From the NCBI RefSeq assembly GCF_030555055.1, contig NZ_JAMOAO010000001.1, positions 5,952,001 to 6,016,000 of the forward strand: DNA of 64,000 nt. The letters are read 5' to 3'. This document shows, piece by piece, positions 1 to 64,000 of this stretch (position 1 is its first letter; every line of letters starts with the position of its first letter). The translations under genes were made by a program, and so were the position numbers. Source of the stretch: Nocardiopsis sp. YSL2. Lineage in GTDB: Bacteria > Actinomycetota > Actinomycetes > Streptosporangiales > Streptosporangiaceae. A model generated the notes under the pieces. It did no database searches. It had not been told where the DNA came from and saw only the letters and a program-made list of their open reading frames with translations.

Positions 1-405
1 GTCCGGCGCGGACGCTGGAGCGCTGTCCCCCTGCCCGGGCGCCTCCTCACCGGTGACGGTGTCGGCCAGCGCGTAGGTCGGCGTGACCACGCTCGCGCCG
101 ACGGCGGTGGCCGCGACGACCTGCAACGGGCCCAGCGGCCGGAACAGGCCGGGAGTGCCCCGCACGCGCGCCGCACCCTCGACCACGAGGCCCGCCAGGT
201 ACAGGCCCCACAGTGCCCACAGCACGACGATCAGGAGCGCAGTGCCCAGTCCGGGCGGCAGCCGCAGGCCGCGCAGGTGGACCAGGGTGCCCGACCACGA
301 CAGGTCGAGCTGCGGCCACGACAGGTGCCACACGAGCACGTAGGGAATCCCGAGCAGGACCGCCGACGCGAGGGCGATCGCGCTCGGCTTGCGGAATCGT
401 GACAT
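1..405 (-). CDS. Membrane protein, N-terminal part (LysM/BTAD-type protein of Tad loci?)
   Basis: This is the last gene of the pilus operon in the window, and its 3' end lies beyond base 1. The ATG at 405 is 18 bases past the stop of the TadG-like gene, so co-transcription is likely. The 135 visible residues start MSRFRKPSAIALAS, followed by a hydrophobic segment (about residues 8-26), a short extracytoplasmic loop rich in Trp and Leu, a second membrane helix (about 54-75) and then a segment with an Ala/Val-rich stretch that begins a probable extended region. Two N-terminal helices at this operon position resemble the large LysM- or BTAD-domain membrane proteins that often end actinobacterial tad operons. 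No LysM or BTAD domain is visible in this fragment, so the family is an inference. Confidence 0.6.
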   Translation of the reverse strand, partial: MSRFRKPSAIALASAVLLGIPYVLVWHLSWPQLDLSWSGTLVHLRGLRLPPGLGTALLIVVLWALWGLYLAGLVVEGAARVRGTPGLFRPLGPLQVVAATAVGASVVTPTYALADTVTGEEAPGQGDSAPASAPD

Positions 406-423
406 GGCCGCCTCACTGAACGT

Positions 424-828
424 CTAGGGGGTGGGCTGCGTGTACGGGCGGGCGCTGGCGGTGGACTCGGTCGTGGTGGTGCCCAGGGGCAGCAGGGTGA
501 AGGTGTAGGGGACCCGGGCCGTCACGGTCACGGTGTCGCCGTCCACGGTGACACTGCCCGTGGCACCGGAGGCGGCGAGGAAGCCCTGTGCGGCGGCGGC
601 CGCGGCGGCGGGGTCCAGCCGCACCGTGTCCCCGCCCTCCCGATAGGCGGCCCAGTCCAACTGCTGTGTCCCCACCCGCGCGGCCTCCTGGGAGAGCGCG
701 AGTGCCTGGGTGTGGCTGCGCAGCAGACCGCCGCCGTCGAAGACCAGGCCGAGGCAGAACACGAACGCGGTGACCAGGACGATGACGAACGCCGTCGCCT
801 GGCCGTCGTCGGACCGGATGTCGCTCAC
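424..828 (-). CDS. TadG-like pseudopilin / pilus assembly protein
   Basis: This 134-residue protein has a short polar N-terminus (MSDIRSDDGQATAF) followed by one hydrophobic helix (about residues 11-32). The DxGQ-then-helix start is typical of the Flp pilus-assembly TadE/G-like family, in which minor pseudopilins sit in the membrane and help pilus assembly. The rest is a small extracytoplasmic domain with an Ala-rich helix and a Thr/Val-rich beta part. The ATG overlaps the stop of the preceding gene by 4 bases, which suggests translational coupling. It is short for a TadG, which usually carries a VWA domain, so it is better called TadG-like. Confidence 0.75.
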   Translation of the reverse strand: MSDIRSDDGQATAFVIVLVTAFVFCLGLVFDGGGLLRSHTQALALSQEAARVGTQQLDWAAYREGGDTVRLDPAAAAAAAQGFLAASGATGSVTVDGDTVTVTARVPYTFTLLPLGTTTTESTASARPYTQPTP

Positions 829-1244
829 GGCTGCCCCCGGAAGGTGTCCACGGCCACGGTCGAGCTGCCCTGGATCGTGACGCTGCCGGGCACGCCGAGG
901 CCGGACAGGTCGTCCAGGCCGACCCGGCAGTCCAGCACCGCCGTCACGGTGCCGCCCGGCCGGAGGCCGCCGTGGTCCAGGGCCAGGATGTGGTCCGAGC
1001 AGATCAGCCCGGATGCGGCCAGGCTCCGAGCGGCGATGTCCGTCGCACCGGCCTCGGCCGCCGGGACGGACCGCTCCAGCGAGGCCGCGCGCGCGGCGGC
1101 GTGCGCGGCCTCGTCGGCGATGGAGCCGGCGCCCACCACACGCCCGGCGAGGATCATCAGCAGGGCGAAGGCGATCAGCATCGGGGTGAGCAGTGCCAGC
1201 TCCACCGACGCGGCGCCCCGGTCGTCCGAGCGCTGCTTCTTCAC
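825..1244 (-). CDS. TadE-family minor pilin
   Basis: This is a 139-residue TadE-like pseudopilin. I chose the GTG at 1244 because it overlaps the upstream stop codon by 4 bases (GTGA) and gives the protein a normal family start; the longer upstream frame is a shadow of the preceding gene. The N-terminus has the prepilin-type pattern DDRG-AASVE, with Glu five residues after the Gly, followed by a hydrophobic helix to about residue 35. A prepilin peptidase could cleave after that Gly. The C-terminal part is a small domain with two Cys residues (around ICSDH and LDCRV) that could form a disulfide outside the membrane. It sits between another TadE-like gene and the TadG-like gene in a tightly overlapped operon. 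Confidence 0.78.
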   Translation of the reverse strand: MKKQRSDDRGAASVELALLTPMLIAFALLMILAGRVVGAGSIADEAAHAAARAASLERSVPAAEAGATDIAARSLAASGLICSDHILALDHGGLRPGGTVTAVLDCRVGLDDLSGLGVPGSVTIQGSSTVAVDTFRGQP

Positions 1245-1633
1245 GGCTGTGCTCCTGTCTGGGCCTCCGGTGGCACGAAGCGCTCCACCGGCACGGACAG
1301 CTCCTGGTGCACCGGCCAGGTCAGTCCGGGGATGAGGGAGGTGACGCTCGCCTCCACCACGGCCCGGACCTCGGTCTCGCCGCGATCGACGGTGACGGTG
1401 CGCTCCACCAGCAGCGAGCCGCCGAGCTCGTCGGCGACCGCCTCGGCACCGGCCTGGCCGCCCGCTCCGTCGGCGGTGCGGGCGGCCTCGGCGGACTGGC
1501 GTGCGATGGCGGCGGCCAGGTGGTCGCCGTGCATCCACAGCGCCGTCTGGAGGACGAAGAGCATCAGGAGCAGGAGCAGCGGAGTGGCGATCGCGAGTTC
1601 CGCGCTGCCCTGGTCGTCGTCGGGGGAGGCCAA
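1241..1633 (-). CDS. TadE-like pilus assembly protein
   Basis: This is a 130-residue protein beginning MASPDDDQGSAELAIATPLL. The acidic DDDQG stretch followed by SAEL and a long hydrophobic helix (about residues 12-32) is the TadE signature, although the Glu is three residues after the Gly rather than five. The body is a small extracytoplasmic domain of Ala-rich helix and beta strands ending in a Pro-rich tail. The start lies 3 bases after the pilin stop and the end overlaps the next TadE-like gene. It probably acts as a minor pilin or an inner-membrane assembly factor for the Flp pilus. Confidence 0.78.
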   Translation of the reverse strand: MASPDDDQGSAELAIATPLLLLLMLFVLQTALWMHGDHLAAAIARQSAEAARTADGAGGQAGAEAVADELGGSLLVERTVTVDRGETEVRAVVEASVTSLIPGLTWPVHQELSVPVERFVPPEAQTGAQP

Positions 1634-1636
1634 CGC

Positions 1637-1810
1637 TCAGCCCAGGGTGATGCTGTTGGCGTAGGTCTCCACGTTCTTGGCGATGATGCCCACCACCGTG
1701 GCGGCCATCACCACCAGCAGAGCGATCACCACGACCGTCTCGGTGGAGTAGCCGTGGTCGTCGCGCGGAAGGCCGAGACGGGTGCGGAGGTAGGAGGTGA
1801 TGCGCTTCAT
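1637..1810 (-). CDS. flp: Flp/Fap-type pilin, 57 residues
   Basis: This short gene lies between tadC and the first TadE-like gene. It encodes 57 residues: a basic N-terminus (MKRITSYLRTRLGL), a DDHG-YSTE processing-like site and one continuous hydrophobic helix rich in Val, Ala and Ile to about residue 45, ending in ITLG. The size, charge pattern and operon position fit the major Flp pilin. The Glu follows the putative cleavage Gly by four residues rather than the canonical five. There are 28 bases between the tadC stop and this ATG, with AG-rich sequence suitable for a ribosome binding site. No prepilin peptidase gene is seen in the window, so it must be encoded elsewhere. Confidence 0.8.
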   Translation of the reverse strand: MKRITSYLRTRLGLPRDDHGYSTETVVVIALLVVMAATVVGIIAKNVETYANSITLG

Positions 1811-1838
1811 CGGGGGACTCCCAGGGGTCGGATCGGTG

Positions 1839-2738
1839 TCAGAGGCTGAACAGGACGTGGCTGAGGGCGGGGTAGCCGAGGAGGACGAGGAAACCGGCGA
1901 AGAGCAGGACGACGGGCAGGCTCATCCGTTCGGTGTCGGACTGGGCGTCGGCGTCGAGTTCGGCGAGGAACTGCGTACGCAGGGTCTTGGCCTTGGCGGC
2001 GAGCGAGGAGCGGATGCGGGCGCCATCGGCACCCGCGAGCTGCAGGCTCGCGGCGAGTTCGTCGAACTCGGGGGTGTCGTAGCGCTCGCCCAGGTCGCGC
2101 AGCGCCGTCCAGGGGGGTCGGCGCCGCAGTGCCGCGTCGCGCAGGGCCTCGCGGATGCGGACCATGGCCCAGCCGTCACCCGCGGACCCGGCGTCGGTCA
2201 GGGCCCCGTTGACGCCCGCGCCGCCGGCGAGGGAGACCACGACGAGGTCGGCGAACGCGGCCAGGGTGTGCCGCATGCGCTCGCGGCGCTTGCGCGCCTC
2301 GTCCCGCAGGGCCAGGTCGGGTGCGAACCAGACCACGAGCGCGAACACGCCCCATGCCAGAGCGGCGTAGCCGGTCGGCAGCGCCACGTCCGCCACTCCG
2401 AGGAGCAACCCCAGGAGGGGCGGCACGGTCACGGCCAGGAGCGCTCCGGTGGCCTTCTCGGCCAGAAAGGCCGCCGGGTCGCGTTCGCAGATCTCCAGCT
2501 CGCGCAGTGTGCGGGTGCGGGGCAGACCGAGCCCGGCCAGGAGCGGCACACCGAGCGCGCCCAGGCGCGCGAGCGGACCGGTGCTCCGGTCGCGGATCGG
2601 AGCCGTCGGGACGGGCGGCCGGGCGGCGAGGCGCTCGGCGAGGGTGGGGCCGGCGAAGCGCACGGCCAGCAGCAGCCACAGGCCCAGGCCGACGAGGGCC
2701 CCGGCCGCGGCGGCCGACAGGATCGAGTCGGGGATCAC
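1839..2738 (-). CDS. tadC: TadC-like type II secretion F-family membrane protein
   Basis: This 299-residue inner-membrane platform protein of the Tad pilus has an N-terminal membrane helix (about residues 5-27), a cytoplasmic linker, two central helices (about 95-140), the cytoplasmic T2SSF helical domain (containing RERMRHTLAAFADLV and a conserved Gly-Ala-Gly-Val) and a final helix pair near the C-terminus. TadB and TadC form the membrane base on which the TadA ATPase acts. The start overlaps the tadB stop by 4 bases. The length is typical of actinobacterial TadC. Confidence 0.85.
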   Translation of the reverse strand: MIPDSILSAAAAGALVGLGLWLLLAVRFAGPTLAERLAARPPVPTAPIRDRSTGPLARLGALGVPLLAGLGLPRTRTLRELEICERDPAAFLAEKATGALLAVTVPPLLGLLLGVADVALPTGYAALAWGVFALVVWFAPDLALRDEARKRRERMRHTLAAFADLVVVSLAGGAGVNGALTDAGSAGDGWAMVRIREALRDAALRRRPPWTALRDLGERYDTPEFDELAASLQLAGADGARIRSSLAAKAKTLRTQFLAELDADAQSDTERMSLPVVLLFAGFLVLLGYPALSHVLFSL

Positions 2739-3601
2739 GCCGCCACCTCCGTCTCACGGGGCGCGCCCGCGGAGAGTACGCGGGGGCCGAGCTTGGGCCG
2801 CGAGAGCCGGACCAGCCACGCCAGTGCCACGGCCCACAGGGCGCCGATAACGGCGAGCACGGACTGGCCGACGACGCCGTCGAAGGGGTCCAGGTAGTCG
2901 GGGCTGAACAGCAGCATGACCACGGCCATCCCCAGGGTCACCGCGATGATGATGCGGGTGGAGGTGCGCACGCGCGCACGCCCGGCCGCCGCGCGCACCA
3001 GCATCGCGGCCTGCTCGCGGGCGGCTTCGGCCAGGCTGCCCAGGAGAACGCCCAGGTCGGTGGCATGCCGTGACGTCGCGCTGCTCAGCGCCGCCGCGAC
3101 CAGGTCGGCGGTGGGGTTGTCGACGTCGTCGGCGAACCGCCGCAGCGCGGCCTGGGGCGGTGTTCCCTGGCGCAGCGCGTCGGAGAGGCGGACGACGTCG
3201 GCGCGCACCGGTTCGGGGGCGATGGGGATGGTGGCGGTGATGGCCTGGTGCAGTCCGGCGGCACCGGCCATCAGGTCGCGCAGCATCTCCGTCCACGCCG
3301 CGACCGCCTCGATTCCGGCGACCTGCCGTTCGTGGTGCCGGTCGGGTCCGAGCAGGACGGGCGCCCACCAGGCCCCCGCCGCGAGCAGGACCCCGGCGAC
3401 CGGCCATCCGGTGACGAACCAGACGAGGGCGCCGACGCCCGCCGAGGCGGCGAGGCGGACGGGCCGGTGCCGGTCGGTCAGCGCGGCGCGCAGGCGCGCG
3501 GGGCGCACTCCGTTCCGGGGCGGGAACAGTGAGGCGAGGGCGATCCACACCCCGGCCCCGGTGAAGGCGCCGCACATGGCGACGAGGAGGGTCGCGGTCA
3601 C
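2735..3601 (-). CDS. tadB: TadB-like type II secretion F-family membrane protein
   Basis: This is a 288-residue platform protein. I chose the GTG at 3601 because it overlaps the tadA stop by 4 bases (GTGA) and directly precedes a hydrophobic N-terminus; the long frame reaching further upstream is a shadow of tadA. It has a first helix (about residues 3-22), a helix pair around 45-75, a cytoplasmic T2SSF domain (including WTEMLRDLMAGAAGL and SEALRQG-type segments) and two C-terminal helices. It works with TadC and the TadA ATPase in pilus extrusion. Arrangement and length match other actinobacterial tad operons. Confidence 0.85.
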   Translation of the reverse strand: MTATLLVAMCGAFTGAGVWIALASLFPPRNGVRPARLRAALTDRHRPVRLAASAGVGALVWFVTGWPVAGVLLAAGAWWAPVLLGPDRHHERQVAGIEAVAAWTEMLRDLMAGAAGLHQAITATIPIAPEPVRADVVRLSDALRQGTPPQAALRRFADDVDNPTADLVAAALSSATSRHATDLGVLLGSLAEAAREQAAMLVRAAAGRARVRTSTRIIIAVTLGMAVVMLLFSPDYLDPFDGVVGQSVLAVIGALWAVALAWLVRLSRPKLGPRVLSAGAPRETEVAA

Positions 3602-4968
3602 GTGAACGCTCCCCCCATGCTGACGTCGGTGTGCAGCAGTCCGGCGTCGAACCCGGCGTCGACCAGGGCGTCCAGGGTGTCGGGGCTGGGCGGCGCCGCG
3701 GGCAGGCGCTCGCCCGTGCGGGCCCGGCGGTAGATCTCGTTGGAGACGACGTTCTGCCCCTCGGCGCCCACGACCTCGCGGACGCTGGTCACCCTGCGGC
3801 CGCCGGTCGGGACGGCCGAGACGTGCACGACCAGGTGGACGGCCGCGGCCACCAGGGAGGCGGTGGCCTCCAGGGGCAGGCGTTCGGCCGACTGGGCGGC
3901 GTAGGCGCCCAGCTTGGTGAAGGCGCCCGAGGAGTCGGCGGCGTGCAGCGTGGTGAGGCTGCCGTCGTTGCCCTGGCTCATCGCGTTGAGCAGGGGGACG
4001 GTCTCCTGTCCGCGCGTCTCGCCGACGATGACCCGGTCGGGGGACATGCGCAGGGCGGCGCGCACGAGGTCGGCGATGGTGATCTCGCCGACGCCCTCGA
4101 TGTTGGCGGGCCGGGCCTGGAGGGCGACGCAGTCGGGGTGGGCGTCGGTGTCGCGGTCCAGCCCGAGCTCGAAGACGTCCTCGATGGTGACGAGCCGCTC
4201 GGTGGTGGGGATCTCCGAGGCCAGGGCGCGCAGCAGGGTGGTCTTGCCCGCGCCGGTGCCGCCGGTGATGACCGTGTTGCGCCGGGCGAGCACGGCGGCG
4301 CGCAGCAGCCGGACCAGGAAGGGGTCCAGGGTACCGAGCTTGCGCAGCCGTTCCAGGGAGGTGCGGCTGTGGCGGTGGCGGCGGATGGACACGGACGGCT
4401 GGCGGGCGACCTCCATGACGGCGTTGAGCCGCTCGCCTCCGGGCATCGGCATGTCCAGGATCGGGGCGCCGGGGTCGAAGCGGCGCTCGCCGGTGGCCGA
4501 CTCGGCGGCGATACGCCGGACCAGGGCGATGAGGCTCTCCGGGTCGTCGAACAGCGGCGGCCGCTGCTCGCGGCGTCCGTCGGCGTAGCGGACCCACACG
4601 CTGGAGCCGTTGACGTTGATGTTCTCGATCTCGGGGTCGTCGAGCAGCGGCTGGAGGGGGCCGAGGCCGCAGACCTGGGCGATGGCGCGGCGGGAGATGC
4701 CCGCCTCGGCGGCCGGGGACAGGACGGGGCGGCCCGCGGACAGGGCTTCGCTGGCGGCCTCGTCGAGGATGCGGGCGATGACGCGCTCGGCCTCGCGCCG
4801 GTAGTCGGCGGCACCGATCTGGGCGTTCTCGCGCAGCAGCTCGCTGAGTCGGCGGGTGGCCTCGGCGGCCGTCCACTCCACCCACTGGTCCTCGCGTTCG
4901 GCGGCGCCGGGGTCGAGGTCGAGGGGCTGGGTGGGGTGCTTCTCGAACATCTCGTCGATCCTGCTCAT
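3598..4968 (-). CDS. tadA: TadA secretion ATPase (CpaF-type)
   Basis: This 456-residue type II/IV secretion ATPase powers Flp pilus assembly. The Walker A motif GGTGAGKT is at residues 236-243. It is followed by a Walker B/Asp-box region (LVTIEDVFELGL) and the conserved segment RVIVGETRGQE, with the usual N-terminal domain containing GLGPLQPLLDD and the ENINVNG motif. The ATG at 4968 overlaps the stop of the TadZ-like gene by 4 bases and starts a normal acidic N-terminus (MSRIDEMFEKHP). Frames extending further upstream overlap the previous gene and were rejected. All motor motifs look intact. Confidence 0.93.
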   Translation of the reverse strand: MSRIDEMFEKHPTQPLDLDPGAAEREDQWVEWTAAEATRRLSELLRENAQIGAADYRREAERVIARILDEAASEALSAGRPVLSPAAEAGISRRAIAQVCGLGPLQPLLDDPEIENINVNGSSVWVRYADGRREQRPPLFDDPESLIALVRRIAAESATGERRFDPGAPILDMPMPGGERLNAVMEVARQPSVSIRRHRHSRTSLERLRKLGTLDPFLVRLLRAAVLARRNTVITGGTGAGKTTLLRALASEIPTTERLVTIEDVFELGLDRDTDAHPDCVALQARPANIEGVGEITIADLVRAALRMSPDRVIVGETRGQETVPLLNAMSQGNDGSLTTLHAADSSGAFTKLGAYAAQSAERLPLEATASLVAAAVHLVVHVSAVPTGGRRVTSVREVVGAEGQNVVSNEIYRRARTGERLPAAPPSPDTLDALVDAGFDAGLLHTDVSMGGAFT

Positions 4969-5711
4969 ACAGCGACCTCCGTGTGCTCGCGCGGCGACGC
5001 CGCGTCGTGGACGAGTGCGTGGGACAGCGACGCCGCCGCGCGGAAGAGGGGGCGGCGCTCGGGGCGGCGCAGGCCCTTCTCGCCGCGGAGGAAGGCGGCG
5101 CTGCGGCGGTCCTCGGGGAGCCGGCCCCACACGGGTACGCCCACGGCCTCGGCGATCTCGGCGGTGGAGCCCCGGCCGCCGGTGATGACGGTCCGCAGCC
5201 CCGGTACGAGCTCGAAGAGGTAGGCCGCGGACTCCTGGACCCGGCGCAGCTGGGCCAGGTCGTCCCGGGCCAACAGGAGCGCGGTGTCGGCGTGCGCGGC
5301 CAGGTGGGCGGTGGCGGTGCGGGGGGCGAGCCGCCCGAGGTCGAGGACGGTCACCGCCCCGGGCGCGGCGGCGAGCGAGGCGGTGTTCTGGGCGAGCAGG
5401 CGGACGGCACCGTCCGCGCGGTCGGGCGAGGCCGGCGCGGGGCAGACGGGGAGCCCCCCGGGGAGCGTCTGGGCGTGCTCGGCGGGGCCCGCGCGGTACC
5501 CGCCGTCCGCGCCGTGGCGCAGGGCGGCCGCGAGGTCGGTCAGACCCGGTGAGGTCTGGAGCGTGCGCCAGGCGCCGACGTCGCCGCCCGAGGCGTCGGC
5601 CTCGACCAGCACGGCGCCGGACTCCTCGGGCCAGACGGCGGCCAGAGCCGTGGCCGCCAGGGTGACACCGGGCGCGCCGCCGAGCGAGAACAGGGCCACG
5701 GTCCGGGACAT
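4965..5711 (-). CDS. TadZ/CpaE-like MinD-superfamily ATPase
   Basis: This is a 248-residue soluble protein starting MSRTVALFSLGGAPGVTLAA. The N-terminal GGAPGVT segment is a variant of the deviant Walker A loop of ParA/MinD-type ATPases: the signature Lys is missing, so ATP hydrolysis may be impaired. A later segment, VLVEADASGGDVGAW, matches the Walker A-prime region. TadZ/CpaE proteins place the pilus at the cell envelope. The gene starts with a 1-base overlap (TGATG) with the SAF-domain gene and ends overlapping tadA. The similarity to CpaE is weak, and position in the operon supports the call. Confidence 0.75.
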   Translation of the reverse strand: MSRTVALFSLGGAPGVTLAATALAAVWPEESGAVLVEADASGGDVGAWRTLQTSPGLTDLAAALRHGADGGYRAGPAEHAQTLPGGLPVCPAPASPDRADGAVRLLAQNTASLAAAPGAVTVLDLGRLAPRTATAHLAAHADTALLLARDDLAQLRRVQESAAYLFELVPGLRTVITGGRGSTAEIAEAVGVPVWGRLPEDRRSAAFLRGEKGLRRPERRPLFRAAASLSHALVHDAASPREHTEVAV

Positions 5712-6412
5712 CAGGCGCCTCCCCTGGGCGGGACCTGCACGACGGCGACGCTCTCGGTCGCGGCGGCGGCGGAGATCCGGGCGGCGTCCAGGGCGGAGAC
5801 GGCGAGTTCGACGATCACCGAGCCGTCGGTGGCGGAGGGCTCCACGCTCTGGACCCGGGCGGGGTAGGCCTCGGACCCGCCGTCCGCGCCCTCGCCCCCG
5901 GCGTCCTCGGCGAACACCACGACGGAGACCGCCGATCCGGGCTGCAGGGAGGCGGGGTAGCGCCCGGGCTGAAGCGCGGCGCCCACCACTGCCTCCTCGG
6001 CGGCGGGGTAGGCCGCGTCGGGGCCGAGCGCCGTGCCGGGCAGCACGGAGCCGTCGGCCACAGGGACGGTCAGCGGGCGGCCGATGACCTGCTCCAGCTC
6101 CTGCTCCCCGATGACGGAGACCCCGTCGGCCACGGTCATACGGACGACCCTGAGGTCGCCGGCGCCCACCACGTGTCCGGCGGGCAGGTCGCCCTCGGCG
6201 ACCAGGACGCCCTGGCGCTGGTCGAGCCCTTCGACGGCGGTGACGCCCGCCAGGGCGCCGGTCGTGGCCAGGGCCAGGCCCAGGACCAGCCAGCGCCATC
6301 GCCGGGGGCCGCTGCCCAGGAGCCGCACCGGCGGCGCCGGGCTCGGTCGGGTGCGGCTCGTGGGGCCGGTGCTTGTGCCCACCATCGTGTCTCCAGTGCC
6401 TTCCACGGTCAT
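5711..6412 (-). CDS. CpaB/RcpC-like SAF-domain pilus assembly protein
   Basis: This 233-residue protein has an N-terminal cytoplasmic tail, one membrane helix (about residues 40-60, WLVLGLALATTGAL) and an extracytoplasmic SAF domain starting near VLVAEGDLPAGHVVGAGDL, which has the family's antifreeze-like fold pattern. A C-terminal domain follows a Gly/Glu-rich linker. In Tad systems, CpaB/RcpC-type proteins lie in the cell envelope and assist pilus passage. The ATG overlaps the stop of the upstream gene by 4 bases. An alternative ATG lies 27 bases downstream (MVGTSTG). Confidence 0.8.
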   Translation of the reverse strand: MTVEGTGDTMVGTSTGPTSRTRPSPAPPVRLLGSGPRRWRWLVLGLALATTGALAGVTAVEGLDQRQGVLVAEGDLPAGHVVGAGDLRVVRMTVADGVSVIGEQELEQVIGRPLTVPVADGSVLPGTALGPDAAYPAAEEAVVGAALQPGRYPASLQPGSAVSVVVFAEDAGGEGADGGSEAYPARVQSVEPSATDGSVIVELAVSALDAARISAAAATESVAVVQVPPRGGA

Positions 6413-7257
6413 CGGCCGGAGCCGGAGACCAGTCCTTGTGCTTCCTCGACCGTCACGGCGACCTCGGAGGACGTCGCCGCGGTGTCGAGCGTGCCGTTCG
6501 TTCCGTTGGAGAACTCCCAGGCGACCTCCCAGTTGATGGCCGCGGTGACGGTGTAGGCGCCGTCGTCCTGGCCGCTGGAGGCCCGGGTGTAGACGTGGCC
6601 GCAGTCGGGCGACTCGGCCTCGGGATCATGGACGGCCGGGTCGTAAGGGGTGCCGGGCCCCTCACAGACGATCTCCGTACCGTCGCCCATGGTCCAGTGC
6701 GTCCCGGAGGGGGTCGCGGTGATTGACAGCGACCAGCCTGGGACCTCGGCCGTGGCGACCGCGTCGGCCCAGTCCTCCTCCTCGACCCACAGCCACACCG
6801 GGGTGTGGACGAGCACGAGGCCGTCGGAGGCGGGTGAGGTGCTGATGCGCGGCGCGGGGAGGTCGAAGGAGGCGATGGACTCCTGGATGAGGGTCACGGG
6901 GTCGGTGGGCGGTTCGCCCTCGCCGTCGTAGTCGACCGCGTCCCAGTCGATGGCTTCCCAGTCCACGGCGTCCCAGTCCACCGCGTTCTCCCAGTCGATC
7001 GCGCTCCAGTCGACCGAGTCGTAGGGGCCGGGCTCGGTCGTCCCGGAACCCGTTCCCCCCGCTCCCCCGGAACCGGGAGTGCCAGGGCCGCCCCCCTGCG
7101 TCTGCCACCAGCGGAGCAGGACCGCGCACCCGGGGCCGCCGGTACTGCCGCACTCGACCTGGCCCAGGAAGGATCCCGGGTCGGCGCCGGCGGGGGGCGG
7201 GGCGACCAGAACGCCCACCAGGACCGCGACCGCGGCCGTACCTGTCCGTTTCAGCAT
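6409..7257 (-). CDS. Exported protein of the Tad operon with DW repeats
   Basis: This is a 282-residue secreted protein of unknown function. A signal peptide is clear (MLKRTGTAAVAVLVGVLVAPPPAGA, cleavage expected after AGA). After a Gly/Thr-rich stretch there is a run of short Asp-Trp repeats of the form DW-x-x-(I/V)-DW (seven DW or DY units, about residues 78-107). A folded C-terminal part follows with several Trp residues and two Cys. The ATG at 7257 has a GGGAG ribosome binding site and overlaps the upstream gene by 7 bases, while the end overlaps the SAF-protein gene. Proteins at this position in actinobacterial tad operons are often annotated vaguely. A role in pilus export or cell-wall passage is an inference. 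Confidence 0.7.
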   Translation of the reverse strand: MLKRTGTAAVAVLVGVLVAPPPAGADPGSFLGQVECGSTGGPGCAVLLRWWQTQGGGPGTPGSGGAGGTGSGTTEPGPYDSVDWSAIDWENAVDWDAVDWEAIDWDAVDYDGEGEPPTDPVTLIQESIASFDLPAPRISTSPASDGLVLVHTPVWLWVEEEDWADAVATAEVPGWSLSITATPSGTHWTMGDGTEIVCEGPGTPYDPAVHDPEAESPDCGHVYTRASSGQDDGAYTVTAAINWEVAWEFSNGTNGTLDTAATSSEVAVTVEEAQGLVSGSGR

Positions 7258-7775
7258 GTTCCCGGCTCCCAGATCCGAAGGTCGGACACGCGCCAGGCGA
7301 GTCCGTCGTGTACAAGTCCGGCGTCCACTCGGCGCGGTCCGGCGGGTGCGGACTGCGCGGACAGGCGCCATGAGGAGTCGTCGAGGCAGTCGGTGACCTG
7401 GGCGCTGTCGGAGGACTCGACCACCACCTCGGGGTCGAGGACGGGCTCACCGGAGATGTCGGATCCGGCCTCGCGCGCGTCCTCCAGCGCCTGCGTCATG
7501 AGGGCGAGGGCGCCGTCGACCGCGTGGCGTTCGAGTTCGGCGGAGCGGTCGGCCCCGTCGTGGGACGCGGTGACCACCGCCTCCCACATACCCGTGTAGG
7601 CGGCGAGCGCGGCGGCCTCCTCGTCCTCGGCCCGGCCGGTCGAGGCGGTCGGGGACAGCTCGGGCACCGCGGGGGCGTCCTCGGCGGCGGTCGCGCACGC
7701 GGTGGGCAGCAGCAGTGCGACGAGGCACCCCGCGGCCGCTGCGCCTCGGGAGGCGGTGGAGACCCTGGATCTCAT
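7251..7775 (-). CDS. Exported protein or possible lipoprotein, first gene of the Tad operon
   Basis: This is a 174-residue protein with a positively charged N-terminus, a hydrophobic core and then LLLPTAC, a poor lipobox with Pro at -3. It could be a lipoprotein or an ordinary secreted protein. The rest is acidic and mostly helical, with a C-terminal half containing DSAQVTDCLDDSSW and a Trp-rich end, resembling small NTF2-like extracytoplasmic domains, though I cannot confirm that. The start at 7775 (ATG, or GTG three bases before) is the first of the operon. A leader of about 275 bases separates it from the promoter near 8060. I do not recognise a family with certainty. Confidence 0.65.
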   Translation of the reverse strand: MRSRVSTASRGAAAAGCLVALLLPTACATAAEDAPAVPELSPTASTGRAEDEEAAALAAYTGMWEAVVTASHDGADRSAELERHAVDGALALMTQALEDAREAGSDISGEPVLDPEVVVESSDSAQVTDCLDDSSWRLSAQSAPAGPRRVDAGLVHDGLAWRVSDLRIWEPGTC

Positions 7776-8057
7776 CACGGTCGCGCTCCGTTCAGTGGGG
7801 GTCCGCCGCCGTGGTCTCGGGCGGCGGGGCGGGGGCGGGGTGTGGCGGGGACGGCCGACGAGGCCGACCGGTTCCGGCCGTGTCCCCGCGCCGGGGTCGG
7901 CGTCCGCTCCTGCGGGGGTGGGGCGGAACGGGCCCTCGGACGGGAGCGGTCCTGTCCGGCCCGACCTCGCCCGCAGAGCGGCGGACGGCCTCGGAACGGT
8001 CCGCACCTGCGACCACACCCCTTGTGGATCATGTGGTCTTCATTGGTTTTGATTGAC

Positions 8058-8084
8058 TTTATAGCAGGGTCTGACCCTGAACAA
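8058..8084 (-). promoter_or_regulatory. Probable tad operon promoter with palindromic operator
   Basis: Read on the minus strand there is TTGTTC (8084-8079), a 15-base spacer and TATAAA (8063-8058). The spacer region holds a perfect 7-1-7 palindrome (CAGGGTC-T-GACCCTG, 8065-8079) placed where a repressor would block polymerase. The region is much richer in AT than its surroundings. The stretch 7776-8288 contains no convincing gene; it holds this promoter, a leader of about 275 bases and the terminator-like hairpin at 8250-8275. The 15-base spacing is shorter than usual. Confidence 0.45.
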
Positions 8085-8249
8085 GTCCCCTGCGTCCTCG
8101 TCAAACCCTTTGTTCACAGAGATGCGCGGACTCTTTTACCCTCGGGCCACCGCGCACGCAAGCACACACGAAACCACATGAGGGGTGCGAAACACAGGGG
8201 ATCATCCGATGTCTCTATGCCGCGAGGGGCGCGAGACCACCGCGACCTC

Positions 8250-8275
8250 GGCGCCCGCCAGGCCAGGAGGGCGCC
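8250..8275 (-). terminator. Hairpin downstream of the first DeoR-sensor gene
   Basis: GGCGCCC (8250-8256) pairs with GGGCGCC (8269-8275) across a 12-base loop, 14 bases beyond the stop of the gene ending at 8289. There is no U-tract, as is common in high-GC actinobacteria. Confidence 0.35.
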
Positions 8276-8288
8276 CGCGAACCGGTGC

Positions 8289-8936
8289 TCAGACCCGGAG
8301 CAGCCGTTGGACGCGCGTGGCCAGGCGTGCGGCCGATCCCGCGTCCAGTTCCGTGCCGGTGATGAGGCAGTCGGCCTCGTGGAGGGCGGCGAAGCGGGTC
8401 ATGCGGTCATCGTCGACACGGGCGTGACCGGCCAGGACCACAACGGAGCGCGCCGCGTCCATCAGAGTCCTCTTACTCCGCCCCTGGACGGGGTCGATGC
8501 TGCTCAGACCGCGATCGAAGGACACACCCGCGGGAACGACGAAGGCGACATCGGCGTCCACGCCCGCCACCTCCCGCCCCGTGGCCACGGCCGCCCCGGC
8601 CCGCCGGTCCAAACGCCCGCCGATCAGGTGCAGGGCGATATCGGTGCGCGCGGCCAGAACCGAGGCCACCGACACCGAATTGGTGACCACCGTGCACCCC
8701 AGACCGACCGGTAGACGAGCGGCCAGACGCTCGGTCACCGTGCCCGCGTCCAGCACCACCACACCACCCGCGGGAACCTCCGCCAGCGCGGCCGCAGCGA
8801 TCCGCTCCTCCTCCGCAGCCACGCCACCCACCGCGACCCCGGACACAGACCCCGGAACCGGCCCGTCGAGGGGCACGCCCCGGTCCGCCTCCGGCCCGCG
8901 TGCGACGGCGCCACGGGTACGAGCTCGAACGGACAT
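8289..8936 (-). CDS. DeoR-family sensor-domain protein without HTH (copy 1)
   Basis: This 215-residue protein matches only the C-terminal ligand-binding domain of DeoR regulators (DeoRC, a sugar-phosphate isomerase-like fold). Recognisable pieces are VVVLDAGTVTERLA, TVVTNSVSVA, LIGGRLDRR and DVAFVVPAGVSFDRGL. The helix-turn-helix that normally fills the first 55-60 residues is absent. The N-terminus is instead a Gly/Val/Arg-rich stretch of about 40 residues. The ATG at 8936 has a strong GGGAGG ribosome binding site, and no HTH is coded upstream in any frame. The gene is divergent from giant gene 1 and closely resembles the protein at 21526-22167. It may act as a metabolite sensor or partner of the full-length DeoR at 20519-21280 rather than bind DNA itself. 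Confidence 0.82.
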   Translation of the reverse strand: MSVRARTRGAVARGPEADRGVPLDGPVPGSVSGVAVGGVAAEEERIAAAALAEVPAGGVVVLDAGTVTERLAARLPVGLGCTVVTNSVSVASVLAARTDIALHLIGGRLDRRAGAAVATGREVAGVDADVAFVVPAGVSFDRGLSSIDPVQGRSKRTLMDAARSVVVLAGHARVDDDRMTRFAALHEADCLITGTELDAGSAARLATRVQRLLRV

Positions 8937-9040
8937 GCCAGCCTCCCATTCATCCCTCGACCGGAAAACCGAAAGCATCCGTCGACCGGGAGTCTTTATG
9001 GTGAACAAATAATTAATGCAGGATTGCGCCTGTGGAATCA

Positions 9041-9059
9041 GCGCCAACCTTCTATCACG
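9041..9059 (-). promoter_or_regulatory. Conserved element upstream of DeoR-sensor copy 1
   Basis: The plus-strand sequence GCCAACCTTCTATCACG ends near 9059 and lies about 105-122 bases before the start at 8936. The second copy has GCCATCTTTTATCACG at 22268-22283, about 101-116 bases before its own start. TATCAC also occurs next to the full-length deoR start. It could be an operator or part of the promoter of the sensor gene. Confidence 0.4.
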
Positions 9060-9214
9060 ATGCGCGACGGGCACACAATGAAGGGTAGTGTGACCTACAT
9101 TTCCTAAGACACACGCACCACGGTTCCATCCTGCGAAACACCTGTTCAGAGCGCATACTGATCGCCGCACACACAGGAAAATCGATCCCCCCGGAAAAGA
9201 GGCTTCCCGAGCCG

Positions 9215-9244
9215 TTCCATAACCGGGCCCCGTGGTGCTATTTT
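9215..9244 (+). promoter_or_regulatory. Candidate promoter of giant toxin gene 1
   Basis: TTCCAT (9215-9220), an 18-base spacer and TATTTT (9239-9244) are followed by CGTCC. The same arrangement is found before the second giant gene (22631-22660) and before eccD (42967-42996). The predicted transcript start is about 105 bases before the GTG at 9356. The rest of 8937-9355 holds the divergent regulator's promoter region and no gene. Confidence 0.45.
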
Positions 9245-9326
9245 CGTCCGGCCTGGAGCCCCGAGCGCACAACCGGCGCCCGGGCCGACAAGCGTGGGCG
9301 GATTCGTGTCGGCGCCGTGATGCGTG

Positions 9327-10008
9327 GCGGGAACCGGCCAAGGAGGTGACCCCGCGTGCCACTCAGCCACAACATGGACAACACCGCCAGATACACCCTG
9401 GCCACCCTCACCGGCATCGTCATGCCCACCGCCGACCCCCGAGCCCTACGCGCCACCGCCGAACTCTACGAAACCACCGGCACCCAGATCACCCACCACC
9501 TCACCGACCTGCTCACCCACATCCGCCGACGCGTGCGCACCGACTTCTCCGGACAGGCCGCCGACTACTTCGACCGCTCCGTCGCCCAGTTCACCACCGG
9601 AGACAACGACTACATCGGCGCAGCCGGACAGATCGCCGCCGACATGGGCCGCGAACTCCGCAAAGCCGCCGCCAACGCCGAATACATGGCCATGATGGTC
9701 ATCGGCCAACTCGTCCAACTCCTCCTCGAGATCGCCTGGGCCATCGCCTCCGCCTACTGGACCTTCGGCGCCTCACTGAAGATGATCCCCGTCTTCAAAG
9801 CCATCCGCAGCCTGCTCATCCGCCGCATCCTGTCCTGGTTCCTCCTCACCGTCCCCGGCCACCAGATCATCAGCCAGATCTTCGCCAGCCTGGACAGCAT
9901 CATCCAGCGCATCCAGATCGCCAACGGCACCCGCACCGAATGGGACCACGACCTCACCACAAGCGCCCACCTCGGTGCCGTCATCGAAGGACTCCTCTCC
10001 GCCGGCCT
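9327..10008 (+). repeat. 682-bp direct repeat, copy 1 (5' end of giant gene 1)
   Basis: This stretch, from 29 bases before the start codon through codon 217, is the same as 22736-23417 as far as I compared it base by base and in several reading frames. Sequence on both sides differs. It includes the ribosome binding site AAGGAGGTGA and the whole export domain. Confidence 0.92.
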
Positions 10009-13000
10009 GTCCGCCGGAGTCGAAGGACTCCTGTCCTCCCAGATCCGCACCCTCATCCGCACCAACCTCGACACCATCGAAACCCTCCCCGACCCACCAC
10101 CCATCACCACACCCAGAACCAACCCCCGACCAACCCCCGGACCAGGGACAGCAACAGGGCCCGGGCCCGGGCTGAACGAGGACCTCGCGGACGTGCTCGC
10201 CCGCCACACCGACGAGATGGCCACCCCGTACACCCCCAACGACGTCCCCGGCATGACCGGCTGGGCCAACAACACCAGCCGCGACCAACTCCGCCACGAC
10301 CTCGCCGACCTCTTCCAACGCCACTTCGGCCCCACCCTGGGCACCACCCACGCCCGCAGCCTCGGCCACAACTACGCCGACACCCTCGCCAAACACTGGA
10401 CCAACCCCGACCTGCCCACCCACCTGCACAAAGCCCTGGGCGACACACTCCCACCCGCTCTGCGCGACCACCTCGCCACCACCATCCCCAACACCCTCAC
10501 CACCAACCTGCGCCAGTTCCACACCAAAGCCAGCACCCAAGCACAGAACCTCACCCTCGGCGCCGCCACCGGCGCCACCGAGGGCTACCTCGGCGAAGGC
10601 CTCACCAACGCACTCTTCGGACAAGGCTGGAAAGCCTCCGGCTTCTCCGCCAGCGCAGGCGCCACCCAAGCCACCGCACAAACCACCATCACCACCACCG
10701 CCCTCACTGGCATCGACCACCTCCGCAACGGACCCGACCTACCCCCGCCCCCGACCACACCCCCGCCCACCACCAACACCCCGGCGACGGACCAGGTCGG
10801 CCCTCCGGCCGAAACCGGCAGTGCCGGGGGGAACGACGATGGAGGCGGAAACGGCCGGAGCGGGAACCACAGCTCCGGCCGTGACTCCGACGAGCATCCG
10901 GAAGACGCCGGTGGTCGCGGCATGAGCGGATCCGAAGGCTCGGACCACGTGAACGGCGTCGGCCGCGGCTCCGGGGTCGAGGGGGGTTCCGGCTCCAGAC
11001 CCCAGAGCGAGGGCGGCTCCCCGGAGATCGACGAAGACCGGCCCACGCCCTCGACCGGGAACGACTCCGAGTCAGCGCCGACTCCCGACGGCACCGCTCG
11101 TACGGGTGAGGCCACGCCGGGCGACAACCCCTACGTCAGCAGCTTCACCGAGGAACTCGTCAGTGCGACGCATGCCGCCTCGGACGACGCACCCGGGCAG
11201 GACAGGGACATCCCCACGGGGGCCGGCGGCGAGCTGAGCCCCGGTCCGGACGTCGACTGGCCGCTCGGCGACCTCTACGACACCCCCGAGCCCACCCACG
11301 ACACCACCCCCGCACACCCCTGGCAGCCCCCGCTCACCCCCTTCGACCTCCTCCACCCCAAGCACCCGATCCTCCACGGACCCGGATCCCTCGACCCCAA
11401 AACCGACCTCCCCCTCCCCACCTCATCCCTGCCCTGGCCCACCCACGACCTCCAGGTCTTCGCCCTACCGGAGATCCGGACTCCCGGAATCCCCCTGCTG
11501 CCGTTGAGCGGGAGCCACGGGAACGCCGACCAGGTGATCGGCGGTCCGGCTCCGGTCCCCGGTTCGGGGCCCGTGTCACAGGGATCCACCTCCCAGGGAA
11601 CGCCCGGTACCGGGCAGGACCGGGCGGACGGCCGGACCGACTCGGGCCGAGGGCGGCAGCCGTCCGACCGGCCTCCGGTTCCGGAGGACCCCCAGGGCAC
11701 GGCGGCCCCCACGGGCGCCGAGCGGCCACGTCCCCCGGAGGCGACGCCGCCCCCGCCGACGCAGACCCCCGGCCAGGACGCGGACCCGCCCGACAGCGGC
11801 AAGGCACCACCGCGGGCGGAGTCCTCCAGGACGGCGATCCCCGCCCCCGACCCGACGCCGCGGACCGATACGGGCGACCCGGACGGAGCCGGTCCGTCGC
11901 GCGACCGCCCCGGCACCACGCCCTCCTCCGACCCCAGCGTCAGGGAGAGTCCCGGCACCCCCGCACAGGAGAACGCCACACCGCCTCCACCCGAAGCCCC
12001 GCCGGAAGCCGCGCCCGAGCCGCCCCAAGCGCCGCCTCTCCCACCTGTGGCTCCGCCGCCTCCGGACACCTACCAGGGGACCCTCCTCCCGGACCGCTCC
12101 ACCGCGCCCTACGACCTGGGCTACCTGCTGGACTCCCACCTGACGCCCGCCGACATGGTCCTCGCCGAGCACCTGCGGTCCTTCGTCGACGGCACCGCCG
12201 CCGACCCGTCCAACGGTCTCGACACAGCCGCGCGGACCGACCTTCGCGCGCAGGTGGAGGCACAGGCGGGCCGGGACATGGGCGTCTTCTTCCAGGACGG
12301 CGGACACCCCTTCACGGTCACCGGCCAGGACGGCCGCGCCCGGACGGTCGAGGTGTCGCTGCGCCCCTCGACCGGGGACTTCTTCCACGTACCGACCAGC
12401 CCGGCGAGCGGTTCCAAGGACTCCAAGCTCAAGACGACCGACACCGTCGGGGAGCCGGTCTCCGCCGAAGCAGGCGCAACGCACGGCGGAGAGCGGACCG
12501 TCAACCTGAGCTTCCTGGTCAGCCCGCTGCACGTGGCCTCGGTGAACGGCAACAGCGTCGGGCCGCGCGTGAGCCTGCGGGTCTTCCTCGGGACCCGTGT
12601 GCGGAGCACGGGGCAGTCCGCCTCCCACACCACCGACCTCCCCTCCAACGTCGAGCTCAAGGGCCGACCGGAGGTCTACGTCGCCGACCTCGACATGTCC
12701 ATGCGGATCGCCCCCGCCGACGGGTCCGGGGGCGGCGCGCCGCGGACCGCGACCGCGCGGGCGGACAACGGCCTGGTCCTGGTCGTCCCCGGCGGCGTCG
12801 TCCCCAGTGACGGCCCGGAGACCATCCGCGTGTACGACCCCTTCACCCCGCAGGACGACGGGCGAAGCGAGGGGCGGGACGCGGGCGGTGACGGACGCAG
12901 ACCCCTCGACCCGCGCGCGGGCCGGGGCCACCCGATCAAGGTCGGACCGATCACCCTCGCCGGCGACGGCGGGCCCCGGTCACTGGCGGACTGGGTCAAC

Positions 13001-16000
13001 GACCACCTCACCCGCGCCGACGCCCCGCCGCGCACGCGGGACGCGGTGCGCGATCGACTGACGCCGTCGTTCCTGGACAGGCGCGACCGGCGGCGGGAGC
13101 GGATCCGCCAGGACACCTCGCGGGACCTCGCCCCCGACGCCGTGCGCAACCGGCTGCCGATGATGACCAACGCCCCCGTCCCGTTCGAGTTCATCGACAT
13201 CTCCGGCGACTCCCGCGTCATGACCATGTGGTCGGTGCCCACCGACTACACGCGCAAGGGCCACACACCCTCCGTCGAGGGCAACAACAAGGCCAACATC
13301 AAGGGCAACGTCTCCGACAAGGGGGTCAAGACGACCCTGAGGAAGAACGACGTCGCCGGATTCGCCGTCGGCGCCGGAATGGCCGCCGACATCCCGGGGC
13401 AGTCGTCGGTGCGCGTCGAGGCACCCTTCCTCGAGTACTCCCTGAACCACCAGGCCAACCAGCAGGAGTCCCGGTCGGTCTCCGGGTCGGTCAACCGGAC
13501 GACCCACGGCGCGACCGCCTCCGCCGCCTACGACGTCCACCGCAACTACTACGTCCGGTTCGACGGCGAGCCGCAGGTGTACCGCTTCACCGGCGACACC
13601 GTCGAGATCCTCACCGTGGAGGACGCCCGGATCATCGACGGGGAGGAGCCGTCCGGCGCGCGGACCGGCGGCGGCACCGCGCAGGGCCCGTCGGGCGAGT
13701 CGTCCACCGTCCCCGCGGCCCCGACCGGACACCGGCGACCGCCGTTCGCGAACCTGGCCGGACCGCACCCGACCGACTTCACCGGGGCTGTCCCGCGCAC
13801 GTTCAGCTGGCCGGACGGCAGCCGGTTCCGGGGCTCGGACGGGGAGCCGCGGCGCGGTGTCTACGACGCGTTGGCCCACCAGGTGCTGAGCGGACTGGCG
13901 CGGCGGCGCCCGGGGCTCGTGCTGCCGGACCTGTCCAGCTCAAGAAAGGACTACGCGCGACGGCCGCGGCCGGACCAGGAGGTGACGGGCTACTTCGACC
14001 GCTCCCCCCGTGAACACCGCCCGCTGCGCCGCGACCACGACATCGCCCGCTACAACACGCTCCAGGTACTCAAGGCCATCTCCGAGTCCTCCCTCCGGGG
14101 CGGGCTCAACGACCTCGGCGGCCGCGAGGGCATCCCCGTCGACCTGATCGAACCGGCGTCGATCAACCTGGGCTCCCTCTTCCGGGTAGACGAGAAGGTC
14201 CTGCGGCCGAAGTTCGTCAGGGTGCGGCTCTTCGCCGACTTCGAGCGGCTGGCGTACGTGCGGCCGACCGTGCGCGGCACCGGCGGCGAGTTCGGCGGCT
14301 CCGCCGGCCGCTCCACCGACACGGGCTCGCAGAACCGCCACACACTGGCCACGAGGGTCGGGCTGTACGCCCGGCCGACCGGCGCCGACGACGTCCACGG
14401 CCAGCCGCCGGTGGCGGGCACGCCCTCGGTCACGGTGCCGGTCAGCCGCACGACGCACACCGGCCAGGGCCAGGGATTCTCGCACGGGGTCAACGACATC
14501 GTCTTCTTCCCCGAGGGCTCCGACGTCTGGCACTCGCGGGCGACCCTGCACGCCCGTCTCTACGAGTTCGACGACAGCGGGCTGGTCCGCGGCGAGGCGC
14601 CCCCGCTGCGCGAGCGCGGCATCCCCCTGCTCGACGCCGGCTTCCCGGCCCGGCTGACGCTGGAGACCCCGCCGGGCCGCCCGCACGAGGGCACCGGCGA
14701 CACCCCGGACGCCACCCCCGTCATCTCCGACATCCGGCCGCTCCCGACCGTCGACGCGCGGCGCGTCATCCGGGGGAACACCACCCCCGACCCGGTTTCC
14801 GTCCAGCGGCGCCGCGACCCCTGGCGCTGGGCCCGGTCCGCACCCCGTGCCGGGTCCGGCGACCCGGACACCGCCGCACCCGGGCCCGTGCCCGTACCCC
14901 GGACCACGGGCGAGCGACGAGCCGAGCGGATCAGGAACCTGCCGACCACCGTGCAGCACTCCAGCACCCGGTTCCGTGTCAGAAGCGAGGAGGGGCGGAC
15001 CCGGACCACCAGCCTGGTGGACGAGACCTACCAGGGGTTCTCCGCCGTCAGGCGCCGGTTCGACCTGCACGACGGCTACCGGCGCAAGCTGGAGCACTTC
15101 CTCGTCCGCGGCGAGGGCAACCGGCGGCTCTTCCCGGACGCGCTCTCGTCCGAGGTGCTCTCGTCCTCACCCAACGGCAGCCGTGTCCGCGCGGAGATGA
15201 GCGGCGGACTGTGGTCCCCCCACGACGTACGCGCCACGGTGTCGACGGAGCTGGACGTCACCTCCATCGACAGGTTCGAGCCGTCCGAGGCGATGATCGA
15301 ACGAGGCGGTACGACCAGCGCCGACCTGTCCGTCAGCACGGGCAGGACCTGGTCCGGCGACGTGGTCGTCGCGGGCCAGGTCCGTGTCAACGACAACCCC
15401 CGCCCCGACCAGGGCCCCTCCCCCGACCAGCCGCTCACCTACGGCGACGGGCTGAGGCCCATCGGCGTGATCGGCCCCCAGGGCTCACAGGGCCTGTTCA
15501 ACGGCTCGCGGGGACACAAGGCCGGCGAGAAGTACGCCGAGGCCACCGCTTTCTCGTCCAAACTGCCGATGGCGTACTCCTTCACCGGCTCGGGAACCGT
15601 CCGGCAGGCCACGGAGTTCCTCAAGAACTGGAGCATCGGGCCGACCATCCCCTGGAGTGCGCGGTTCCGCGGCTGGACCGCCCGCGTCTCCGACCTGGTG
15701 ACGGGTCTGGTCCACATCCGCGACGCCCACCGGGCGGGACTCGTGGACGACCGGGTCGTCGAACGGAACGGGGAGCTGGTGCGGGAGCCCCAGCCCGAGC
15801 CGAGGACACCCGGGGGCGTGCGCGTGCGCCCCGGGCTGGAGGACACGGGCAAGCGGGTGCGCCCCGCCGACTCCGCCCCGGCGCTGCGGGCGCTCGCGGA
15901 CGACCTCGCGTCCCAGGGCTGGGAACTCACCGCCGGCAGCCGTGAAGGCCTGCTGCACGCCCTGGACTCGAACCTGGGCAGCGCGACCGACACCTCGGTG

Positions 16001-19000
16001 CCGCTGCCGGTGAGGATCCGCCCCATCGACCACTCGGTCGGCCACCTCAGCTCACCGACCACCGCGCCGCCCGCCGTGGACGCCACCGTCCGCGTCCGGC
16101 TCGACCTCACCCGCCCCGCCGTGGAGTACCTCGGCGGCTCCAACGAGTTCAAGTTCCGGCAGACCTGGCGCAGCGCCGAGACGCACAGCCGCGCGAAGGC
16201 CGACACCACCTCCGCCGGTGTCCTGGGCGGTGTCCGGCAGCCGCTCCCCTACCCGGGCGACGACCAGCCCGACCAGCAGAGTCCGGAGAGCCGCCCGCAC
16301 CTCCTCGTCCCCGCGGCCGGCGCTTCGCAGGCGAGCACCCGCTCCACCGGATCGGCCGAACAGGAGTCGCGGTCGCGCAGGCTCGACCTGTCCGTCGACA
16401 CCCCCTACGCCAAGCTGAGCCACGACAGCCGGCTGCACCTCGACCTGGAGATCTCCGAACGCCAGCCGCTGCTCACCAGGGCGTTGGGCGAGCAGCCCGG
16501 CGGCGGAGAGCGCAGGGACTTCAGCGGCAGCGGCGACGGCGGCCGGGTGGACGCCCTCTACCCGATCTCCTACCTCGACTTCGCCGGCGGGGACGGCACG
16601 GACACGGGCACCGGCACGAACACCGGCGACGGCGGCACACCCGACCCGCCACGCACGTCGTCGAACGACGGACGCGGGCACGAGGCCGCCCCGGAGCACC
16701 CCGTCAACGGCACCCACGCGTCGTTGCACGACATGATGCGCCAGTGGAGCGAGGCCAACGGCGGCGACCGTCGCGCCCACTCCGGCGACGGACTCATCGT
16801 CCCCGCGGCGATCGGCGACCGCGGACAGCAGGTCCGGGACACCGCCCACATCGTGGTGGCCAGATCGCTGGGCTGGTCCCCTCCCCCGGACGCCGTCCGC
16901 AACGGCCAGTACACGTCCGGGGCGATACGCGCCGCCCGCGCCCACAACGCCGCCGCGCTCGGGTTCGGTTCCCGGTACAACGCGATCGACCAGGCCCTGG
17001 GACACCTGGCGCTCAAGGCCCTGCACCCGGAGGCCGCGGACCGGGACACCGAGCTGCCCCGCATGGGCAGGACCACCTGGAGCCTCAGGGCCCTGCCCGA
17101 CCCCGCCTCGGCACGTGTCCTGGACATCGCGCCCAGCGGCCGGATCACCGACTCCGGCGTCGAGGGGAACTCGACCGGATCGACCATGGCGCACGGGACC
17201 TCGTCCACCACCACGTCCGACGTCACCGCCTCCGGGCGCGGCGAGCAGCCCGACCTGCCGCCCCACCCCCGCACCGGGATCCACTACGGCGGAGCGGGCG
17301 GCGCCGGCACCTCGAAGTCGGGGGGAAGCGTCGGTCAGGGTGTGGGCTCACAGCTTCCACCCCATTCCCAGCGCGCCCGCATCGGCCCCCTCCTGCTGGT
17401 GGAGTTCGACACCACGTGGGGGATCGGCGCCAGGTCGGAGCTGCGCGGCTCCGCCTTCTCCCGGGCCGCGGGCTACGTCGGAGACAAGGTGCGCGGCCTG
17501 TTCGGCCGTCCCGTCACCCGGCCCGCCCGCTGGCAGCTCGGGGACGCGACCACCAGGACCACCGCGTGGATCGCCCAGGGCGACGCCGTGCGGATGGGGA
17601 TCATCGGCCAGGCCCACGCCAACGGGATGGCCGCCGACCGCGCGAGGCTGGAGGACGCGCAGAAGGTTCTCAACAGCGCGGAGAAGACATACCTGGAGTC
17701 ACGGCTGCCCCTGGAGTCGGCGGCGGCGGAGTACGCGGCCGCGCCGGACGACGCGGGTCTCAGGGACCGGTACCGGGAGCTGGAGCGCACCTACGAGGAG
17801 CGGCGTACCGCGTTCGACCAGGCGATGGAATCCTGGGTGGCGTCGCTGAACGCGGCGCGCGACACGGCTCTCGGCCGGACCGCCGCCGACGACCCGGCCA
17901 CCGCGGCGGCCACGCCCGCAGCGGCGGAGCCGCAGCAGAGCTTCACCGACAGGTTCCGCGCCCGAGTGAACACGGCGTTCCCCGAGGACACCGTCCGGAC
18001 CGCTCCCGCGACCGAGACCACCGGTGACACCACGGCGTCCGCCCCGGCCGCCAGGCCGACCACCGGCACGAACACGCGCGACGCCGTCCAGGACGTGGAC
18101 CGGACCGACGCGCGGATGGGCGAGGTGCGAATGGGCGAGGTGCGCCACGCCGCGGAACGGCCCGCGACCGAGCAGGCCGACCTGAGGGACACGGCGGCGG
18201 AACTGCGGAACCGGGCGGACCGGATCCGTGGGGAGATCCCCGCCTTGCAGGAGCGGATCGAGCGCCTCCACGCGGAGGTCTCGGCCCGGGAGCGTGAGGT
18301 CGCCCGGCTGGAGGAGCACGAGCTTCCGGCCGCTCGGCGGGAATCCGACAGCGCCGACCTCGCACGCGTCCGCGCCCGGGTCGGATTCGACTCCGCCCGC
18401 GCAGCCGCCGACAGCGCCGCCGCGACCGCCGACCGGGCGGCCGAGGACGCGGCCTCCCTCGCCGAGCGGTACCAGGACCTGCGCGCCAGGGCCGACGAGG
18501 CCGGGAGAGCCGCGGCACGCCTCGGCGAGGAGACGGGGGCCGTGTCCGCCGAACTCGCCCGCGCCGAGAGCGGACTCGACGACCTGCGCGGGGAGATCTC
18601 CCGTCTCTGGTCGGACATCGATGACCTCACCTCGCGGCTGGCCGGTCTCGAAGCCGGGGCCGGGCAGACCGACGACACCACGGCCGATCCGGGTCGCGCC
18701 CACGGGGCCGACGCGGACGGGCGCCCTGGCCAGGCCGCGCCCCGCGGCACCCTTGGCGACGAGCGACCGGAGAACACCCGCCCCGGCGCGTCCGACCGAT
18801 TCCCGCAGGACTCCGCCGGTCGGCAGAGTGCTCCCGAGGTGGGAGGCACCCCCGGTCAAGGGGACTCCACCGGACAGAGTGACTCGACCCGGCCGAAGGA
18901 CTCGCGCGAGCAGAGCGGGGCAGCCGAGCACGAGGGCTCCATCGGACAGGAGGACTCCACCGAGCGGACGGCCACGGAGCGCTCGCAGGTGCAGGCCGAA

Positions 19001-20266
19001 CTCGACCGGCTCACCCGCGACCTCACCGCGCGCCAGGCCGAGAGCGCCCGGGCCGGACAGTCGGTCGAGGACCTCCGAGACCGGGTCGCGGACCTGGAGC
19101 GGGAGGTCGAGGAGGCCGAACGCGCCCGCGACACCGCCCATGCCCGAGCCGAAGAGGCCAGGAGCAGGAGCGAGACGGCCGTGCGTACCGCCGGGACGGC
19201 CGCCGCGCACGCGGCGGAGCTCGACCGGGACGCCGGGGACCAGGAGAACCGATGGGTGCGGGCGACCTCCGACGCCGCCGCAGCGCGGGCGAGGGTCGAC
19301 ACACTGACCGATCGGTTGACGGAGGCCGAGGACGGACTCGACACCGCGCGGAACACACTGGCAGAGGCCGGGAACCACCTCACCGAACTCGACACCACCG
19401 CCGCGGACCTGGAGCACAAGGCCGCGCGGTACCGGGCCGACGCCGACCGGCTCCGGGACGCCGACGGAGCCGCGTCCGGCAACCCCGGCGTGGAGGGGCT
19501 GGACGCCGGCCGGGACACCGCATGGCCACCGCGCCCGGCCTGGGGCGAGGGCGTCCGCCCCCAGGGGATGCGCGACGGCCAGGTCCTCGACGGCCCCGGC
19601 CAGGGCGCGATGTACCTGCCACTCCTCATGCCTTCACCCGGGATGACCGCCTCGGAGACGTCGCTCGTCCGCGGCTTCGCCGCCGACAACGGCACCGCGG
19701 TCAACGACGCGCTCCGCGGCGGCACCGGTCCCGGCGACACACCCGAGCGCACACGCCGGACCGTGGACGCACTGGACACCATGACCGCCCGTTCGGCGAC
19801 ACCCGATGCGCTGATCCTGCACCAGAGCGCGGGGGCCTCCTTCGCCCACCGGCTGCACGCCTCCCTCACCGACCCCGGCGCCATGCTCGGCCTGGTCGGA
19901 CGCACCTACACCGATCCCGGATTCACCGCGACGGCCACCGACGAGCCCGCGCCCGGCTTCGGCGGCCCCGTCACCATCGTCATCAGGGTCCCCCGGGGCT
20001 ATCCCGCCCTCAACACCTCGGACCTGTCACGGGCGCTCCCCGGCGGCGGTCCGGACGTGGTGCTGCGCCGGGGCACGACCTTCGTGGTCCACGGCGTCCG
20101 CCCGGTCCGCGACGAGTTGTACGAGAACGACCACTGGGTGGTCGAGGCCGAGGTCGTCCCCGACGGATGGACACCACCCGCCGACTGGCGCGGTGACCCA
20201 CGCGGTTCCGGCGGCGAGCCCGCGCCCACCCGAGAGGGGTCGGCTGTTCCCGCTCCGCGCTCATGA
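9356..20266 (+). CDS. Giant polymorphic-toxin-like protein 1 (CpnT-type N-terminus, one degenerate ART domain)
   Basis: This is a 3,636-residue protein beginning at a GTG 6 bases after a perfect AAGGAGGTGA site. Residues 1 to about 220 form a helical WXG100-like/CpnT N-terminal domain (FSG in the usual WxG position, then hydrophobic helices around 112-175), expected to target type VII secretion. A homologous segment continues to about 460 (GYLGEGL, WKASGFSASAGA). A Pro/Ser/Thr-rich linker of about 440 residues follows. Residues about 905-2740 are a long series of beta-rich domains, repeated in giant 2. Residues about 2755-3380 are Ala/Glu/Arg-rich coiled coil. The C-terminus (about 3385-3620) is an ADP-ribosyltransferase-like domain whose key residues are lost: LHQS for the Arg site, TATA for STS, GPDVV for ExE. 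It is probably a pseudo-ART. There is no immunity-like gene immediately downstream. Confidence 0.85.
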   Translation: MPLSHNMDNTARYTLATLTGIVMPTADPRALRATAELYETTGTQITHHLTDLLTHIRRRVRTDFSGQAADYFDRSVAQFTTGDNDYIGAAGQIAADMGRELRKAAANAEYMAMMVIGQLVQLLLEIAWAIASAYWTFGASLKMIPVFKAIRSLLIRRILSWFLLTVPGHQIISQIFASLDSIIQRIQIANGTRTEWDHDLTTSAHLGAVIEGLLSAGLSAGVEGLLSSQIRTLIRTNLDTIETLPDPPPITTPRTNPRPTPGPGTATGPGPGLNEDLADVLARHTDEMATPYTPNDVPGMTGWANNTSRDQLRHDLADLFQRHFGPTLGTTHARSLGHNYADTLAKHWTNPDLPTHLHKALGDTLPPALRDHLATTIPNTLTTNLRQFHTKASTQAQNLTLGAATGATEGYLGEGLTNALFGQGWKASGFSASAGATQATAQTTITTTALTGIDHLRNGPDLPPPPTTPPPTTNTPATDQVGPPAETGSAGGNDDGGGNGRSGNHSSGRDSDEHPEDAGGRGMSGSEGSDHVNGVGRGSGVEGGSGSRPQSEGGSPEIDEDRPTPSTGNDSESAPTPDGTARTGEATPGDNPYVSSFTEELVSATHAASDDAPGQDRDIPTGAGGELSPGPDVDWPLGDLYDTPEPTHDTTPAHPWQPPLTPFDLLHPKHPILHGPGSLDPKTDLPLPTSSLPWPTHDLQVFALPEIRTPGIPLLPLSGSHGNADQVIGGPAPVPGSGPVSQGSTSQGTPGTGQDRADGRTDSGRGRQPSDRPPVPEDPQGTAAPTGAERPRPPEATPPPPTQTPGQDADPPDSGKAPPRAESSRTAIPAPDPTPRTDTGDPDGAGPSRDRPGTTPSSDPSVRESPGTPAQENATPPPPEAPPEAAPEPPQAPPLPPVAPPPPDTYQGTLLPDRSTAPYDLGYLLDSHLTPADMVLAEHLRSFVDGTAADPSNGLDTAARTDLRAQVEAQAGRDMGVFFQDGGHPFTVTGQDGRARTVEVSLRPSTGDFFHVPTSPASGSKDSKLKTTDTVGEPVSAEAGATHGGERTVNLSFLVSPLHVASVNGNSVGPRVSLRVFLGTRVRSTGQSASHTTDLPSNVELKGRPEVYVADLDMSMRIAPADGSGGGAPRTATARADNGLVLVVPGGVVPSDGPETIRVYDPFTPQDDGRSEGRDAGGDGRRPLDPRAGRGHPIKVGPITLAGDGGPRSLADWVNDHLTRADAPPRTRDAVRDRLTPSFLDRRDRRRERIRQDTSRDLAPDAVRNRLPMMTNAPVPFEFIDISGDSRVMTMWSVPTDYTRKGHTPSVEGNNKANIKGNVSDKGVKTTLRKNDVAGFAVGAGMAADIPGQSSVRVEAPFLEYSLNHQANQQESRSVSGSVNRTTHGATASAAYDVHRNYYVRFDGEPQVYRFTGDTVEILTVEDARIIDGEEPSGARTGGGTAQGPSGESSTVPAAPTGHRRPPFANLAGPHPTDFTGAVPRTFSWPDGSRFRGSDGEPRRGVYDALAHQVLSGLARRRPGLVLPDLSSSRKDYARRPRPDQEVTGYFDRSPREHRPLRRDHDIARYNTLQVLKAISESSLRGGLNDLGGREGIPVDLIEPASINLGSLFRVDEKVLRPKFVRVRLFADFERLAYVRPTVRGTGGEFGGSAGRSTDTGSQNRHTLATRVGLYARPTGADDVHGQPPVAGTPSVTVPVSRTTHTGQGQGFSHGVNDIVFFPEGSDVWHSRATLHARLYEFDDSGLVRGEAPPLRERGIPLLDAGFPARLTLETPPGRPHEGTGDTPDATPVISDIRPLPTVDARRVIRGNTTPDPVSVQRRRDPWRWARSAPRAGSGDPDTAAPGPVPVPRTTGERRAERIRNLPTTVQHSSTRFRVRSEEGRTRTTSLVDETYQGFSAVRRRFDLHDGYRRKLEHFLVRGEGNRRLFPDALSSEVLSSSPNGSRVRAEMSGGLWSPHDVRATVSTELDVTSIDRFEPSEAMIERGGTTSADLSVSTGRTWSGDVVVAGQVRVNDNPRPDQGPSPDQPLTYGDGLRPIGVIGPQGSQGLFNGSRGHKAGEKYAEATAFSSKLPMAYSFTGSGTVRQATEFLKNWSIGPTIPWSARFRGWTARVSDLVTGLVHIRDAHRAGLVDDRVVERNGELVREPQPEPRTPGGVRVRPGLEDTGKRVRPADSAPALRALADDLASQGWELTAGSREGLLHALDSNLGSATDTSVPLPVRIRPIDHSVGHLSSPTTAPPAVDATVRVRLDLTRPAVEYLGGSNEFKFRQTWRSAETHSRAKADTTSAGVLGGVRQPLPYPGDDQPDQQSPESRPHLLVPAAGASQASTRSTGSAEQESRSRRLDLSVDTPYAKLSHDSRLHLDLEISERQPLLTRALGEQPGGGERRDFSGSGDGGRVDALYPISYLDFAGGDGTDTGTGTNTGDGGTPDPPRTSSNDGRGHEAAPEHPVNGTHASLHDMMRQWSEANGGDRRAHSGDGLIVPAAIGDRGQQVRDTAHIVVARSLGWSPPPDAVRNGQYTSGAIRAARAHNAAALGFGSRYNAIDQALGHLALKALHPEAADRDTELPRMGRTTWSLRALPDPASARVLDIAPSGRITDSGVEGNSTGSTMAHGTSSTTTSDVTASGRGEQPDLPPHPRTGIHYGGAGGAGTSKSGGSVGQGVGSQLPPHSQRARIGPLLLVEFDTTWGIGARSELRGSAFSRAAGYVGDKVRGLFGRPVTRPARWQLGDATTRTTAWIAQGDAVRMGIIGQAHANGMAADRARLEDAQKVLNSAEKTYLESRLPLESAAAEYAAAPDDAGLRDRYRELERTYEERRTAFDQAMESWVASLNAARDTALGRTAADDPATAAATPAAAEPQQSFTDRFRARVNTAFPEDTVRTAPATETTGDTTASAPAARPTTGTNTRDAVQDVDRTDARMGEVRMGEVRHAAERPATEQADLRDTAAELRNRADRIRGEIPALQERIERLHAEVSAREREVARLEEHELPAARRESDSADLARVRARVGFDSARAAADSAAATADRAAEDAASLAERYQDLRARADEAGRAAARLGEETGAVSAELARAESGLDDLRGEISRLWSDIDDLTSRLAGLEAGAGQTDDTTADPGRAHGADADGRPGQAAPRGTLGDERPENTRPGASDRFPQDSAGRQSAPEVGGTPGQGDSTGQSDSTRPKDSREQSGAAEHEGSIGQEDSTERTATERSQVQAELDRLTRDLTARQAESARAGQSVEDLRDRVADLEREVEEAERARDTAHARAEEARSRSETAVRTAGTAAAHAAELDRDAGDQENRWVRATSDAAAARARVDTLTDRLTEAEDGLDTARNTLAEAGNHLTELDTTAADLEHKAARYRADADRLRDADGAASGNPGVEGLDAGRDTAWPPRPAWGEGVRPQGMRDGQVLDGPGQGAMYLPLLMPSPGMTASETSLVRGFAADNGTAVNDALRGGTGPGDTPERTRRTVDALDTMTARSATPDALILHQSAGASFAHRLHASLTDPGAMLGLVGRTYTDPGFTATATDEPAPGFGGPVTIVIRVPRGYPALNTSDLSRALPGGGPDVVLRRGTTFVVHGVRPVRDELYENDHWVVEAEVVPDGWTPPADWRGDPRGSGGEPAPTREGSAVPAPRS

Positions 20267-20518
20267 GCGGATTCCTCGTTCGCGCCCTTCGAACGGGACG
20301 TCGACGGGGTGCGGGAACAGCTCATCGAATCAGCGCGGCGTGCACGGTTCCCCCTTCCGCGACGCCCCGAAGGAAAGGGATCCGAATGATGACTCACGGG
20401 AATGCGCGCGTGGCCGATCGGCCGCGCACCGGAATTCAGTATCGGAAAGGGGGGATGGATTCCTTCTCCGAACCGCTGCCCCGCCTTCCGCCGTTCGAGG
20501 CCTCTCGCGCGCGACCCC
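20267..20518. other. Short convergent intergenic region with open coding-like tail
   Basis: After the TGA of giant gene 1 the same frame stays open for 39 codons (SFAPFERDVDGVREQL, then ending KGSE) before the next stop. This looks like possible lost C-terminal coding sequence. A perfect 12-base palindrome GGCCGATCGGCC is at 20412-20423. An 89-codon frame starts at 20263, overlapping the giant's stop, but has no convincing protein features and runs into the DeoR gene. Confidence 0.3.
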
Positions 20519-21280
20519 TCAGACCGTGGTGACGCGCGGACCGATCGCGGCGAGCTCCTGAGCGAGGCCGTCGGCCAGGCCGGTGTCGGTGATGACGCAG
20601 CTGATCTCGTCGAGCGCGGCGAAGCGGGAGAAGTGGTCGTTGCCCACCTTGGTGTGGTCGGCCAGCAGAACGGATCGGCGTGCGGACCGGATCATCGCCC
20701 GCTTGACCTGGGCCTCGGCCGGATCGGGAGTGGTGAGTCCGCGTTCGGCCGAAACACCGTTGGTGGCCATGAAGGCGACGTCGACGTAGGTCTCCTCCAG
20801 CGCATGGAGGGCCCACCCCTCCACGGTGGCCTGCGTACGCGTGCGCAGGCGCCCCCCGAGCATCATGACGTTGATGTTGGCGCGCGGCACCAGGCTCAGT
20901 GCGATGGGAGCGGAGTTGGTGACGACGGTCAGCTCGCGGTCGGCCGGGATCTGCTCGGCGAGACGACCGGTGGTGGACCCGGCGTCGAGGAGGATGGCGC
21001 CCTCCTGGGGGAGCTCGGCCAGCGCCGCCTTGGCGATCCGGTCCTTCTCCTTGGTCATGACGGTGTCGCGCTGGCTCAGCGTGGGCTCGAAGCCGAGCCG
21101 CTCCACGGGGATGGCGCCGCCGTGCACCCGGCGCAGGACGGCGTGCCGTTCCAGAGCCATCAGGTCCCGTCGGATGGTCTCGTAGGTGACGTCGTACTCG
21201 GCGGCGAGTGTGGCGACGTCGACCCTCCCCTCGCGGCGGGCACGCTCAAGGATGAGCTTCTGACGCTCTTCGGCGTACAT
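20519..21280 (-). CDS. DeoR-family transcriptional regulator (full length)
   Basis: This 253-residue regulator of normal length has an N-terminal winged HTH (about residues 3-57: RQKLILERARREGRVDVATL, then DVTYETIRRDLMALE and the wing VLRRVHGG). The C-terminal DeoRC sensor domain has ILLDAGSTTGRLA, LTVVTNSAPIAL, MLGGRLR, DVAFMATNGVS and VLLADHTKVG. Members usually repress sugar or nucleoside genes and respond to a phosphorylated sugar. The ATG at 21280 has an AGGTGA ribosome binding site. It lies between the two HTH-less paralogues and reads in the same direction as both, so it is the only DNA-binding candidate among the three. Confidence 0.92.
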   Translation of the reverse strand: MYAEERQKLILERARREGRVDVATLAAEYDVTYETIRRDLMALERHAVLRRVHGGAIPVERLGFEPTLSQRDTVMTKEKDRIAKAALAELPQEGAILLDAGSTTGRLAEQIPADRELTVVTNSAPIALSLVPRANINVMMLGGRLRTRTQATVEGWALHALEETYVDVAFMATNGVSAERGLTTPDPAEAQVKRAMIRSARRSVLLADHTKVGNDHFSRFAALDEISCVITDTGLADGLAQELAAIGPRVTTV

Positions 21281-21285
21281 GTGGT

Positions 21286-21307
21286 ATCACCTGTGTTTCA
21301 GTGTGAT
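21286..21307. promoter_or_regulatory. Inverted repeat upstream of full-length DeoR gene
   Basis: ATCAC (21286-21290) and GTGAT (21303-21307) form a perfect inverted repeat with a 12-base spacer, starting 6 bases upstream of the start codon. It could be an autoregulatory operator. The TATCAC half is shared with elements upstream of the two sensor-only paralogues. No gene is seen in the rest of 21281-21525. Confidence 0.4.
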
Positions 21308-21525
21308 GTGGGTCGATGGTAGTGCGGAGGCCCGGCACGCACAAGAACACGGACCAGCGCCGTGGGAACGCGTGACATGGTCGGAACCGCCCAGGGAAAG
21401 CGTCCCACGTGAGGACCCGGCTCGGTGTGGGAAGCACACACAGTGGGACCAGTACGCGGGCACGAGAGCGGACACGACGCCGTGCGCACGGGTGGGAGAG
21501 CGGCCAGGCGTGGTCGCGTGCGCGG

Positions 21526-22167
21526 TCAGACGCGCAGCAGGCGGTGCAGGCGCGTGCCCAGTCGCGCCGCCGGTTCCGGGTCCAGTTCGTCGCCGGTGAC
21601 GAGGCAGTCGATGTCGTCCAGGCAGGCGAAGCGGGACATGCGGTCGGCCTCGATGCGGGTGTGGTCGGCGAGGGCCACGACGGTGTCCGCGGCGTCCATC
21701 ATCGTTCGCTTGCTCCGGCCCTGGACGGGATCGGTGCTGGTCAGACCGCGGTCGAAGGAGACGCCTCCTGGGACGACGAAGGCCACGTCCGCACTGAGGC
21801 CGTCCAGTTCCCGGCTCGTGGCCGGGGCGGCGCCCGCACGTCGGTCGAGGCGTCCGCCGATGAGGTGCACGGCGATGTCGGTGCGCGCGGCGAGGATCGA
21901 GGCCACGGACACGGAGTTGGTGACCACCGTGTAGCCGCGGTCGACCGGCAGGTACGCGGCGAGGCGTTCGGTGACGGTGCCCGCGTCCAGGATCACCACG
22001 CCGCCGTCGGGGAGTTCGGTGAGCGCCGCCTTGGCGATCCGCCCCTCCTCCGTGGCCCTACCGGCCGCCGGGGCCGTCGGCGCGGGCTCGGAGGCGGACT
22101 CAAGGGAGGACGACACGCTGCCATGGCCGCTTCGGAGGACACTCGCGACACCAGTGCGAACGGACAT
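21526..22167 (-). CDS. DeoR-family sensor-domain protein without HTH (copy 2)
   Basis: This is a 213-residue paralogue of the protein at 8289-8936. The two share VVTNSVSVAS, LAARTDIA, LIGGRLDRRAGAA, DPVQGRSKRT and the final RLLRV, and differ mostly in the first 50 residues. The HTH is again missing; the N-terminus is Ser/Ala/Pro-rich. The ATG at 22167 begins MSVRTG (copy 1: MSVRAR) with the same GGGAGG site in front. It is divergent from giant gene 2, so each giant has its own sensor-only neighbour. The gene could be co-transcribed with the full-length deoR 245 bases downstream. Confidence 0.82.
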   Translation of the reverse strand: MSVRTGVASVLRSGHGSVSSSLESASEPAPTAPAAGRATEEGRIAKAALTELPDGGVVILDAGTVTERLAAYLPVDRGYTVVTNSVSVASILAARTDIAVHLIGGRLDRRAGAAPATSRELDGLSADVAFVVPGGVSFDRGLTSTDPVQGRSKRTMMDAADTVVALADHTRIEADRMSRFACLDDIDCLVTGDELDPEPAARLGTRLHRLLRV

Positions 22168-22267
22168 GCCGGCCTCCCACTTTCCCTCGATCGGCAGCAA
22201 GGGAGTCATGCGGGAGAACTCCCCACCGGACACCGACCAATACGGAAACCCGCGGATCGGTCCGGAT

Positions 22268-22283
22268 GCCATCTTTTATCACG
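22268..22283 (-). promoter_or_regulatory. Conserved element upstream of DeoR-sensor copy 2
   Basis: The plus-strand sequence GCCATCTTTTATCACG lies 101-116 bases before the start at 22167 and matches the element at 9041-9059 in sequence and position. The region 22168-22764 is otherwise without a gene. It is lower in GC than its surroundings and also holds the giant-gene promoter candidate. Confidence 0.4.
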
Positions 22284-22630
22284 CTTCACATTCAGCCCGC
22301 AACGGAGGACACCGAAGCCCGTTGGAAGAAGTGCGCCGACGCGCGCCTGAGATCTCTGCGCAGATGAGCGCGGACCGCGAAATGCGATGGTCAGTGCCAC
22401 GTCGAGGCCGTCGGCGAGCCGTCGCCGAATCGTTTTCGCAGCCGATTCCCGGGGTCCGCGATTCGGTGGGCCAGATCGGCGATGGGCGCGTGGTCGGTGA
22501 CCGGGCGACCGGGAAGCTGACCGTGCCGTGCTCACGTCGTACCCGGGCCCGAGGACTCAGAGGACACCTCTCGGGCGAGCGCAACCAACACCATGCATAC
22601 GAAGGTAAGCAAACAGGTATTTCCAAGCAC

Positions 22631-22660
22631 TTCCACATTCGGGGGTCTCAGTGTTACGTT
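22631..22660 (+). promoter_or_regulatory. Candidate promoter of giant toxin gene 2
   Basis: TTCCAC (22631-22636), an 18-base spacer and TACGTT (22655-22660) are followed by CGTCC. The spacing and the GTGYTA core match the candidate promoters of giant gene 1 and eccD. The -10 box is 110 bases before the start codon, against 117 for giant gene 1. Confidence 0.45.
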
Positions 22661-22735
22661 CGTCCACGCCCGGAACGCGGCCACCGACCGGGCACGACAC
22701 GAGCGGACGCAGGCGTGTTCGTGCTTTGGCGCGCA

Positions 22736-23417
22736 GCGGGAACCGGCCAAGGAGGTGACCCCGCGTGCCACTCAGCCACAACATGGACAACACCGCCAGA
22801 TACACCCTGGCCACCCTCACCGGCATCGTCATGCCCACCGCCGACCCCCGAGCCCTACGCGCCACCGCCGAACTCTACGAAACCACCGGCACCCAGATCA
22901 CCCACCACCTCACCGACCTGCTCACCCACATCCGCCGACGCGTGCGCACCGACTTCTCCGGACAGGCCGCCGACTACTTCGACCGCTCCGTCGCCCAGTT
23001 CACCACCGGAGACAACGACTACATCGGCGCAGCCGGACAGATCGCCGCCGACATGGGCCGCGAACTCCGCAAAGCCGCCGCCAACGCCGAATACATGGCC
23101 ATGATGGTCATCGGCCAACTCGTCCAACTCCTCCTCGAGATCGCCTGGGCCATCGCCTCCGCCTACTGGACCTTCGGCGCCTCACTGAAGATGATCCCCG
23201 TCTTCAAAGCCATCCGCAGCCTGCTCATCCGCCGCATCCTGTCCTGGTTCCTCCTCACCGTCCCCGGCCACCAGATCATCAGCCAGATCTTCGCCAGCCT
23301 GGACAGCATCATCCAGCGCATCCAGATCGCCAACGGCACCCGCACCGAATGGGACCACGACCTCACCACAAGCGCCCACCTCGGTGCCGTCATCGAAGGA
23401 CTCCTCTCCGCCGGCCT
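22736..23417 (+). repeat. 682-bp direct repeat, copy 2 (5' end of giant gene 2)
   Basis: This segment matches 9327-10008. Identity stops abruptly after codon 217, and the codon style changes at that point from C-ending, CAC/ACC-rich codons to a mixed pattern. That fits recent copying of this segment from giant gene 1 or from a common donor. Confidence 0.92.
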
Positions 23418-26400
23418 CTCGGGCGGGGTCGACCTCCTGCTCAACGGTCCGGTCAACAAGCTCATCAACCAGAACCTGCTCGATCTCAAGGACCTCCCGG
23501 ACCCGCCGCCGATCACCACACCCAGACAGGACCCTGTTCCGGACGACGCGCCGTCCGTCACCAACCCCAGACCCGATCCGGAGCCGGACCCGCCCGCCTC
23601 CGGTCTCAACGACGACCTGACCGACCTCTTCACCCGGCACAACGACGAACTCACCGTCCCCTACAAGCAGGGCGACGTCCCCGGGATCGGGAGCTGGCCC
23701 AACACCGCCAACAGGGACCAGCTACGCCAGGACTTCGCCGATCTGTTCGAGCGCCGTTTCGCAGACGAGCTGGGATCGTCGGCCGCCAGGAACCTGGGCA
23801 ACGACTACGCCGACGCCTTCGCCCGGAACTGGCCGAGCGACGACCTGTCCACCCACCTGTCCCGGGCCCTGGGGGACTCACTGCCTCCCGCCGTTCGCGA
23901 CCATCTCGCCGACACGGTGCCGGACACGCTGTCGAAGGGCCTCCGCGACATCAACAGCGGGGCGGGCCCCTATGCCCGGAACCTCGGCCTGGGCGCGAGC
24001 ACCGGGGCACTGGAGGGCTATCTCGGCGAGGGCCTGTCCAACACGGCGCTCCAGGGCGAGTGGAAGGCCTCCGGGTTCTCCGCCAGCGCGGGTGCCAGCA
24101 ACGCAACGACGCAGACGGTGGTGACGGACGCCTCCGTCAAGGGCATCGACTCGTTGCGCGGCGGTCCGAACCTGCCGCCGCCCCTCACCGCTCCGCCACC
24201 GACCTCCACCGGAAACCCGTCCGCCAGCGCATCGGACGACGCCCTCACGGACGGCGGTGCGACCGACGACACGAGTCGGGACGGGTCGGACCGCGGCTCC
24301 GGCCACGACAGCGATTCGGACCGTCGTGGCAGCGGTGACGACCGTGGCTCCGTCGACACCAGCGCTTCCGGCGATCCCGGGAGGGGGGACGACCGCGACT
24401 CGGTGACCAATGGCGGGACGAGGAACCGAGGCGGGAACGAGACCGACGACACGAGCGCGGGCACCGGACGCAGCGATGAGGGTCGCGGCTCCAGGGACGA
24501 CGGCGCCACGGGCACACGTGACACCGGTGTGGCCGGGGACGCGGGCGACCGGAGAGGCGAAGACGCCGACCGTGGCCCGGCCGACGACAGCGGCGCGGTC
24601 CGCCGTGACGACACGACGGGCACGCGCGGTTCGGGAGAGGCCCAGGTGTCCGTCCCGGGGGACGCTCCGACCTCGGTGGAGGCGCCGCCGGGCGACAACC
24701 CCTACCTCTCGCCCTTCACCTCCGAGCTCACCACCGACTCGGCCTCGAACCCCGCGCCCGGGGCCGCCGACCAGCCCACCCCGGTCGACACGGACACGCC
24801 GGTTCGCGCCGACGTCGATCAGGACTCCCCCTCCCGGGCACCCGACGACACCGCCACCTCCCCCACGTCCGGGACGCCCGCCCGATCCGGCGGCGAGGAG
24901 GCCGCCCCGGACTCCGACACGGACGTCGACTGGCCGCTCGCCGACCTCTACGACTCCACCGACACGTCACACACGGACGACGATGCCACGTCGTTCGCGC
25001 CCCCTCCCTCACCCTTCGATCTCTCCAGCCTCCTCAACCCCAAGGGGTCCTTCCTCACCCCGGATCTGAGCGTCCTCGACCCGAAGGCGGGTCTGGGCCT
25101 CCCCCAGTCGCCCCTTCCGTGGATGGTCGACGACCTCCAGGTCCTCGCCGTCCACGAGATCACGGTCGACCCCGCTGCGGAGACCACCGACGACGAGAAC
25201 GCGCCCTCCGTCACGCACGCGACCACGATCCCGACCCCGGCCCCGGGCTCCCACCAGGGCAGCACGACCCAGCAACCCACCACCCCGCAGGACACGACGA
25301 GGCAGCATCCCACCCGCAGCGCTCCTGCGGAGGGCCAGAGGCAGCAGTCGAACCAGCCGTCTTCGACGGCCGTGCCGACGACGAGCCTCGACGGGAACGT
25401 CCAGCACACCAGCGACACGGCACCTCCCCCGGTGGCTTCGGCGAACCCCACGACGTCGGACCACACCCCGTCTCCGCCGAACCCGCTCCCGCAGACGAGC
25501 ACCCACCAGGCGCCTCCGCCCGTGGACACGACCCGAGGACACGACGAGGCCGCTCCGTCGCACACGCACCCGACCGGCGAGGCACCACCGCCCCCACCCG
25601 GCCGGACCGAGTACGCGGGCAGCTTCACGCCGGACCGTTCCGGGGACACCTACCGGCTCGACTATCTGACGGCGTCCACCCTGGTCGGTCCGCACATGGC
25701 CGCCGCCGAGAACGTCGACACGTTCGTCGGGGACACCCTCCGCGGCGTGGACGGCCTGGCCGCCCCCGACCGCCGGCGGATCATGGACGCGTTCGAGGAG
25801 GTCTTCCGGGCACACGGGCCGCGTCCGTTCCTCGCTCCCGGCGGGCACACCGTGGAGGTCCAGGGGCCGAACGGGACGTGGACGGCCGCCCTGTCCCTGA
25901 ACCCCAGCGACGGCGACTTCCGGCATGTCCCGACCCGTCCCCTGGGCGACGGCACCGAGACCAGGTTCCTGCGCACCCAGAACGCGGGGATCGGCGTCAA
26001 CTCCCACGACAGCGGCTCCCGCGCCGGGAACAAGTCCGTGGGTGGCAAGTTCACCGCCAGCCCGGTCTACGTGGCCGACATCGGTGTGGCCAGAGCGGGC
26101 CCCCTGGCCTCCCTCGGTGGACGCTTCGGCACCGGTGTGCGCGGCACGGACCACGGGGCCTCCAACTCCGCCAACAGCGACACCGAGATCTGGCAGTTGG
26201 CGCCACCCGAGCTCTACGCCGCCGACCTGGACATGGACCTGACCGTCACTCCACCGGCGGCCCCGCCGGTGAGCGGCACCCAGGCCGGAGGCCCGGCCCC
26301 CGCTCCCGTCCCGCACACCAGCAGCGGTCGATCCGGCAACGGTCTGGTCCTCAACCTGCCCGGCGAGGTGGTCGCCCACCCCGACATGCCCCAGAGCATC

Positions 26401-29400
26401 CGGCTGCACACGGGGCCCACCCCCGCCCCCGGTCAGCCGCCGCGCGCGGCCGTGCACCATCCGGGGGTCGGCCACCCCATCTCGGTCGGCCGCATCGTCC
26501 CGGTCGACCCCGGCTCGAACGGCGACGGGACGGGCGGGCGCACCGACGGCCCCGGCGCCACCGATCTGGGCCCGTGGATCGCCGACCACATGCTGGTGGA
26601 CCCCGACACGAGCGTCTCCCAATGGGTGAGCGAGCACCTGCCCGGCGGTTCCGACCGACGGCGGCAGCGACTCGACGACTTCCGCGCGTCGATCGAGCGC
26701 GCCTTCCACCCCGACCAGATCCAGAACCTGCTGCCGCAGATCACCAACACACCGTCGAACATCCGCGTCTCCGCGCCCGACGGCAGCCAGCGGATCATGA
26801 AGCTGTGGTCCGTGCCCACCTCCTACACCCGCAAGGACCACTCGCCTCCGCTGGTGGACCTGCTGCGGAACAACACCTCGACCAAGGGGACGTCCTCCTC
26901 GGTGAACCGCAGTTCCGGGATCACGGGCACGGTCGGTGGCGGGTTCGGTCTGCACATCGACCTGCCGGGCGACCGCAGCATCCGGCTGGACGCCCCGTTC
27001 GTCGAGTACGCGTTCTCGGTCGGCTCCAACACCAGCGACACGCGCAGCCAGTCCGCGACGTCCAGCACGTTCACGCACGGCCACCCCCGGTACGGCGCCT
27101 ACGACGTCGAACGCGACTACTACGTGCGGTTCGAGGGCGAGTCCGAGACCCACCACTTCCACGGCCGTTCCGTCGACATCCTCAATGCGGAGGACGCCCA
27201 GGCGCTGCGGCACCAGGTGAACGCGACCGACGACCGCACGGAGACCGCTCCGGACGCCTCGGGTGAGCGCGGCGGCGCCGCACCGACCCGGAAGCCCGAC
27301 GACGAGAACGGTGGCCGGGCCCGGGACACGGGCGAGGAGGCCACCCCGGCCCAGGACACCGGTGATCAGAGCGCCACCCCGGCACGAGGCACGGTCGGCG
27401 GGACCGGTTCCCCGGCCAAGGTCCCCCCGTTCCCCAACCTGCGCGGCGACCGCGTCACGGACCTGAGCGGCGCGGACATCCGGACGTTCGGCTGGCCGCC
27501 GACCACCGCGGACACGTCGAACACCGCCGCCGACGCGTCCGCGAGCCCCGGCGGCCGTTCCGTCCACGAGGAGTTGGGCCACCAGATCCTGACCGGCATC
27601 GCCCAGGAGCGCCCGGGCCTGGTGATCCCGGAACTGGCGCGCGACCGCGGCAACTACGCGCACCGCCCCGGCAACACCGACGCCCCCTACTTCGACCGCT
27701 CCCCCCGTGAGCACACGGGTCTGCGCCGTGACCAGGACGTCGCACGTGAGAACACCATGCGCATCCTGGACGCGGTCTCCGAGTCCAGCCTGAAGAGCAA
27801 CTCCGGCGATCTCACCCGGGACGGCATACCCGTCCGCCTGACCGAGCCCGCCGGCATCGACCTGCCCTCCACCGTCAAGGGCAAGGAACTCACGCGCCCG
27901 GACACGGTGACCGTGCGCATCACCGCCGGCATCGGCCCCCTGCGCCACCGGACGGAATCAGAAAGCAGCTCCGGCACCAGGGTCAACGGCGCGTCCGGAC
28001 TCAGCCGTGCGTCGAATCGCTCGCGGACGCACGCCGTCACCACCAGCGTGGGTATGAACGTCCGCGAGGACGCCGGAGCGGACGCGCGCGGCGTTCCGGC
28101 GAAGTTCGGCACCCCTTCCGCCTCGGTCACCCGCTCGTCCGGCATCAGCCACGGCACCGGCCAGGGCATCACCCACTCCACCGAGGACCGGGTGATGCTC
28201 TCCGGCGGCAACGACGTGTGGACCGCCGACACCAGGTTCGACGCCCGCCTGCACGAACACGACGACCTCGGGCAGGTCCGCGACGGCCGCCCGATCCGCG
28301 AGCGCGGCATCCCGCTGCTCGGCGCGGGCCTGGACACCCGGACCACCCTGACCACGCCCAAGGTGCAGTCGCCCCCGACCCGCTCCGGACCACCCCCGCT
28401 GCCGGCGCCACCGACCGCGCTCTCCTCCGACCAGGCGCGTGACATCATCCGCCGGGGCTTCGTCCCCGACCAGCCGGTGGCCGGGCCGTCGGTCACCTCG
28501 AGCGCCAGGACCGGTCCGCCGTCGCTGGCCGAGCACCGGGCCAAGGAGATCATCAAGCACGGCGGCACCATCGAGCGGGTCAACACCGACCTGGGCGGCG
28601 GTCCGAACCGGCCGGGCCTGGTCGAGCAGACCTACGGCGCCTTCGGCACCGCCCGCGACAGCCGCTTCCACCACGGCTACAGCCGCAAGCTGGAGCACCT
28701 GCTCACCGACACCCCCTCCTCCCGCCCCCAGTTCGAGAACCGGCTGTCGGGAGAGTCCCTCGCGACCGACCCCAGCGCCGCCTCTCCGGCGGGGGCGCGG
28801 ACCAGACAGGACATGAGCGGCGGGTTCCTCTCGCCGCACGACGTCCGAGCGACCATCGCGACCCAGGTCAACGTCGACGCGATCACTGACTTCCTCCCGG
28901 TGAGCGCGCAGATCTGGTGGAGCGGCGGAACCCAGGTCAACCTGTCCACGAGCGACTCCCGCTCCACGTCCTGGTCGGCCCGGCTCGGATCGGGGGCCAC
29001 CGACAACCCCAACCGCGCGGGCACGGACGACTCCCTGCCCAGCGAGGCGATCCGGCCGATCCCCGTCGGCGGCCCCTCGTTCGGCTTCACGCCCTACAGC
29101 GTGAACCGCTCCACCTCCCACCAGCACGGCTTCTCCTCGTCCGTGCTGTTCATCCCGCAGGTCGCGCGGTCCTACGCGTTCCGCGGGTCGGGCGACATCA
29201 CGCAGGCCATCGAGTTCAAGAAGAACTGGAGCATCGGCCCCACCCTGCCGTGGAACATCCGCTACCGCGGCTGGCGGGTCCCCGTGCAGAACCTGGTCTC
29301 CGGGTACGTGCACGCCCACGACGCCCACAACTCCAACCTGGTCCAGGACGCGGTGTCGGACAGCGACGACGGTCCCGTGCTCGGTTCCCAGCCGAACCCG

Positions 29401-32400
29401 AAGAAGCCCTCCGGCCTGTCGGTGCGGCCGGGCTTCGAGAACACCGGGCGGCAGATGCGCCCCGCCGACCCCAACGCCGCCATCCAGAGCCTCGTCGACC
29501 ACCTGGCGGGCGACGGCCTGGAGCTGACCGGCAACAGCCGCGAACAGCTCCTGCACACCCTCACCACGCAACTGGGCAACAACCCCGCGAAGTCGGCGCC
29601 GGTCCCGGTACGGGTCCGTCCGATCGGGCAGCCCGTGCACACGTCCACCGACGCCAAGGTCTACGTGGACCTGAGCACCACCGGGACGCGTACGGAGTAC
29701 GTGGGCTTCGCGGGCGACTACATCGAGTCGCGGACCTGGACGGACACCGACGGGCACGGGGAGGGTCGCGGCACGTCCCGCAGCACGGGCGCGGACGTCA
29801 CACTGCTCCAGCCGACCGGCTACCAGGGCGACCAGAGCGGCCCCGAGGACCAGCCCGGCAGCCGCCCGCTGTTCGTGGCGCCCAACGCCGGGGTGAACAC
29901 GGGATCGGGCGAGAGCACGAGCAGGGGCGCCTCGGACTCGGCGAACCACACGGTCGAGATCCAGATGCACGTCCCCTACGCCAAGATCACCCAGGACACC
30001 GAGCTGACGCTGACACTGGAACTCGGCACTCCCGCGACGGACACCTCCGAGAGCCGGGACGGTTCCGACAGTGGCGGCGGGTCACGCCGCACCACCTTCA
30101 CCGGCCGTGGTGACGGCGGTGAGATCGAGACGCTGTTCCCGTTCTCCTACCTGGCCCTCGCCCCGCCGCCCTCCACCGACACGGCCACGGACGGCGCGGT
30201 CACCGACCACTCGGTTCCGAAGGCCGGCCCCTCCCGCACGCACGGGCGCGACGGCGCCGCGGACACCGACGCGCAGGGCACCACGGCTCCACGCACGGAC
30301 GCGCAGCGGGACCAAGGCCGGGAACAGGGCCAGGACCGGGAGCAGAACCAGGGCCACCAGGACCCGCCGGCGCCCGAGCATCCCGTGAGCACCCCGTACG
30401 CGTCGCTGAACGACATGATGCGCACCTGGGCGGCGAACACCCGCAACGCCGCCCCGGGCAGCGTGCCCGCCTCGGACGACATCGTCATCCTCCCGATCGC
30501 GCTGGAGGACCACGGCAAGGCGGTCCGGGACACCGCGGCGGTCGTGCTCGCCAAGTCCCTGGGCTGGACACCCCCCGCCGACGCGGTGCGGGACGGCGCC
30601 TACACCCCGCAGGCGATCAACGACGCCCGCTCCCACGTCGCCGACGAACTGAAACTCGACCCCCGGTCCAACGCGATCGACCACGCCCTCGGCGACGTCG
30701 CTCTCCAGGCCCTGTACCCGGGTGCCTCGCGCAACGACGACGGCGTCCGGTTGCTGTCCATCGGGCGCACCGACTGGAGCGTCAAGGCGCTCCCGGACCT
30801 GTCCCACCCCACCATCCTGGACGTCGTCCCCGGCACCCGGATCAGCGACAACCTCACCCACGGCGGTGCCGACGGCCGCAACCGCGGACGGTCCTCCACC
30901 ACCGGCGGCAGCGCGGACGTGCTCCGCCCGGTGGGGCTGAGCACCGAGGCGGCGCACGACTACGACGGCCACGAGGGCATCTACACCGGCGGCGCCCCGG
31001 GCCACGCCTCCTCCCGCACGGACGGCTCGAGCCACGGCTCCGACCAGCCGGTCAAGCGCTACCCGCGGTCCGACCGCCTCCGGCAGGGCCCCGCCTACCT
31101 GGTCGAGTTCGACACCACGTGGGCCGTCGGAGCCGCGTCGAAACTTCCGCGGTCCACGTCCTGGATGAACAAGGTCCGCGGCACCGGCGCCGAGACGGGA
31201 CCGTCGGGGAACCGGCCCGCGCGCTGGCAGCTCGGGGACACCTCCACCCGGCTCTCCGGATGGGTGTCCGAGGCCGACGCGATCGAGATGGGCGTCATCA
31301 CCCGCGCCCAGGCCGACCAGCTCCGGCCGTCGTTCGACGCGCTGCACGAGGCGCGTCAGGCCTTCGCCGACGCCGAGAAGGCCTACGCGGACGCGCGCGG
31401 CCCCCTGGAACAGCTCGCCGACGAGGCCGTCAACGGCACCGACGCCGACGCCGCCCGGCAGCGCTACGACGCGCAGAAGGCCGGGTACGACCAGGCCCTG
31501 ACCGAGTTCAACGCCGGCATCGACCGCTGGACGGCCACCCTCGACCGGACCCGGAAGCTCGTCGAGGACCCCCGCGACATCACCGTCCCGGCTCCGAGGG
31601 ACGGCAAGGGGAAGGGGAAGGCGCACGTCCGCGCCCTCCCCACGATCACCGAGTCCGCCGAACCCGTCGACACGACGGGCATCGGACCACGCGGCGGCGG
31701 GCCCCTCGCGGACACCTTCCGCTCTCTGCTCAATGTGGAGCCCGGCAGCCGTCAGCACCGCTCCCCCGGCACACAGGACGACCTGTCACCGGAGCGCCGG
31801 GCCGAGGCGGAGCGCGCGTCGGACGAGTCGCGGCGCCTGCAGAAGCTCTCCGCCGACCTGCGCGCCGAGGCCCGGGACCTCAGATCGGCACTCCCGAACG
31901 TCCTGGAACAGGAGCGACGGGCCGAGGCGGACGTGGCCCGGCTGGAACGGGACGTCCAGCGCCTGGAGGAACGGGACCTCCCGCCCGCCCGGGAGGAGCG
32001 CGACACCGCCGAGCTGAAGCGGGCCCAGCTCAAGCCCCAGGTCACGCGCGCCCACGAAGCCGCCGATGCCGCCGCGACGGCCGCCCGGGACGCCGCCGGC
32101 ACCGCCGCCGCCCTCGGCACACAGCACGCGGAGCAGCGGTCCGCCGCCGACGACGCCCGGACCCGGGCCGAGCAGGCCCGATACGCGGCGGAGACCGCCG
32201 AGCTCGCACAGACGGTCCGCGAACTCCGTGACCGGATCCGGTCGTTGGAGACCGCAGCCCAGGACGCCCACGACGAGCACGGAAGGGCCGTCGAGAAAGC
32301 CCGGGCCGAACGCGACCGCTACGACACCCGTCAGGAGGAGGGGGTCGAGGACGCCGCGAACGCCGACTCCGTCAGCGCCTGGCCACAGGAGGCCACCCGC

Positions 32401-35400
32401 CCCGACCGGTCCGCGCGCGACCTCCAGGACGCCGCCGACCGTGCCCGGGAGGTCTCCGAAGCCGCCGCCCGGAACCTCGCGGACACCCGGGCCGAACTCG
32501 ACCGGCGCACAGCCGAGCTCGCCCTCCGCCAGGGCGGGGACACCGGGACCGAGGACACGGTCCAGGAACTCCGCGAGCGTGCCGACGACCTCCGGACGTC
32601 GGCCACCCGGGCGGAGGAGGCCGCGGCCTCCGCGCAGACCCGCGCCGACGAGCTGCGCGACCTGCTCGACACCGCCGAGAAGAACGCCGAGTCGGCCGCC
32701 GGGCACGCAGCCGGGCTCCAGGAGAAGGCCCGTGGCCTCGACACCCGGCTGGGAGGCGCCGAGAGGGACCTCACCGCCGCGCAGCAGAAGCTCGACGCGC
32801 TGGCCCAGCAGCTCAGGACCGCCGAGAGCGGCCTCGCCGCGAGCCGGACGGCCCTGAACGACGCGCGCGACGAGGCCACCAGGATTCGCACCGACGCGGA
32901 GGGCCTCGAACAGCGGGCCGAGCGGGCGCGGCAGGACGCCGACCGGCTCTCGGAGCGGTGGGAGCGGCTTCTGGACCCCTCGACCGAGTGGGATCCCCAC
33001 GACTCCGGCTCAGGGCCCCGGATCCCGGACGGAAGCGAGCAAGCGGCGGGCGACGGCGCCGGCCCGAACGCCGGCAACGTCGGCCCCCGGACGGGTCCAC
33101 CGCGCGCCGACGTGTCACACCTGACCCACCCGATCGTCATGTCCGCCTTCACCCCGAACCCCGACGGACCCTCCGGGTCGACGGAGACGACGGGGCACGG
33201 GGACGCGTCGGGGTCCTCGGCCGGCCGGTCCGAGCCCGCCCGGGGATGGCCGCCACCGCCCGCCTGGGGTGGGGGCAGGGGCCCCGAGGGCATGCCGGGA
33301 GCGCGGACCTTCGACACCTACGAGGGCTCCGCGACGTACCTGACGCGGCGGATGCCCCCGCCCGCGTTGAACGGGACGGAGAGCGCCTACGTCCGGTACT
33401 ACACGGCCGAGGGCAGTTACGTGATCAACTCCGAGCTGCGTTCGGGGGTCACCCAGGAGCGCGCCACGCCGAGCATGCGGGACGCCGTGCGGAACCTGGA
33501 CGGGGCGTTGGACCGGTCCCGCGCCCCCGAGCCGATCCTGCTCTACCGGAGCGTCGACACGCTTCCCGCGCAGTTGGACGCGTCGCCGAACTCCGTCGAC
33601 GGCATGGTGTCGCTCGTCGGACGCACGTTCAACGACCCCGGCTACGGGTCCGCCGCCATGGCGCACCAGCCGCTCTATCCCGAGCGGCGGATCCAACTGT
33701 CCATCAGGGTGCCCCAGGGGTATCCCGCGCTCAACGTGATGGACGTCCCGGGCGTGACCAACCGCAACGAGCACGAGGTGATGATCCGGCGCGACGCGAC
33801 GTACCTCGTCCACGACGTCACCCGGCTGCCCGACGACCAGTACGGCCTCAAGACGTGGTCCGTCGACGTCGAGATCGTTCCCGACGGCTGGACCCCGCCC
33901 ACGGAGTCGGCGGACGACTCCACCGACGACTCCAACGACCGGGACGACAGGAGCGGCGGCAGCGGTGGATCCGCGCGCGGGACGGGCGGCGGCGCCGGCC
34001 CGGGGGGCGGACCCGGTCAGGGCGCTCCACCGCCCCCCGACACGCGGCACGACGGCACCGGCCGGTCGCTCCGCGACGCCGCCCCCGCTCAGAGCGACGA
34101 CGCCTTCCCCTCCTTGGACGGCCTCTCCCCGCCCTTCACACCGAACCTCCCCTTCGGGCCGAAGTCCTCCCCATGGCCGTTCGACCTGGACCCCAAACGG
34201 CCCTACGACCCCAACGTGCTCCCGGACCTGCCCTTCCCCGAGTACGTCCCGACCACGAGCACGACCGAGGAGCACCCGGCCACCGAGACTCCGGACCAGG
34301 CAGCGACCAGTCGGCACGTGGAGCGGGACGCGCGGGGGCAGGAGGCCACCGACCGGTCTCCGACGACCGGCACCAGCCCGTCCCGATCCGCCTCCGCCTG
34401 GCCGCCGCCCCCGGCCTGGGGCGAGGGCGCCCACCCCCAGGGCATGCGCGACGGCCAGACCCTCGACGGACACGACCAGGGCACGATATACCTGTCGCTC
34501 CTGATGCAGCCGCCCGCGATGACCGGGGCGGAAGCAGCCGTCGTCCGCGACGTCGCCGGGGGCGGCGGCGAGACCGCCGTGAACGACGCGCTGCGCAACG
34601 GGACCCCGCCCGAGCACGCTCCCGCGCGCACGCGCGAGGCCGTCGACACCCTCGACGCCCTGATCGACCGCTCGACGACACCCGACCCGCTGATCCTGCA
34701 CCACCGAGCGGACACCGGGTTCGCCGAACGCCTGGGCGTCTCCCCCGCCGACCCGGACACGATGCGCGCCCTGATCGGGCGGACCTACACCGACCCCGGA
34801 TACGTCGCCGCCACCACCGGGGAACAGCCCCTCGACTTCCGCCATCCGATCGATGTCATCGTCAAGGTGCCCCAGGGCCATCCCGCGCTCAACACCGCGG
34901 GCCGACGGCCCGGCGACGGCCCTGACGTGGTCCTGCGGCGCGGGTCCACGTTCGTCGTCCACGACGTCCGTCACGTTCTCGACGACCTCTACGACAACGA
35001 CCACTGGGTGGTCGAGGCCGAGATCGTGCCGGACGGCTGGACCCCGCCCCCCGAGTGGCGCACGGTCCCCCGCGACGGCGAGGGAGGGCTCCCACCCGCA
35101 CCCGCACCCGCCACCGAGACCGGCGGCGGGAACCAGGCCCCGCCCCTCGCACGGCCGCACCCGGCCACGACCGACGACCTCATGGTCATGTCGGCCTTCA
35201 CGCCCCGGCCCGGACCCTGGCACACCGGCCATGACACGGACTCGGATGACACGTCGGACATGGGCGACGACGCCGATGACGGCTCCAGTGAGGACAGCGG
35301 CGACGGCGAGGTCCTGACCGGCGACGACGACGTCCGCCACGACCTCGACCCGGCGCCCGTCTGGCACGGCGGGCCGCACGAACCCGGAGGCGTCGGCATG

Positions 35401-37029
35401 GCCCACGCCCTGCGCTTCGCCGATGACGACGAAGCCGCACACTGGGCGGACACCCACCTGCCCAGGGTCTCCGATCCCGCCTCCGCCGAAGCCGTCTCCG
35501 ACTACACCGGAGCCGACTACACCCTGGCCCACGCGGGCCTGCGCCACGGCAACGTCGGCGTGTACCGGCGCGACGACTTCACCTCACTGGTGCGAGGCGT
35601 GGACCGCGCCATCGCCGACTCACCGCTCCCCGTCCCGCTCATCGTGCACAAGGGCGTCGACAGCGCGTTCACCGACAACCTCGGCATCGACCTGAACGAC
35701 CCCGCCACCCTCACCGGCCTGGTCGGAACCGTCCACACCGAGCCGAGCTACGTCTCCACCTCCGTAGGCTCGCGCACGCCCTACGACCGCCCGCTCTACC
35801 TCATGTTCCGGGTCCCCCAGGGGTTCCCCGGCCTCAACGCCGCGCCGCTGTCCCACGCCTCCGGTGAGCGCGAGATCCTGATCCCCCGCAACAGCTCCTT
35901 CGTCGTCCACGGCGTCTACCGGCGGCCCGGCAGGCGCGCGGAGGGCGGCCCCGTCGGACCGCTCTGGTTCGTCGAGGCCGAGTTCGTGCCGGACGGATGG
36001 CGGCCGCCTCCCGGCTGGCGGCCGAGCCCGGCGATGGACGCCGACGCCGGCTACCGCGAGCACCCGGTGCCTCCCCTGCCCGGCGTCCTCGCCCAGAACG
36101 GGGTACGCCACTTCCGCACCGACGCGGAGGGGGAGGCCTACGGCGAGGTCCACCTCTCGCACCCCGAACGCGATCCCGGCGCGTTCGGCCACTTGCCGCC
36201 CCACCAGCGGGACGCCATCGTGGCCTACACGCGGCGGTCGAGCCCCTACAACGAGTTCCTGCGCACCCCCGAGGGCGAGCGGCCCGCCCTCCTACGCGAC
36301 TGGATGGGGCGGGGCGGCGACGCGTGGGAGCTGTACGTGCTGGCGGGCGGCCGCACGCCGACCATGGAGGACGTCCTCGCCGCCGCCGCACGGATGGACA
36401 CCCTGCCGCCCGTGCTGCGGTCGGTCGTCGAGGAGATCACGGCCGCGCCGGACCCGGGCGCCGAACTCGCGATGTGGCGGGGTTGGGCGGGCCTGCCCGG
36501 CTACCTCGTCGACCTCTTCGGCCGCCTCCCCACCCTCGCCGACCTCCACGCGCGGATCGGTGTCCTGGACGCCGCCATCGGCTCCAGTCCGCTGCCCGAG
36601 GCGATCGTCACGCACCGCGGCCTCAGCCGCGCCGACTTCCTCACCGGGTTCACCGACGACCCCGGGACCCTGGTCGGGACCGTCCAGCACGAGCCCGGGT
36701 ACCTCTCCACCTCTCTGGGTGCGGGCGTCTTCGGGTACGCGGGCGGCTATGTCGATCCGGTCCAGATCCACTTCACCCTCCCCCCGGGGACTCGGGCCCT
36801 GTGGGTGGGCCGCAACAGCCGGTTCCCCACCCAGCGGGAGCTGATCCTGGCTCGGGACACGGACTACCTCATCACCGCCGTCCAGCGGCGCCCGGACGGG
36901 ACCCTGGACATCTTCGCCGAGGTGCTGCCGCCATCGCCGCCGGTTCCGACGGCCACCGGCGGTGGCGGGGCGGTCGCGTTCCCCGGAACGGACACCGGAA
37001 CCGACGAGGGGGGACGAGCACATGGCTGA
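22765..37029 (+). CDS. Giant polymorphic-toxin-like protein 2 (CpnT-type N-terminus, four tandem ART domains)
   Basis: This is a 4,754-residue protein with the same GTG start and first 217 codons as giant 1, then about 55-65% similar helical sequence to about residue 470. A Ser/Asp/Thr-rich linker, beta-rich repeated domains (about 950-2750) and two coiled-coil blocks (about 2830-3420) follow. The C-terminal 1,250 residues hold four ADP-ribosyltransferase-like domains. Their Arg/STS/ExE positions read: ART1 R3595, S-A-A from 3629, E-H-E3671; ART2 H, A-A-T, G-P-D; ART3 K4296, S4331-T-S, E4368-R-E; ART4 R4618, S4648-T-S, Q4690-R-E4692. Only ART4 keeps all three motifs, with the Q-x-E form known from C3-like enzymes. 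The first two domains are preceded by a WPPPPAWG segment shared with giant 1. It is probably exported by the adjacent ESX system. Confidence 0.87.
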   Translation: MPLSHNMDNTARYTLATLTGIVMPTADPRALRATAELYETTGTQITHHLTDLLTHIRRRVRTDFSGQAADYFDRSVAQFTTGDNDYIGAAGQIAADMGRELRKAAANAEYMAMMVIGQLVQLLLEIAWAIASAYWTFGASLKMIPVFKAIRSLLIRRILSWFLLTVPGHQIISQIFASLDSIIQRIQIANGTRTEWDHDLTTSAHLGAVIEGLLSAGLSGGVDLLLNGPVNKLINQNLLDLKDLPDPPPITTPRQDPVPDDAPSVTNPRPDPEPDPPASGLNDDLTDLFTRHNDELTVPYKQGDVPGIGSWPNTANRDQLRQDFADLFERRFADELGSSAARNLGNDYADAFARNWPSDDLSTHLSRALGDSLPPAVRDHLADTVPDTLSKGLRDINSGAGPYARNLGLGASTGALEGYLGEGLSNTALQGEWKASGFSASAGASNATTQTVVTDASVKGIDSLRGGPNLPPPLTAPPPTSTGNPSASASDDALTDGGATDDTSRDGSDRGSGHDSDSDRRGSGDDRGSVDTSASGDPGRGDDRDSVTNGGTRNRGGNETDDTSAGTGRSDEGRGSRDDGATGTRDTGVAGDAGDRRGEDADRGPADDSGAVRRDDTTGTRGSGEAQVSVPGDAPTSVEAPPGDNPYLSPFTSELTTDSASNPAPGAADQPTPVDTDTPVRADVDQDSPSRAPDDTATSPTSGTPARSGGEEAAPDSDTDVDWPLADLYDSTDTSHTDDDATSFAPPPSPFDLSSLLNPKGSFLTPDLSVLDPKAGLGLPQSPLPWMVDDLQVLAVHEITVDPAAETTDDENAPSVTHATTIPTPAPGSHQGSTTQQPTTPQDTTRQHPTRSAPAEGQRQQSNQPSSTAVPTTSLDGNVQHTSDTAPPPVASANPTTSDHTPSPPNPLPQTSTHQAPPPVDTTRGHDEAAPSHTHPTGEAPPPPPGRTEYAGSFTPDRSGDTYRLDYLTASTLVGPHMAAAENVDTFVGDTLRGVDGLAAPDRRRIMDAFEEVFRAHGPRPFLAPGGHTVEVQGPNGTWTAALSLNPSDGDFRHVPTRPLGDGTETRFLRTQNAGIGVNSHDSGSRAGNKSVGGKFTASPVYVADIGVARAGPLASLGGRFGTGVRGTDHGASNSANSDTEIWQLAPPELYAADLDMDLTVTPPAAPPVSGTQAGGPAPAPVPHTSSGRSGNGLVLNLPGEVVAHPDMPQSIRLHTGPTPAPGQPPRAAVHHPGVGHPISVGRIVPVDPGSNGDGTGGRTDGPGATDLGPWIADHMLVDPDTSVSQWVSEHLPGGSDRRRQRLDDFRASIERAFHPDQIQNLLPQITNTPSNIRVSAPDGSQRIMKLWSVPTSYTRKDHSPPLVDLLRNNTSTKGTSSSVNRSSGITGTVGGGFGLHIDLPGDRSIRLDAPFVEYAFSVGSNTSDTRSQSATSSTFTHGHPRYGAYDVERDYYVRFEGESETHHFHGRSVDILNAEDAQALRHQVNATDDRTETAPDASGERGGAAPTRKPDDENGGRARDTGEEATPAQDTGDQSATPARGTVGGTGSPAKVPPFPNLRGDRVTDLSGADIRTFGWPPTTADTSNTAADASASPGGRSVHEELGHQILTGIAQERPGLVIPELARDRGNYAHRPGNTDAPYFDRSPREHTGLRRDQDVARENTMRILDAVSESSLKSNSGDLTRDGIPVRLTEPAGIDLPSTVKGKELTRPDTVTVRITAGIGPLRHRTESESSSGTRVNGASGLSRASNRSRTHAVTTSVGMNVREDAGADARGVPAKFGTPSASVTRSSGISHGTGQGITHSTEDRVMLSGGNDVWTADTRFDARLHEHDDLGQVRDGRPIRERGIPLLGAGLDTRTTLTTPKVQSPPTRSGPPPLPAPPTALSSDQARDIIRRGFVPDQPVAGPSVTSSARTGPPSLAEHRAKEIIKHGGTIERVNTDLGGGPNRPGLVEQTYGAFGTARDSRFHHGYSRKLEHLLTDTPSSRPQFENRLSGESLATDPSAASPAGARTRQDMSGGFLSPHDVRATIATQVNVDAITDFLPVSAQIWWSGGTQVNLSTSDSRSTSWSARLGSGATDNPNRAGTDDSLPSEAIRPIPVGGPSFGFTPYSVNRSTSHQHGFSSSVLFIPQVARSYAFRGSGDITQAIEFKKNWSIGPTLPWNIRYRGWRVPVQNLVSGYVHAHDAHNSNLVQDAVSDSDDGPVLGSQPNPKKPSGLSVRPGFENTGRQMRPADPNAAIQSLVDHLAGDGLELTGNSREQLLHTLTTQLGNNPAKSAPVPVRVRPIGQPVHTSTDAKVYVDLSTTGTRTEYVGFAGDYIESRTWTDTDGHGEGRGTSRSTGADVTLLQPTGYQGDQSGPEDQPGSRPLFVAPNAGVNTGSGESTSRGASDSANHTVEIQMHVPYAKITQDTELTLTLELGTPATDTSESRDGSDSGGGSRRTTFTGRGDGGEIETLFPFSYLALAPPPSTDTATDGAVTDHSVPKAGPSRTHGRDGAADTDAQGTTAPRTDAQRDQGREQGQDREQNQGHQDPPAPEHPVSTPYASLNDMMRTWAANTRNAAPGSVPASDDIVILPIALEDHGKAVRDTAAVVLAKSLGWTPPADAVRDGAYTPQAINDARSHVADELKLDPRSNAIDHALGDVALQALYPGASRNDDGVRLLSIGRTDWSVKALPDLSHPTILDVVPGTRISDNLTHGGADGRNRGRSSTTGGSADVLRPVGLSTEAAHDYDGHEGIYTGGAPGHASSRTDGSSHGSDQPVKRYPRSDRLRQGPAYLVEFDTTWAVGAASKLPRSTSWMNKVRGTGAETGPSGNRPARWQLGDTSTRLSGWVSEADAIEMGVITRAQADQLRPSFDALHEARQAFADAEKAYADARGPLEQLADEAVNGTDADAARQRYDAQKAGYDQALTEFNAGIDRWTATLDRTRKLVEDPRDITVPAPRDGKGKGKAHVRALPTITESAEPVDTTGIGPRGGGPLADTFRSLLNVEPGSRQHRSPGTQDDLSPERRAEAERASDESRRLQKLSADLRAEARDLRSALPNVLEQERRAEADVARLERDVQRLEERDLPPAREERDTAELKRAQLKPQVTRAHEAADAAATAARDAAGTAAALGTQHAEQRSAADDARTRAEQARYAAETAELAQTVRELRDRIRSLETAAQDAHDEHGRAVEKARAERDRYDTRQEEGVEDAANADSVSAWPQEATRPDRSARDLQDAADRAREVSEAAARNLADTRAELDRRTAELALRQGGDTGTEDTVQELRERADDLRTSATRAEEAAASAQTRADELRDLLDTAEKNAESAAGHAAGLQEKARGLDTRLGGAERDLTAAQQKLDALAQQLRTAESGLAASRTALNDARDEATRIRTDAEGLEQRAERARQDADRLSERWERLLDPSTEWDPHDSGSGPRIPDGSEQAAGDGAGPNAGNVGPRTGPPRADVSHLTHPIVMSAFTPNPDGPSGSTETTGHGDASGSSAGRSEPARGWPPPPAWGGGRGPEGMPGARTFDTYEGSATYLTRRMPPPALNGTESAYVRYYTAEGSYVINSELRSGVTQERATPSMRDAVRNLDGALDRSRAPEPILLYRSVDTLPAQLDASPNSVDGMVSLVGRTFNDPGYGSAAMAHQPLYPERRIQLSIRVPQGYPALNVMDVPGVTNRNEHEVMIRRDATYLVHDVTRLPDDQYGLKTWSVDVEIVPDGWTPPTESADDSTDDSNDRDDRSGGSGGSARGTGGGAGPGGGPGQGAPPPPDTRHDGTGRSLRDAAPAQSDDAFPSLDGLSPPFTPNLPFGPKSSPWPFDLDPKRPYDPNVLPDLPFPEYVPTTSTTEEHPATETPDQAATSRHVERDARGQEATDRSPTTGTSPSRSASAWPPPPAWGEGAHPQGMRDGQTLDGHDQGTIYLSLLMQPPAMTGAEAAVVRDVAGGGGETAVNDALRNGTPPEHAPARTREAVDTLDALIDRSTTPDPLILHHRADTGFAERLGVSPADPDTMRALIGRTYTDPGYVAATTGEQPLDFRHPIDVIVKVPQGHPALNTAGRRPGDGPDVVLRRGSTFVVHDVRHVLDDLYDNDHWVVEAEIVPDGWTPPPEWRTVPRDGEGGLPPAPAPATETGGGNQAPPLARPHPATTDDLMVMSAFTPRPGPWHTGHDTDSDDTSDMGDDADDGSSEDSGDGEVLTGDDDVRHDLDPAPVWHGGPHEPGGVGMAHALRFADDDEAAHWADTHLPRVSDPASAEAVSDYTGADYTLAHAGLRHGNVGVYRRDDFTSLVRGVDRAIADSPLPVPLIVHKGVDSAFTDNLGIDLNDPATLTGLVGTVHTEPSYVSTSVGSRTPYDRPLYLMFRVPQGFPGLNAAPLSHASGEREILIPRNSSFVVHGVYRRPGRRAEGGPVGPLWFVEAEFVPDGWRPPPGWRPSPAMDADAGYREHPVPPLPGVLAQNGVRHFRTDAEGEAYGEVHLSHPERDPGAFGHLPPHQRDAIVAYTRRSSPYNEFLRTPEGERPALLRDWMGRGGDAWELYVLAGGRTPTMEDVLAAAARMDTLPPVLRSVVEEITAAPDPGAELAMWRGWAGLPGYLVDLFGRLPTLADLHARIGVLDAAIGSSPLPEAIVTHRGLSRADFLTGFTDDPGTLVGTVQHEPGYLSTSLGAGVFGYAGGYVDPVQIHFTLPPGTRALWVGRNSRFPTQRELILARDTDYLITAVQRRPDGTLDIFAEVLPPSPPVPTATGGGGAVAFPGTDTGTDEGGRAHG

Positions 37030-37459
37030 GCACGGGGGACGCCCGGAAGAGGATCGCGCCCGCACGTGGGGGCCGCTGGGCCCCTTCACCGCGGACCGGC
37101 GCACCTACCCGCCGGTGACCACGGGCCCGGTGCGCTACCTGCCGATCCGTCGAGCCGGAGGCGGCCGAGACGGCGGCTACGGCGGCGTGCTGGGGTACCT
37201 GTGGGCCGCCGAGGCCGACGACGCCGCGTCCTTCGTCGCCGCCGGGCGCGCGGGTGCGGCGGGGGCGGCGGGGGCGGCGGTCAGGAGCCACTGGATCTCG
37301 TGGCTCGTCGAGCGCAGGAGCGAGGGGCTGAGCCCGCTGCGAGCCCTGGAGCGGGCGGCGGCGGAACCGGTGGACACCGGCGGCGGAGCGCCCGTCCCCG
37401 GCTCGGCCGCCTCGACCGCCCCCGACCTGGCGACGCTGGAGCTGATCGCCCGCTCCTGA
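37022..37459 (+). CDS. Small cytosolic protein overlapping giant 2; candidate immunity protein
   Basis: This is a 145-residue protein with no signal peptide or membrane helix. Its ATG lies inside the last codons of giant gene 2 (8-base overlap) with a GAGGGGGGA site just before, so translation should be coupled. The central part, GYLWAAEADDAASFVAAG, followed by a helical segment with WISWLVERRSEGLSPLRALERA, resembles small proteins found beside actinobacterial toxins. That resemblance is from memory and unconfirmed. The position right after a toxin-like ORF is typical of immunity genes. No matching gene follows giant 1. Confidence 0.6.
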   Translation: MAEHGGRPEEDRARTWGPLGPFTADRRTYPPVTTGPVRYLPIRRAGGGRDGGYGGVLGYLWAAEADDAASFVAAGRAGAAGAAGAAVRSHWISWLVERRSEGLSPLRALERAAAEPVDTGGGAPVPGSAASTAPDLATLELIARS

Positions 37460-37515
37460 GCCGGACACCACCTCACGACCCCACCACGATGACATCCCAC
37501 GGAGAGACATCCCGC

Positions 37516-38838
37516 ATGGACCAGCAGCGTCCCGACCAGCACCGATCCCCGCGCGGACGACGACCCCGGCGGGCGGCGGCCCCGGCGCGCCTTCACCGGC
37601 GCCTGCGAGGGATCGCGGCCTCACTGCTCGCGTTCGGGCCGCTCCTGGCCCCGGCCGCCGTCCCGGCCCCGGCGTGGGCGGACGAACCCGCCGCCCTGCC
37701 CCAGGTGACCCAGTTCAAGGGCGCCGACGACGCGTGCGCCGAGCCCGGGGCCGACGTCGTGGAACGGGTCCCGTGGACCTTCCCCGCCCTGGGGCTGGCC
37801 AGCGCCCACGAGCTGAGCCGGGGCGGCGGCGTGTCCGTCGCGGTCCTGGCCACCGGCGTGGACGGACGGGTGCCCGCGCTGGCCGGCGCCGTCGCAGGCG
37901 GCGGATCCGAGGACTGCCTCGGGTACGGGACCTTCCTGGCAGGGGTGGTGGCCGCCCGGCCCGTGCCGGGGAGCGGATTCGTGGGGGTGGCTCCCCAGGC
38001 GGCCGTGGTCCCCGTCCCGACCGGTGACGCGGACACGGGGATCGCCTCCCCGGACGACCTCGCCTCGGGCCTCGGCGCGGCCGTCGACGCGGAAGCGCGG
38101 GTGGTCCTGGTGGGCACGGCGGCCGTCGAGGGCTCCGACGCCCTGGACGAGGCGGTCGCCGCGGCGGCGGAGGCGGGCGTGCTCGTGGTCGCCCCGGCCA
38201 CGGTGCTCACGTCGGAGGGCCCGGCCCCCGGCCACCCGGCTCAGGACCCCGCCGTGCTGAGCGTGGCCGCACACGACGCCGACGGGGCGCCGGTCCTGGC
38301 CGAACCGCTGGTCAGGTTCGACGGCGAGCTGGCACGGGTCGACGTCACCGCGCCCGGGGACCGCGTTCTGAGCGTGGGCCCGGGCGGGGAGGGCCACGTC
38401 ACGGCCGGAGGCGACGGTGTGGCCGCCGCCTTCGCCGCGGGCACCGCCGTGCTGCTGGCCTCGCGCGAACCGGACGCGGGCCCGGAGGAGATCCGGGAGC
38501 GGTTGACGGCGACCGCCTACGGCTCTCCCCTGGGCCCGCGCGACCCGGTCGTGGGCAGCGGGCGGATCGACCCGCCGGGCGCGCTGTCCGGGGATCCGGT
38601 CGCCGCCGCCGAGGCGGGGGCGGCGGTGGGCGCGGGCGAGCCCTTCGTCCCGGACCCCTCCCCCCGCGGATCGGTGCGGGTCCCCCCGACCGTGGCGGCG
38701 GTGGGCGGGGCCGGGCTGGTCGTGGTGCTGTGCTCGCTCGCGGGGGCGGTGCTGCGCAACGGCCGGACCCGGGGCTGGCGCCCGGCCTCCGCGGGTGAGC
38801 GGGTGACCCCCGAGGAGGACCCGCGCCCGCTCATCTGA
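37516..38838 (+). CDS. mycP: Mycosin-like subtilase with all catalytic residues lost (pseudo-MycP)
   Basis: This is a 440-residue protein with the mycosin layout: an Arg-rich N-terminus with signal sequence (cleavage near AWA-DEP), an S8 subtilase-fold domain (about residues 75-360), a Pro-rich linker and a C-terminal membrane helix (about 393-416). The catalytic positions are replaced. The Asp site reads VLATGVDG (Ala112 for Asp), the His site reads GYGTFLAG (Tyr137 for His) and the Ser site reads GGDGVAAAF (Gly301 for Ser). The Asn of the oxyanion hole is also not evident. The codons are clear in the DNA. It should not be a protease. In mycobacteria, mycosin presence rather than activity is needed for ESX secretion, so a structural role is plausible. 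I chose the ATG at 37516 for its GGAGAG site. Confidence 0.88.
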   Translation: MDQQRPDQHRSPRGRRPRRAAAPARLHRRLRGIAASLLAFGPLLAPAAVPAPAWADEPAALPQVTQFKGADDACAEPGADVVERVPWTFPALGLASAHELSRGGGVSVAVLATGVDGRVPALAGAVAGGGSEDCLGYGTFLAGVVAARPVPGSGFVGVAPQAAVVPVPTGDADTGIASPDDLASGLGAAVDAEARVVLVGTAAVEGSDALDEAVAAAAEAGVLVVAPATVLTSEGPAPGHPAQDPAVLSVAAHDADGAPVLAEPLVRFDGELARVDVTAPGDRVLSVGPGGEGHVTAGGDGVAAAFAAGTAVLLASREPDAGPEEIRERLTATAYGSPLGPRDPVVGSGRIDPPGALSGDPVAAAEAGAAVGAGEPFVPDPSPRGSVRVPPTVAAVGGAGLVVVLCSLAGAVLRNGRTRGWRPASAGERVTPEEDPRPLI

Positions 38839-38844
38839 AACGGT

Positions 38845-38874
38845 GGGCGGCCCGGTCCGGGCCCCGGGCCGCCC
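38845..38874. terminator. Bidirectional terminator hairpin between mycP and eccC
   Basis: A perfect 11-base stem (GGGCGGCCCGG, 38845-38855, with CCGGGCCGCCC, 38864-38874) and an 8-base loop lie between the two convergent genes. The hairpin begins 6 bases after the mycP stop and touches the eccC stop. Confidence 0.75.
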
Positions 38875-41800
38875 TACTCCGAAGCTCCTTCGGCGATGGC
38901 GAGCTGGACCTCGACGGGGTCGCGCCGGGAGATCCACAGCGCGCGCCCCGGGGGCATCTTGCGCGCCCGGATATTGCCGAACAGCATGCCCTCCGACGGC
39001 GGGCACGACAGCATGATGCTCGGTGTGTTGAAGTCGATGAGCGAGCGGATGACGGGGTCGGAGGAGGCCCGGGCGAAGCCGCCCGCCGCGTGCACCAGGA
39101 TGACGTGCATGCCGATCTCGGCGCCCTGGGCGAGCAGTGGCAGCAGCGGTGAGAGCGGGCTCGGCCCGCTCCCGGAGACCATCTCGAAGTCGTCGATGAC
39201 CAGGAACAGCTCCGGCCCCGTCCACCAGTCGCGCTTGCGGATGCGCTCGGGTTCGATGTCGGGTCCGGGCAACCGGGCCTTCATCGCCTGGGCGGCGGCG
39301 ATCATCATCTCCTTGACGTTGTCGGCCGAGACCGCGTAGCCGAGCTGCATCTCCTTGGGAACGGCGTCGAAGAGCTGGCGCCGCTGGTCGGCCAGGACCA
39401 CGCGGGCGGTACTGGCGCCGTAGTGCTCGCGGATCGCGTTCGTGATGTGGCGGAGCAGGGTGGTCTTGCCGGTCTCGGTGTCGCCGACCACGATCAGGTG
39501 CGGCGTGGCGGAGAAGTCGTGCCAGAACGGCTGCATCCGACGGCTCTCCAGGCCCAGCGCGACCTTCAGCCCCCCGCCGGGGGTCAGCTCGGGCGCGGGC
39601 AGGTCCGCCGCGTGCAGCACCCTGGGCAGTGTGCGCACGGGCGGCGCCTCGGGACCGTCCCAGGCGTCGCGGACCCGCTCGATGAGCTCGGCCACCCCCA
39701 CCGAGAGCGTGACCGGGTCGGCGTCGCCGTCGGCCCGGGGCAGGCCGGTGAGGAAGTGGTACTTGTCGTCGGTGATCCCGCGGCCCGGCACGCGGGGGAC
39801 GGTCTGGGCCACGCGCATGTGCACCATGGAGTCGACCGGATCGCCCAGCCGCAGCTCGATCCTGGTGCCCATCAGGTCGCGCACGCCGGTGTTGAAGTCG
39901 GCCCAGCGGGGGGACGCCACCACGACGTGCAACCCGTAGTTGAGGCCGCGCTGGACGAGCTGGACGATGGGGGCGACCAGGTCGGTGAGGTCCTGGCGGA
40001 TGGTGCCCCATCCGTCGATGACGAGGAAGACGTCGCCGTGGGGCTGGTCGGCGAACTCGCCCGCGGCGCGGCGGCGCCGGTAGGTCGCCATCGAGTCGAT
40101 GCCGTTCTCCGCGAAGAACGTCTCCCGCGTGGTGATCAGCTCGTGCATCTCCATGATCGTGCGGTTGATGCGCCGCTCGTCGGTGCGCGCGGCGACGCTG
40201 CCCACGTGCGGCAGGGAACCGAGTGTCTGGAGCACGCCGCCGCCGCAGTCGATGCCGTAGAACTGCACCTGGGCGGGGGTGTTGAGGACGGACAGCCCGA
40301 GGATGAGCGAGGCGAGCAGCGTGCTCTTCCCGCTCTGCGGGCCGCCCGCGATGCCCACGTGGCCGCCCGCTCCCGTCAGGTCGGCGGTGAGGGGCAGCCG
40401 GGTGTGCTCGAAGGGCCGGTCGACCATCCCGAGCGGGACCTTCAGCCGTCCGGTGTCGGTCCAGGCCAGGCCGCCCTCGGGCAGGCGGACACCCACCATG
40501 CGCAGCAGTTCGTCGAGGAGGGGCGGCACGTCCAGGGGCGGCAGCCAGACCTCCCGGGCCGCGGGGCCGCGGCCGTGCAGCCGGTCCAGGGCCACCGCCA
40601 GGAGCGTGTCCGGATTCTCCTCGGTCTCCTCCTCGACGGGCGCCTCGGGTTCGGGGGCGGTCAGGGGCACGTACGCGTCCGCGAACGGCACGACCTCGCC
40701 GCCCACGGTGTGGCGCCGCGCCGTTCGCGGACGCGCCCGGTAGGCCCCCGAGACGTAGGCGGCCTTGAAGCGGATGAGCGTCTCGGTGTCGGTCTTGAGA
40801 TAGCCGTTGCCGGGTGAGGACGGGAGCTGGTGGGCGTCGGGGACGCCCAGCACGCCGCGGCTCTCGATGGCGGAGAAGGTGCGCAGCGCGATCCGGTAGG
40901 ACAGGTGCCCCTCCAGCTGGTGCGTGCGGCCCTCGTCCAGGCGCTGCGAGGCGAGCAGCAGGTGCACGCCCAGGCTGCGGCCCAGGCGGCCGATCATGAC
41001 GAAGAGGTCCATGAAGTCGCGGTGGGCGGCCAGCAGCTCGCTGAACTCGTCGACGACCACGAACAGCGTCGGCAGCGGGTCCATGGAGGGGTCGGCCTCG
41101 CGGGCCCGCTCGTACTCGTGCACGGAGCTGAAGTTCCCGGCGGCGCGCAGCAGTTCCTGGCGGCGGATCAGCTCGCCGTGCAGGGCGTCCTGCATGCGGT
41201 CGACGAGGATCGCCTCGTCGGCCAGGTTGGTGATCAGGGCCGAGGTGTGCCGCAGCCCGTCCAGGCCGATGAAGGTGGCGCCCCCCTTGAAGTCGACGAG
41301 GACGAAGTTGAGCGTCTCGGAGGAGTGGGTCATCGCGAGCGCAAGGACGAGCGTCCGCAGCAGTTCGCTCTTGCCGGAACCGGTGGCGCCGATCAGCATG
41401 CCGTGCGGCCCCATGCCGCCCAGTGCGGATTCCTTGAGGTCCAGCTCCAGCGGCGCGCCCTCCGCGGTGATGCCGATGGGCACGCGCAGCCGGTTCTTGG
41501 GGTGCAGCTCGCTCCACATGCGCTCGGTGTCGTGGGCGTGCAGGTCGGGGACGCCGACCAGGGTGGTGAGCTCGAAGTCCGTGGTCAACGGCTCGGTGAC
41601 CTCGACCTGCATGCTGACCCGGTAGGGGGCCAGGAGCCGGGCCAGGCTCGTGGCACGGGTGGGGCTGAGGGCGTCGGGCCTGCCGAGACCGGTCTCGACG
41701 GCGCGTCCGCTGTGGTCCTGGGAGAGGGCCACGAGCCGGTCCTCCTCGACGCGCAGGGAGAGGGTGTAGGGGTCGTCGTCGGGCGGCATGGGGTCGGCCA

Positions 41801-42839
41801 CGTCGATGACGACGGCGTTGCGGTAGCCGCCGCCGAGCAGGCGCGAGCCGACGGGCACCTCGCCGCCGTCGACGACGATGACGGTGTAGGGCTCCTCCCG
41901 GTTCGGGACGGCCGCGGGATCGTAGCGCGGGCGATCGGCCATGTCGTCGCCGATGAGCCGTTCCAGTTCCAGTGCGTTGGCGCCGAGCAGGCGCGCGGAT
42001 CCGGCGCCGTCGCGCGCGGAGTGGTGCTGGGTGTGCGGCAGCCACTTCGTCCACGCCCAGGCGGAGCGGGTCTCGTCCGAGGCGCACACGGCCACGCGCA
42101 TCTCGTCGTGGGCGTGGAAGACGGTGAGCTGGCCGACGAGGGCGCGGACCAGGGCGCGGCAGGCCTCGGTGTCGCCGCGCAGCGAGACCCGGGCGTAACC
42201 CCGCAGGTAGACCTGGACGGGCTGGTCCTCCACGGTGCCGTAGGCGCGGATGAACCGGCGCAGCGCGTGCGCGGTGAGGGGTTCGAGGTCCTCCACCGGT
42301 TTGGAGGCGACCGGGGAGATGGTCATGGCCATCGCCTGCTCTCCCACGCCGATCCGCACCTCGGCGAAGTCGGGGTCCTCGGCCCGACGCTCCCACAACC
42401 GGGAGGTCCGCACGACCGACCACAGGGCGTCGGGCTGCGGCGCCCGCCAGAGCATGGCGTCGCGCTGCTCGGTGACCACCTCGCGCAGCCGCGAGCGCAT
42501 CTGCCCGAGGTAGCGCAGGTAGTCGCGCCGGTCGTCGTTGAGTCTGCGCCTGCGCTCCAGTTGGGTGCGCAGGTACTGGCCCCCGAGCATCGCCACGGCG
42601 CCGACGAGCATCATGCCGCCCGCGACGTAGGGCATGAACGAGCCTCCGCCACCGCCGCCGGGGCGGATGAAGAGCATCATCATCGCCATCGAGGTCAGGG
42701 CCATCGGCAGGTACATGAAGATCGACGACATGCTCGACTGCGGTTCGGCCAGCTCGGGCGGCTCCTGGAGGGTGATCTCGCCCTGGGGCAGGTCGGGGCC
42801 GGGGCGGCGGGGCGGTCGGCGGACGAGGATCGTGCTCAC
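38874..42839 (-). CDS. eccC: EccC, FtsK/SpoIIIE-type ESX secretion ATPase
   Basis: This is a 1,321-residue core motor of the type VII system. Two membrane helices lie near the N-terminus (about residues 40-60 and 70-90), followed by three P-loop domains: Walker A GATGSGKS at 484-491, GGPQSGKS at about 832 and GDTETGKT at about 1119. The matching Walker B strands are LFVVVDEF, VFLVIDGW and LFLVIDDF. The acidic catalytic residue after the Walker B Asp is present only in the first (DE), as is usual for EccC, where domains 2 and 3 bind substrates. It is a single chain, not split as in ESX-1. I chose the GTG at 42839 because AAAGGAGG lies 10 bases in front; a further ATG frame upstream runs through that site. 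Confidence 0.96.
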   Translation of the reverse strand: MSTILVRRPPRRPGPDLPQGEITLQEPPELAEPQSSMSSIFMYLPMALTSMAMMMLFIRPGGGGGGSFMPYVAGGMMLVGAVAMLGGQYLRTQLERRRRLNDDRRDYLRYLGQMRSRLREVVTEQRDAMLWRAPQPDALWSVVRTSRLWERRAEDPDFAEVRIGVGEQAMAMTISPVASKPVEDLEPLTAHALRRFIRAYGTVEDQPVQVYLRGYARVSLRGDTEACRALVRALVGQLTVFHAHDEMRVAVCASDETRSAWAWTKWLPHTQHHSARDGAGSARLLGANALELERLIGDDMADRPRYDPAAVPNREEPYTVIVVDGGEVPVGSRLLGGGYRNAVVIDVADPMPPDDDPYTLSLRVEEDRLVALSQDHSGRAVETGLGRPDALSPTRATSLARLLAPYRVSMQVEVTEPLTTDFELTTLVGVPDLHAHDTERMWSELHPKNRLRVPIGITAEGAPLELDLKESALGGMGPHGMLIGATGSGKSELLRTLVLALAMTHSSETLNFVLVDFKGGATFIGLDGLRHTSALITNLADEAILVDRMQDALHGELIRRQELLRAAGNFSSVHEYERAREADPSMDPLPTLFVVVDEFSELLAAHRDFMDLFVMIGRLGRSLGVHLLLASQRLDEGRTHQLEGHLSYRIALRTFSAIESRGVLGVPDAHQLPSSPGNGYLKTDTETLIRFKAAYVSGAYRARPRTARRHTVGGEVVPFADAYVPLTAPEPEAPVEEETEENPDTLLAVALDRLHGRGPAAREVWLPPLDVPPLLDELLRMVGVRLPEGGLAWTDTGRLKVPLGMVDRPFEHTRLPLTADLTGAGGHVGIAGGPQSGKSTLLASLILGLSVLNTPAQVQFYGIDCGGGVLQTLGSLPHVGSVAARTDERRINRTIMEMHELITTRETFFAENGIDSMATYRRRRAAGEFADQPHGDVFLVIDGWGTIRQDLTDLVAPIVQLVQRGLNYGLHVVVASPRWADFNTGVRDLMGTRIELRLGDPVDSMVHMRVAQTVPRVPGRGITDDKYHFLTGLPRADGDADPVTLSVGVAELIERVRDAWDGPEAPPVRTLPRVLHAADLPAPELTPGGGLKVALGLESRRMQPFWHDFSATPHLIVVGDTETGKTTLLRHITNAIREHYGASTARVVLADQRRQLFDAVPKEMQLGYAVSADNVKEMMIAAAQAMKARLPGPDIEPERIRKRDWWTGPELFLVIDDFEMVSGSGPSPLSPLLPLLAQGAEIGMHVILVHAAGGFARASSDPVIRSLIDFNTPSIMLSCPPSEGMLFGNIRARKMPPGRALWISRRDPVEVQLAIAEGASE

Positions 42840-42914
42840 GGAGCGGGTGCCTCCTTTGGACGCGGTGACCGGAATGGGCCCTCGGGGGCCACCCGTTCCC
42901 ATAATGCCAAGCAA

Positions 42915-42942
42915 ACGCTATCGTTGCCACACGAGATCACAA
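42915..42942 (-). promoter_or_regulatory. Candidate eccC promoter
   Basis: On the minus strand, TTGTGA (42942-42937), a 16-base spacer and TAGCGT (42920-42915) place a transcript start about 70 bases before the eccC GTG. It lies in the 200-base divergent region shared with eccD. Confidence 0.4.
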
Positions 42943-42951
42943 CTGCAGGAG

Positions 42952-42995
42952 CCGTAACACACACACTTCCAATAGGATGTCACTCGGTGTTACGG
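42952..42995. promoter_or_regulatory. 9-bp inverted repeat between eccC and eccD
   Basis: CCGTAACAC (42952-42960) and GTGTTACGG (42987-42995) are perfect inverted copies, 26 bases apart. The right arm overlaps the candidate eccD -10 box. GTGTTACG also occurs at the candidate promoter of giant gene 2 (22651-22658). It could be a regulator site controlling both directions. Confidence 0.45.
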
Positions 42996-42996
42996 T
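42967..42996 (+). promoter_or_regulatory. Candidate eccD operon promoter
   Basis: TTCCAA (42967-42972), an 18-base spacer and TACGGT (42991-42996) show the same geometry as the candidate promoters of both giant genes. The predicted leader is about 37 bases. Confidence 0.45.
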
Positions 42997-43039
42997 CACT
43001 CACACTCCAGAACAAGTCGCCCGAATGGGTGGGAATCCG

Positions 43040-44440
43040 ATGAACGATCCTGCCGCCGCGGACCTGTGCCGCCTCCTCATCCGCGCCCCCAGCAGGTCCT
43101 TCGAGATCGCCGCACCGTCGGAGGTGCCCCTGTCCGAGCTGCTGCCGACCTTCGTGCTCTACGCCGAGGGCGACAACGGCGAGGACCTCGACGAGAGCGG
43201 GCTCGAACACGACGGCTGGGTGCTGCAACAGCTCGGCGACGAGCCGTTCGAGGAGGACGAGACCATCAGGTCGCTCGGCCTGTGCCACGGGGAGACGCTC
43301 TACCTGCGCCCCCGCCGGGACCAGCTCCCGCCCATCCACTTCGACGACCTCACCGACGGGGTCGCCACGGGCATGTCCGAGCGCCCCGACCGCTGGCGCC
43401 CCGCCTTCACCCGGGGCCTGCTGCAGTGCCTGGGCCTGCTGGTCCTGCTCACCTGCCTGGTGGTCCTGGCCACCGGCGGCCCCGGCGGGCTGACCGCGCT
43501 GACAGCCGCGTCCTCGGCGGTCCTGATGCTGCTGTCGGCGTGGGCGGCCTCCCGCGCGATGGGCGACCTGCCGGCGGCCACCGGACTCGCCGCGATGGCG
43601 ACCCTGTACATGGCCGTGGCCGGGGCCGCCGTCCCCACGGGCGAGCCGGGACTGGCGCTGCTCGGTGCGGTCCTGCTCACCGCGGCGATGTGCGCGGCCG
43701 GGGCGACGGTGCTGGGCCTGGCGGCCGTGGCCGGATCGGTGCCGTTCTTCACCGGGCTGTTCACCGTCGAGGTGCACGTCGTGCTGGGTGCCCTCTCGCT
43801 GATGTTCCTGCCGGGCGCCTCCGTGGCCGCCGTGGCGGGCCTGATCGCGCTGCTCGCCCTGCTCACCGGTACGTTCGCCCCGCAGTTGGCGTTCCGCATG
43901 GCCGGGCTGCGGCTGCCCCCGCTGCCCGCCAACCCCGAACAGCTCCAGGAGGGCATCGAGCCCTTCCCGGCGCGCGCCGTCCTGGACCGCGCGCACCTGG
44001 CCGACCGATTCCAGACCGCCCTGTACGCGTCGACGGGCGCGGTGCTCACCGTGTGCCTGGTCACGCTGGCCGTGTCGACCGGCTGGGTCGCGGCGACGAT
44101 GTGCGTCATCGTGTCCCTGGTCATGCTGCTGCAGACACGCGGCCTCGCGAGCGCCTGGCAGCGCGTGTCCATGGTCGCGCCGGCCTGGATCGGCCTGACC
44201 GCGCTCGCCCTGGACGGCGCCCTGGCGTCCTCCCCCCTGACGCGCTCGCTGACCCTGCTCGCGCTCCTGGCCGTCACCACGGTCCTGGCGCTCGTCTCGT
44301 GGTCGGTACCCGGGCGCCGGCAGCTGCCGCACTGGGGCAGGGCCGCCGAGATCATCCAGCTCCTGCTGTGCGTGGCGGTCTTCTCCCTCGTCCTGGCGGG
44401 CTTCGGCGCCTTCGGTGCCCTGCGCTCGATCGGCGGGTGA
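43040..44440 (+). CDS. eccD: EccD, ESX membrane channel protein
   Basis: This is a 466-residue protein with an N-terminal ubiquitin-like (YukD-type) domain of about 90 residues (LLIRAPSRSFEIAAPSEVPL through GETLYLRPRRD), a short basic linker and about eleven transmembrane helices to the C-terminus. EccD forms the bulk of the ESX inner-membrane complex with EccB and EccC. The ATG at 43040 follows a GTGGGA stretch; an ATG 15 bases earlier is possible. It is divergent from eccC and followed after one base by eccB, so they form one operon. Confidence 0.94.
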   Translation: MNDPAAADLCRLLIRAPSRSFEIAAPSEVPLSELLPTFVLYAEGDNGEDLDESGLEHDGWVLQQLGDEPFEEDETIRSLGLCHGETLYLRPRRDQLPPIHFDDLTDGVATGMSERPDRWRPAFTRGLLQCLGLLVLLTCLVVLATGGPGGLTALTAASSAVLMLLSAWAASRAMGDLPAATGLAAMATLYMAVAGAAVPTGEPGLALLGAVLLTAAMCAAGATVLGLAAVAGSVPFFTGLFTVEVHVVLGALSLMFLPGASVAAVAGLIALLALLTGTFAPQLAFRMAGLRLPPLPANPEQLQEGIEPFPARAVLDRAHLADRFQTALYASTGAVLTVCLVTLAVSTGWVAATMCVIVSLVMLLQTRGLASAWQRVSMVAPAWIGLTALALDGALASSPLTRSLTLLALLAVTTVLALVSWSVPGRRQLPHWGRAAEIIQLLLCVAVFSLVLAGFGAFGALRSIGG

Positions 44441-44441
44441 G

Positions 44442-45890
44442 ATGCAGTCACGTCGCGACCGTGTCATGGCGCACACGTTCACCGTGGGACGCCTGGGCAC
44501 GGCGATGCTGGAGGCCGACCCCGACGCGGTCGACGCTCCCATGCGCCGCACCCGGACAGGCACCTACGTCGGCATCGCCATCGCCGCGCTGGTGTGCGTC
44601 GGCTTCCTCGTCTTCGGCCTGATCTTCCCCGGAGGCGCCAGTACCTGGCGCCAGGAGGGCCGGTTGGTCATCGACAAGGAGAGCGGCGCCTCCTACCTGT
44701 ACTCCGACGGCACGCTGCGACCCGTCGCCAACTACGCCTCCGCCCGCCTGATCCAGGGCCCGGACGCGAACGTCTCGCTGGTGTCCGCGCGCTCCCTCGA
44801 GGGCGTGCCCGTGGGAGGGCCGGTCGGCATTCCCGGGGCTCCCGACGCACTGCCCGGCGCCGAGGCGCTCGCCTCCGCGGTCTGGCGCCTGTGCGCGCTG
44901 CCCGCGCAGGCAGACGAACGGCCCCGGACCGCACTGACCATCGGCACGGCACCCGAACCCTCGCCCCCGGACGACGGCGAGGCGGTCCTGGTCGCGGGCC
45001 CCGACGGCGACCGCCACCTGCTCTGGCGGGGTACCCGGCTGCGGCTGGACGAGGACGGCGGGGCCGTCCAGGCGCTCGGCTACGGAACCAGCCCCGCCTA
45101 CGAGGTCGCGGGCGCGTTCCTGGACGCCGTACCCACCGCGCCCGACCTCACCGCCCAGGAGGTGCCGCAGGCCGGAGCGGACGGCCCCTCGCTGGCGGGC
45201 GCCCCGCGCCGGGTCGGCCAGGTGTTCGCGGTGTCCACCCCCGACCGCCCGGACCAGCACTACCTGCTGACCCCGGACGGCCTGGCCCCCCTGACCCTCA
45301 CCCAGGCCCTGCTCCTGCTCGCCGACCCCGGCCACGGCGAGGCCGCCTACCCCGACACCGCTCCGGAGCCGATCGCGATCCCCGCCGGGGAGGCGCACGA
45401 CCACCTGGTGGCGGGCGGCGAGGCGGCCCCGGACGGGAACGCACGCACGCCCGACGCCCCGCCCGAGCTCCGGCCGGCCGGCGGCGAGGTCCCCTGCCTG
45501 CGGCTCGGCGACGGCGGTGACCTGTCCCTGACCATGGACGATCCCGGATCCGTCCAGGCCCTGCCCGTCCAGGAGGTCCCCGCCATCGCCCCCGGCTGCC
45601 CGACGCCCGACCTGATCGGCATCCCCTCCGGAGGCGGGTCCGTGGTGCGGGCCCGGCCGGTCGACGGCGCCACGAACACCCCCACCCACTACCTCGTCAC
45701 CGACGCCGCCGCCAAGTTCCCCGTGGCGGACACCGACGTCCTGGACGGGCTCGGCCTGACCGCCGGAGCGGCGGCGGAGGTGCCCACACCGCTGCTCCGT
45801 CTGATGCCCACCGGGCCGGTCCTGCACCCCGAGGCCGCCGCCCGTCCCCTCACACCCTCCGCACGGGCCGAGACCGCGGAGTGCCCCTGA
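44442..45890 (+). CDS. eccB: EccB, ESX membrane-anchored core protein
   Basis: This is a 482-residue protein starting MQSRRDRVMAHTFTVGRL, a start typical of EccB. One membrane helix (about residues 39-61) is followed by a large extracytoplasmic domain with the EccB repeats (for example GTLRPVANYASARLI, near the helix) and conserved Cys residues around 142, 347 and 377. The ATG lies one base after the eccD stop; the longer frame starting at 44415 lies inside eccD. EccB links the inner-membrane channel to the envelope side and to the mycosin. No EccE gene follows it here. Confidence 0.94.
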   Translation: MQSRRDRVMAHTFTVGRLGTAMLEADPDAVDAPMRRTRTGTYVGIAIAALVCVGFLVFGLIFPGGASTWRQEGRLVIDKESGASYLYSDGTLRPVANYASARLIQGPDANVSLVSARSLEGVPVGGPVGIPGAPDALPGAEALASAVWRLCALPAQADERPRTALTIGTAPEPSPPDDGEAVLVAGPDGDRHLLWRGTRLRLDEDGGAVQALGYGTSPAYEVAGAFLDAVPTAPDLTAQEVPQAGADGPSLAGAPRRVGQVFAVSTPDRPDQHYLLTPDGLAPLTLTQALLLLADPGHGEAAYPDTAPEPIAIPAGEAHDHLVAGGEAAPDGNARTPDAPPELRPAGGEVPCLRLGDGGDLSLTMDDPGSVQALPVQEVPAIAPGCPTPDLIGIPSGGGSVVRARPVDGATNTPTHYLVTDAAAKFPVADTDVLDGLGLTAGAAAEVPTPLLRLMPTGPVLHPEAAARPLTPSARAETAECP

Positions 45891-45970
45891 CCACCACGTG
45901 AATCCAACGCCGGGCCGCCCGCCGCCGAAGCGGTCGGCCGCGCCACACCGAGGAGCGAAGGAAGCAGCCC

Positions 45971-46306
45971 ATGCCGGATCCCAGGACACGCAACACAGAC
46001 GAGGCCAACCGACTCGCCAAGGAGGCGATGGACGAGGCCCACACCACCTGCAACAACGTCTACACCCAGGTCGACGGCACCCGTGACGTCCTGCGCTCCT
46101 CCTGGCACGGCGCCGCGGCCAACAAGTACAGCGAGGCCCTGGTCGGGTGGCTGGAGGAGCTGCGGCTCATCACCAACGACATGAACCGGATGATCGGCAC
46201 GTTCGGAGGCACCGTGAACGCGATGCACGCGACCGAGGACGCCAACCTCCTGGAGGGCTCCCGGTGGATGGCCGACCTCAACCCGAACCAGACCAGCGCG
46301 AACTGA
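45971..46306 (+). CDS. WXG100-family ESX protein (EsxA/B type)
   Basis: This is a 111-residue helical-hairpin protein. The turn motif is SSWHGAAANKY, with W45-H-G47 as the WxG, between two predicted helices. No signal peptide is present, as is usual for ESX substrates. It lies 80 bases after eccB, with GAGGAGCGAAGGA in front of the ATG. It probably forms a heterodimer with the next protein and is exported by EccC. A Trp-containing C-terminal segment (about residues 95-103) extends beyond the hairpin. Confidence 0.9.
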   Translation: MPDPRTRNTDEANRLAKEAMDEAHTTCNNVYTQVDGTRDVLRSSWHGAAANKYSEALVGWLEELRLITNDMNRMIGTFGGTVNAMHATEDANLLEGSRWMADLNPNQTSAN

Positions 46307-46313
46307 GACCCGG

Positions 46314-46333
46314 CGGCGGCCCGCGGGCCGCCG
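46314..46333 (+). other. Perfect palindrome between the two esx genes
   Basis: CGGCGGCCCGCGGGCCGCCG is self-complementary and lies 7 bases after the stop of the first esx gene. It may form a hairpin that limits or stabilises the transcript and so sets the ratio of the two partners. Confidence 0.35.
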
Positions 46334-46379
46334 GCCCGGGCCGACCACACCAGCCGACTCCCACGGAAGGGGAAGCCCC

Positions 46380-46676
46380 ATGGACGGATTCGACGTCAGC
46401 TACGGGTACGTCGACGAGGCGACGCAGGCCCTGCGGCGCCAGACCGACACCGTCGCGCGTGCCATCGAGAACCTGGACGCCCAGATGCAGCCCGTCAAGG
46501 CCGACCTCGAAGGCGCCACGGCCGACAACTACGACGCCAAGGTCCGCAGCTGGCGGATGAACGTCGAGGACATGCGCACCCTGCTGGGCAAGGCCGAGTT
46601 CGCGCTGAACACCATCCGCAACAACTACTCCGGCACCGACAGCCGCGAGGCGATGGAGTGGGCGTCGCTGATGTAG
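46380..46676 (+). CDS. WXG100-size ESX partner with YxxxD export motif
   Basis: This is a 98-residue helical-hairpin protein paired with the upstream WXG100 gene. The turn has L43-E-G45 instead of WxG. The C-terminal tail has Y83-S-G-T-D87, matching the general type VII export signal YxxxD/E right after the second helix. In known pairs one partner carries this motif and binds EccC. The GGAAGGGGAAG stretch before the ATG is a good ribosome binding site. The next gene is 156 bases away, beyond a strong hairpin. Confidence 0.88.
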   Translation: MDGFDVSYGYVDEATQALRRQTDTVARAIENLDAQMQPVKADLEGATADNYDAKVRSWRMNVEDMRTLLGKAEFALNTIRNNYSGTDSREAMEWASLM

Positions 46677-46707
46677 CCGCGCCCGCCGCACCCCGTGGCG
46701 ACGAGCC

Positions 46708-46740
46708 CCGGGGCGGGCGGTCCCCCTCCGCCCGCCCCGG
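46708..46740 (+). terminator. Terminator hairpin after the esx pair
   Basis: A 13-base perfect stem (46708-46720 with 46728-46740, CCGGGGCGGGCGG type) and a 7-base loop follow the second esx gene by about 30 bases. It probably ends or attenuates the eccD-eccB-esx transcript. Confidence 0.7.
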
Positions 46741-46832
46741 CCCCGCACGACGCGGTCGCCGCCCGAATCCCGCCTCCCTGTGTCCCGTGACACCGAACGA
46801 GCCCGCTGACAGCACGCGCCCGAGGAGCCCCC

Positions 46833-49259
46833 GTGTCCGAGCCGTCCGAACCCCTGGACTTCCGCGCCGCCCTCCTGGGCTCCGTGCCGCCTCAGGAGGA
46901 GGACGCGGCCGTCGTGCGGGACGCCGTCCTGTACACCTCCGGGGAGGAGCAGCCCGCGCAGGCGGAGGAGGAGGCCTTCCGCCTGGCCGCTCAGGGACGG
47001 CCCGAGGGCACGGCGCCGCACGGTGGGGGCGGACCGCTCACCATCGACCCGGCGACGGGCCTGATCAGCATCCTCAACGGTTCGCGCCACGGCTCGGTCA
47101 CGGTCGATCCGCGAACGGAACACGTGGTCATCGACCCGGCGGGGACCGAGGTCGACGTGGACGAGGGCACCGGCCGGATCACCCTCCGGACCGGGGGTTC
47201 GGACGTGCCCACCGAGTCGTCCGCGGTCCTGGAGCGCGACGCCCCGGCGGAGCCGCCCGTGGTGGCCGAGCGCGTCCGCGTCCAGACGCCCGCCGAAGGC
47301 GACGTCTCCTCCCCTCCGGACGGTTCCGGGGACACGGTGTTCGCCCGCCTCAACGAGGACGCACGGGTTCGCACCGAGGCGTCGGTCCCGGCGGAGCACC
47401 TGGCCGCCCTGCGGCCCACCGTCCCGGCCGAACCGGCGGTGGCGCGAAGCGAGTCGCCCATGGCGGCCGGCACCGAGTCGGAGGGCGACGGCCGGACCGA
47501 GGGGGACGATCGGAACGGCGAGGACAGCGAGAGCGACGGCTCCGCCACGGTCACGATCGATCCGGAGACCGGATCCATCACCGTCCTCACCCAGACCCCG
47601 GACGAGGAGTCCGACGACACCCCGGAGGTCGAGGAGTCGCCCGAGGAGGGCACGGAGAGCGAAGGATCCGCGGAGATCACCGTGGACCCCGAGACCGGCG
47701 TCATCACCATCGAGGCCGGCGACCTGCGGATCGAGATCGACCCGCAGACCGACACGATCACCGTCGACCCCGGGGACGGCGTGGTCGGGATCGACCCCGA
47801 GACCGGGGTCATCACGATCGAGGAGCCCGTCGGCGACCCGACCGGCGACGAGAGCGACCCGGCGCACGCCGGTGACGGGACACCCGGCGGGGAGAGCCCC
47901 TCCGACGGGGACAGGGACCGCCCGGGCGAAGACGACCGGTCCGCGAACCACCCCGACGGGCGTCCCGAGCCCTGGAGCCCCGGCTCGTCCGACCCCACCG
48001 GGCGCCAGCCCGCCCAGACCCCGGCACCGTTCCAGCCAGGCCAGCCGCTCACGCCCGTGCAGCCCTCCCAGCCCGCCACGGGACACGAGGCGGTGAAGTC
48101 CACCGAGGAGGATCCGGCCAGCGGCTCCGGGGACGACGCTCTGCCGGGCTCGGACATCTCCCTCGCCCCCGTCGAGTCGGTCCCCGTCACCGAGGGGCCG
48201 GTGGGCAGCGGTCCCAGGAACGAACCGGCCCCCGAACCCGCCTCCACCCCCACTCCGGTCGAATCGGTTCCCGTCACCGCGGGGCCGGTCTCGTCCGGTG
48301 GCGGGGGAACCGGCGAGGAGCCGGTAGCGCACGAATCGGGGGGCGGCGACCGAACCGGGGAGCGGACGGAGGTGCCGCACTTCGCGGCCACGACCGACGG
48401 CCCCGACGACCCACTCGTCGGCGGGGCTCTGGAGGACGATCAGCAGTTCCACCGCCTTGAACCCACGACGCTCAACCCGTCCGGGGTCACGACCGGACCG
48501 TGGCCCGCGCAGGGGGCCGGGAACCCGCCCGTGCAGTCCGACGGCTCGGGGGAGGAGGACGAAGGCGAGGGAAACGGCGGTGGGGACGAGGAGAACGAGG
48601 AGGAGCCCGGGAACGGAGGCGACGAGGAAGCGGAGGAGGGCGAAGGCGAGAACGAGGGCAGCGGAGACCCGGAAGGCGACGGCGAGGACAGCGGCAACAC
48701 CGAAGGCGACGACGGGGCTCCGGGCGACGGGGAAGGCGGAGGCGAGGGCACGGAGGACGACGAGGGAGGCAACGGGGGCGGAAACGGAGACGGGACCGGC
48801 GGCGGAGGCGACGACGTCACCGCGATCGACTTCGAGCGGGTCAAGCAGTTCCACAAGGACTTCCTCCTGCCCCTCCAGGAGAGGGTGAGCCAAGAGGTCA
48901 CCCGTTTCTCCGCCTACGCGGGGGAACCCGAAGGCCACTTCATCCTCATCGGGAACGGCGCCCACCTGCCCATCTCCGACACCCTGGCCACCGAGATCGA
49001 CACGTCCCTGACCACACTGCACGGGATCATGGCGGACCTGGAGTCGGAACTCATCGTGGTCTCCGACCGGCTGCACGAGAACCTCAACGTGTTCATCAAC
49101 CTCGAGGACGACCAGGACCTCACCGCACAGGAGCTGCTGTCGATCCTCGGCGAACCCTCGGTGTCTGCGGGCTCCGGAGGCGGGGGCAGCGGAAACCCGT
49201 ACGGGGGACCCGTTCCGGACGAGGACGAGGACACAGGCGAAGACGGGGACGAGGACTGA
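46833..49259 (+). CDS. Large acidic protein with DPxTG repeats, probable ESX substrate or accessory
   Basis: This is an 808-residue protein starting at a GTG with GAGGAG in front. There is no signal peptide or membrane helix. Residues about 65-335 contain many copies of a short beta-type repeat, D-P-(E/A/R/Q)-T-(G/D/E)-x-I-(T/S), as in DPETGVITIE. The centre is disordered (Pro/Ser/Thr, then a very acidic Gly/Glu/Asp tract at about 570-655). The C-terminal 120 residues are helical (VKQFHKDFLLPLQERVSQEV, then LHGIMADLESELIVVSDRL) and resemble a WXG100/LXG-type hairpin. Position between the esx pair and other ESX genes suggests a secreted or surface protein. I do not recognise a named family. 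Confidence 0.75.
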   Translation: MSEPSEPLDFRAALLGSVPPQEEDAAVVRDAVLYTSGEEQPAQAEEEAFRLAAQGRPEGTAPHGGGGPLTIDPATGLISILNGSRHGSVTVDPRTEHVVIDPAGTEVDVDEGTGRITLRTGGSDVPTESSAVLERDAPAEPPVVAERVRVQTPAEGDVSSPPDGSGDTVFARLNEDARVRTEASVPAEHLAALRPTVPAEPAVARSESPMAAGTESEGDGRTEGDDRNGEDSESDGSATVTIDPETGSITVLTQTPDEESDDTPEVEESPEEGTESEGSAEITVDPETGVITIEAGDLRIEIDPQTDTITVDPGDGVVGIDPETGVITIEEPVGDPTGDESDPAHAGDGTPGGESPSDGDRDRPGEDDRSANHPDGRPEPWSPGSSDPTGRQPAQTPAPFQPGQPLTPVQPSQPATGHEAVKSTEEDPASGSGDDALPGSDISLAPVESVPVTEGPVGSGPRNEPAPEPASTPTPVESVPVTAGPVSSGGGGTGEEPVAHESGGGDRTGERTEVPHFAATTDGPDDPLVGGALEDDQQFHRLEPTTLNPSGVTTGPWPAQGAGNPPVQSDGSGEEDEGEGNGGGDEENEEEPGNGGDEEAEEGEGENEGSGDPEGDGEDSGNTEGDDGAPGDGEGGGEGTEDDEGGNGGGNGDGTGGGGDDVTAIDFERVKQFHKDFLLPLQERVSQEVTRFSAYAGEPEGHFILIGNGAHLPISDTLATEIDTSLTTLHGIMADLESELIVVSDRLHENLNVFINLEDDQDLTAQELLSILGEPSVSAGSGGGGSGNPYGGPVPDEDEDTGEDGDED

Positions 49260-49319
49260 CCGGGCCGCGTCCGGGCCGCGAGTGCACGTTGACCGACACA
49301 GAGGAGGAGTGACAAGCCA

Positions 49320-52300
49320 GTGCCGGAGTTCCACGAGATCATGAACATCTTCGCCGATGCCGAGGGGTCGGAGGGAGCCCACCCTCCCATGCCGTCGGTG
49401 GACACGATCCTGGACCCGCCCTGGCTCGACCTCGGCCGATACCACTTCTGGCAGGACGACCACTTCATCAAGGGCTTCGACTTCAAGGACGTCGACCGGT
49501 GGTGGCGCTACTACGACGGGGGCACGTCGTACTCGGGGGGCTACTACGGGTCGTACGGGTCCTACGGTGGGTGGGACTACGCGGGCTACAAGATGCAGGA
49601 CCAGCTCTGGACCGGCGACGACTCCCCCGAGGCCAAGTTCCAGAAAGCCCTCAAGAGCCTGACCGACGTGGCGGCGATGGCGTCGGGAGCCAACGCGTCG
49701 ACGACCTACGACCAGTCCACGATCTGGGACGTCTCCGTGAATGCCGCGTCCCTGGACGACTTCCTCCAGGACTACGTCGGCGACAAGGACGCCGGCCTGC
49801 TCAAGGCCTACGCCGGGATCGACGTCCCGGACAGCGCGATGCGCGGATCGGCCGCCGGGGTCTTCGCCGCACGCATCTACGACCTGGCCCAGCGCCTGGC
49901 GGACCTGAGCGTGCAGCTCGACCGGTTCCACAACGGGGTCAACGACCTGCGGGGGCCGCTCCTGTCCCATATCAACGCGTTGGTCACGGCGGTCAACCAG
50001 GCCTGGCAGAGCCCCAACGCCACGATCAAGCAGACGATCGACAACTGGTACTTCAACCTGGCCGCCGGTTCGGAGGAGTGGAACTCCGATCGCGGACAGT
50101 TCTCCATCCTCTACCACGCTGACCCGCCGGTGCGCGGAATCGTCGGCGACTCGATCACCGACAACAACATCAACGCCGAGCTGAAACTGCGTTGGAAGAA
50201 CGCCTACGACCCGGTGTTCACCGCGGCGAGCGACCTGTACACGACCATGTCGAGCCACTACCAGAGCACCGCGACGAGGCTGCTGCCGATCCGCGAACCA
50301 GTGGGGGGTCTGCCCCCGGGCTTCGACCCGCCCGCGGGCCCCGGCGACAACGGGGGACCGACCGGCGGCGACGCGGACAACGACGGCGTCCCCGACTGGC
50401 TGGAGGACCTCTACGAGGACGAGGGCCCCGGCGGTGGAGGCGACGGCGAGGTCCCCGACTGGTTGAAGGACCTCTACGGCGACGACGGCCCAGGAGGCGG
50501 CGGACCCGAGGGCGGCCCCGGCCCCGGACCCGAAGGCGGGACCGACAGCGACGGTGACGGAACCCCCGACTGGATGGAGGAGCCGTTCGGCGGCGGGGAC
50601 GGTCCCGGGGGTGGGAACGAGGAGTACGTACCTCCCCCGCTGAACACCAACTTCGAGACGGGCGGCGGCAACGACAACCTGTTCGGCGACGGCCCACCGG
50701 GTACGGAGGGCTCCGGCCCGCCGCTGAACACCAACTTCGGCGCCGGGGGCGACGGACTCGGGAATCCCTTCGGCGACGGTACGGGCGACGGCCCCGGATT
50801 CGGCCCGCCGAACGGGCAGGGCGCCCCCGTCCCTCCCCCGTCGGATACCGATTTCGGTACCGGCGGCGACGGACAGGGGAACGGGTTCGTACCTCCTCCC
50901 CTGCTGAACGGGCCGGGTGCGGGAACGGGGTCCGACGGCGGCTCCCGTCAGCGACCGTCGGGGCAGGGGACGAACTTCCCGGGGTCCAGCGGCCTGGACC
51001 TCGATCCGGCCACGGGGCTGCCCATCGACCCGGACACGGGTCAGCCCTTCCCCGTCGACCCCGACACCGGACTCCCCTACAACCCCGACACCGGGCTGCC
51101 CATCAACTACGACCCCGACACCGGCCAGGCCCTGCCCATCGACCCCGTCACCGGAGAACCCGTCCCACCCGGCCAGGAGGCCACCCGGCTGGAGACCGAC
51201 CCGGCCACGGGGCTACCGATCGACCCCGAGACGGGTCAGCCCTTCCCCGTCGACCCCGACACCGGACTCCCCTACAACCCCGACACCGGGCTGCCCATCA
51301 ACTACGACCCCGACACCGGCCAGGCCCTGCCCATCGACCCCGTCACCGGAGAACCCGTCCCACCCGGCCAGGAGGCCACCCGGCTGGAATCCGACCCGGC
51401 CACGGGGCTGCCCATCAACCCGGACACGGGTCAGCCCTTCCCCGTCGACCCCGACACCGGACTCCCCTACAACCCCGACACCGGGCTGCCCATCAACTAC
51501 GACCCCGACACCGGCCAGGCCCTGCCCATCGACCCCGTCACCGGAGAACCCGTCCCACCCGGCCAGGAGGCCACCCGGCTGGAATCCGACCCGGCCACGG
51601 GGCTGCCCATCAACCCGGACACGGGTCAGCCCTTCCCCGTCGACCCCGACACCGGACTCCCCTACAGCCCCGACACCGGCCTACCGATCAACTACGACCC
51701 CGACACCGGCCAGGCCCTGCCCATCGACCCCGTCACCGGCCAAGCCCTCACCCCGCAGGACTTCACCGACCTCCCGGGTACCGGCAGCGGTGGCCCGACC
51801 GATCCGGGCCTGTCCACCGACTACCCCTCGGGTGACGGGTCCTCCGTCCCGCTCAACCCGATCACGGGGGAGCCCTATCCCGTCGAACCGGACCTCGGCC
51901 TGAACTTCCCGATCGACCCCGTCACGGGTGAACCGATCACCGGGGGGTTCGACGGCGGTCCGGGCACCGACGGGCCCGCCTACGAGATCCCGCCGTTGCA
52001 GAGTCCCGATCCCGTCGGTCTCAACTACGGCGGCTCCGGCCCGGACGGCGGCCTCGGGACGAACGGCCCGGGAGGCGGGGACCCCCGGACGACCGACCGC
52101 TCCTCACTCTTCGATGCCCCGGCGGGCGGTCCCCAGGCGCAGGCGGGGGCAGGGCCCGGCGGTACCGCGGGCCTGGGCCCCGTCGGGTCAGCGGGCACAG
52201 GACCGGCCGTGACCGGCGGCGGACCCGCGGGCGCGGCCGGATCCGCCGCCCAGACCGGCATGCCGCCGATGATGCCGCCGATGATGGGCGGCGGCATGGG

Positions 52301-52616
52301 AGGGGCGGGCGGCCAGGGCGGCGACCGGGAACGCCAGCGCTCGACGTGGCTCTCCGAGGACGAACGCGTCTGGGGGACGACCGGCAACGACAAGCAGTCA
52401 GTACTCGGACGGCCCGTGCCAGGCGGGCCGAAGAAGGGAGCCGTGCGCCATGACCTCATGGATGCCGGAGGAGACGGAACAGGAGTTGGCACGTCTTCAC
52501 AGGACGCTGGCGGAGGTCGATCGCGCAAGCGAAAGCCTGGAGTCGGCAACCGAGGAGGCCGTGGCAAAGAACAGGCTGGTGGGAGCGAAGGTGAACGGGA
52601 AGGGGGAACTCGTTGA
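49320..52616 (+). CDS. Very long ESX-locus protein with helical N-terminus, Ca-type motifs and 65-residue repeats
   Basis: This is a 1,098-residue protein starting at a GTG with GAGGAGG in front. Residues 1-320 are folded: an aromatic-rich start (Trp/Tyr/Gly), then a long helical part (AARIYDLAQRLADLSVQLDRF) like PPE/WXG100-related proteins. Residues about 335-430 contain DADNDGVPDWLE and DSDGDGTPDWME, thrombospondin-type-3-like calcium loops. Residues about 560-810 are 65-residue DPxTG repeats. Near the end PPMMPPMMGGGMGG leads to STWLSEDERVWG, a tail I associate with actinobacterial ESX proteins. The last 80 or so residues are basic and overlap the next gene for 167 bases in another frame, so the frame may once have ended earlier. 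Confidence 0.78.
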   Translation: MPEFHEIMNIFADAEGSEGAHPPMPSVDTILDPPWLDLGRYHFWQDDHFIKGFDFKDVDRWWRYYDGGTSYSGGYYGSYGSYGGWDYAGYKMQDQLWTGDDSPEAKFQKALKSLTDVAAMASGANASTTYDQSTIWDVSVNAASLDDFLQDYVGDKDAGLLKAYAGIDVPDSAMRGSAAGVFAARIYDLAQRLADLSVQLDRFHNGVNDLRGPLLSHINALVTAVNQAWQSPNATIKQTIDNWYFNLAAGSEEWNSDRGQFSILYHADPPVRGIVGDSITDNNINAELKLRWKNAYDPVFTAASDLYTTMSSHYQSTATRLLPIREPVGGLPPGFDPPAGPGDNGGPTGGDADNDGVPDWLEDLYEDEGPGGGGDGEVPDWLKDLYGDDGPGGGGPEGGPGPGPEGGTDSDGDGTPDWMEEPFGGGDGPGGGNEEYVPPPLNTNFETGGGNDNLFGDGPPGTEGSGPPLNTNFGAGGDGLGNPFGDGTGDGPGFGPPNGQGAPVPPPSDTDFGTGGDGQGNGFVPPPLLNGPGAGTGSDGGSRQRPSGQGTNFPGSSGLDLDPATGLPIDPDTGQPFPVDPDTGLPYNPDTGLPINYDPDTGQALPIDPVTGEPVPPGQEATRLETDPATGLPIDPETGQPFPVDPDTGLPYNPDTGLPINYDPDTGQALPIDPVTGEPVPPGQEATRLESDPATGLPINPDTGQPFPVDPDTGLPYNPDTGLPINYDPDTGQALPIDPVTGEPVPPGQEATRLESDPATGLPINPDTGQPFPVDPDTGLPYSPDTGLPINYDPDTGQALPIDPVTGQALTPQDFTDLPGTGSGGPTDPGLSTDYPSGDGSSVPLNPITGEPYPVEPDLGLNFPIDPVTGEPITGGFDGGPGTDGPAYEIPPLQSPDPVGLNYGGSGPDGGLGTNGPGGGDPRTTDRSSLFDAPAGGPQAQAGAGPGGTAGLGPVGSAGTGPAVTGGGPAGAAGSAAQTGMPPMMPPMMGGGMGGAGGQGGDRERQRSTWLSEDERVWGTTGNDKQSVLGRPVPGGPKKGAVRHDLMDAGGDGTGVGTSSQDAGGGRSRKRKPGVGNRGGRGKEQAGGSEGEREGGTR
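51003..51740 (+). repeat. 195-bp tandem repeat (3.8 copies) inside the ESX-locus protein gene
   Basis: Units start at 51003, 51198, 51393 and 51588, exactly 195 bases (65 codons) apart; the last is partial. Copies are nearly identical in DNA, differing by a few bases such as GAC/AAC, which indicates recent expansion. Each unit contains five or six DP(D/A/V/E)TG(L/Q/E)P motifs. Confidence 0.95.
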
Positions 52617-52839
52617 GCTGAAGTTCTACAACCAGAACTACCGGGAGATGGCCCCCGCCGAACTCGCGGACGCGGTTCTGGACGTGATCACGCGCGCCCG
52701 GAAGAAGATGTCCGACCGCGTCGCCGAGCTGTACAAGCCCTTCATGCCGGAGGGTCTGGACGCGAACGAGGCGATGAACGGCCGGTTCGACACCCGCGCC
52801 ATGTTCGAGCGCATGGGCGTGCCCCTCCCCCCGGAATGA
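52450..52839 (+). CDS. YbaB/EbfC-family protein
   Basis: This is a 129-residue protein. It begins inside the upstream gene in a different frame; AGAAGGGAG lies before the ATG at 52450. A later ATG (MPEETEQ) is a possible alternative. A helix of about 40 residues (ELARLHRTLAEVDRASESLESATEE) is followed by strands NRLVGAKVNGKGELVELKF and a second helix, the YbaB/EbfC fold. In ESX loci of actinobacteria such proteins are common and may act as chaperones or nucleoid binders. The C-terminal 25 residues are extra to the fold. Confidence 0.8.
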   Translation: MTSWMPEETEQELARLHRTLAEVDRASESLESATEEAVAKNRLVGAKVNGKGELVELKFYNQNYREMAPAELADAVLDVITRARKKMSDRVAELYKPFMPEGLDANEAMNGRFDTRAMFERMGVPLPPE

Positions 52840-52887
52840 CCGGACCGATCCCTCCCCCACCCCTTCGGTTGAAAGGCGCCAGCACCC

Positions 52888-53259
52888 GTGCCGAACGACA
52901 ACGACCATCTTTCCGCCTCACCCGAGGGTGTGGCCCACAGAAGCGCCAACGTCCACGAGGCCGCCGAGTTCACCAGCAGGCTCAAACAGGACTTCGTGGC
53001 GGCGAGGGAACCCCTGGGCACGCCCTGGGGCGACAAGACCCTCAAGGGCGACGACTTCGCGAAGGACTACGACAAGGTCTTCGTCCCCATGGAGCAGAAC
53101 TTCGCCCTCTATCTGGACGCTCTGGTCAAGGCGACCCGGGACACCGCCGACAACCTCCTCGCAACGGCAAGGAACCTCGGCGGGACCGAGGACGTGAACG
53201 AGGAGATCGCCACCGTGGGCGACCCGGACTCCCAGAGCGGCCCGCAGGGGCGCAGATGA
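52888..53259 (+). CDS. WXG100-like small protein of the ESX locus
   Basis: This is a 123-residue soluble protein starting at a GTG. The N-terminal helix (ANVHEAAEFTSRLKQDFVAA) leads to a loop with PWGDKTLKGDDF, then a long helix (YDKVFVPMEQNFALYLDALVKATRDTADNLLATARNL). This helix, WG-containing loop and helix layout is that of WXG100-like proteins, although the WxG is not canonical. It is 48 bases after the YbaB-like gene, in the same direction. It is probably a secreted partner or chaperone for one of the large neighbours. Confidence 0.7.
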   Translation: MPNDNDHLSASPEGVAHRSANVHEAAEFTSRLKQDFVAAREPLGTPWGDKTLKGDDFAKDYDKVFVPMEQNFALYLDALVKATRDTADNLLATARNLGGTEDVNEEIATVGDPDSQSGPQGRR

Positions 53260-53308
53260 GACCCCGCATCGCCGCCGCGCCGGTGCGGCCACGCCGAAAG
53301 GATCCCCG

Positions 53309-55021
53309 ATGAGCGACGCTGCCCAGGGACGCGACGGGACCGCCGTGCCCGGCCCCGTGTCGGCCGCCGACTTCCAGGCGGCCCTGTCCGGCACGGCAGG
53401 AACCGGTGCCCCTGACGCGGCCCCTGCCGCGGCGCGGCCCGGCGCTCAGGCCGCTTCCCCGGCCGCATCCGCTGTGCCCGATGCCCTCCCGGAGCCGCCG
53501 GACCGTCCTCCGCACCGGGCCGCGCTGCACTCCCTGGTCACCGAGGGGACGACCGCGGAGGCCGCCGCGGCCGAACCCGCGCTGGACCGGCCGGGCAAGC
53601 CCGCCCTGGCCGGTGCGGCCATCGCCGGGCTTCTGCTCGTGGTCGCCCCCTTCGCCTTCGTGGCCGGGACCCAGGAACTGACCCTGCAGTCCGTCCCGAT
53701 CTCGGCCGGGGGGCTGACCGGCCAGAACGCGGCCGATGGCGCGGTCTCCGGCACGGCTGAGGCGTCGGCGGACGGCTCCGCGGCCGAAAGCGCGGGTGCG
53801 GGCTCGTCCGGGTCGGGCACCACCGACGCGGGCGCGGGCCCCGGCACCGGGACGACCGGTGGCCAGGGCGGTGAGGAGACGGGCTACATACCCGAGGCAC
53901 TCCCCCGCGAGGCCGACGCCGCCGCGCCGCCCGCGGCCGACGACGGCCGGGCCGACACCGGGGCCGGCACCGACACGTCCGAAGCCCACGGCGACTCGGC
54001 CGGACCGGACCGTTCCGGCCGACCCGAGGAGACCGGAGCCGGTGCGGGAGCGGACGCGGGGCGCGACGCGGGAGGCCGGACCGACGCGGACGCCGGCGGC
54101 GAAGGCCCGACCGACGCGGATTCGGGTGCGGACGCGGGCACTGGTGCCGAGACGGACACGGGGACGGACACCGACGCGGAGGCGGGCACAGGGACCGGCG
54201 CGGACGCGGAGACGGACGCGGCCACCGCGGAGGATCCCGGCACCGTCCCGGAGGCCGGGAACGGATCCGGTACCGGATCGGACGGACAGGCGGACCAGCC
54301 CCCTCCTACGGAACAGGGCACCGCAACGGGCGACCGGCAGAGCGGGCAGGACGGCCCACCGTCCGGGGAGTCCCCCGGCGGCCCCACCGGTCAGGAGGGC
54401 ACGGTCTCCGAGGGCGCCGGCCCCGGCGCCGGGGCCGACACGGGCGGCGGTTCCATCCTGGAGGACGCCACCGCCGCCGCGGGCGGAACCGCCCGCGCGC
54501 CGTTCTCCGCGCTCGCCGGCCCCGGCTGCCTGGCGTCCACCGGAGCCTCCTACGACCGCGTCAACCGCTGGGACAGCGCCCAGGGGACCGCGAGCTGGGC
54601 CACCCGCCTTGGCGGCTACGCCCTGGAGGGGTGCGACGGCGGCTACGAGGCGATCCCGGTCTCCGGTAGCCCTGACCACGGCGACGGGCAGTACGCGTTC
54701 TGGTCGTTCTCGCCCGGCTACCCGGACGCGCGCTGCGAGATCTACGTCCACGTGCCCGACGACGAGAGCCCGCTCTGGGTCACCGGGACCGAGGCCGTCT
54801 ACCAGATCTTCTCCGGTTCCAGCCCCGAGGGCGACGCGATCGCCGTGTTCGGGGTGACCCAGGCGGACGTGCGCGGCGCCTGGGTCCAGGTCACCGGTTT
54901 CACCTCGCCGACGGAGGAGTTCACCGTCCAGCTCACCAACGTCGGCACGGACCCGCTCGCCGACCAGGACCACACCAGTGCCCACGTCGCCGCCTCGGCC
55001 GTGCGCACGACCTGCTCCTGA
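53309..55021 (+). CDS. Membrane-anchored surface protein with golvesin-like C-terminal domain
   Basis: This is a 570-residue protein. An N-terminal Ala/Pro-rich cytoplasmic tail of about 95 residues is followed by one membrane helix (about residues 97-118, LAGAAIAGLLLVVAPFAFVAG). Next comes a very long low-complexity stretch of Gly/Ala/Asp/Thr (ADTGAGTD-type), about 280 residues that would span the cell wall. The C-terminal domain of about 160 residues has four Cys, aromatic residues and a beta-rich pattern (YDRVNRWDSAQGTASW, YAFWSFSPGYPDARCEIYVHVP) that recalls golvesin-like adhesive domains. That domain name is tentative. It is followed by a hairpin and then the EccA-like gene. Confidence 0.68.
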   Translation: MSDAAQGRDGTAVPGPVSAADFQAALSGTAGTGAPDAAPAAARPGAQAASPAASAVPDALPEPPDRPPHRAALHSLVTEGTTAEAAAAEPALDRPGKPALAGAAIAGLLLVVAPFAFVAGTQELTLQSVPISAGGLTGQNAADGAVSGTAEASADGSAAESAGAGSSGSGTTDAGAGPGTGTTGGQGGEETGYIPEALPREADAAAPPAADDGRADTGAGTDTSEAHGDSAGPDRSGRPEETGAGAGADAGRDAGGRTDADAGGEGPTDADSGADAGTGAETDTGTDTDAEAGTGTGADAETDAATAEDPGTVPEAGNGSGTGSDGQADQPPPTEQGTATGDRQSGQDGPPSGESPGGPTGQEGTVSEGAGPGAGADTGGGSILEDATAAAGGTARAPFSALAGPGCLASTGASYDRVNRWDSAQGTASWATRLGGYALEGCDGGYEAIPVSGSPDHGDGQYAFWSFSPGYPDARCEIYVHVPDDESPLWVTGTEAVYQIFSGSSPEGDAIAVFGVTQADVRGAWVQVTGFTSPTEEFTVQLTNVGTDPLADQDHTSAHVAASAVRTTCS

Positions 55022-55034
55022 CCGCACCGACACC

Positions 55035-55062
55035 GGGTCGGGCCGCCGCCGCGGTCCGACCC
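55035..55062 (+). terminator. Hairpin after the surface-protein gene
   Basis: A stem of about 12 pairs (from GGGTCGG at 55035 to CCGACCC at 55062, one G-T pair) with a 4-base loop lies 14 bases after the stop. It may terminate or attenuate before the EccA-like gene. Confidence 0.5.
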
Positions 55063-55114
55063 GCCCCACCAGGCCGCCACCCGGGGGCCGGTATCCGAGA
55101 AGAGGAAGTCACCG

Positions 55115-58100
55115 ATGGCCAGGCAACTGCTCACCGTCGCACCGGAGGGACCGGACGCGCACAGGACGATCACCGACGCGGTCAAGGCGGCCCGGGGCGG
55201 AGCCCTCATCAGCATCGCGCCGGGGCGGTACGCGGAGAGCCTCATCCTGCTCAAGGTGGTCACCCTGGTGGCCCGCGACGGCCGCGGCAGCGTGGAGATC
55301 AGCTCGGACGCCAAGAGCGCGGTCGTCTCCGGTGCTGAGGCGGTGAAGCTCTCCGGCCTCATCCTGCGGGGCAGGGACAAGGACCACCCCGCCGTCGACA
55401 TCCCGGCCGGACAGGTGGAGATGGCCGACTGCGAGGTCGACGGCAACGCCTGGACGGCGGTGTCGGTGCGCAACACCGGCGCGCTCGCGATGCGCGGGAG
55501 CCGGGTGACGTGCACTGCGGGGGCGGGCGTGGTGGTCACCTCCCCCGAGTCGAGCGTGATCGAGGACTGCGTGGTCGAGGACGTGGGCACGAGCGCGCTG
55601 GTCATCGGCGAACGGGGCCGCCCGACCGTCCGCTCCTGTGTGCTGCGGGGCACCGGCGGCAACGGGGTCTTCGCCAGCGGCCAGGCGGCCGGGGTGGTCG
55701 AGGGCTGCGAGGTCACTGACACCGCCAAGCCCGCGATCGCCCTGGAGGAGGACGCGGCCACGAGTGTGCGGGGCACCCGGGTGCACCGGACCGGAGGTGA
55801 CGGGCTGACCGTCTCCAGCCGTGCCCGACCCGTGGTCGAGGACTGCGTCATCGAGGACGTGGGCGGGCGGGGCGTGGCCGTGCAGAGCGGCTCCGACCCG
55901 CAGTTGTCCCGCGTCACGGTGGCCCGTTCGGCTGGGGCGGGCATCGACCTGTCCGGCCGGGCGCGGGGCCGGTTCGCCGAGTGCGAGGTCACCGACGCCG
56001 GGGGCGAGTCGGTGCGGGCCGTCGAGCGGGCGGCCACCACGTTCGTCGGCCTCACCGTGCGGGGCGGCGGCGGGGTGCGGCTCGGCGACGGGAGCACGGT
56101 CGAGTTCGACCGGGGACTGCTCACGGGCAGCACGGGGCCCGGGGTGGTCATCGAGGACTGCGCGCCCTTCCTGCGCGGAGTCGCCGTCACCGACACCCGC
56201 GGCCAGGGCGTGGAGTTCCTGGGCGAGGGCCACGGGCGCCTCGACGACGTGACCCTGGAGCGGACCGGCAAGGCCGCGGTCTCGGTCACGGGGAGCTCGC
56301 GCCCGCTGCTGAGCGGGCTGCAGATCAGCGAGAGCCGCGACACCGGTCTCACCGTGGGCACGGGCGCCCGGGCCGAGCTGCGCGACTGCGACGTCTCGGC
56401 GTGCACGGGCGACGGGATCTCGGTGCAGAACGGGGGCGCGCTGTCGGTGCTGCGCTCCCGGGTCTACGACGGCCGGCGCAACGGCGTGCTCGTCGCCTCG
56501 GGAGCGACCGCGGTGCTGCGCCGGTGCGAGGTCTTCGGCAACAAGGGCGACGGCGTTCTGGTGCACTCCCGCGAGGACGTCCTGCTCGAGGACTGCTCGG
56601 TGCGCGACAACACACGCTCGGGCCTGCGTCAGACCGTGCCGAGCGAGCGGGTCCGGGCCCAGGAGCTGCTGAGCCACGGCAACGGCGCTCCCGACGCCTT
56701 CGGAGAGCAGGCGGGGGCGGCCCTGCCCGCTCCGGAGTCGCGGGCCGCCGCGGACCCGGAGGCCGAGGAGGCCGTGGAATCCGGCGGTCCGCTGGCCGAA
56801 CTGGACGCGCTCGTGGGTCTGGGCAACGTCAAACACGAGGTCAAGACGCTCATCAAGCGCAACCAGATGGCCAAGCGGCGGGCCGAGATGGGCCTGCCCA
56901 CACCGCCGATGAGCCGCCACCTGGTCTTCGGCGGCGCGCCCGGCACGGGCAAGACCACTGTGGCGCGGCTGTACGGACAGATCCTGGCCGAACTCGACGT
57001 GCTGCGGTACGGGCACGTGGTCGAGGTGGCCCGTGCCGACCTGGTGTCGCAGTACGTCGGCGGCACGGCCATCAAGACCACCGAGGTGTTCGAGCGGGCC
57101 AAGGGCGGCGTGCTGTTCGTCGACGAGGCCTACACCCTCTCCGGCGGCAAGGAGGGCGGCGGAAGCGGCCCCGACTTCGGCCGGGAGGCCATCGACACGC
57201 TGGTCAAGCTGATGGAGGACCACCGCGACGAGGTCGTGGTCATCGTCGCCGGCTACACCGCCGACATGGAGGGCTTCCTGTCGGCCAACCCGGGTCTGGC
57301 CTCCCGGTTCAGCAAGACGATCGAGTTCGAGAACTACGCGGTGGACGAGCTCGTGGAGATCGTGCGCCGGATGTGCGAGGCGCACAGCTACCTGATGGAC
57401 GAGTCCACGACGGGGGTGCTGCGGGCCCACTTCGACCAGGTACCCAAGGGTCCGGCCTTCGGCAACGGCCGCGAGGCGCGCAGGGTCTTCGAGACGATGA
57501 TCGACCGGCAGGCCTACCGGCTGGGCGGGGACGCCCCGGACGACCCGGCCGAGATGGCGCGGCTGCTGCCGGTCGACCTCGGTCCGGAGATCGAGGCGGC
57601 GGCGGAGCCCTCCACCTCGGCCGACGACGTGGCGGCGCTGCGCGCGGAGCTGGACGCGATGATCGGCCTGAGCGAGGTCAAGGACACGGTGAACGACCTG
57701 GCCAACCTGCTGGTGATGTCCGAGCAGCGCCGGAGCATGGGTCTGCCCGTGGCCCCGATGAGCCACCACCTGGTGTTCGCGGGTCCTCCCGGCACGGGTA
57801 AGACGACCGTGGCGCGGCTGTACGGGCGGCTCCTGCACACGCTGGGCGTGCTGCCCGGCGGACAGGTCGTGGAGACGGCCCGCTCCGACCTCGTGGGGCG
57901 CTACGTCGGCCACACCGCGCAGATGACGGCGGAGGTGTTCGAGCGGGCCAAGGGCGGCGTGCTGTTCGTCGACGAGGCCTACGCCCTCTCGCCCCGGGGC
58001 GCCGGCGGGTCGGACTTCGGCCAGGAGGCGATCGACACGCTGGTCAAGCTGATGGAGGACCACCGCGAGGAGGTCGTGGTCATCGTCGCCGGCTACACGC

Positions 58101-58435
58101 GGGAGATGCAGCGCTTCCTGGACTCCAACCCGGGCCTGGCCTCCCGGTTCAACCACCGGGTGGAGTTCCCCGACTACTCCGACGCCGAACTGGTCACGAT
58201 CGTGGAGCGAATGGCGGCGGACTCGGGCTACGCGTGCGGGCGGGACACGCTCACCGCGCTCGCCGAGCACTTCGCGGGGGTGACGCGCGACGCGAACTTC
58301 GGCAACGCCCGCTACGCGCGCCAGGTGCTGGAGCGGATGATCACGCGCCAGGCCGGCCGGCTGGTGGGTGCCGGGGCGGGGGCCACGCGCGAGGACTTCA
58401 CGGCGCTCCGGCCGGAGGACGTCCCGGCCCTGTGA
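55115..58435 (+). CDS. eccA: Beta-helix protein fused to two EccA/CbxX-type AAA+ domains
   Basis: This is a 1,106-residue protein. Residues 1 to about 520 are a right-handed parallel beta-helix (pectate-lyase/NosD-like) with about 20 short coils of the pattern V-x-D-C-x-V. Two AAA+ domains of the CbxX/CfqX family follow: Walker [10 protein letters not shown] from residue 606 with Walker [11 protein letters not shown], and GPPGTGKT at about 890 with [10 protein letters not shown]. Arg-finger regions (NPGLASRF) are present in both, so both look active. Mycobacterial EccA has TPR repeats and one such ATPase, so the beta-helix and doubling are unusual. It probably acts in the cytosol on ESX substrates. 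The ATG has AGAGGAAG in front. Confidence 0.92.
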
Positions 58436-58460
58436 CCGGCCCGGGCAGGGGGAGCACCGG

Positions 58461-58497
58461 GGCGGCCGTGCCCGGACGGGCACCGGGTACGGCCGCC
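58461..58497. terminator. Bidirectional terminator between the EccA-like and LysR genes
   Basis: GGCGGCCGT (58461-58469) pairs with ACGGCCGCC (58489-58497). Alternatively, an inner hairpin GTGCCC-GGAC-GGGCAC forms at 58468-58483. It lies between two convergent genes. Confidence 0.65.
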
Positions 58498-58523
58498 GCC
58501 CGCGACGACCGGCCGGGCGTGGG

Positions 58524-59453
58524 TCAGCCCGCGATGGCGAAGGGCCCGACCGAGGGCACGGGCACCTTGCTGGCGGCCTCGCGCACGGCGGTGAGCAGCG
58601 GTTCGGGGCTGGCTCCGGCCCGGCACAGGGACACGATGTGGCGGCGCGCGGTCTCGCGGACTCCCCGCACCACGATCTGCGGCGTGTTCAGCCCGGTCCA
58701 GGCGAGCCGGGGCATGAGCGCCACGCCCAGTCCCGCCTGGACGAGGGCGAAGACGGCGCTGAAGTCGTCCACGGTGTGGACCACGCGCGGCTGGAATCCG
58801 GCCTGGTTGCACGCGGCGGTCACGCAGGAGTGCCAGGCGGTGCCGGGGGCGGACATGATCCAGTCCTGGTCGGCCAGGTCCGCGGCCAGGTCGAGGGAGG
58901 TGTGCGCGGCCAGCGGGTGCTGGTAGGGCAGGATCGCGTCGAAGAGTTCGACCATCACCGGGTCGGTGCGAAAGTCCGGGTCGCCGTGCGCGGGCAGGTC
59001 GGCGGTGGACATGGTCAGGGCGACGTCCAGGCGGCCCGAGCGCACCATCTCGGTGCTCTCCTCGGGCTCGGCCTGTACGACCTCGAAGGACCATCCGGGG
59101 TGGCTGGAGCGCAGCCGCGCCAGGGCGGGCGCGATCAGGTCGCTGATGCCGGTGGAGAAGGAGCCGACGCGGATGACGCCGCGGTCGCCGCCTGCGTACT
59201 CGGCGAGCTCGGCGGTGGCGCGCTCCATCTCCGCGAAGATGACGTGCGCCCGCTGCAGCAGGACCCGGGCGGCCCCGGTGAGCAGGAAGCGGCGGCCCTT
59301 GCGCTCCACGAGGGGGACCCCGGCCTCCTTGGCCAGGACGGAGAGCTGCTGGGAGACTGCCGAGGGTGTGACGTTGAGCGCCTCCGCCGTGGCCGCCACC
59401 GTGTGGTGGTGGTCGAGTGCCTGCAGGAGCTGCAACCGCCGAACGTCGATCAT
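58524..59453 (-). CDS. LysR-family transcriptional regulator
   Basis: This is a 309-residue regulator. The N-terminal winged HTH covers about residues 1-60 (LQLLQALDHHHTVAATAEAL, then TPSAVSQQLSVLAKEAGVPL), and the effector-binding domain follows (VIRVGSFSTGISDLIAPAL onwards). The ATG at 59453 gives the usual MIDVRRLQLL start; TTG and GTG codons 6-9 bases earlier are possible. It is divergent from a GNAT acetyltransferase gene across 300 bases, and a LysR protein often controls its divergent neighbour. The inducer is unknown. Confidence 0.92.
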   Translation of the reverse strand: MIDVRRLQLLQALDHHHTVAATAEALNVTPSAVSQQLSVLAKEAGVPLVERKGRRFLLTGAARVLLQRAHVIFAEMERATAELAEYAGGDRGVIRVGSFSTGISDLIAPALARLRSSHPGWSFEVVQAEPEESTEMVRSGRLDVALTMSTADLPAHGDPDFRTDPVMVELFDAILPYQHPLAAHTSLDLAADLADQDWIMSAPGTAWHSCVTAACNQAGFQPRVVHTVDDFSAVFALVQAGLGVALMPRLAWTGLNTPQIVVRGVRETARRHIVSLCRAGASPEPLLTAVREAASKVPVPSVGPFAIAG

Positions 59454-59753
59454 GTCCACCAATTTATGGCAGAACGCCCATGTTTCTTGGGTGTTTCAGC
59501 CTGATCGACCGAGTTCGTGGCGTGATTCCGTGCACATCGTCCAACACGGCCGGCCAGCACCCCGCGGCCCCGCCACCACAGGAAAGAATCAACGAAATTC
59601 TCCGAAGAGGATCTCGGCCATCTCTTTCGTCGTGTCGTGCATGTTCTGGGCCGTACCGGAACGTACAGTCGGAATCACAGCTCAACCACTGGTCCGAGCT
59701 CATCGGACTCCTGGGGGTGATGACCCCATGCTGGCGGAACGGGTGAGAAGAAA
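59454..59753. other. Divergent LysR-GNAT intergenic region
   Basis: This stretch of about 300 bases has no convincing gene. It should hold the promoters of both neighbours. A TACAGT box (after GGAACG) lies about 90 bases before the acetyltransferase start, with TGTTCT 16 bases upstream of it. Confidence 0.4.
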
Positions 59754-60311
59754 ATGCAAACTTCGCTGATGACCAAACCGCGACCGTCTGACGTCGGCGT
59801 TCTTGGCTTTCGCTACCTGGGCGCGCACGAGGTAGACGAGCTGGCCGACCTGTGGGGCGCCCTCCACGAGCAGCACACCGTGACCGCCCCCCACCTCGCG
59901 GACATCATCAGCGCCGTCAGCCTGGACGAGTCCTGGCGGCGCCGCCGGGCCCAGTACATGGCCTGGCTGGCCGACCCCGACACCATGGCCGTCCTCGCCG
60001 AGAAGGAGGGCGACCTGGCCGGGTACGCGATGGTGACCGTCCGCGAGAACGCCCAGGGCAGCTGGGACCGCGGTGACCGCGTCGCGGTCGTGCAGACCTT
60101 CGCGATCGACCCGGAGTACACCGGCACCGGAGTGGGTTCCAAGCTCCTGGAGGAGGTGCGGCGCCAGATCGCCTCGATGGGCATCCGCGACATCGAGTTC
60201 TCCGCGCTGGCCACCAGCGCCGAGGACATCCGCTTCCTCGAGCAGGAGGGCTTCCGGCCCTTCGTGACCACCATGGTCTGCCGCGTGGACGGGTTCGGCG
60301 CGCAGGACTGA
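59754..60311 (+). CDS. GNAT-family N-acetyltransferase
   Basis: This is a 185-residue protein with the GNAT core. Strand 4 reads VAVVQTFAIDPEYTGTGVGSKLLEEV, in which the acetyl-CoA pyrophosphate loop is the variant TGTGVGSKLL (consensus Q/RxxGxG/A). It is followed by the strand IEFSALATSAEDIRFLEQEGFRP, typical of the C-terminal part. The substrate cannot be told. GAGAAG precedes the ATG at 59754; a second ATG is five codons in. A strong terminator hairpin follows the stop by 21 bases, so it is a single-gene unit. Confidence 0.9.
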   Translation: MQTSLMTKPRPSDVGVLGFRYLGAHEVDELADLWGALHEQHTVTAPHLADIISAVSLDESWRRRRAQYMAWLADPDTMAVLAEKEGDLAGYAMVTVRENAQGSWDRGDRVAVVQTFAIDPEYTGTGVGSKLLEEVRRQIASMGIRDIEFSALATSAEDIRFLEQEGFRPFVTTMVCRVDGFGAQD

Positions 60312-60332
60312 CGCTCCCGCGCACATCCCCCC

Positions 60333-60364
60333 GGCGCCCCCGCACCGTTCGGTGCGGGGGCGCC
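60333..60364 (+). terminator. Strong terminator after the GNAT gene
   Basis: A 14-base perfect stem (60333-60346 with 60351-60364) is closed by a GTTC tetraloop, 21 bases past the stop codon. Confidence 0.88.
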
Positions 60365-60487
60365 CGCGTGTGCGGTACCGGTCCCGCGGTGACCCGCCGA
60401 GCGCCTCCCGGAGCCCGTGTCCGCGACACCCGCCCTGGCGCGCGACGCGCGGCCTCCACCGGACACGCCCCCGCAGCGGCGAACCGC

Positions 60488-60493
60488 TACGCT
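60488..60493 (+). promoter_or_regulatory. -10 box for a probable leaderless transcript
   Basis: TACGCT (60488-60493) ends 6 bases before the GTG at 60500, and no ribosome binding site is present. This spacing fits a transcript that begins at the start codon, which is common in actinobacteria. No clear -35 box is visible. Confidence 0.45.
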
Positions 60494-60499
60494 CGCCCC

Positions 60500-61741
60500 G
60501 TGGCCACCTCCGACTCCAGCACCTGTACCTTCCCCGGCTGCGACCGGCCGGTCCCGCGCGGCACCTCCCCCGGACGCCCGCCCCAGTACTGCGACCTGCC
60601 AGAGCACACGCGCTGGCGCGCCTGGAAGGAGCGCCAGCGCCAGGCCCAGGAGGCCGAACGCCTCGAGGGGGAGTCGCGGGCGGCCCAGGAGGACGCGGAC
60701 ACCGCCGCCCCCGGCACCGCGCCCGCGGCCGAACCCGTCACGGCCGCCCGGCTGCGCGCCGACGACCTCCTCACCAGGTTCGCGGTACAGAGCGAACAGC
60801 TCAGCGCCACCCTGCGAGCCGCCACCGAGGCCTTCACCACCATGACCGACCCGGCGGCCGCCGAGGCGCAGGTCGAGGCCGCACGGCTGTCCGGGGCACG
60901 GCGCGCCGCCGAGGCCGACGCGGCCCGTCTGGAGGCCGAGAACCGCCGCCGTGAGGCCGAGGCCGCCCGACGCGCCGCCGAGAGCGCCGCCGCCTCCGCC
61001 GTCGCCGCCACGCAGGCGGCCGAGCGGATGGCCGAGGAGGCCGTGGAGCGCCGGGACGCCGCCGAGGCCGAGCGCGACCGCCGGGAGGCCGAGGCCGAGC
61101 GGGCCCAGGCCGAGCGCGACGCCGCCGTCGCCGAGGCCCACGCCGGGCTGGCCGCCGCCGACCGCCGCGTCTCCGAGACCGAGGACCGTGCGCGCGCCGA
61201 CCGCGAACGCGACCGGGCCGAGGCCGCGCGACGGCTCCAGCACGCCAGGGCCGAGGCCGAGCAGCTGCGTGCGGAGACCGAGGAGCTGCGCGCCCTGGCC
61301 GAGCGGGTGCGCGCCGAGGCCGCCGCGACCGCCCGGGCCCGCGACGAGGCCGTCCTGTCCGCCGAGCGGGAGGCGGCCCGGGCCGACCGCGCCGAGGCGC
61401 GGGCGGGCGAGGCACTGGACACACTCACCGCCGAGCGGGAGCGCTTCGCCGCCGAGGCCGAACGCGCCCGGCAGCATCTGGAGTCCGACCGCGAGGCCGC
61501 CGCGGCCGAACGCGAGCGACTCACCGCCGAGCTCGCGCGCTCGGTCGCCGACCGCGAGCGCCTGACCAGCGAACTCGATGCCCAGCGCCGACACGCCGAG
61601 ACCACGCTGGCCGAAGCGCGTGAGGCCGCCGCCGCCCGGCTGGCGGTGGCCGAGCAGGCACGGATCCGGGCCGAGGAGCGGGCCGAGCGCGCCGAGTCCG
61701 ACCGCGGCGCCACCCCCTCCCCCGCCGCCGAGACGACGTAG
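60500..61741 (+). CDS. Zinc-motif coiled-coil protein
   Basis: This is a 413-residue protein. The N-terminus has a Cys/His cluster (CTFPGC, then QYCDLPEH and a basic RWRAWKERQR) that looks like a small zinc-binding motif of a kind found in many actinobacterial proteins of unknown role. The rest, from about residue 75, is a nearly uninterrupted Ala/Glu/Arg coiled coil (AEADAARLEAENRRREAEAARR-type heptads). I chose the GTG at 60500 because the longer frame has no family-like sequence and TACGCT lies at leaderless spacing. Function unknown; a DNA-linked or cytoskeletal role is only a guess. Confidence 0.75.
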   Translation: MATSDSSTCTFPGCDRPVPRGTSPGRPPQYCDLPEHTRWRAWKERQRQAQEAERLEGESRAAQEDADTAAPGTAPAAEPVTAARLRADDLLTRFAVQSEQLSATLRAATEAFTTMTDPAAAEAQVEAARLSGARRAAEADAARLEAENRRREAEAARRAAESAAASAVAATQAAERMAEEAVERRDAAEAERDRREAEAERAQAERDAAVAEAHAGLAAADRRVSETEDRARADRERDRAEAARRLQHARAEAEQLRAETEELRALAERVRAEAAATARARDEAVLSAEREAARADRAEARAGEALDTLTAERERFAAEAERARQHLESDREAAAAERERLTAELARSVADRERLTSELDAQRRHAETTLAEAREAAAARLAVAEQARIRAEERAERAESDRGATPSPAAETT

Positions 61742-61786
61742 CACCCGCCCCCTGGTCCCCTACCTCCCCGTTCGTCCAGGTCTAGG

Positions 61787-63904
61787 ATGGTGAGCGTGCG
61801 AGATCTGGGAACCACTGGTGAGACCGGCCCGATGAGGATGGGCGGCTCCGCCGACGAAGGACCCGAGCGCGTACAGGTGGCTCAGCGGCCCCAGCCCCGG
61901 GTCGACCTCAAGGCGGTCTTCGGGTTGGAGTCCGGCCAGTGGGCGTGGACCACGGCCGTCCAGGCCAGCATCGCGATGGCGCTGTCGTTCGGCCTGGCGG
62001 CCTGGCTGTTCACCCCGCAACTGGGCACGCTGGCAGCACTGGGCTCCATGACCGTGCTCTACGAGAAGAAGACGCCCTACGCCTACCGCTCCGCCGCCCT
62101 GGCCCTGGTCGGCCTCGGCTTCGTGGCGAGCGTGGCCTTCGGCTCGCTGGCCTCGTCGCTGTCGGTGTGGGCCTCGGTCGTCTCCATCGGCCTCACCGCG
62201 GGCGTGGCCACCTGGGTCTGCGCCGCCTGGCGCGTGGACAAGCCGGGCCCGCTCTTCTTCGTCCTGGTGGGCGCGATCTCCACCATCGCCCCGGGCGGAT
62301 GGGCCGACGTCCCCCTGCACGCCGCCCTGGCCGCGCTCGGCGCGGCCGTGGGCTGGTCGGTGTCGATGTCCGGAGCACCCGTGCGGGCCCGCCACCCCGA
62401 GTACCGGGCCGTGTCGGGAGCCTTCAAGCAACTGGCCGCGCTGCTGCGGGCGGTGGGACGCCCCGAACTGGACCACGCCCAGCACCAGGCGTCGGTGGCG
62501 GTCGCCGAGGCCTGGCGCATCGTCCTGCTGGCCCAGACGCGCGGCTACCGCGCCACGCCCGAGGCCGCCCGGCTGCGCGCGCTACTGCGCTGGGTGTCCG
62601 ACATCCACCTGGCCACGACCCAGGTGTGCCTGGCCCGGCCCACGCCCCTGCCCGAGGCCGCCGCCGACTTCGCCGACCGGATGGCCCTGGCGGTCCCCGT
62701 CCCCGACCGCGCGCCCGAACCGGACGAGCTCGACGAACTCCGCCGGGGCCTGCGCCCGCGCTCGCTGGAGTCGCGCCTGTACGGGCTCCTGGCCCGGGCC
62801 GCCCACGCGGCCCGCCGCACGGGAGAGAACGCCGACGACGAGCGCGCCGACACCCTGCACGACACCCGGTACCCGGCCCTGTGGGACGCGCTGCGCTTCA
62901 GCATGAGCGGGGAGTCGCTCGTGCGGCCGACCGCGCTGCGGATGTGGATCACCGTGACGGCCGCGGGAGCGTTCGGGCTGTGGCTGGGGCTGGACCACTA
63001 CTACTGGGTGGCGATCACCGCTACCGCCGTGCTGCAGGGCGGGACCGTGGTCCTGGCCCTGAACCGTTCACTCCAGCGCTCCCTGGGCACCCTCATCGGT
63101 GTCCTGGGCGGTGCCTTCCTGCTCACCCTCGGCCTCCCCCTGAGCGGTGTGGTGCTCCTGGCCGGGCTGTTCATGGGGCTCACCCAGCTCGTGGTGGGAC
63201 GCAACTTCTTCTACGCCTCCATCCTCATCACCCCGATGGCGCTGCTGCTGTCCTACACCGCCGCACCCCAGGCGCTGCAGGAACTGGCCGGGGCGCGGAT
63301 CATCGACACCCTGGTGGGATCGGCCTTCGGCCTGGCCGGCGCCCTGCTGCTGTGGCGCAAGGCCTCGGCCACGCGGCTGCCGCAGGCGATCGTCGCGGTG
63401 CTGGAGACCGCGCGCGAGTGCATGGTGGCCGTCCTGGACCAGGAGGTGAGCATCGGCCCCGAGCGCCGCTACCGGTTGCGCCGGGACATGCGGGCCGCCC
63501 TGGTGAACCTGCGCGGGGTGTACGAGAGCGCGCTGGGGGACGTGCCCCGGAGCTCCTCGACCCAGCCACTGTGGCCGGTGGTGGTGGCCACACAGCGCAC
63601 GGGCTACCTGGCGCTGTCGGCCCTGGCCCTGGACCGGCCCGCGGAGGTCGGCACGATCACCCTGCAGCGGGTCGACCTGGCCCTGCGGGAACTGGCCGCC
63701 TCGATGGAGGAGCGGCGCACCCCGCGCCTGGGCGCGCTGCCCCGGCTGACCGCCTACCCGCGGATCAACATGGAGCTGCACGCCCTGTCCAACGCGATGA
63801 CCAGCGCGGTCGCCCAGGACGAGCGCTCCGCGCGGCTGGAGGCCGAGCGCCGGGCCCAGCGTGAGCGGCGGCGGGCCCAGGGCGACGTCGACGCCGACCT
63901 CTGA
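61787..63904 (+). CDS. FUSC-family (aromatic acid exporter-like) membrane protein
   Basis: This is a 705-residue inner-membrane protein with two blocks of about six membrane helices (about residues 55-185 and 385-520), each followed by a cytoplasmic helical part: the FUSC/YccS/ArAE layout. The second block starts near LRMWITVTAAGAFGLWLG and has HYYWVAITATAVLQGG, typical of FUSC_2. The ATG at 61787 overlaps a TAGGAT box (61783-61788), so a leaderless start at the GTG at 61796 (VRDLGTTG) is also likely. The gene may transport small aromatic or cationic compounds; the substrate is unknown. The Arg-rich C-terminal tail is probably cytoplasmic. Confidence 0.85.
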   Translation: MVSVRDLGTTGETGPMRMGGSADEGPERVQVAQRPQPRVDLKAVFGLESGQWAWTTAVQASIAMALSFGLAAWLFTPQLGTLAALGSMTVLYEKKTPYAYRSAALALVGLGFVASVAFGSLASSLSVWASVVSIGLTAGVATWVCAAWRVDKPGPLFFVLVGAISTIAPGGWADVPLHAALAALGAAVGWSVSMSGAPVRARHPEYRAVSGAFKQLAALLRAVGRPELDHAQHQASVAVAEAWRIVLLAQTRGYRATPEAARLRALLRWVSDIHLATTQVCLARPTPLPEAAADFADRMALAVPVPDRAPEPDELDELRRGLRPRSLESRLYGLLARAAHAARRTGENADDERADTLHDTRYPALWDALRFSMSGESLVRPTALRMWITVTAAGAFGLWLGLDHYYWVAITATAVLQGGTVVLALNRSLQRSLGTLIGVLGGAFLLTLGLPLSGVVLLAGLFMGLTQLVVGRNFFYASILITPMALLLSYTAAPQALQELAGARIIDTLVGSAFGLAGALLLWRKASATRLPQAIVAVLETARECMVAVLDQEVSIGPERRYRLRRDMRAALVNLRGVYESALGDVPRSSSTQPLWPVVVATQRTGYLALSALALDRPAEVGTITLQRVDLALRELAASMEERRTPRLGALPRLTAYPRINMELHALSNAMTSAVAQDERSARLEAERRAQRERRRAQGDVDADL

Positions 63905-64000
63905 CCGCGCCCCTCCCCGAAGGGGGCCTCCCGGAGGGCTCTCCTCCCCCGACAGGCCCGCGGGGATGCGGCTCAGGCCACCTGACCGCCCCGGGGTCCA

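Follow-up and report, generated by a model that had tools for sequence, protein, structure and literature searches.

A mycosin homologue with replaced catalytic residues in the ESX locus of Nocardiopsis: a probable structural pseudoprotease

A mycosin homologue beside ESX genes

The window, the whole stretch of 64,000 nucleotides of the Nocardiopsis sp. YSL2 genome that was analysed, contains an ESX locus in which a giant ORF, a small ORF, the mycosin-like gene P0001, a convergent EccCa-EccCb fusion, EccD, EccB, and two WXG100-type genes follow one another (Table 1). This set shares the component list of ESX-4, namely EccB, EccC, EccD, MycP, and two WXG proteins (PMC4791881, in excerpt). EccE likewise gave no match in this genome, in a search that had no positive control and in which no control genome matched either.

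Translation of P0001 gives an unbroken frame that starts with ATG and has no internal stops, as the original prediction had stated. Its Pfam match is Peptidase_S8 (53.2 bits, cut-off 21.8), and its best NCBIfam family is TIGR03921 (T7SS_mycosin; 171.7 bits), under the equivalog cut-off of 278.75. Because triad-complete mycosins also fall slightly below this value (L076 and L077, for example, at 277 bits), the cut-off is a weak criterion. Structure prediction returned a subtilase/mycosin fold, with 10-residue mean pLDDT values of 91–99 across the subtilase core (residues 61–360). Helices at residues 27–39 and 389–418 are predicted in this model and hydrophobic by sequence. The mycosin layout described earlier agrees with this predicted arrangement of N-terminal helix, subtilase core, and C-terminal helix. 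The subtilase domain also has the N-terminal extension and the pair of cysteines, Cys74 and Cys134, which presumably form a disulfide as in MycP structures. Judged by descent, layout, and position in the ESX locus, P0001 is a mycosin homologue. A scan of named genomes gave two loci only, and a named relative at 85% identity is from Nocardiopsis sp. NRRL B-16309; PADLOC gave no annotation for P0001.

The two giant ORFs encode 4754 and 3636 amino acids and are identical over their first 219 residues, and three stretches of the longer one match ADP-ribosyltransferase exoenzyme (PF03496). Lying next to the ESX genes, both resemble large polymorphic substrates of type VII secretion. The small ORF, which overlaps the end of a giant ORF and lies directly upstream of the mycosin, has no Pfam match and is present in two of ten relatives' loci (L117 and L118); it is possibly an immunity or chaperone gene.

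Table 1. Genes, predicted segments, and residues of the locus, in window coordinates
Feature	Position	Strand	Basis or remark
Giant ORF, 3636 aa	9356..20266	+	
Giant ORF, 4754 aa	22765..37029	+	
Small ORF, 145 aa	37022..37459	+	
Pseudo-mycosin gene P0001, 440 aa	37516..38838	+	ORF, Pfam, NCBIfam, MycP1 alignment, predicted structure
N-terminal signal sequence, putative	37516..37680	+	Predicted helix 27–39; end near residue 55 inferred
Cys74, N-terminal-extension cysteine	37735..37737	+	Cys in 47/47 readable sequences of the type; column of a MycP1 Cys
Ala112, catalytic Asp column	37849..37851	+	Alignment to MycP1 and relatives
Cys134, presumed disulfide partner	37915..37917	+	Cys in 48/48 sequences of the type; column of a MycP1 Cys
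Tyr137, catalytic His column	37924..37926	+	Alignment to MycP1 and relatives
Val230, oxyanion Asn column	38203..38205	+	Alignment
Gly301, catalytic Ser column	38416..38418	+	Alignment to MycP1 and relatives
C-terminal helix 389–418, presumed membrane anchor	38680..38769	+	Predicted model; preceded by low-confidence linker
EccC (EccCa and EccCb fused)	38874..42914	-	Profile matches; three Walker A-like motifs
EccD (YukD and EccD membrane domain)	42977..44440	+	Profile matches
EccB, expected binding partner of P0001	44415..45890	+	Profile matches; the genome's only EccB match
WXG100-like protein 1	45971..46306	+	26.4 bits, slightly below the 27.3 cut-off; kept in 10/10 loci
WXG100 protein 2	46380..46676	+	Profile match; kept in 10/10 loci

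Residues at the catalytic positions

Local alignment with the solved MycP1 structures (4hvl and 4kpg) places the catalytic Asp column at A112 (VAVL[A]TGVD), the His column at Y137 (DCLG[Y]GTFL), and the Ser column at G301 (GGD[G]VAAAF). These are the substitutions that the original prediction had read from the sequence, and the oxyanion Asn that it could not find corresponds to Val230. In MycP1, we take Asn239 to be this oxyanion residue. MycP1 has Asp-His-Ser at the aligned columns and also Asn239 (PMC5082899, in excerpt), whereas P0001 has none of the four. By sequence, all four catalytic residues are replaced in P0001, and the protein would therefore be expected to lack proteolytic activity.

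The substitutions are shared with related strains. Among 30 Nocardiopsis loci, our own included, the Asp is replaced in 29 of 29 readable rows and the Ser in 30 of 30, while the oxyanion column is Val or Ala in 29 of 29. The His column holds Tyr or Phe in 25 of 29 readable rows and His in the other four. Given that the substitutions recur among these loci, the catalytic loss is not due to chance or to a single sequencing error. A similar picture was obtained for 48 database sequences of the Nocardiopsidaceae type, P0001 among them, in which the Asp column reads Ala (35), Gly (7), Val (3), or Ser (3); the His column Tyr (25), Phe (19), or His (4); the oxyanion column Val (33), Ala (13), or Thr (2); and the Ser column Gly (36), Pro (5), Ala (4), or Val (3). 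The invariant columns of this type include Cys74, Cys134, Trp87, and many Gly, Ala, and Pro positions.

Retention of the gene and its probable role

An EccB match is present in 31 of 40 Nocardiopsis genomes, and a P0001-type match occurs in the same 31 (weakest E value 6e-29) and is absent from the nine others, although such co-occurrence counts, like pairwise dN/dS, are not phylogenetically independent. Weak matches in three of these nine genomes trace to an ordinary subtilisin in one case and to copies of an unlinked paralogue in the other two. Both G009 and G019 have a split EccB match, the G019 mycosin lies on two contigs, and that of G022 is cut by a contig end. In all ten fetched Nocardiopsis loci the mycosin stands beside EccC, EccD, EccB, and both WXG100 genes. 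The same neighbourhood was found in all five loci from further genera of the family (L157–L161), none of which keeps the Asp or the Ser, the His being kept in L160. In one Nocardiopsis genome, G011 (contigs C38, C56, and C60), EccB matches twice and there are two mycosins of the P0001 type (L173 and L172), whose triad columns read AHG and AYG and so hold neither Asp nor Ser.

Selection was assessed by the Nei-Gojobori method in 36 genome pairs with dS below 0.4, which share genomes with one another. Mycosin omega (dN/dS) had a median of 0.34 and ranged from 0.18 to 0.54 across all 36 pairs; the median was 0.30 for the mycosin core and 0.36 for EccB. Mycosin omega exceeded EccB omega in 20 of the 36 pairs. 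In eight disjoint pairs it was 0.24–0.41 and above that of EccB in every pair, indicating weaker constraint on the mycosin. Purifying selection on the mycosin is thus clear but somewhat weaker than on EccB, and the mycosin is also less conserved than EccC and EccD of the same loci. Conservation across the genus, co-occurrence with EccB, synteny, and dN/dS bear out the earlier view of a maintained pseudoprotease in an ESX locus rather than a decaying gene. We also looked for close relatives with an intact triad alongside a frameshifted copy here; none was found, and the P0001 frame is open.

ESX secretion cannot proceed without mycosins, yet engineered mutants dispense with their proteolysis. 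Both secretion and complex stability require MycP1 and MycP5 but not their protease activity (PMC5082899, in excerpt). When a bulky Tyr is placed in the MycP1 groove, the outcome is that of the Ser mutant, in that cleavage is blocked and secretion is kept, from which the authors conclude that substrate binding is unnecessary for secretion (PMC5082899, in excerpt). The MycP5 trimer caps the EccB5 chamber with its active sites facing the secretion lumen and Trp523 at the EccB5 interface, and the periplasmic assembly is disordered without MycP5 (PMC8131196, in excerpt).

We consider it probable that P0001 is a pseudoprotease kept as a structural cap or clamp subunit of the ESX (type VII, T7SSa) membrane complex. 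The signal sequence would export the protein and the C-terminal helix would anchor it, so that the subtilase-fold domain could sit on the outer side of EccB. There it would hold the dimers of EccB and the barrels of EccD together as a single secretion complex, like MycP5 in Mycobacterium ESX-5, leaving substrates uncleaved. This reading, including the presumed contact with EccB, is favoured because the natural proteins keep the shell and lose the chemistry, matching the division of functions described in mycobacteria (PMC5082899 and PMC8131196, both in excerpt). It draws on the replacement of four residues with retention of the Cys pair, predicted fold, and C-terminal helix, together with the co-occurrence and synteny with EccB, EccC, and EccD, the purifying selection, the absence of any recognised intact mycosin from the genome, and a family history of an early, single loss of the oxyanion Asn followed by repeated losses in the triad. 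The loss of every catalytic residue is a sign that the mycosin may be needed as a building block, not as a cutting enzyme. Substrate processing would then not be needed in these bacteria. Of the two options raised in the original prediction, a structural role as the only one left is the one we favour.

Some points weigh against a cap or clamp. The equivalent of MycP5 Trp523 is missing: P0001 reads ALSGDP where MycP1 reads ALTWD, if the MycP1 Trp is correctly equated with Trp523. Together with the four replaced residues and the TIGR03921 score below the cut-off, this sets P0001 apart from MycP1, MycP3, and MycP5 of the Mycobacterium ESX systems. However, the related active mycosins that we compared also lack the Trp, so its absence does not single out P0001. 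The cleft may also have residual or different chemistry. His persists in four of the 48 Nocardiopsidaceae-type sequences, and the constraint on the mycosin, though real, is weaker than that on EccB. A functional parallel for a structural role is provided by EssB/YukC, a pseudokinase of the Firmicutes T7SSb (PMC9600267), since it too is a dead enzyme in the membrane core of a type VII system, although its fold and system are unrelated to those of P0001.

A different use of the dead cleft is unlikely. The cleft could have been converted into an element that binds peptides or acts as a gate without hydrolysis, such as a holdase or plug for the adjoining giant substrates, with the aromatic residue at the old His position filling it. 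Of the 48 sequences, 44 have Tyr or Phe in this column, the mycosin is preceded by two giant ORFs that share identical leaders, and both the lumen-facing MycP5 active sites (PMC8131196, in excerpt) and the persistence of secretion with a bulky Tyr in the MycP1 groove (PMC5082899, in excerpt) are compatible with such a function. On the other hand, the old catalytic columns show only average conservation (33rd–57th percentile of columns 81–360), unlike a new conserved binding site, and pieces of the giant ORFs were not found ahead of the mycosin in every one of the ten relatives. The conclusion drawn from the bulky mutant, that secretion does not need substrate binding, also argues against it (PMC5082899, in excerpt).

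Less likely still is proteolysis in trans, in which substrates are cleaved by another protease or by the product of a second mycosin-like gene, P0001 being a regulatory or scaffolding partner. Peptidase_S8 matches lie at five loci in the genome. Three of these (L001, L002, and L003) are subtilases with intact triads, which could supply the activity, but on inspection they lack the mycosin layout, and the single EccB of the genome is 90 kb or more away from each. The only other gene of mycosin layout, L005 (also L175; G000:C1:1930694-1932019, outside the window), encodes a protein with a hydrophobic C-terminal stretch and a basic tail but without Asp, His, and Ser. Every one of the 40 Nocardiopsis genomes has a member of its family, the nine that lack EccB among them, and in five draft genomes this member is in pieces. 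That ubiquity would suit a partner protease, but Asp, His, and Ser are missing from all 30 copies read, our own included, and Asn aligns in only two of the 30. The L005 family would by its sequences be a core pseudoprotease of Nocardiopsis. Two paralogues have thus lost catalytic residues in one family. No match across the 40 Nocardiopsis genomes reached the TIGR03921 cut-off. With five subtilases inspected and 40 genomes of the genus scored, we reject an active mycosin elsewhere in this genome, and the original prediction's other option, a second active copy, is not supported.

Beyond the genus, a mycosin-family match in another genus of the family (L218, G057:C1:898691-899638; 148 bits) keeps Asp, His, Asn, and Ser. 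It lends some weight to proteolysis in trans and speaks against a clean family-wide loss. Proteins related to L005 in other genera of the family, compared with L213 left out, include L208, with Asp-His-Ser but no Asn, and at the other extreme L211 and L217, with none of these residues, while three named Streptomyces relatives (P0231, P0232, and P0237) keep all four.

It is very improbable that an active site elsewhere in the protein, or of another kind, keeps it an enzyme. The Nocardiopsidaceae-type sequences do conserve Asp133 and Asp352, but no well-filled column among the 48 has Ser or His at 98% conservation or more, indicating that the active site has not moved and excluding a triad relocated within the sequence; both conserved cysteines, moreover, align with MycP1 cysteines. 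Finally, a gene in decay that has yet to lose its frame is scarcely credible: the missing catalytic residues, the lower conservation than EccC and EccD, and the raised omega in the eight disjoint pairs would fit, but the frames open across the genus loci read, the strict linkage to EccB, and an omega of about 0.34 rule it out, as the invariant cysteines and Trp and the confidently predicted fold would also suggest.

Order of losses among related mycosins

A careful maximum-likelihood tree was built from 99 non-redundant mycosin rows, 11 of which, triad-complete mycosins from the same order, served as the outgroup, and the three catalytic columns were masked in all trees. The alignment holds 221 sequences, and its all-lost count is inflated by two empty rows (act_L052 and act_L054). 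Genus loci, 14 listed rows, short rows, and same-state rows more than 85% identical were left out of a 134-row set; the 99-row set leaves out the long-branch rows P0055, P0056, and P0084 and same-state rows more than 72% identical.

All 77 Asn-less sequences fall in one clade of the 99-row tree (bootstrap/SH-aLRT 99/97). Inside it, 31 Nocardiopsidaceae-type rows form a branch (100/98) from which Asp, Asn, and Ser are absent throughout and His mostly. When only losses are allowed, the tree requires one loss of the oxyanion Asn, five of Asp, and 11 of Ser (nine by Fitch); His needs at least eight changes by Fitch, apparent returns included. A quick tree with the Asn region and its neighbours also masked gave the same counts (Asp 5, Asn 1, Ser 11, Fitch 9), whereas Asn needs two changes on the 134 rows that include the three long-branch ones. 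In every row that lacks a triad residue, the Asn is gone as well. These patterns suggest that the oxyanion Asn was lost first and once, and the triad afterwards and repeatedly; since the sequences were picked by similarity to P0001 and its kin, they speak to the order of loss and not to its frequency.

Mycosins of the Streptomyces type (P0042, P0063, P0060, and their relatives) and Kitasatospora type (P0079 and its relatives) belong to the same Asn-less clade. Many of them keep Asp-His-Ser or two of the three, in contrast to the Nocardiopsidaceae-type branch, the only one without Asp, Asn, and Ser throughout. A plausible scenario, if somewhat short of probable, is that a basal loss of Asn in the ancestor of these three types turned the protease into a structural subunit, after which the triad decayed many times independently. 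Under this Asn-first reading, triad decay would be most complete in Nocardiopsidaceae, where the unlinked paralogue would have decayed in parallel. If true, type VII secretion has an entire branch that works without the protease regarded as its signature, and the dead site may serve anew as a gate or a non-cleaving cradle for giant substrates.

A non-catalytic role of mycosins is already known; what appears to be new is a natural, clade-wide, and ordered loss. In the parts of the open-access literature that were covered, we found no report of a naturally inactive mycosin. Evolution appears to have run a separation-of-function experiment in a whole bacterial family, repeatedly and in a consistent order, and comparison of dead with live mycosins can map the surfaces that the machine needs and ask for which substrates it pays to retain proteolysis. 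The name under which databases list these genes, 'S8 family serine peptidase', probably overstates their activity.

Outside the family, EccB, EccC, and EccD adjoin the mycosin in 7 of 11 fetched loci, all seven from one genus (g56), where the triads read SYA (L162), GHS (L165), DHS (L167, L169, L171, and L174), and DHE (L168). The full ecc set was not seen in the fetched stretches of L163, L164, L166, and L170, two of which are short contigs; in L163 and L164, the two loci matching the Kitasatospora type P0079, the stretch holds no ecc gene. A Kitasatospora/Streptomyces group within P0075–P0154 has Gly at the catalytic Asp and in most members keeps Ser and His (GHS), a separate route to loss. 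L170, from another actinobacterial family (G248:C1:1629000-1648500), contains three mycosin-like genes in the vicinity of EccC whose active sites are broken in three different ways (DHD, DTE, and DRA).
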